From Coemansia sp. RSA 922 (lineage: Eukaryota > Kickxellomycota > Kickxellomycetes > Kickxellales > Kickxellaceae): a stretch of 24,350 bases of DNA. Each line of letters begins with the position of its first letter. Position 1 is the stretch's first letter. Below, piece after piece: positions 1 through 24,350 of the stretch. The stretch is taken from assembly GCA_027577415.1 (NCBI GenBank), contig JANBQS010000248.1:1-24350 (forward strand). The letters are read 5' to 3'. The notes under the pieces were generated by a model that saw only the letters and a list, made by a program, of their open reading frames with translations, was not told where the DNA came from and did not search any database. The translations under genes and the position numbers were made by a program.

Positions 1-477
1 ACTAGTATACGAAAATGTCTGGCACGCGGCAATGGACACAGCGTTGGTATAGTTATCGGTGGCGCAAAGGAAAGCCTGTATACGAACCGAGGCAGTCGTC
101 AGCTCATATTAAAGAATCGTAAAGGATTTGTACGCGAGGCAATCATGGCTGGTGCGCATTTGGTGCCGACGTTTGTGTTTGGCGAGAACGATATATTCTT
201 GCAAGTCGAACACCCAGTGCTGCGTCGATTACAGCGCTGGTTACAGTCTAAAATGATGTTTGCATTGCCTGTGTTTTATGGTCGATTTGGCCTAATACCT
301 CGTCGAACTCAGTTAACTGCCGTGTTTGGATCGCCGCTGTTCGTAGCGAAGAATCCTAATCCCTCGTACGACGAAATCAATAGAGTACACGCGCAATATC
401 TAGACGAGCTACGCAGAGTCTATGCCAGATTCAAGCCCATTTACGATCCAGAGGGAGACGACTTGGTTATCGCCTAG
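1..477 (+). CDS. Diacylglycerol O-acyltransferase type 2 (DGAT2), C-terminal part
   Basis: The frame is open from base 1 to the TAG at 475-477 and gives about 158 residues; the start lies outside the window. The ATG at 145 is internal, because the codons before it already encode conserved DGAT2 sequence. Visible family motifs are IGGAKESL (a GGAxExL block), LKNRKGFVREAI, GAHLVPTFVFGEND, and a C-terminal YLDELRRVYARFKP block. DGAT2 enzymes esterify diacylglycerol with acyl-CoA at the ER and lipid droplet. The catalytic HPHG motif would be upstream of this window, so activity cannot be judged here. A second, divergent DGAT2 lies at 15660-16817 on the other strand. Monoacylglycerol or wax-ester acyltransferase activity is possible, since these families share the fold. 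Confidence 0.93.
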   Translation, partial: TSIRKCLARGNGHSVGIVIGGAKESLYTNRGSRQLILKNRKGFVREAIMAGAHLVPTFVFGENDIFLQVEHPVLRRLQRWLQSKMMFALPVFYGRFGLIPRRTQLTAVFGSPLFVAKNPNPSYDEINRVHAQYLDELRRVYARFKPIYDPEGDDLVIA

Positions 478-605
478 CCTTAACAAAAAAAGGGGCAGCG
501 TGGGGCCTATCGAATTGGAGTATGCTTCGTAGCACAAGTATTTTGAGGCGTCTGGTACACTTTCTCATTTCTTTTCTTCACCTGTAATTTTTTTCTTTCG
601 CTACA

Positions 606-887
606 ATGTATTTCGCTTGCCGTTCCAAGTTTTGTACTATAAATCGATCTGTACTTGCCAAAACGCTGAAGACGAAGCGCAGTACAGATTCCGTTAACAC
701 TAGGTCTGACGTGAACGATGCTACGGCCTCGCCTACTTTTGTCGTCTATCGCGTTGATACAAATGGAGTCGAGCATGCTATGGATGGCGCATATCACACA
801 CGAACCGACGCTCAGGCAATAGCAGACAAGTATGAAGATCTGGGCCACAAAAACGGATACTTTGTCCGTGAATTGCCCGCAAACTAG
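606..887 (+). CDS. Small uncharacterised protein, possibly mitochondrial
   Basis: Ninety-three codons starting at an ATG that follows a pyrimidine-rich leader. I do not recognise the family. Residues 1-27 carry many K/R and no acidic residue, resembling a mitochondrial presequence. Residues about 42-93 look like a compact folded domain with alternating hydrophobics (PTFVVYRVDTNG at the start, GHKNGYFVREL near the end) around an alanine-rich helix. It begins 128 bp after the DGAT2 stop and ends 7 bp before the stop of the convergent vezatin-like gene, so the two transcripts must overlap at their 3' ends. The domain-like C-terminus argues for a real gene. The opposite-strand ORF over 507-944 shows no protein-like features. 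Confidence 0.6.
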   Translation: MYFACRSKFCTINRSVLAKTLKTKRSTDSVNTRSDVNDATASPTFVVYRVDTNGVEHAMDGAYHTRTDAQAIADKYEDLGHKNGYFVRELPAN

Positions 888-894
888 CCGTGCC

Positions 895-2915
895 CTACTC
901 TTTGGACGTATCCTTCTTCGTCGAGGTCTTTGACCGAGAATCAATGGCCGTCTTTAGCTCCGACATCATGTAAACAATATCGTTTTTGCGTGTGCTCGCG
1001 ACTTGCTACAACCTTACAGAGTGAGAATATATGTGGTTAGTGTCATACACATATTTGCCCAAGAACGTCGTGAAAGCAGTGACAAGCATACCTCTTCGGC
1101 TCGTTTTTGCTTAGACAGACGAATTCGCTCGCTGCGATCGATGTTAGACGACTACAACACAGATAGATTTGGAGTACATGGCACAATCAGTATTGGCAAT
1201 AGTGGCATGCCGACAGACATTTGAATTAATCTCTCGCTATACACTACCTTGAGTCTCCCCTGACCGGTCTCTTGCTCGATATCAGCCTCGAATATCTGCT
1301 CGGGGGCGTCCAAACTGTCGCCTCCAAAGGGGGTGTACCCAAACACTGTTGTGCCTTCGGGGATTGTCGTCAAGCCCAGCTCAAAATCAGTCAGCTCCGC
1401 AGGCACTGTCGATGTAGAGTCGTTCTTGTCACTGCTGGCTGGCTCGGAGCCAGAGTCATAAAACGCGAGACTGGTGACAGATGCCTGATACAAATGGTTT
1501 AATGCGTCGATATCGGGCTTTAGCGAGGCAAAAACGCGAGCGATTTCTTCTGGCGAGGGCACAGCTTGCCTATCCTCAGAGCCCACAACATCGTCTTCGA
1601 CCATACTGACACACTCGCGGCAAACCAGTATCTTGGCACGCACAGTTTCTAAAGCCTCTGACATGCTGCTGAGAGAGCGAACCAGTGGGTGATGACTGCC
1701 AGTTGAATCCGCTTTGGTGGCCGCTAACGATGCCCATTTTCTTGCCGTATATTGCGCCTCGCTTGCCTCTTTGACGCGATTAGCCGAAAGTCCTGCTGTC
1801 TCTGACACACGCACAATGCCGGGTACTAAAAGTTCGCATATGGGTAGTAGCTGCTCGGACCGGATGTCATCATCTGTATATGACTCGAGAGTACGAATCA
1901 CCGATTCGAGCCACAGTTTGCGCATGGCAAAGTGCACTGCGAATTTGTGCTTGAGCGCCTCCAGCGACGTTGGTTCCAATTCGCTACCATCACCTAACTG
2001 CGCTCTAAGATCGGCCATGCACATTCGAGTGTCGGAATCTAGGAAGCTCTCCATTTCGCCTTGTTGAGATTGTTGCTTAGGACGCTCAATGATATCCGCC
2101 AATGTATCTATGCTCAGAGACAACGCCGAATCAATTGCCTGCCGTACATGTTCCGCCATCCATGCTGAGCCGCGTCCTGTCGCGGATGCGATAGCCTGCG
2201 ATCCACGATACTGCGGCAGTCTGAATCCACGAGCCACAAAGTCAACATCCATGACTACCCGAAGCGCCCGCTGAACTGTACTGTCCATCGCACGACACTT
2301 CAATACCATGCCGTTGAAATTCTCCAAGGCTTCGTCACATTTGCCTATCGGGACTCGCCGCTGAGACAGCTGCGTAATCGACTGCCCAGTCATTAAGACT
2401 GATATCGCAAAGTTGCCCAGCATGAGAAGGAACAGGGTTAGGACTATGCCCCAATGCAAGCCACCGAGACCTCCTGGCCGAAATGCTAATGGCGCACATA
2501 TAAATACCGACGGCATATTCAGCATGACGAATAGGCCAACAATCCCTAGGGTACTGCTAGGAAAGAGCGCCGGGATGTTTACTCCTAATGGTTTTAGAGC
2601 AATACGGCAAGGTCGAGGCGTGTAGCGCTCGGCAACTAGTCCCGAGTCGGCCAGCGCACTAACAAAGCGGGCGTGCATCTCTTTGACGATTGTGCTAACT
2701 ATTTTGTGGCTATCCTGTGCGTCAGATGAACGGGCTGCCTGCCGACTAAGCCATTTGCACAAGTTAAAGTCATCGGATAATGATCCCTTAAGCGACTTGT
2801 CTGCGGCACTGTCGGTAGTTTCTGGCTTGTCTTCAGCCACAAATGTCTCTGAGGCATCGATATCTCGCAAGTATTGTGCCAACGGCGAGTCCTCGTACGC
2901 TATCACTTCGGCCAT
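895..2915 (-). CDS. Vezatin / Inp2-like membrane protein, three exons
   Basis: Exons (minus strand) 2915-1248, 1151-1092 and 1005-895, all phase 0, give about 612 residues. The start is the ATG at 2915; codons just upstream lack an ATG. Two hydrophobic segments lie near residues 120-145 and 155-176. They are followed by a block at about 217-235 (ALRVVMDVDFVARGFRLP) that I recognise from the fungal vezatin/Inp2 family, which anchors myosin to membranes such as peroxisomes. Intron 1 has a GTAGTG donor and TTGTAG acceptor (96 nt); intron 2 has a GTATGC donor and TTGTAG acceptor (86 nt). Without splicing, the first exon would read on into a hydrophobic tail unlike the family. The spliced tail is charged (SERIRLSKQKRAEE, then VYMMSELKTAI). 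The cargo organelle cannot be read from sequence. Confidence 0.8.
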
Positions 2916-3061
2916 ATTTGCGGACAAAAATTAATAAATCAATAGAGGTAAATCTGACAATAGCCGTAGACATGTAGCCACTCTACAGCGTCTACTGATG
3001 ATCGTGTGACCACACCACACCTTAATATGGGCTAGCTGTTGGCTACCTTTGGATTGCTACA

Positions 3062-3087
3062 TGAAGGCACATGTTGAAGGCACATGT
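3062..3087. repeat. Perfect 13-bp tandem duplication
   Basis: TGAAGGCACATGT occurs twice head to tail (3062-3074 and 3075-3087), directly abutting the 41-bp repeat shared with microgene 2. It looks like replication slippage at a duplication edge. Confidence 0.9.
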
Positions 3088-3121
3088 CGTTGCATATCAC
3101 AAGGCTATCCCAACAATAAAC
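3081..3121 (+). repeat. 41-bp direct repeat, copy 1 (upstream of microgene 1)
   Basis: By hand alignment this matches 4077-4117 at 37 of 41 positions. It starts CACATGTCGTTGCATATC and ends CAACAATAAAC in both places. It lies 334 bp before the microgene 1 ATG; its partner lies 384 bp before the microgene 2 ATG. A second short match follows each copy (3145-3162 against 4174-4191, around AATGCT..TGGCCAT). Confidence 0.85.
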
Positions 3122-3275
3122 TCATTTTTAGTTCTTTGATAAATAATGCTCATGGCCATGTAATTTCTGCAAAACGACCTGCTGCCTAGTTTGAATTATA
3201 ATTGTACAATTAGCTAAGCCTACAGGTTGGGTTTTCACATACGGCTCAGCCTGGCCGACTTTTAGTAAAGTTGTC

Positions 3276-3285
3276 TATAAATAGG
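3276..3285 (+). promoter_or_regulatory. TATA box of zinc-finger microgene 1
   Basis: TATAAATAGG, 139 bp upstream of the ATG at 3415. A near-consensus TATA element at almost the same distance precedes each of the other five microgenes. Confidence 0.65.
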
Positions 3286-3414
3286 CGACAATTGGGCGTC
3301 CGTTTGCCGAGGAGGACTATGCACAATTGTGTTCATATTTCTAATACACCCTGACGAGCACCAAGATAGCTACCCTAAACTATACATACTGTCTAAGTTT
3401 CTCGCTACATTGAC

Positions 3415-3531
3415 ATGAATAAAGATAATTGGCCCAGACCATGCCTAATTTGTTGGAAGGTACTAGGCTCGGACTTGGAAGCGGCCGATCACTTTAAAAA
3501 ATGCCACCCCGAGTTGTTCAAAGATCGTTAA
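3415..3531 (+). CDS. Single C2H2 zinc-finger microprotein 1 (38 aa)
   Basis: ATG at 3415 to TAA at 3529-3531. The peptide is little more than one zinc finger: Cys10-x2-Cys13-x12-His26-x4-His31, with Leu17 at the usual Phe position and Ala23 where classical fingers have Leu. A Cys also sits at 30, and the second His is followed by Pro (HPELFKDR tail). No signal peptide or membrane segment is visible. It is the first of six same-strand microgenes with the same finger spacing. Its leader just before the ATG (3364-3414, TAGCTACCCTAAACTA...) resembles the leader of microgene 2. Function is unknown; one finger alone is usually too little for specific DNA binding, so protein or ubiquitin binding is equally possible. 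Confidence 0.75.
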   Translation: MNKDNWPRPCLICWKVLGSDLEAADHFKKCHPELFKDR

Positions 3532-3804
3532 GCGATGAAATGGCTATAATTGTTTGCAGATGGTTTATTCAATATACTTAACTCGTTATTGAGTGTTATT
3601 CTAGTTGTCTTGTAATTAAATATTCGACTTTATAGCTACAAATTTGTCAAATCGGCATTTCATTTGACCGACTAGCTGACTGAGGAGAACACGTTAATAT
3701 TTGCCCCAGAACCGACTAAAGCCCCGCCCTTAGTTTCTTCTGCCTCTTCTTCTTTTTAGCCTATAACTTCAGGTATTGAGCCCTCACGCTCTGGGCGTGC
3801 CCGT

Positions 3805-3828
3805 CCCCGCCTCTGTTAATAGGCGGGG
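3805..3828. repeat. GC-rich inverted repeat (hairpin)
   Basis: CCCCGCCT (3805-3812), an 8-nt AT-rich loop, then AGGCGGGG (3821-3828): perfect 8-bp arms in otherwise AT-rich DNA. It could be a transcript hairpin or the remnant of a mobile element; nothing nearby decides which. Confidence 0.7.
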
Positions 3829-3959
3829 CGGCAAATTACTTTTTCAAGCTGTCTTTTGTGTTTTCCCCCTGAATTAGATAAGCTGACCCATCAGCCTTGG
3901 GCGGTTCCTAGTCTAGTATTGACAAACTTTCCCACGTCAGCCCTTCGGCTATTATCCTT

Positions 3960-3978
3960 GACCATAAAATATATGGTC
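3960..3978. repeat. Short inverted repeat
   Basis: GACCATA, a 5-nt loop, then TATGGTC: perfect 7-bp arms, about 130 bp after the GC-rich hairpin. Role unknown. Confidence 0.6.
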
Positions 3979-4076
3979 GTCCTTGTCAAGTGATCCACTC
4001 TTGTCAAATTTTGTTTAGTTTCTCAGCAATCCGCATCCATGCGTGTACGTCTGTTTTTTGTTTTTTTTTTTTTCCT

Positions 4077-4117
4077 CACATGTCGTTGCATATCGCTGGG
4101 CTATTCCAACAATAAAC
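4077..4117 (+). repeat. 41-bp direct repeat, copy 2 (upstream of microgene 2)
   Basis: Partner of 3081-3121 (37 of 41 positions equal by hand). With the shared leader and finger, it shows that microgenes 1 and 2 come from duplication of a unit that included upstream DNA. Confidence 0.85.
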
Positions 4118-4326
4118 GTACAACTTCACATTGTCTAGTTTTGTTTGATGACCAATCACGCGGTTGTTTTGAGAATGCTTGTGGCCATTTACTAGCCGGA
4201 ATAAATTCTTTCATCCGTTTCTAGAATGTTGTATATCGTGAACTGCAATTGTACTACTACTCTGGCTTTCCTCGTGGTTGAGCGTTTTCCTTTAGCTTGG
4301 TCAGATTTACATTTAGCTATGATTGT

Positions 4327-4337
4327 TATAAAAAGGG
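4327..4337 (+). promoter_or_regulatory. TATA box of zinc-finger microgene 2
   Basis: TATAAAAAGGG, 134 bp upstream of the ATG at 4461. The preceding bases (TTTAGCTATGATTGT) closely match those before the microgene 3 TATA box (TTAAGCTAGCATTGC), so the core promoters look homologous. Confidence 0.7.
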
Positions 4338-4460
4338 CAGCGATAAGGATGTCCATGTGCCTAGAGGAGTCTCGTTTATAAACTAATTTTCTCCTAACAA
4401 ACACCGCACTAGCTACACTAAACTACAAATACTGACCGAGTTGTTCATTACATTGGCACG

Positions 4461-4586
4461 ATGAAAGAAAATGCTCCCTGCCTATGCCCGGTATGTGGGA
4501 AGATGTTTGGATCGGAGAAAGAAGCAGTCGATCACTGCCATGAACAGCACCCCGAGTTAGTAGAATATATTAAACTGCTCTTGTAG
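4461..4586 (+). CDS. Single C2H2 zinc-finger microprotein 2 (41 aa)
   Basis: ATG at 4461 to TAG at 4584-4586. This is the most canonical finger of the set: Cys9-Pro-Val-Cys12-Gly-Lys-Met-Phe16, then His25-x4-His30, giving C-x2-C-x3-F and C-x2-C-x12-H-x4-H. Ala22 replaces the classical core Leu, and HPEL follows the last His as in microprotein 1. Cysteines also occur at 7 and 26. The hydrophobic tail (VEYIKLLL) could be a short docking helix. The leader (4408-4460) and upstream repeat match microgene 1, so these two are the clearest sister pair. No localisation signal is visible. Function is not inferable from sequence. Confidence 0.78.
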   Translation: MKENAPCLCPVCGKMFGSEKEAVDHCHEQHPELVEYIKLLL

Positions 4587-5029
4587 CTATGATTGTTCAC
4601 ATATAACAATTCAATACATATATCTTTACTCTGTGCAATTCAAAACTATTACAATTTTCTGATTTTGTTTATGAATACATTGTTTTGTCCGAGTTCATAC
4701 ATGGGAGTTCGCGTATAGCGAATAAATGTATTTCCGACAAAACACGAGTGATAGATAGAGACCAAGATAATTATTGGAGGACTGCTAGCTTGGTCCTGCT
4801 CTTAATGGTCGGGCGGCCGGAATGGTGACTCGAACGAGCGGCTACAATAGCCCAGCATAGCTTTCGGACTTTGGTTGACGTTGTTCATAGGTTGTATTCT
4901 AATACAACTTCCTTTTTATTGGTATTTAGAGCCGGTTACTCGCTAGCACAATTATACAATGACCTAATAGTGATCTAATGCTGAGTACCTGCATATCTTT
5001 TGTGTTGGTTTTCTTTAAGCTAGCATTGC
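4587..5029. other. Intergenic between microgenes 2 and 3
   Basis: AT-rich with no credible ORF. It contains the 3' flank of microgene 2 and, near 4790-4860, a more GC-rich patch. A T-loop-like GTTCGAGTC occurs there on the minus strand, but no tRNA cloverleaf can be built around it. Confidence 0.6.
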
Positions 5030-5038
5030 TATAAAAAG
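5030..5038 (+). promoter_or_regulatory. TATA box of zinc-finger microgene 3
   Basis: TATAAAAAG, 126 bp upstream of the ATG at 5156, with upstream bases similar to those of microgene 2. Confidence 0.7.
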
Positions 5039-5155
5039 ACCCAGCTACGGACACATATTCGCTTAGAAAGGCCTCGCTCTACCTTATTAATTACTTGTTA
5101 TATTTCGCGACAAGCGCCACAAGAACTTTGCCTTACTGTAACGACAACTGTAACC

Positions 5156-5278
5156 ATGCGTCATGTTGCCTTGATAATCACAACATATCCCACCTATTGC
5201 TTTATTTGTGGGGTGAATCTAATGTCGAGTGAAGATGCGGTCGACTACTTTGAGGAAAGCCACCCTCCGGTCATATAA
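5156..5278 (+). CDS. Degenerate single zinc-finger microprotein 3 (40 aa)
   Basis: ATG at 5156 to TAA at 5276-5278. The frame and spacing of the family are intact (Cys15-x2-Cys18-x12-[Tyr31]-x4-His36-Pro), but the first zinc-binding His is Tyr, so only three ligands remain. The flanking residues (SSEDAVDYFEESHP) are otherwise very like those of microproteins 1, 2 and 6. The promoter is intact. Either it no longer binds zinc normally, or it has changed role. An AATAAA-type signal lies at about 5353-5358, 75 bp after the stop, and the sequence ATAGCTACAAAT just before it also occurs downstream of microgene 1. Confidence 0.65.
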   Translation: MRHVALIITTYPTYCFICGVNLMSSEDAVDYFEESHPPVI

Positions 5279-5579
5279 CCTAATGTACTTGCCGCTTTAT
5301 TTTTTGTCATTTTTGTTATCTAGCAAAGCGAATGTTGAATTTGATAGCTACAAATAAAATAAATTTTGAATGTCAATTGTATGATAAATATGACACAATA
5401 TTCGTGCACGTAAGGTACACTGCATGTTCAGGAATTCCAAGTACAACATGAAATCTCGAGCATGCGATGTTCTCAAAACAATGACATGTACTGCTAATTG
5501 TACAGCTCTGGATATGTTCATGTTTACTCTCTGTATTCATGCTTTATTGAACAGACCCCACTTAATTCTTTACTTGCCA
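5279..5579. other. Intergenic between microgenes 3 and 4
   Basis: AT-rich spacer. It holds the probable 3' end of microgene 3 (CAAATAAAATAAATTTT near 5351) and the promoter of microgene 4. No ORF of note. Confidence 0.6.
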
Positions 5580-5589
5580 TATAAAAAGG
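5580..5589 (+). promoter_or_regulatory. TATA box of zinc-finger microgene 4
   Basis: TATAAAAAGG, 140 bp upstream of the ATG at 5720; same element and spacing as its neighbours. Confidence 0.7.
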
Positions 5590-5719
5590 CCAACTAGCCA
5601 AGGGAATAACTAGCGAGTACTCATACTATATTGCATAATTTCCATCTCCATCCCAACTGGCGTCAAAAATACCGCACCAATTCGTTCACCATATCGTTTT
5701 CAAGTAACATACCTGCTCG

Positions 5720-5827
5720 ATGACAATGGATTATCCTCGCAAATGCCGTTATTGTGGAATAATTATAAAGTCGGCCAACGATGATAAAGCCCACATCCGA
5801 AACGACCACCCAAACTATCTGTCGTAG
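5720..5827 (+). CDS. Single C2H2 zinc-finger microprotein 4 (35 aa)
   Basis: ATG at 5720 (a second in-frame ATG follows at 5726) to TAG at 5825-5827. The shortest of the family and almost only a finger: Cys9-x2-Cys12-x12-His25-x4-His30 followed by Pro. Ile16 takes the Phe position and Asp22 the core Ala/Leu position, so the hydrophobic core differs from the others. The N-terminus is basic (YPRK). A probable polyadenylation region (GAAATAAAATTTTA) lies near 6016. All four zinc ligands are kept although the sequence is well diverged from microproteins 1-3, which suggests selection on the fold. Confidence 0.75.
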   Translation: MTMDYPRKCRYCGIIIKSANDDKAHIRNDHPNYLS

Positions 5828-6219
5828 CCTCTAAGCATCTCGACAAGTAGTCGGCAGAGCTGGCCTAATTGATTTCTTTTTGTCTAATAGAGCAACGAGC
5901 ATGCATGGTCAATGCTATCTATTAAAACAATACTCCGCCCTCTGTTAGCAATATTAAATGTACAATATCATTGAAGCCATTGTGAAGGTAGCTATTATGT
6001 AACTCTGCGACTGAGAAATAAAATTTTATTATATAGTAACTTTACTTCTTGCGTTTTTGCATTCACGAATTCTATATGCAGCCTGGCCTCTTATTTTACT
6101 TTTGAGGTTAAAGATAGCGTCAATAGTTACGATTCTATCAATGGTCAGAGTCTCTCGTCGTATAATATCATAACCTCTAGTCGCCAATCAGCTAATATAT
6201 GCCCTCTCCAGCTATTTCC
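5828..6219. other. Intergenic between microgenes 4 and 5
   Basis: AT-rich spacer holding the probable 3' end of microgene 4 (near 6016) and a CCAATCA element at 6184, 36 bp before the microgene 5 TATA-like box. No ORF of note. Confidence 0.6.
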
Positions 6220-6228
6220 TTTAAATAG
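6220..6228 (+). promoter_or_regulatory. TATA-like box of zinc-finger microgene 5
   Basis: TTTAAATAG, 118 bp upstream of the ATG at 6338. It is weaker than the TATAAAAAG of genes 2-4 but at the matching position. Confidence 0.5.
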
Positions 6229-6337
6229 CCCTGGTGTCTGGAGCGCAAACACTGTTTTTCCTTACACATATTTTTACATATCCATTTTCTAATTAGCAGC
6301 TACTCTCGTTTATACGACAAACCGATTCCTCATCGCT

Positions 6338-6472
6338 ATGAGTTGTGCTGGTACTTGTAGCAATCTATATATTCCACCTGGAGGTGTGCCACCACTCCTT
6401 GAGTGCGAAGTCTGTGACCTGAAATTCCAGAATTTTGATCAGACAAAAGCTCATTTTGAGGAATATCACTAG
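6338..6472 (+). CDS. Single C2H2 zinc-finger microprotein 5 (44 aa)
   Basis: ATG at 6338 to TAG at 6470-6472. Finger: Cys23-x2-Cys26-x3-Phe30, then His39-x4-His44. The protein ends exactly on the last zinc ligand, so the HP-tail of the other members is absent. The N-terminus is longer (22 residues), with Cys3 and Cys7 and a Pro/Gly-rich stretch (IPPGGVPPLLE). Core position 36 is Thr. As in the other members, the segment between the His ligands is acidic (FEEY). Function unknown. Confidence 0.72.
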   Translation: MSCAGTCSNLYIPPGGVPPLLECEVCDLKFQNFDQTKAHFEEYH

Positions 6473-7115
6473 CTCACAAAGGCCGGACAGTCATAAACGC
6501 TATGCTATCGGCTGGCACAACGTGCAAGACCTCGCGGATATTAGCTTTTTTGGACTCTATCGGTTTTGATTATTATATATTACTTTACATTTTGATTCTG
6601 TTGCAAGGCTTCTTATAGCATATCCGTCTGATCTTCGAGTGGATGGAAGATCGTAATCAATTACATTTCTGAAACGGATTATTACTGCCACGCACATTGG
6701 GGGAAGTGGCTGTTGGGTGTGCACCAGAGCTGCAAAACGACGCACTCAGTCGGCCCGACAGCCCACGTGAAACACTTCCGACCGGGGACCTCCGAGCTGT
6801 GGGCAAAACACCTCAGAGGTGGCGGCTGTGAACAAGCTGCCCTCTACGGACGGCAAGACGCACATTAGGAAATCTTGCGCTCATCCCCAACAAAGCCACA
6901 CCACACTTGTCTGGTCCCTCCTAAATGCGGCTCTGAAAGAGAACAGCCACTAAGCCATTTAAACAAAGCCCTGAGTACGGTTTAATACATTTGCAACCCT
7001 CCATGCTCACTACTTACGCTACCCTATCCAACATGACACCCCATTCTGAGCGTGGCGCAAGGCACGGTAGACGTTGGTAGAGGAGAAATAACGGACTGCA
7101 AGCCCTCCTCTCGTG
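6473..7115. other. Intergenic between microgenes 5 and 6, with a GC-richer patch
   Basis: The first part is AT-rich. From about 6690 to 7110 base composition shifts toward GC and the DNA lacks the T/A runs of its surroundings, as if inserted or of other origin. GCAACCCTCC occurs near 6993 and again near 7131. No terminal inverted repeat, target duplication or transposase could be made out, and the ORFs here look like shadows. Confidence 0.5.
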
Positions 7116-7126
7116 TACATAAAAGC
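7116..7126 (+). promoter_or_regulatory. TATA-like box of zinc-finger microgene 6
   Basis: TACATAAAAGC, 132 bp upstream of the ATG at 7248; an imperfect TATA element at the spacing typical of the array. Confidence 0.45.
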
Positions 7127-7247
7127 TGCTGCAACCCTCCGATCGCAAGTCGTAATTCTTGCCGTTTCTCTCATTTTTTGGAATACTCGTTCTTTTTGCC
7201 GCATTCAGTAACCCTGACGATTGCATTGTTTTATAGCTGTCTGCATC

Positions 7248-7409
7248 ATGATCTTTACCAATCGCATCCAAGCCACTAGATTGGATTTAAATGAAGTAGA
7301 CATAGTTTGCTTTAGATGCAAGCTTCATTTTTATATTGCTGAGGATGCTATCCATCACTTTTATATGTATCACCCAAGAGGGTGGAGACCTCCTCTTCAT
7401 ATATTTTGA
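7248..7409 (+). CDS. Single C2H2 zinc-finger microprotein 6 (53 aa)
   Basis: ATG at 7248 to TGA at 7407-7409. The open frame extends upstream to 7221 but without an ATG, so 7248 is the start. Finger: Cys21-x2-Cys24-x3-Phe28, then His37-x4-His42-Pro, with core Ala34 and an extra His at 27 and 36. The IAEDAI segment parallels SSEDAV of microprotein 3. The N-terminal 20 residues are mixed polar, and the tail (RGWRPPLHIF) is basic-aromatic. It is the last and longest member; its stop lies 240 bp from the stop of the convergent RRB1 gene. Function unknown. Confidence 0.72.
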   Translation: MIFTNRIQATRLDLNEVDIVCFRCKLHFYIAEDAIHHFYMYHPRGWRPPLHIF

Positions 7410-7648
7410 AACTTCAGTTTTTAGCAAATATTAAAATATATTTGTTCAAAATCTAATCCTACGACTAGCCTGGTTGTATGAACTACGGCGCACTAAACAA
7501 GCTTCATATCTCTTCTAATGCTCTTTGCTACTCGGTGGCAAACACTCGACATTAAACTAGATTGAGACATGCATCGACATCATGACGGCTCTCGAATGAC
7601 TTGGTGTTTGGTAAATCAAAGGCTTTGGTTGAGATAAATAATAGGGGG

Positions 7649-9208
7649 CTACACAGAAATAGTTTTAAAGATATTGAATCCCGATGCCGCAGTTGACGCA
7701 AGCGCGCCATGGATTTGTGGATGCCAGTGCACCTCCTTGATATTTTGCTGGCCCTGGTGAATAAACAACAGCTGTGCAGGCACATCACGCTTAATACCAT
7801 CCGGGCCAACCATGGCCTCACGGTGCCGCGCCTCCTCCTCAGCATCAAGCTCAACGGCGAGATCCCACAGAGTAATCTGGTCATCGGCACCAGCAACGGC
7901 GAGCACTGACTCGTCATTGGGGCACCACTCGATAGATGTAATGGCCTTGCGATGCCACTTGAATTCGGCAGCAGGTGTCGAGCGGCCGTTCGAGTCACCC
8001 CACTTGCGCATGTCCCACACCTTGAAGTCGCCATTGTCGCCACCGCTGGCAAGCAAGTAGCGCGACTTGCGATTCCAGCTAATGACGTTGATGTCAGAGT
8101 CGTGGGCTCCAGGCACTTCAAGAGCAAAGCTGTGATTTGCAGCTCGAACATCCCAGATCTTGATAGTCTGGTCAACTGAGCACGACGCAAACACCGACGC
8201 CTCTTCGGGACTCCACTGGATATCCTCGACCGATGCCTTGTGTCCCTTGAATGGGGTGCGGTCAGCAACAAAGTTTGACCCAGTATCGTTCCGGCGCGTC
8301 GTCAGATAGATGTTGCTTCCGCAGTCTCCAGTGAGGAGGCGACCATCGGGATTCCAGTCCATGGAGTAGCCCTCAGTGTGTCCGTGCGAGGCGATAGTGA
8401 ACAAGGGCTGCTGGGCTGATGCGGGGACTTGTGTTCCGGGAGTCTCAAAGGCGTTCATCAGCTTCTTGGTATCCCAGATGTGTACCTTGCCTGTGTCGGC
8501 CCAAGTGGCAGCCAGCGGCGACTGGTACGACTGCAATACGCGCACACGGTTGACACCGCCTTGGTGACGCATAGTCTTGGTCTCTAGAATGGGGTCCTCG
8601 TCAAGGTCGTTAATATCGTCGTCGTCCTTGTCCTCGTCGCTCTTGTCGTCGTTAATCGTGCGGTGCAATTGACTCCACTTCATCAGGATGACCTGGTTTT
8701 TGTAAGCGCGATCGGCCTGCGTGCCGGCGACGGCGTACATCGTGTGCGGGAACATGCTGCGGCTGTTTCCCAAGTTGTCAGGGACAAAGTCAAACGAGAG
8801 GCAGGGCCACTGGGCCGTCATTGTGTGCAGCATGTGGTAAGCCGAGTTGTCGACTTGCAGCACTTCTCCCTCGCCCAAAATGTCTCCTGGGAGATAGACT
8901 TGGCGCTTCTTTTCAGCTACCTCTTCGTCCTCCTCTTCCTCGTCGTCGTCGTCTCCTTCGCCTTCGCCTAGCATCTCGACTCCGTCCGAATCTTCTTCAC
9001 GCTCGACCAGGATCTCATCTTCCTCGATCTCGTCTTCAAAGGCGTCTTCAAACTCACCCATGTCGGCGTCGCCATCGACATCCATACCGCGGCTACCGGC
9101 AGGCTTCTCTGGCTGGTCAATGTTGCTCTTTCCAGATACAGCAGCAACCTTGGCATTCTCCTCCACTTGGCAAGCAGCCGAGGAAGACGGGTTCTGGCGC
9201 TTTGACAT
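7649..9208 (-). CDS. RRB1: Ribosome assembly WD40 protein RRB1 / GRWD1
   Basis: Single exon of 519 residues, close to the usual length for the family (yeast Rrb1 is about 510). The N-terminus is strongly acidic (about 45-110), followed by a histone-binding-type segment around YHMLHTMTAQWPCLSFDF. WD repeats fill the rest, with clear GH...WD units such as FKGHKASVEDIQWSPEE...IKIWDVR and HRKAITSIEWCPNDE...ITLWDL. Rrb1 is the nuclear chaperone that escorts ribosomal protein Rpl3 into the large subunit. The start ATG faces MPP10 across 328 bp. It is also related to the RbAp48/Msi1 class, but the acidic N-terminus and repeat order fit RRB1 best. Confidence 0.92.
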   Translation of the reverse strand: MSKRQNPSSSAACQVEENAKVAAVSGKSNIDQPEKPAGSRGMDVDGDADMGEFEDAFEDEIEEDEILVEREEDSDGVEMLGEGEGDDDDEEEEDEEVAEKKRQVYLPGDILGEGEVLQVDNSAYHMLHTMTAQWPCLSFDFVPDNLGNSRSMFPHTMYAVAGTQADRAYKNQVILMKWSQLHRTINDDKSDEDKDDDDINDLDEDPILETKTMRHQGGVNRVRVLQSYQSPLAATWADTGKVHIWDTKKLMNAFETPGTQVPASAQQPLFTIASHGHTEGYSMDWNPDGRLLTGDCGSNIYLTTRRNDTGSNFVADRTPFKGHKASVEDIQWSPEEASVFASCSVDQTIKIWDVRAANHSFALEVPGAHDSDINVISWNRKSRYLLASGGDNGDFKVWDMRKWGDSNGRSTPAAEFKWHRKAITSIEWCPNDESVLAVAGADDQITLWDLAVELDAEEEARHREAMVGPDGIKRDVPAQLLFIHQGQQNIKEVHWHPQIHGALASTAASGFNIFKTISV

Positions 9209-9536
9209 GGTGACGGGTCTATGGTATATTAGTTGTTAGTGTGCCTTTCGTCTCCGCCACAACGACAAGAATGTATGATGCGCGAAATTAAACGCAGAAT
9301 TTATCTAGACCAAATTGAAGGAAAGAAAAAAGTTGAGCTAGGCCAAAGTAGTAGCGCCGTCCTGGTGGTCCCAGCAAGCGTCGAGGTACAAAAAGACTTT
9401 TTTTTGTATGATCAGATTTAATCGTGATCAAGGCAAAAATAAAATTACTTGCACAGGACATAGCGAGAGCAAAAAGCTTGTCTTTTTTGGCTCTCTCCAT
9501 ACTAATATTATCGTCATTACTACACGAGCAAGTACA
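9209..9536. promoter_or_regulatory. Divergent promoter shared by RRB1 and MPP10
   Basis: 328 bp between the two divergent ATGs. It has A- and T-runs (about 9320-9332 and 9398-9406) but no clear TATA box for either gene. I saw no perfect PAC (GCGATGAG) or RRPE element of the yeast ribosome-biogenesis regulon. The open frame upstream of the MPP10 ATG (from 9408) is not protein-like. Confidence 0.6.
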
Positions 9537-11483
9537 ATGGGGAAGAAGCGCAGCTCTACGACACCGTCCGTTGGGCAGCCTGCCTCTGTGGTTGCTGACA
9601 GCTTTGCACAGACGATCCCAGACTCGTTTATTAAGCAGTTCATCAACCGTCCTGGCGCGTTTGTCGTTCCCAGTTCCACTGCCAGAGCCGCCGCTATGGA
9701 AGTCGTCGGATCGACATACAATGCGGCCAACTATTCAGACAAGTTTGGACTGTATGACGACTGGAACACAGTGCTTGAGAGTGGATTTGACCCGAGTCTA
9801 CAGATCTGGGAGCTGATCAACGTCCGTAACGAGCCTGTACTCAAGTATACTACCGACATTATGAAGGAGCTGTCACAGCTTATTGACTCTGTCAACGATG
9901 AATCGGGCTCGAGCGCATCTGACTCTGACGAGCTAGAAGAGATCGAGGGCGAATCTGCCGAGAGCGAGGACGATGCCGTGTCAGCCGAGGTGTCGGAGGG
10001 TGCCATGTCTGAAGATGAGAGCGACATTGAAGAGCAATTGGGCTTGGACTCTGAGGCGGACTCGGCGTCCGATTTGGACAGCAGCAACGACAAAGACATG
10101 GACGAGAGCGACGAAGAGGATGAGGAAGATGAGGGCAGCACACGTAAGCGGTCGGTTTTGGACGACGAGTTCTTCTCGTTGGCCGACGTCGAAAAGTTTG
10201 CCGATGATGCCGAGGAGGAAGACATGCGCGACCGGGCTATTCTTGCTGGCGACTATCCAAAGGCTCCCGCAGGCCAGGATGGCGAAGAGTCTTCTGACAG
10301 TGAGGAGGACGATGAAGACGATATCGACATGTTCCAGGATCTGACTGCACTTGACGATGATGAGGATGGCGAGAGCGACGAAGAGACTGCTGGAGCAAAG
10401 GCCGACGAAATGATGTACACTGACTTTTTCAAGGCCCCCAGGGGATCCAAGCGTGGAATAGCTCGCGCGTCGCTGGAGCAGCATGCCAAGCGCGTCAAGT
10501 TCGACCCCAACACTGTGGGCGAAAGCGACGCGTCAGAGCCAGAGGCGGATCTGGAGTCCGAGCCAGAGTCGCATCCAGTCACTCGCACAAGGAACTTGTT
10601 TGCCGATGATGACGACGACGCAGAGGATGGCAGTGCTGGTGGCGTGGCTGACGCTAAATCCGATTTTGAGAAGCGCCAAGAGAAGCTACAGGGACTCATC
10701 TCCAAGCTTGAGGACGAGGCCGTTGACAAGAAGCATTGGGCGATGACGGGTGAGGTTACCTCGGCAGCACGTCCCAAGGACAGCTTGCTCGAAGAGGATC
10801 TCGAATTTGAGCACGTTCAAAAGCCAGTACCTATCGTCACTCAAGAGGCAACGCAGACGCTCGAGGATGTCATTAAGCGCCGTATCTTGAACGAGGAGTG
10901 GGATGACGTAGAGCGCAAGAAGGACGTACAAGCTAAGCCCTTCCGCCCGTCCGAGTTTATTGAGCTGAACGACAAGGCGCCCAAAAAGTCGCTCGCCGAG
11001 GAATATGAGGACGAATACATGGCGCAAAAGGCTGGCGATGCCTTTGTGGCCGAAGACGATGCCAAGCTTGCCGTGACGCACCGCGAAATTGACGTCCAGT
11101 TTCGCAACCTGTTTGCTCAGCTAGATGCTCTGAGCCACTTCCACTTTACGCCCAAGCCGGCTACTGCCGATATCGAGATTCGCACCAGCGCGCCGGCTCT
11201 GCAGATGGAGGAGAAGCTGCCAGTCAACGTATCGCATGCCGAGCAACTAGCGCCAGAAGAGATTTACGAGAAGAACAAGGGTCGCAATGGCCGTACTGGC
11301 GACCTCATGGGCGATACTGAACTTACGCGCGAGGACCGCAAGCGGCGGAGACAGCGGAAGAAGGAGATGCAGAAGAAGAAGACCACCGCTATTGCCGCGC
11401 AAAAGGGACCTAGCAAGCCGGCACCAGCTCCGTCGACGAAGCCTGAGACTGGCAAGGCTGCCAAGACTGCCAAGGCAAAGTAG
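9537..11483 (+). CDS. MPP10: U3 snoRNP protein MPP10
   Basis: 648 residues from the ATG at 9537, which begins MGKKRSSTT; the open frame reaches back to 9408 but the upstream part looks like leader. Mpp10 is a scaffold of the SSU processome (with Imp3 and Imp4) needed for 18S rRNA cleavage. Visible hallmarks: long acidic tracts (about residues 120-330), DDEFFSLADVEKFAD, EMMYTDFFKAPRG near 290, KRQEKLQGLISKLE, DSLLEEDLEFEHVQKP, LEDVIKRRILNEEWDDVERK, KSLAEEYEDEY, and LDALSHFHFTPKP near 525. The tail is Lys/Ala-rich, as is common for nucleolar proteins. I see no intron. Length is within the family range. Confidence 0.95.
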   Translation: MGKKRSSTTPSVGQPASVVADSFAQTIPDSFIKQFINRPGAFVVPSSTARAAAMEVVGSTYNAANYSDKFGLYDDWNTVLESGFDPSLQIWELINVRNEPVLKYTTDIMKELSQLIDSVNDESGSSASDSDELEEIEGESAESEDDAVSAEVSEGAMSEDESDIEEQLGLDSEADSASDLDSSNDKDMDESDEEDEEDEGSTRKRSVLDDEFFSLADVEKFADDAEEEDMRDRAILAGDYPKAPAGQDGEESSDSEEDDEDDIDMFQDLTALDDDEDGESDEETAGAKADEMMYTDFFKAPRGSKRGIARASLEQHAKRVKFDPNTVGESDASEPEADLESEPESHPVTRTRNLFADDDDDAEDGSAGGVADAKSDFEKRQEKLQGLISKLEDEAVDKKHWAMTGEVTSAARPKDSLLEEDLEFEHVQKPVPIVTQEATQTLEDVIKRRILNEEWDDVERKKDVQAKPFRPSEFIELNDKAPKKSLAEEYEDEYMAQKAGDAFVAEDDAKLAVTHREIDVQFRNLFAQLDALSHFHFTPKPATADIEIRTSAPALQMEEKLPVNVSHAEQLAPEEIYEKNKGRNGRTGDLMGDTELTREDRKRRRQRKKEMQKKKTTAIAAQKGPSKPAPAPSTKPETGKAAKTAKAK

Positions 11484-11615
11484 GCCGCGCAGGCAAGTGC
11501 ACTATAATCTTCTATTTTGACAATACACTCTTTACTCTGAAAGCGACTGTAAATGCAAGCTGTGTTTAATTAATTACTTGTATTGAATATATAAGCGGAC
11601 TGTGCTAGCGGGTGC

Positions 11616-12914
11616 CTATTCCAAGCACTCTTCGGGACTCTCAGAGTCAAAATCCTCGTGCACCGTATCTTTGAGCTCTAGCTGAACCACGCTCGCGGCC
11701 TTGAATAGCTCGCCAGTCCATGCATAGCAGACAGTGCGAGCCACTATCAATATCCACAGCAGCGTTACGCCAACAATAATGAAACTCGCTAATACGCGAA
11801 AGAATCTGTACCCAGTCAAAATCCACAGCGAGTTTGTGCTCGCAGCAAATGTGCTGATAGGGAAGATGAGAGCCCACCAGCCCAAGTGGAAAGGAATCTT
11901 GCCATGGACGCGGGTATAGACCATAGAGTAGACGGCGTGAGCAAACCACCAAGTGGCTAGTGACCAGATCATAAGGCCGACGAAAAAGCCAATGCTTAGC
12001 AGTATATCTCCTAGGTATGCGATCTGAGAGAGCTCGGTAGGGAACAGACGAGCGGATTGCACGCCCAGTAGTTGGATACCGTACGAGGCCTGGCCAAATG
12101 GACCTAGCGGGATAAAGACGGTAGCGATGGCTTCCTTGGGCGGTAGCTTAAACAACACCAAGCGTATTAGGTAAACTATCGTCAGCAGCATTGCAACACC
12201 CATGCCCATCGCCCAGAGCATATACGAGATAGTGACAATAGTGGTAGCAATGCTGCCGTTATGTACAGATGCCACGATAGCGCCGCCGGTCGCAGCAACA
12301 ATGGTAGGCACGGCAGGCAAAAGCAAGGTTGCGTTTACAGTCTCCAGTGCATGCTTCTGATGCGAAGTAACCAGAAAGGGGATGACGAGGAACGACATGA
12401 CCGACAATACGACATCGATGCACCACAGGGTAAGCGCTAGTGTCGGCATCCAAGAAACACTATACGGCTTTAGTGTCCATACAAGACAGACCACGAGTGT
12501 GCACAGACCCATTGGAATCGCGCCCAGCAGCATGCTCTGTTGCGGATGCATTAGAATGCTGTAGAAATCACGGTATTGAATAAGACGCCAAGAAAATAGC
12601 ACGCAACAAGCGAGAAACACGACGAGGTTGACTAGCGAAATACCCCAGGATATATACTGTAGCGCCGGTGTGCTGTAGGGGAAGTTGATTAGCAAGGCGC
12701 CGATAATACCAGTGCCCATGGTGGTTATAAACCAGGCTGGACTGAACCCGCGTATAATGTCGCTGCGCGACTCGAGTTTGTGCATTGGATGTCGGATGTG
12801 ATGTTTAAGTGTGCTGATCGCTATAGAGCTATGACTTTGAGAGGTGACTGTTGCGCCAGTGGCGTCTGGATAGAGCGTGATCTCTGAGTGCATGGTTTCA
12901 ACGTTTGGAAGCAT
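11616..12914 (-). CDS. SSU1: SSU1-like sulfite efflux transporter (TDT/SLAC1 family)
   Basis: 432 residues from ATG 12914, with about ten hydrophobic segments. Family signatures include FSPAWFITTMGTGIIGALL at the first segment, HPQQSMLLGAIPMGLCTLV, a mid-protein PTIVAATGG, PLGPFGQASYGIQLLG, and WWALIFPISTFAASTN followed by FFRVL. These fit the fungal Ssu1 plasma-membrane pumps that export sulfite. Malate permeases (Mae1) share the fold, but the PLGPFGQ and FP-x4-AASTN blocks favour Ssu1. The cytosolic N-terminus is about 55 residues and the C-terminus is acidic. A TATA element lies 116 bp upstream. No introns seen. Confidence 0.82.
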   Translation of the reverse strand: MLPNVETMHSEITLYPDATGATVTSQSHSSIAISTLKHHIRHPMHKLESRSDIIRGFSPAWFITTMGTGIIGALLINFPYSTPALQYISWGISLVNLVVFLACCVLFSWRLIQYRDFYSILMHPQQSMLLGAIPMGLCTLVVCLVWTLKPYSVSWMPTLALTLWCIDVVLSVMSFLVIPFLVTSHQKHALETVNATLLLPAVPTIVAATGGAIVASVHNGSIATTIVTISYMLWAMGMGVAMLLTIVYLIRLVLFKLPPKEAIATVFIPLGPFGQASYGIQLLGVQSARLFPTELSQIAYLGDILLSIGFFVGLMIWSLATWWFAHAVYSMVYTRVHGKIPFHLGWWALIFPISTFAASTNSLWILTGYRFFRVLASFIIVGVTLLWILIVARTVCYAWTGELFKAASVVQLELKDTVHEDFDSESPEECLE

Positions 12915-14709
12915 AGAAAAAGAATGAGTGAGTTAGTGATATTAGGCGTAATGGAGTGATGCGAAAGTGCTTTAGTTTGAGAGAGAGATATCGATGTACT
13001 CTATGTGTGCAGGGGAGAGCGGCATTTATAAACATTAACGTCGGCAATGCGCAAAATAGCAGGCGGACCCGTGCAATCCGCCGGTGCAGGTACGCATGGC
13101 AAAAAAAGAGAAGAGCCTCTGTCAAAAAAATACTTCTGGACAAGGTCCTCTGACCCAGATACTCTAGAAAATGTGCCTAAAAGAGATAAAGGCTGGGAAA
13201 GCGTAGCCAATGGCACGGTGTTTTTGTTCCGATCGGCATGAGTCAACTGTGTGGGGAGAAAAAAAATAATGAGTTCCGCATTGTCAAAAGCGCAAACTCC
13301 ACCCTCACAGATGCAAGTGGGCCGGCGCCAATTTCCTATTTCGTAAGGGAACTCCGCAAACCTCCTACGTTAGAAGATGAGAGCGTCCAAGGAAGAATGG
13401 TAAACGTCTTTTTTTCTCTCACCTCAAGTGACCTGTATCATGCGCGCTGAATGCAACCCTACCGGACAGCACAAGCTAGGGAGGTGGTGTGGAATACCGC
13501 CCAGAGACATGCCTGAGCCTAATAGCTGGGACTGGAGTGCGTAGTAGGCTCATTGCTCGGGGACAAGTGCGGGGAGGGAGCACATGACTACCTTATTCAT
13601 TTCCTGCTCCGACGACATTACCTCCCCATGTTCTTTTCAGAAGTGAGACGTGTTTACCAGGGAGGGTATCTGTGCAGATGGGTTGACCTCTTGGCAACAG
13701 CTACAGCCGGCGTCGCCCGAGATGAAGAGTGTACAAATACGATGTTTGTATGTGCGCTACGATATTGATGATTTCTAGACTGCTATTTTCTTCCAAGTGG
13801 AAGCGTGTTTGAATCTTTCTAGATCAAGCCACCGTTTCTGATGTCCTGACTCGGTGTTGCTGCGTATTTGAGCCTATAACCATTGGGGTCCTGCGCCTGA
13901 CTCATGAGCGACTCAGAGACAGCCCAATATAAGCAGCATACTAGATTTTTGGTGTCGTGATACAACTTGATCTTGCCATTCGCAGTTCGCAGTTGGAGTA
14001 TCTGGAAATTGAGGACTCGGAAACAGTAGCTAGCGCCACTTGGATCTGCGAATGATCTGCTTAGGAGGCGACACCACATCTAGGTCCGCAGTTCATGAAC
14101 GCCACTATTTGACTGATATATTTATCACAGGAGCATAAAGGAAATTATGATTTACGTCTAGACATGATAGAAAAAGGGGGTGACAAAGGATAAAAGAAAA
14201 GCGCCCAAAGGAAATATCTGCAGGCGCGTGGCAGCTGTTTGTTGGCATAAAGTCAAAGGCAAGCAAGAAAAAAAAGAGTATGCATATGTTTTTTGCTCAC
14301 GTAGATCCACATGTGGCGAGTGATGCACTCGAGCAAAGGAGACATATCTGGTTTCTTTTACCCTCTCTGGAAAGAGATAAAAAAAAGACAAAGGACGAGT
14401 AAAAAGGACTGAAATCTTCATTCTTTTTTTTATACTGAATTAGGCATATCCCTTGGTTTCGAGCAAATGACATGCGGGGGGTATGCACAGATCGTGGTAA
14501 TCTCTACTCCCTTTTTAGGCAGTGTCTGTCTTTTTATTTCAGCTGATGGGAGCACCAGGGTCTCTTTTGCTCACCAAGCTGTTGTTACGGAGCTACACAC
14601 AGACACAACAATAGATCTTCTTACAGCCACAGTCAGGAAGAAAGAAATTAAAAAAAAAAAATTGTATCCTGGATGATAAAAACGTGGCTGAGGCCGAGAA
14701 ACAAAGAGA
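12915..14709. other. Long intergenic region upstream of SSU1 and p14
   Basis: No gene I can support. It contains the SSU1 promoter, a GC-richer stretch around 13440-13700, and many A- and T-runs from about 14150 to 14660. Several 60-90 codon ORFs exist (for example minus strand 13819-14079) but none shows family motifs, and their composition is not protein-like enough to call. No tRNA or snRNA was recognised by eye. Confidence 0.5.
13023..13030 (-). promoter_or_regulatory. TATA box of the SSU1-like gene
   Basis: TATAAATG on the minus strand, 116 bp upstream of the ATG. The spacing resembles that seen at the zinc-finger microgenes, so it may be typical for TATA-containing genes of this genome. 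Confidence 0.5.
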
Positions 14710-14716
14710 TATAAAA
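14710..14716 (+). promoter_or_regulatory. TATA box upstream of the 14841 micro-ORF
   Basis: TATAAAA, 131 bp before the ATG at 14841; same spacing as in the zinc-finger array. It could instead serve the SF3b14 gene through a long leader. Confidence 0.4.
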
Positions 14717-14840
14717 TGGCAGGACCAGCTGGCATAAATTATTTCTGACACAACGCACAAAAAAATATTCATCTCGCTTAAACAGTTCTCGCCTTTTTCT
14801 TCACGGCATCACACTTTTTTTCGATTCACACGTTCAAGAC

Positions 14841-14930
14841 ATGTCTCCTTGCATCCTCCGCCACGACTACCCTACCGCCGACCCCAGGGGCGGGATTTCT
14901 CCTGAGCAAGCGCGCGAGTATGGATTCTGA
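14841..14930 (+). CDS. Candidate 29-aa micro-ORF, no known family
   Basis: Thirty codons including TGA (14928-14930). The peptide begins MSPCILRHDYPTAD and ends EQAREYGF; it has no zinc finger. A TATA box 131 bp upstream and a pyrimidine-rich leader ending in TTCAAGAC before the ATG look like a genuine promoter and leader. A possible GT donor in GAGTATGG just before the stop means this could also be the first exon of a longer spliced gene, or an upstream ORF of SF3b14 at 15191. I cannot choose between these. Confidence 0.35.
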   Translation: MSPCILRHDYPTADPRGGISPEQAREYGF

Positions 14931-15190
14931 GTACACAACCACACACAAAATAGACGAGGCTTCACAGAACATTTCGTTGCATTATTAGACTATCCTTATT
15001 AGACAATTTTTTTGCTGCATTCCACAAGCAATAGAATACACACTTTTTACTCATTATTTCTGGGCAATCAATATGAAGGTAATAATCGCACCCATATATT
15101 TTTATCTAGTTGCCTATCGATATACGTCAAGTGATTTTTGAGGCCAAAAAATATCAGTATCATTCCTCCCTCTTTTTTTAATATCTACAA

Positions 15191-15580
15191 ATGTCTCTTG
15201 CATACGGAAAGGGCCGTAACGCGGTATTGCCGCCCAGCGTAAACCGCATACTTTTGGTGAAGAACCTACCCTTCAAAATAACATCCGAAGAGATGTACGA
15301 CTTGTTTGGCAAGTACGGTGGCATTCGGCAAATCCGCATCGGTACTGAGCAAAAGACAAGAGGAACAGCGTATGTCGTTTACGAAGATATCTATGACGCC
15401 AAAGAGGCCTGTGATCATTTACAAGGATTCAATGTCATGGGTCGGTACTTGGTAGTCTTGTATTTCCAGACAAACTACAAATCCAAAAGGCCCGATCTGC
15501 CAAAAGAAGAGGAGCGAGTCGAGCAACTAAGACGGCAATTTCAGAGCATGGGAAACGACGAAGAAAACGAGTTTGACTAG
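15191..15580 (+). CDS. Splicing factor SF3b14 / p14 (SF3B6), RRM protein
   Basis: 129 residues, one RRM, no intron. RNP2 is RILLVKNLPF (about 18-27) and RNP1 is RGTAYVVYED (about 56-65). LPPSVNRIL, EEMYDLFGKYGGIRQIRIG and FNVMGRYLVVLYF match p14 of the U2 snRNP SF3b complex very closely across the whole length; p14 contacts SF3b1 and the branch-point adenosine. The C-terminus is acidic (NDEENEFD). The protein length equals that of its human counterpart within a few residues. An active spliceosome fits the introns seen elsewhere in the window. It ends 79 bp from the stop of the convergent DGAT2 gene. Confidence 0.95.
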   Translation: MSLAYGKGRNAVLPPSVNRILLVKNLPFKITSEEMYDLFGKYGGIRQIRIGTEQKTRGTAYVVYEDIYDAKEACDHLQGFNVMGRYLVVLYFQTNYKSKRPDLPKEEERVEQLRRQFQSMGNDEENEFD

Positions 15581-15659
15581 ATATGTTTTTCATGGCTTTT
15601 TTTTTTTTTTGGTCCGTGATCAATAACTTGTAATATTTATATATTTGACATATTGGAAG

Positions 15660-16817
15660 CTATGCAACAAAGCGAAGGTCAGCGTCGTTTGGCGCATACT
15701 TTGGCTTGTACTTTGCGTATATCCGGGACAACTCCTCGACATACAGCGTATGGTAATGCGTAATATCCTCAGGGCTCGGATCCCTATTCATTTGCACGCG
15801 GATCGGGCGACCAACAACCGACGTCAGTTGAGTTTTGAACGGCGTAAAGCAAAAATTGCGGCCATAGAAAAGCAGCACAGTAAAGCCACAGACACTTTTA
15901 ATTGCCATTTCAAATCTGTGAGCTAGCGTACCCGGATGGTTAGGCACAAGCTTGTAAATAGAGTTTTCGTTGAAATTGTAGATAGGCACCAGGTCACAGC
16001 CCGCACGAATCGCCTCACGCACAAAGCCACGCCGCTTCAGCAGTACGAGATCAGCAGAGTGCTCGTGAGCCAACATGGACTCGTCAGCACCACCTACGAC
16101 AATCAAGAGCGACTGGTGCAGCTTGTGATGCCTGTCCGAGAGAATACGGCGGATCGAGTTTCTGTCACACGACAAACAACCCATGGCCAGCGCGTAGTCG
16201 CGGAACAACGGGATACAGAACGTCGCGGGCATTGTGACCCCACGCACAACCAGGCCTGGAAAGTGAGACTCTATGCCCAAACCAGTAGTGCCGGCAATAA
16301 GCTGCGCAACGTAGCTGATAACGCCATGAGGATGAGCGCCAAACACGTACTTTTTGCGCGGATCTAGCGGCTCCTCAAACACCATTTTAGGCTGAAAATA
16401 GGCGTTGACGTGTGCCCAGATAGGCAGCTTGTGAATATGCGATATGCGGCGACCCACGCCGTCGTATGGACGTGGATCAAAAAAGCAAAACAGTAGGTAC
16501 ACTACCAGCAAGGTGCGCAGTGCTTTGAAGTACACCATGAGGAACGTGTACAGGAGGAGAGCGAGCAGCGGCGAGGTAGCCCAGACAGTTACCATGGCTG
16601 TTGTCAAAGTCTCCTGCAAAAAGTCAGATACCCGTCCTAGGTAGGCCGTCCACTCGTCGGAGAACCCGACTGTAGGCACACGGATGCCAACTACCAGCAA
16701 GGGCCGAAAGTACCACCGCGATAGTTCTCCAGCCTGCTCGCCTGTTGCAGTAATGCAAACAGCTGGAGAGCTGGCGCTTCTAGTATCGCGGCCAGCGCGT
16801 GGAGAAGTCTCAGTCAT
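15660..16817 (-). CDS. Diacylglycerol O-acyltransferase type 2 (DGAT2), divergent paralogue
   Basis: 385 residues from the ATG at 16817 (MTETSPRAG); the frame is open a little further upstream but without ATG. Hydrophobic segments at about 75-113 anchor it in the ER. The catalytic HPHG is intact at 162-165 (FGAHPHGVISY). GFVREAIRAG and the C-terminal YVEELSRIYAKYKPKY are clear DGAT2 blocks. Compared with the gene at 1-477, two conserved spots differ: GGADESM for GGAKESL, and FNENSIY for FGENDIF. Likely role is triacylglycerol synthesis at the ER and lipid droplet; the changed residues may mean another acyl acceptor. A TATATAAA-like element sits only about 40 bp before the ATG. Confidence 0.92.
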   Translation of the reverse strand: MTETSPRAGRDTRSASSPAVCITATGEQAGELSRWYFRPLLVVGIRVPTVGFSDEWTAYLGRVSDFLQETLTTAMVTVWATSPLLALLLYTFLMVYFKALRTLLVVYLLFCFFDPRPYDGVGRRISHIHKLPIWAHVNAYFQPKMVFEEPLDPRKKYVFGAHPHGVISYVAQLIAGTTGLGIESHFPGLVVRGVTMPATFCIPLFRDYALAMGCLSCDRNSIRRILSDRHHKLHQSLLIVVGGADESMLAHEHSADLVLLKRRGFVREAIRAGCDLVPIYNFNENSIYKLVPNHPGTLAHRFEMAIKSVCGFTVLLFYGRNFCFTPFKTQLTSVVGRPIRVQMNRDPSPEDITHYHTLYVEELSRIYAKYKPKYAPNDADLRFVA

Positions 16818-17115
16818 CAAAAGGCCTAGAAGACGAAGAATCAAAAAGCGAATATTTTTATATAAAGGTCAAAAAAAAGATGGAGAAGAGGAAAGAGTTG
16901 ATGTGACAATGAGCTGAGTGACACGAGCAACATTATTAGTTTTTCATGCGACCAAGAAACCCTCACCCCCTCCTCCCCCTGAAGAAAAAAAAAAAGTAGA
17001 ATGCCATGTGAAACCTCATCGAAGTGACACATGGTTGGGAAACCCGAAACCAATCCGCTTAAGACAATACCGATATTTTTTTCTTCAAAACTTTGCTCAC
17101 AAAATAAGCTAGGGT
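16818..17115. other. Intergenic: DGAT2 5' flank and DBP5 3' flank
   Basis: About 300 bp with A- and C-runs and no ORF worth calling. It contains the minus-strand DGAT2 promoter on one side and the 3' end of DBP5 on the other. Confidence 0.6.
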
Positions 17116-18585
17116 CTACTTCAGGGCCTTCTTTAAAATTTTGTGCGCCTCCTCCCAGTCGTCGGTCGGGACCTTGATAATATCACAGCCGAGAGCGTTC
17201 TGGATAGCCTCCATCTGGTCATAGCTCTGATCATCGTGAACAAAGTTAACGCTGGCGCCAGTACGACCAAAGCGGCCCGTACGTCCAATGCGGTGGAGAT
17301 AGGTCTCCGGGTCCGGACGATTATTGCCGTCCAAGGGAATATCATAGTTGATAACCAAGTTGACTTGCTGGATATCGATACCACGCGCAATGACGTTGGT
17401 AGTGATCAGAACCTTGATGTCGCCCTTGCGGAAATCGTCCATGACGCGGTCGCGTTCAGAGCCATCCATTTGTCCGTGCAAGAACACGATGGCGTGTCCC
17501 TCCTTGGTCATCTGCCGCGAGATCTGCTCCGCGGTGTCGCGCCGCCGCACAAAGATAATACTCTGTCCAACAGTCATCAGCGAATAGAGCTCAGACAGGA
17601 CCTCGAGTTTGTGGTTGCTGTTCTTGCAGTCCATATAGAACTGCTTGATACCCTCGACAGTCAGCTCGGTCGCCTTGAGTCTGATTTCGTTGGCCTCTGG
17701 CGCAAACCGGCTAGTGAACACTTGGACGTTTTCGGGGAACGTGGCCGAGAAAAGCACAAACTGGCAGGTTTTTGGCACAGAGTTTTTCACCTTGAGCGTC
17801 TGATCGCCGAGGCCCTGCTGGTCCAACATGTTATCAGCCTCGTCGAGCACGAGCAATTTCACCTGTTTCATGTCCAACGCGCGCTTACGGACCAAATCGA
17901 CTACTGTGCCAGGTGTGCCAATAACGATATGCGCATCGATCTTCTCGCCCTTTGCCAGCGAGTCCTTAATCGCGTAGGTGGCTTTCACAGGCGTGTACTT
18001 GCCCATCTGCAGCACGACCTCCATGATCTGACGCGCCAGCTCACGCGACGGTGCCAAGCACAAGGCCTGTGGCGCCATGATATCGTAGTCCACGCGACTC
18101 AGCATAGTCAGCACAAAGGCGGCAGTCTTGCCAGTACCCGACTGCGACTGCCCGATCATATTACGTGGTGGGTTGGCCAACAGCAAGGGCAACGCGCGCT
18201 CCTGGATCTTGGATGGCTTAGTGAACTTCATCTCGTAAACGCCCTTTAGCAAGTTCTCGTGTAGTCCCAGATCGTCAAACGACTTTGCCGAGTACAGTGG
18301 CGAATTAGGGTCAGCTTGCAAGTCCGCCAGCCGTACCTCTACCTCGTGTTCCACTACCGCTCCATCGCCTATCTTTGCGTCGCTGGTGCTGAGCTTTTTC
18401 ACCTCGCCTGGGACAACTTCAATCTCATCTACAGAAATGAAGAGTTTGATTTAATTTAACGAAAACAAAAAATAGGCTTGATTTCTTTTTGCTGCCTTCT
18501 CTTAATAACTGGTTGGCAACTCACCGGAGGAATCGACCAGGTCATAGGTCGTTGGGCCCTTTGGCAGCATAGAAGAGTCGGTCAT
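17116..18585 (-). CDS. DBP5: DEAD-box mRNA export helicase DBP5
   Basis: Two exons, 18585-18525 and 18428-17116, give 457 residues. The 96-nt intron (18429-18524) has a GTGAGT donor and CTGTAG acceptor; the junction makes an Asp codon and yields MTDSSMLPKG...DEIEVVPGEVKKL. All helicase motifs are present: Q motif (TKPSKIQERALP), SGTGKT (about 117-122), PSRELARQ, TPGTV, DEAD (about 216-219), SAT (about 248-250), FVRRRDTAEQ, ARGID and HRIGRTGRFGR (about 399-409). Dbp5 remodels mRNPs at the cytoplasmic face of the nuclear pore and also acts in translation termination. Length matches the family (yeast about 480). Its start lies 144 bp after the stop of the same-strand BRO1 gene. Confidence 0.94.
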
Positions 18586-18729
18586 TTGAATTAAATTAAG
18601 CTCGCGTACAGTGAAAATGAAATTTATAAAAGGCAAACAAAAAAGAAGACACAAGGAGGATTTTAAATGTTCGCTCGACACAAGTTTTGACGTAAGTGCA
18701 AGTGAAATCAGAGAATCACCCATTTGATC

Positions 18730-20094
18730 TCACACAGGCATGGTGGTCGGGATCTCGACCTTGTAAGGGACAGGCTTGCTGATGAGGGCGCGGCCAGAGG
18801 GCAGCTTTGCCCGTAGCTCTTCGGACGTCGGGACTGGCTCAAAGCCAATAGTATCGTTGTTGCGCCGATACAGGCTGTACAGCGGCTGAATCGGGCCAGC
18901 CAGTAGCATGTCGGCGGTACGGGCGTGTATAGTCTGGCTGCGCTTCTTGACGTCGTCGAGGAGATCGCGCGCCTCGCGCATAAAGCTAACCGCATTGCCA
19001 TACTTTTGGTTGTCGCTGTGCACCTGAGCCAAGTAGATCATGGCCTGCGCGAGAATGACCTGCTGGCCGTCGCGCAAGTAGGAGGAAATTTCCATCGGCA
19101 TGTTGCGAAGGTCCCCGCCTGGCAACGCGCGCAGTGAGTTGTAAGCGTTCTCGTAGCGCTCCTGGATACCCAGCAGCAGGTTGGCGGGCGTGTTGGGTGT
19201 CTTGCGCTGGTTCTTGTCAGTCCGAAGCCACACCCGCACAGATAGCCGGTCAGAGTCTGCCAGCGAAAGCGTCTGTAGCATGTACTGAAGGTCGGGCGAC
19301 AGGTCGGGGACGCCCAGTCGCTCATCCCTTGTCTGCGGCAGTACGTTTTCGAGTATAAACTGGAATAGCCCAGCCGCCTCGCGGAGCTCTAATGAGGCCC
19401 GCTTAAGGGCCTCAATGCCCTGCTCACCCTCGTCCTCCAGCGTCATACGCGCGCCAGGTGTCATGGCGTTAATAGTCTCACACTCTACTTCCGTGTCCAA
19501 GGAGGCTACCTTGGAGTATGCGTTCATAGACTTTGCCACCGCCAGCGACATCAGGGTAAACCCAAGCTCAACGTAAATGCTTGATGACTGTAAGCGCCGC
19601 TGCTTGAATATCCGACCACTCGGGATCCTAGACATGCCGCCACCACTACCACTCCCGCCAGCATTTCCACCGCCGCTGCCACCATCACTGTCGCCGTTCC
19701 CTGCGCCGCCACTACCACCTCCACCGCCGGCGCTCCGACCAAACCCAAAGCGCGGACGCGAAGGCTTTATCAAATCCAACATTCGAATGACAATAGCGCT
19801 CTTCCAAATAAACACCATCGTTTGAATTCCCTTGAATTCGCTCCGGTTACTCTCATAAAACGAGATAAACCAGTGCAGCTCGGGCAAGTATCCCTGGATG
19901 GCTGCAATTACAGAGTTGACGCGACTCATGTCGTCTGTCTTGCTCTGTGCCTTGAGCCGCTCCCGCATCGTTTCTCGCAGTGCACACATGTGGTTCACTC
20001 GCTTGTACACCTCGGCGTTCTGGTGCATAGAAGGCGGCAGTATGCTTGCCGCGCTTATCGTCTTTGTCTTTGGAGGCTTTAGGTAGTATTTCAT
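18730..20094 (-). CDS. BRO1-domain protein, PalC/Rim23-like (ambient pH signalling)
   Basis: 454 residues, one exon, starting MKYYLKPPKT. An early helix block (RVNSVIAAIQGYLPELHWFI, about 58-77) and the later blocks LREAAGLFQFILEN, AQAMIYLAQVHSDNQKYGNA and VSFMREARDLLDDV look like the BRO1 domain. The ending PVPTSEELRAKLPSGRAL resembles the C-terminal part of PalC. PalC links the pH sensor complex at the plasma membrane to ESCRT-III (Vps32) in fungal pH response. Residues about 121-153 are a Gly/Ser low-complexity linker inserted within the domain, probably a disordered loop. Other BRO1 proteins (Bro1, PalA/Rim20) are much longer, with a coiled-coil V domain missing here. I am surer of BRO1 than of PalC. 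Confidence 0.6.
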   Translation of the reverse strand: MKYYLKPPKTKTISAASILPPSMHQNAEVYKRVNHMCALRETMRERLKAQSKTDDMSRVNSVIAAIQGYLPELHWFISFYESNRSEFKGIQTMVFIWKSAIVIRMLDLIKPSRPRFGFGRSAGGGGGSGGAGNGDSDGGSGGGNAGGSGSGGGMSRIPSGRIFKQRRLQSSSIYVELGFTLMSLAVAKSMNAYSKVASLDTEVECETINAMTPGARMTLEDEGEQGIEALKRASLELREAAGLFQFILENVLPQTRDERLGVPDLSPDLQYMLQTLSLADSDRLSVRVWLRTDKNQRKTPNTPANLLLGIQERYENAYNSLRALPGGDLRNMPMEISSYLRDGQQVILAQAMIYLAQVHSDNQKYGNAVSFMREARDLLDDVKKRSQTIHARTADMLLAGPIQPLYSLYRRNNDTIGFEPVPTSEELRAKLPSGRALISKPVPYKVEIPTTMPV

Positions 20095-20648
20095 TGTGAC
20101 CTCGGTCCCTTTCTCTGCTTATCGAATTGACGCGTTCGCTACTAATATCTGTGTATGAGTTTGAAGAAATTAAAGCAAGCAAATTTACAAAAGAAGGCGG
20201 AAAACCAAGTACAAAGAAGAACCTATTTTTGGGTTCGTATAGTCATCACGCACACCCTGCCCTTCACAATAGCAAGCGTGGCTTGATTGTGGCAGTTGAT
20301 AGCAGTGATCATAATCTAAAGGCTGCTATTTGGGGGCCGAAGACCTGATCTGTCAAGTGCAAGAGGGCTGGCAACACACTGAAGAGTAAATCTGGAGAGG
20401 TCTTAATTGGCGTATGTATTAACTATGAACTTTAAACAGAGAGTAAACGATTAAACTGCCCAGCTACAATGGACAGCCGCGTGCTGCTAACACAGAGCCA
20501 GAGAAAGGCACTGCGACTTGGATATAAACAACACCACACGTTTCATACCAACATGACATATGCTACCACCAATACTCACATGGTCGGTTTGTAGGGAATT
20601 GGCCTAATAAGGGGATTGCCAACCAAAAAGAGCCAGCCATATCAACCT
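20095..20648. other. Intergenic: 5' flank of the BRO1 gene
   Basis: Nothing I can support as a gene. A 41-codon plus-strand ORF (20469-20594) has no recognisable features. A TATAAA at about 20523 is not near any convincing start. Confidence 0.5.
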
Positions 20649-21071
20649 CTACAAAAAGTCTGAGAAACTTGAGAACTGAAGCTCGGGAACCTTGGGAGCA
20701 TTCAAATATTTAATAATCTCTTTACGCTCCGCATAGTTACCTACCAATTTTCTAACAGTTTCGAATAGTCGTTCTTTAATTTCATCAGTGATTTCAATGT
20801 TTTCAGCGTTTCCCATTGCAACTTTGGCCAGCTGTTCTGCTTTCCCCCTGAATATATAGACGAAACCCTTTTTTTTATGATCTGAGTTCCAATACTCTTC
20901 AAGCGACCTCCATCCATTCTTCTGGATGACAAAGAGGCCATAGTCGAGTGGTGGATTGGCCACTACAGAGAAACTACTACAAGAGTCTATATTCATTCCA
21001 GCAGGGGTATGCGAAACAACTTTGAGGTCCTTTGGAGGTTCTAGCTCAATAAAAAAGTAGCATAACACCAT
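20649..21071 (-). CDS. Small protein of an unrecognised family (member A, 140 aa)
   Basis: ATG 21071, starting MVLCYFFIELEPP. I do not know the family. A central block DHKKKGFVYIFRGKAEQLAK (about 64-83) matches KSDTIYLFRGNSDQL of the interrupted ORF at 22121-22504, and both start M(V)LCY-x-FI. The two are therefore paralogues about 1 kb apart on the same strand. The protein is soluble, slightly charged, with a helical C-terminal half (EIKERLFETVRKLVGNYAERK) that may form an amphipathic helix. No signal peptide or membrane segment is seen. It could be a lineage-specific gene or a piece of a mobile element; nothing adjacent shows which. Confidence 0.55.
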   Translation of the reverse strand: MVLCYFFIELEPPKDLKVVSHTPAGMNIDSCSSFSVVANPPLDYGLFVIQKNGWRSLEEYWNSDHKKKGFVYIFRGKAEQLAKVAMGNAENIEITDEIKERLFETVRKLVGNYAERKEIIKYLNAPKVPELQFSSFSDFL

Positions 21072-21197
21072 ATCAAAGTAAGTATTCTGGAGAATAGGTA
21101 TAGTAGTTGCTCAAAAAGTGAAAATAAGGGCACTAGAGAATTGGTTTACAGAAGAAAGAGTTATTTTCTTGCTGAAGGGATAGCCAGACGAGGTTTA

Positions 21198-21227
21198 AAA
21201 AAGCTGTGCTTTTCCCTTCAGCTTTTT
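21198..21227. repeat. Inverted repeat with 9-bp arms
   Basis: AAAAAGCTG, a 12-nt loop, then CAGCTTTTT. On the plus strand this gives a hairpin ending in a T-run; a role in transcript ending is possible but unproven in a eukaryote. Confidence 0.6.
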
Positions 21228-21784
21228 GGAAAGTAGAAAGGAGTGCCTGCAAGCACGGCTCTTAGCCTCAAAGGACACCCAACCCCCCCTTTTGCAATAG
21301 TGTTGAGACTTTGGAGAGCAGGCGTTTGTCTGCAAAAGTTCCAACCTTTGCACTCTCCCCACTTTCCTCCTTTGGCAAACAGCAAAGAAGCTGAAACCTC
21401 GCCCAACCAATGTACCTCCTTTGAAACAAAGAAACATGGTGAAAAAACTGATGTACACTGTTTCCAAAGTGGAGCGCTTTCGAGTTGGCTACATACTGTT
21501 CAGGTTCTTTTTTTACAAAAGCCCAGTTTATGTTGTCTATGATGCTCAGTTGCATCAATATTCATCAGCATGTCGAATGTGGTCTATCAGCCGGCCTGCC
21601 ACTACTGGTGGCTCTTAGTTGAAAATAAATGTCATTAATATTGTATATAATAATAAAACTGGGTTATAAAATGTAAAGAATAGAAAACAAACTGAAGCAG
21701 TACTCTATTGCGCATAACGCCATTGGGGGTTGCTTGTCACGCAGAATTAGTCAAGATCACTGGATCGGCGGTTCGGGCAAGGGT

Positions 21785-21801
21785 CTGCGGCTTAGCCGCA
21801 G
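21785..21801. repeat. 17-bp near-palindrome
   Basis: CTGCGGCT-T-AGCCGCAG: 8-bp perfect arms about one central base, GC-rich in an AT-rich setting. Candidate protein-binding site or element remnant. Confidence 0.6.
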
Positions 21802-22120
21802 TAGAATGTTGTTATTTAAAAGAGTTTATTGTCGTTTTACAAATAGAACTCTTTATCTTCTCTTTTATTTATTGAATTACATTTTAGTATCACATTGCTC
21901 ACCAAGGGTATCCAAATCGCCTCGATTATAATGAACTGGTTGTACATCGACTCGAGGCTTAATAAGAAAAGTGTGTCAAAGTAAAAGCATCTATTCAATA
22001 CAGCTATGCTAACGGGGCCTTAATACCCAGTGTAGTAATACGAAATGTCGAAGAATAACTGTCCTGTAATGGAAAGGATACTTCAGCCAATTCGATAATA
22101 AAAAAGCTGTTTGCTTAAAG

Positions 22121-22504
22121 CTAGCGTTTCTTCTCCTTATATGCTTCTCTCAAATTTTCAAACTGCTTTAGAGATTCTTCATATCCATTCTTCGAAGTAT
22201 AATTTTCCATAAATTTCAACTGGTCACTGTTTCCACGAAATAGATAGATAGTATCACTTTTAATAAACATTGCTAGTGGGATATCAATTTTCCTAACATC
22301 TATCATTTCTCCTGTCATTTCTCCTGTCATTTCTCCTGTCGTAATAACCTTAACACACTCTCCGATTTTAGTGAGCTCGGTAGCAGCGCCGTCTTTTAGG
22401 CTATCATCATAAATTTCACCAAGGAATCTAGTTTCTCATACATCATAATCAAAAACCTTGGGCGAATCCTCCTGGTCAAAAGTAATAAAAGTGTAGCAAA
22501 GCAT
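22121..22504 (-). pseudogene. Interrupted paralogue (member B) of the 20649-21071 ORF
   Basis: From ATG 22504 (MLCYTFITFD) the frame runs 22 codons, meets TGA at 22438-22436, then continues open to TAG at 22121 (128 codons overall). The C-terminal part carries the YLFRG-x2-DQL block shared with member A. Sequence after the TGA stays protein-like, so a recent nonsense mutation is the simplest reading. The alternative is a short intron of about 49 nt beginning at GTATGA, just before the stop, which would be unusually short for this genome. Three tandem 12-bp units (TGEM repeats) lie mid-gene. Function unknown. Confidence 0.5.
22304..22339 (-). repeat. Three perfect 12-bp tandem units inside member B
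   Basis: The plus-strand unit CATTTCTCCTGT occurs three times in a row (22304-22315, 22316-22327, 22328-22339). Because 12 is a multiple of three, it adds TGEM units without shifting the frame. Confidence 0.9.
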
Positions 22505-22958
22505 TCTGTCAATATACTAATTTGTAGAATCAGTTGTTGATAAATTATTGATAAAATATATCTGTTGTGGTTGTTATGAAAGTGAAAAAAATTAGGACAA
22601 ACAGCACCTTGGAGGTTTTATAGCACAAAAAAGCGGCATCTCCCGCTTGTTTCAAGGACAGACATAAGAAAAATTGTGAACACTTGATACCCTTTTCCCC
22701 CAAGGGAATCCAGAAACAATTATCCACATTCTTTGCTGCAAAGAGCAATTAATAAGAAATGGAATGTACTATGTACTATGCACTATGCACTATCTGAATT
22801 AAATGTTCCTGTGTGCGCAGCATTCTTTTCTACATTCTTTTTTTCGTTTCCACTAGAGCACAAAAGGTCTCTAATCATGCTCTATTAGAGCAGTAGCAAA
22901 TATGTGAATAATAAGATGCCAGGATGCAAGCACACAATGATTTATTTCCTCTCAGCAT
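22505..22958. other. Intergenic: member B 5' flank and permease 3' flank
   Basis: AT-rich, no gene recognised. It includes a 7-bp tandem repeat at 22765-22792. Confidence 0.6.
22765..22792. repeat. Four 7-bp tandem units
   Basis: TGTACTA twice, then TGCACTA twice: four adjacent units with one T/C change. Probably a small slippage-derived satellite. Confidence 0.85.
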
Positions 22959-24350
22959 CTAGCATCGACAGTACCCAAAGTACTGAACCGTTGCTGCAAC
23001 TATAAGAAGAATAATGAAAACAATTAACTGCGAAGTTGCCAACAAGAACATATCGACGAGGAACCCGAGCCACACAGCCACCCAAATGACGCCACCGAGT
23101 GCCGATATTACGTATGCGAGGCAGAATATCGGTCCCACAGGAAACAACCATGCCCGGTACATGCCATCCATTGATTTGGCCACGTTCCGAAATTTTTTAG
23201 TCCACCGAATCTTACAGTGCATAATAGCGACCAATCCCCACATAATATATCCTGACACGCCAATAGCCCCCGCTATAATAGACAGCGAATACTTGGTTCC
23301 AATATTGCTCAGACCCCAGAGCGTCAGCGCCACGACGCTGCCAACGATCAAACAGTAAACCGAGAATTCTTGGCCCTGCCCTTGCCCCAGTGGTTTTCTC
23401 AGAAAGCGCGGTGCCAGCGATCGCATAGCCAAATCCTGAAGTAATGCCGAGGATACGTAGAGCGCCGCGCAACAATCAAACAACGCTGTTACCAAAAGCA
23501 CGGCATTGACTACATCTGCGCCAGCACGCAATCGGGCTTGTTCGAAGATAAAAGTGAAAGTTGAAGATGCTGCCGACTCACCCGCGTTATCGTCGCTCTG
23601 AAACCAAGAGCTGTTGTAAGAAACAACGAGCCCCGTGATAAATATCGAGGTCATGAAGAAAATGGCCAATCCACCACAGACAAAAGCCGGCACGAGACGA
23701 CGACCCCGCGGAGTACAAGTTCTTAGAGCCATTGTGGCAGCGGCTTCGGCGCCGACTATCGAAAAGCCAGAGTATACTGCGGCGCAGGCAACTCCCAAAG
23801 CACCGCCAACAAACGGCGCATCGCCTTGGTGCCAGTTCTCCAACCCGTATTTATGGTCACCAAGCTTGCCCGCTGCTATTAATGATCCGCAGATTAGAGC
23901 CACGAGTATTCCGCACAGCTTGAGCATCGTGAAACTATGCTCAGCTACCGTATAGTACTTTGTGTTAATAATGACAATGGCAAAGCAACACAGGAACATT
24001 GGCAGACACCAGACCGCCGGGTGTACGTGGGGGACCCAGAAATGTAATATATGCCCGAAAGCCGCCACTTCATAGGTGATTATACTGATCCACATAAGCC
24101 AATAGTTCCAAGCCGATGCTGCGCCTACCGTTTGACCCAATACATGAGCGCTAAACAAGTAATAGGGTACGTTATCAGGTATTACGCATCGCAACTCCAT
24201 TAGCGAGGTCATTACCGCATAGAGCGCCAGCATGGTCAATGCAAAGGCTACCAGGGCACCACCGGGTCCAGCGCAGAAAATCGTGAATCCGCCGGCTATC
24301 AAGAACCCCGAACTCAGAGCCCCGCCCAAGACAGATAGTGTGATGTGTAG
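22959..24350 (-). CDS. Amino-acid permease (APC superfamily), N-terminus beyond the window
   Basis: The frame is open from base 24350 to TAG at about 22959, giving 463 or so visible residues; the true start is outside. The first visible part (ITLSVLGGALSSGFLIAGG) corresponds to TM1 of APC transporters, where the unwound GG(S/A)-x-G stretch binds substrate. About eleven hydrophobic segments follow. YSGFSIVGAEAAATMA is the TM6-type block, with the E typical of fungal GAP1/YAT-type permeases. PGGALVAF and the cluster of small residues fit the same class. It would import amino acids across the plasma membrane; substrate cannot be told. No introns in the visible part. Confidence 0.88.
   Translation of the reverse strand, partial: LHITLSVLGGALSSGFLIAGGFTIFCAGPGGALVAFALTMLALYAVMTSLMELRCVIPDNVPYYLFSAHVLGQTVGAASAWNYWLMWISIITYEVAAFGHILHFWVPHVHPAVWCLPMFLCCFAIVIINTKYYTVAEHSFTMLKLCGILVALICGSLIAAGKLGDHKYGLENWHQGDAPFVGGALGVACAAVYSGFSIVGAEAAATMALRTCTPRGRRLVPAFVCGGLAIFFMTSIFITGLVVSYNSSWFQSDDNAGESAASSTFTFIFEQARLRAGADVVNAVLLVTALFDCCAALYVSSALLQDLAMRSLAPRFLRKPLGQGQGQEFSVYCLIVGSVVALTLWGLSNIGTKYSLSIIAGAIGVSGYIMWGLVAIMHCKIRWTKKFRNVAKSMDGMYRAWLFPVGPIFCLAYVISALGGVIWVAVWLGFLVDMFLLATSQLIVFIILLIVAATVQYFGYCRC

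Follow-up and report, generated by a model that had tools for sequence, protein, structure and literature searches.

Analysis of the window, the whole 24,350-bp stretch of Coemansia contig C248, revealed six short finger ORFs that are, at the sequence level, real coding genes, arranged in tandem and with dispersed copies elsewhere in the assembly. We tentatively favor the view that they belong to an unannotated Coemansia family of independent TATA-like-box units, each with one uninterrupted ORF for a single C2H2 finger that docks onto partner proteins.

The six ORFs (w1–w6; Table 1), reported by the first-pass annotation and confirmed here including their starts, all lie on the + strand, consist of 35–53 codons and share the spacing C-x2-C-x12-(H/Y)-x4-H. 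Five of the six keep all four ligands (C-x2-C-x12-H-x4-H), as had been claimed; the exception is w3, with Tyr for the first His. When ATG ORFs of 30–60 aa were scored for C-x2-C-x12-H-x4-H, five were detected in the window between 3001 and 7600 and none in the rest of the window. The count was likewise zero across 55,654 bases of non-array DNA, in which the remainder of the window was counted and from which known finger loci were deliberately excluded, and in each of 2000 dinucleotide-preserving shuffles of 3001–7600, which bears out the earlier judgment that the spacing is unlikely to arise by chance.

Comparison with a second copy of the array on contig C538, 83–95% identical to that of the window and containing eight finger genes, revealed differences at 12, 6 and 24 of 251 sites each at codon positions 1, 2 and 3, respectively. 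Over 13 of the 14 copy pairs (the frameshifted pair c279b/c69b was omitted from the total), dN/dS was 0.31 (pN 0.037, pS 0.115; Fisher p about 2.6e-7). Some pairs exhibited little constraint: in c150/c42 the 2 changes were both non-synonymous (0 synonymous), and dN/dS was near 1 in the w1 and w3 pairs. Indels in coding columns numbered 0 of 11, which is not significant. All six fingers were intact in the second copy, compared with 8 of 17 non-finger short ORFs in the same region (Fisher p 0.048). That nearly half of those other ORFs are likewise intact would suit a view of the fingers as spurious ORFs, or as exons within a single longer gene; we consider this highly improbable in light of the shuffles (0/2000), the dN/dS value, the TATA-like boxes of their own, and the insertion and loss of whole units. 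Because every ORF comes with a start, a stop and a TATA-like box of its own, entire units were gained or lost between the copies, and dN/dS is below 1, the fingers represent separate genes; exons of one gene are rejected, and the tandem array of single-finger genes proposed earlier stands.

The second array copy, the further loci and the shared promoter element described below lie beyond the first reading. In the Coemansia assembly, the family comprises approximately 10 loci and 27 non-redundant members (with c69b replacing its frameshifted partner c279b). Further arrays or pairs of finger genes are located on C72/C61, C279/C69, C3, C636, C660 and C92/C492, and single finger genes on C150/C42, C175/C495 and C196. 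The proteins range from 31 to 61 aa, and all 41 ORFs have their own ATG and stop; an inner ATG was taken as the start for h3 and c636b, and c69c (first His to Asn) and a truncated finger ORF of C279/C69 are counted outside the 41. Two rows that fitted the loose pattern with an appearance unlike the family (L014:1551-1706 and L059:2586-2741) were excluded, a short ORF of this pattern was lacking from the C299 match, and the match at C492:3013-3111 was left unused. Searches of the organism's own genome with 10 member queries revealed no larger relative of the family among the best candidates scored, and no match fell in an open frame longer than 117 aa.

C248/C538 and similar contig pairs may be alleles or segmental duplicates. 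Mpp10 maps to a single place in the assembly, and none of the 39 of 98 candidates that were scored represented a second copy of the window between 7.6 and 20.7 kb. Between copies, finger members were gained, lost or ligand-mutated, with whole units present in one array copy and missing from the other, and differences in presence/absence or ligand loss occurred at three loci. Such differences would be expected if the peptides served in recognition or conflict (mating, self/non-self or intracellular defense); this is improbable, however, since comparable turnover is common among tandem families and in none of the 14 neighboring large ORFs was the main Pfam match to a family for toxin, immunity or mating function (4 of the 14 matched nothing).

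A TATA-like box was present 78–146 bp before the ATG in 40 of the 41 finger ORFs. Large ORFs had one in 4 of 31 cases, and shuffling yielded 4.5 of 41 on average (max 13). AATTGTAC was located 76–84 bp upstream of the TATA in 13 of the 17 main-subfamily genes (8 exact, 5 with one mismatch). Shuffles that preserve base composition only averaged 1.6 (max 6) when up to one mismatch was allowed and 0.07 (max 2) for exact occurrences. This dyad was discovered in the same promoters in which it was later counted; the choice of motif is allowed for by a best-8-mer test, in which AATTGTAC occurred exactly anywhere in the 500 bp upstream of 10 of the 17 genes, whereas no 8-mer in any of 30 shuffled sets exceeded 6. 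The dyad was missing upstream of w5, w6 and two more main-subfamily genes (4 of 17), and in the other set of nine genes it was found exactly in none and with one mismatch in two, close to the shuffle mean of 0.9. Pairwise identity in 12 of the 13 dyad promoters (c72a omitted) was 62% in the dyad and 74% in the TATA, compared with 35% in the stretch between them. Throughout 18 scanned sources, the dyad–TATA signature was confined to finger genes plus one new place, present in both copies (C279/C69), which is the truncated finger ORF. Judged from the DNA, one promoter is common to most main-subfamily genes, and the finger genes are probably co-regulated.

Table 1 Finger genes of the window and their upstream elements.
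Feature	Position	Strand	Remark
Finger gene w1, 38 aa, C-x2-C-x12-H-x4-H	3415..3531	+	counterpart h1 on C538 intact
Finger gene w2, 41 aa	4461..4586	+	AlphaFold2 model mean pLDDT 81
Finger gene w3, 40 aa	5156..5278	+	first ligand His to Tyr; His on C538
Finger gene w4, 35 aa	5720..5827	+	ORF and finger spacing
Finger gene w5, 44 aa	6338..6472	+	ORF and finger spacing
Finger gene w6, 53 aa	7248..7409	+	two genes of w6 type on C538
TATA box of w1	3276..3283	+	139 bp before ATG
TATA box of w2	4327..4334	+	134 bp before ATG
TATA box of w3	5030..5037	+	126 bp before ATG
TATA box of w4	5580..5587	+	140 bp before ATG
TATA-like box TTTAAATA of w5	6220..6227	+	118 bp before ATG
TATA-like box CATAAAA of w6	7118..7124	+	130 bp before ATG
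Dyad AATTGTACAATT of w1	3200..3211	.	76 bp upstream of w1 TATA
AATTGTAC of w2	4247..4254	.	80 bp upstream of w2 TATA
AATTATAC of w3 (7/8 match)	4950..4957	.	80 bp upstream of w3 TATA
AATTGTAC of w4	5496..5503	.	84 bp upstream of w4 TATA
37-nt upstream block of w1	3085..3121	+	330 bp before ATG
37-nt upstream block of w2	4081..4117	+	380 bp before ATG; 33/37 identical to w1 block

Among the 27 non-redundant members, the first-position and the second-position His were each kept in 26, and other positions were also held: P in 17, G in 18, S in 15, and D/E at helix position 3 in 17. Ligands that are nearly always kept while the rest diverges, together with a tandem arrangement, TATA-like boxes and a gene number that differs between the copies, would also fit zinc buffers or stores. 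In that reading, a metal or stress signal would switch on many small, cheap zinc-binding peptides at once, nothing but the ligands and the fold would matter, and dosage would vary through tandem duplication, much like that of metallothionein arrays. This is nevertheless unlikely: one zinc per ~40 aa makes for poor storage, Cys clusters are absent, and the non-ligand positions named above are often held as well.

Structure modeling covered two members, w2 and w6. The AlphaFold2 model of w2 showed paired strands plus a helix, as in a C2H2 finger, and that of w6 had a mean pLDDT of 66, with residues 21–40 at 83–85. The family profile matched C2H2 fingers in the PDB, and Foldseek yielded no PDB matches at E <= 0.001. 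The predicted fold is that of a C2H2 finger, and its helix presents an acidic face: of the 108 contact residues counted, 43 were acidic and 7 were K/R. Charge was mostly negative, with positive values in 7 of 27 members. Base reading by these proteins is unlikely because the helix face is acidic, and the features of DNA-binding C2H2 transcription factors (at least two fingers or basic arms, and a basic or polar base-reading helix) were absent. RNA- or DNA-binding peptides, for example ribosome-associated or chromatin fingers, are accordingly given a low probability, since an acidic helix face and a predominantly negative charge both speak against binding to nucleic acid.

A protein database search with w2 produced no candidates sharing three words, and one with the 27 members produced five candidates, none at E <= 1. 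Because 36 Coemansia-named proteins were listed among the best 120 for Mpp10 in the same database, the absence of relatives is attributed to annotation, lineage restriction or search sensitivity. No Pfam family scored above the cut-off for the six window proteins, and Rfam gave no match at the gathering threshold within the window. Searched singly against Pfam, the 27 members hit generic families with weak scores, the best at E 2.2e-4 (cut-offs for w2 only). Ubiquitin-binding (UBZ, NDP52-type) or ubiquitin-ligase adaptor fingers are quite unlikely, in that the matches were weak only, either below the curated cut-off or equal to ordinary fingers; the usual UBZ pattern is, to our knowledge, not evident in the family. 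Narrow literature searches, including passages of PMC5381583, PMC6003976 and PMC8778642, yielded no description of a Coemansia single-finger family.

We favor the finger proteins as putative zinc-stabilized protein-docking microproteins, and infer their mechanism as follows. A common dimeric transcription factor would bind the AATTGTACAATT dyad and turn on the array genes together, and the products would remain intracellular, since a signal peptide hardly fits in the short N-termini. Zinc would turn the ~30-residue finger into a stable scaffold, the variable, often acidic helix face of which would dock onto partner proteins, and the docked peptides would compete with or bridge larger interactions, like single-domain microproteins. 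Paralogues would vary in partner, because constancy is limited to fold positions. Among the roles suggested by the first-pass annotation, docking would fit best, and RNA binding is less likely given the charge and helix face.

EEA1, a large endosomal protein, contains a single protein-binding C2H2 finger. This N-terminal finger (PDB 3mjh) matched the family profile with E 5.8e-5 (rank 37 of 257, below matches that were mostly DNA-binding multi-finger proteins), and in a single-sequence match (c150) with E 0.86; it was not among the structural neighbors listed, which settles nothing either way. The likeness is one of profile only, and the EEA1 finger is a portion of a large protein, whereas the Coemansia finger is nearly the whole protein. 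Classical C2H2 (Krueppel-type) fingers share the ligand spacing, hydrophobic core positions and fold, but the Coemansia proteins are single-finger, lack the linker and have an acidic helix face. In small archaeal and archaeal-virus single-finger proteins (6skg_Bo and AFV1p06/2lvh), one C2H2 finger likewise makes up roughly the entire protein; these belong to a different domain of life, and the low-scoring matches do not support common descent.

The CUP1 metallothionein arrays of yeast also consist of tandem, copy-variable genes for short metal-binding proteins, as predicted for Coemansia, but the Coemansia proteins are divergent in sequence and have a folded finger with two Cys and two His ligands, in place of the Cys-rich clusters with which metallothioneins bind several metals. 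Plant MINI ZINC FINGER proteins have a finger of the ZF-HD type, in contrast to the C2H2 finger of Coemansia. Such trans-microProteins are described in passages of PMC6003976 and PMC5381583 as small, single-domain and made from their own transcription units, features shared by the Coemansia fingers with their own predicted units; unlike them, the Coemansia fingers form a tandem, probably co-regulated battery. Because no larger relative was found in their own genome among the best candidates scored, the usual origin of microproteins is not supported.

It is possible, if doubtful, that the family constitutes a lineage-specific, co-regulated, copy-number-variable repertoire of parentless single-finger docking peptides, with a shared scaffold, surfaces of their own and a main-subfamily promoter, serving as switchable modulators of protein interaction in an early-diverging fungus. 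Since gene finders often drop proteins so short, these conserved and probably co-regulated genes, more than two dozen in number, seem to be missing from protein databases despite the well-sampled genus. A common fold with varying surfaces, a position-locked promoter and naturally occurring gains, losses and ligand mutants recommend the family as a system in which to study the rise of microprotein batteries that lack a known parent gene, and the capabilities of a lone zinc finger.

The first-pass annotation described six single-finger ORFs on one strand, and re-reading of the sequence recovered all of them (w1–w6; 3415–7409, forward strand) with the reported spacing. A search for C-x2-C-x12-H-x4-H in ATG-initiated ORFs of 30–60 aa returned five in the window between 3001 and 7600; w3, in which Tyr replaces the first His, hence lies outside this strict count. 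No strict finger ORF was detected in the window outside 3001–7600, in a 55,654-base non-array set from the same genome (one that takes in the rest of the window and leaves out known finger loci), or in any of 2000 dinucleotide shuffles. None of the six proteins matched a Pfam family above the cut-off, and neither the protein database nor a narrow literature search yielded a relative or a description of the family.

The window is the entire contig C248 of a 20.4-Mb assembly with 960 contigs. Residues 292–661 of its Mpp10 share 99% identity with the Coemansia sp. S16 protein; of the best 120 Mpp10 matches listed, 36 bear the name Coemansia, all within the top 41. By this evidence the source is a Coemansia, an early-diverging fungus. 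Protein searches of the genome with members as queries found at least 41 finger ORFs, or at least 27 non-redundant members when similar pairs were reduced to one representative; scoring was confined to the best candidates, so both numbers are minimum estimates. A second copy of the array, on C538, matches the window array at 90–95% identity along most of its extent, falling to 83% at the final gene. It contains eight genes: counterparts of all six, one inserted after w2 and before w3, and another of the w6 type. C279 and C69 form another array pair. In the retrieved stretches, C72 carries three finger genes and C61 one at the matching place, C3, C636, C660 and C92 two each, and C150/C42, C175/C495 and C196 one each. 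The array-type (main) subfamily follows YPxxCxxCG...SxxxA..HF...H, and the longer one (about 50 aa) CxxC...F.....F.EHC...H; c150 and c3b are intermediate and were counted with the longer type. Copies of an approximately 165-bp repeat near three finger loci are about 76–93% identical, and the adjacency of DUF4246 genes to two separate loci could be due to chance.

Coordinates of accompanying features in the window and in stretches of other contigs (L handles)
Feature	Location	Strand	Remark
~165-bp repeat	L011 5360–5523; L041 1596–1759; L038 6795–6967		near three finger loci
DUF4246 genes	L038 1383–3191; L061 1767–3128		beside finger loci C3 and C175
591-aa ORF	window 1152–2927	-	weak vezatin-type match just under Pfam cut-off
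Perfect 12-bp tandem repeat, 3.2 copies	window 22303–22340		

Either allelism in a heterozygous strain or duplication may account for the paired copies. Mpp10 maps to a single site of the assembly. At its right end (20.7–24.35 kb; 20717–24350) the window has a second copy on C559 in three pieces with 94–96% identity, but no copy of the middle (7.6–20.7 kb) is among the matches listed; this pattern, attributable to uneven haplotype separation or duplication, suggests that the haplotypes are partly separated. A 161-bp dispersed repeat (21735–21895), 83–100% identical at no fewer than 37 other places, is absent from the C559 copy as a clean gap and, by this pattern, is a polymorphic SINE- or MITE-like insertion.

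The finger ORFs read as genes. In 13 of the 14 copy pairs, pN was 0.037 and pS 0.115, a dN/dS of 0.31. The Fisher p of about 2.6e-7 is an approximation, as it rests on estimated Nei-Gojobori counts. Window-array substitutions at codon positions 1, 2 and 3 numbered 12, 6 and 24, with 251 sites each. None of 11 indel events fell in coding columns, which was not significant (p 0.13), and all six fingers were intact in the second copy versus 8 of the 17 non-finger short ORFs in this region, a weak contrast (Fisher p 0.048). Against constraint, the w1 and w3 pairs show near-equal non-synonymous and synonymous changes per site, the c150/c42 pair has two non-synonymous and no synonymous changes, and in the paralogues c279c/c279d pN (0.33) exceeds pS (0.25).

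As far as sequence can tell, each finger ORF is its own transcription unit. A TATA-like box lies 78–146 bp upstream of the ATG in 40 of 41 finger ORFs (strict TATAWAW in 30), compared with a mean of 4.5 and a maximum of 13 of 41 in the same 80-bp stretch of shuffled upstream regions, and with 0, 3 and 3 of 41 in three other stretches of the real ones. Among 31 ORFs of at least 250 aa, from 12 sources and including some second copies of each other, four have the box, two in strict form.

The main subfamily has, by its upstream motifs, a common promoter. An exact copy of the octamer AATTGTAC, which forms one half of the dyad AATTGTACAATT, lies upstream of 10 of the 17 non-redundant members; in 30 shuffled sets, no 8-mer was present in more than 6 genes. 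Positioned 76–84 bp upstream of the TATA-like box, it is exact in 8 of 17, and 13 of 17 carry it with no more than one mismatch (shuffles: mean 0.07, maximum 2, and mean 1.6, maximum 6, respectively); 50,653 bases of non-array DNA contain one exact match. Across 12 dyad promoters, pairwise identity was 62% at the dyad, 74% at the TATA-like box, 35% ungapped in the stretch between them and 30% farther upstream; with gaps allowed, the intervening stretch scored 0.41 versus 0.32 when shuffled, so some likeness is left there. The dyad is missing in four of the 17 members, including w5 and w6, and in a second set its half was exact in 0 of 9 and within one mismatch in 2 of 9, a chance level (shuffle mean 0.9). 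A combined dyad–TATA scan of 18 sources matched finger genes and one further place, in C279 and C69, where a finger ORF ends early in both copies, just past the first His; it lies 82–94 bp downstream of the TATA-like box, slightly nearer than the 118–146 bp in other main-subfamily genes. This truncated finger is an out-of-sample confirmation. Among the 17 members, w1, w2, c72c and c72a also share a 37-nt block 330–392 bp upstream of the ATG, with weaker likeness in c72b.

Gene content differs between copies: two genes in C538 have none at the window counterpart, and two C72 genes are absent from the retrieved part of C61. One-sided losses affect ligands in w3 (His to Tyr) and c69c (His to Asn) and the frame in c279b, the partner copy being intact each time. 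Single finger genes therefore seem dispensable, and the set as a whole is under purifying selection on average.

The family and the common promoter of its main subfamily are established at the sequence level, and we infer transcription, zinc binding and partners of the proteins. The family agrees with C2H2 fingers in spacing and fold. Its proposed mode of action resembles that of trans-microProteins, although the own-genome searches revealed no larger parent: all listed matches sit in open frames of at most 117 aa. Protein docking is the favoured mechanism; as rivals to it, the peptides might buffer zinc, bind nucleic acid, serve as ubiquitin adaptors or form parts of a recognition system. Under the docking model, the finger would be a small stable scaffold for attachment to partner proteins, and peptides produced as a batch via the common promoter may compete with or bridge larger complexes.
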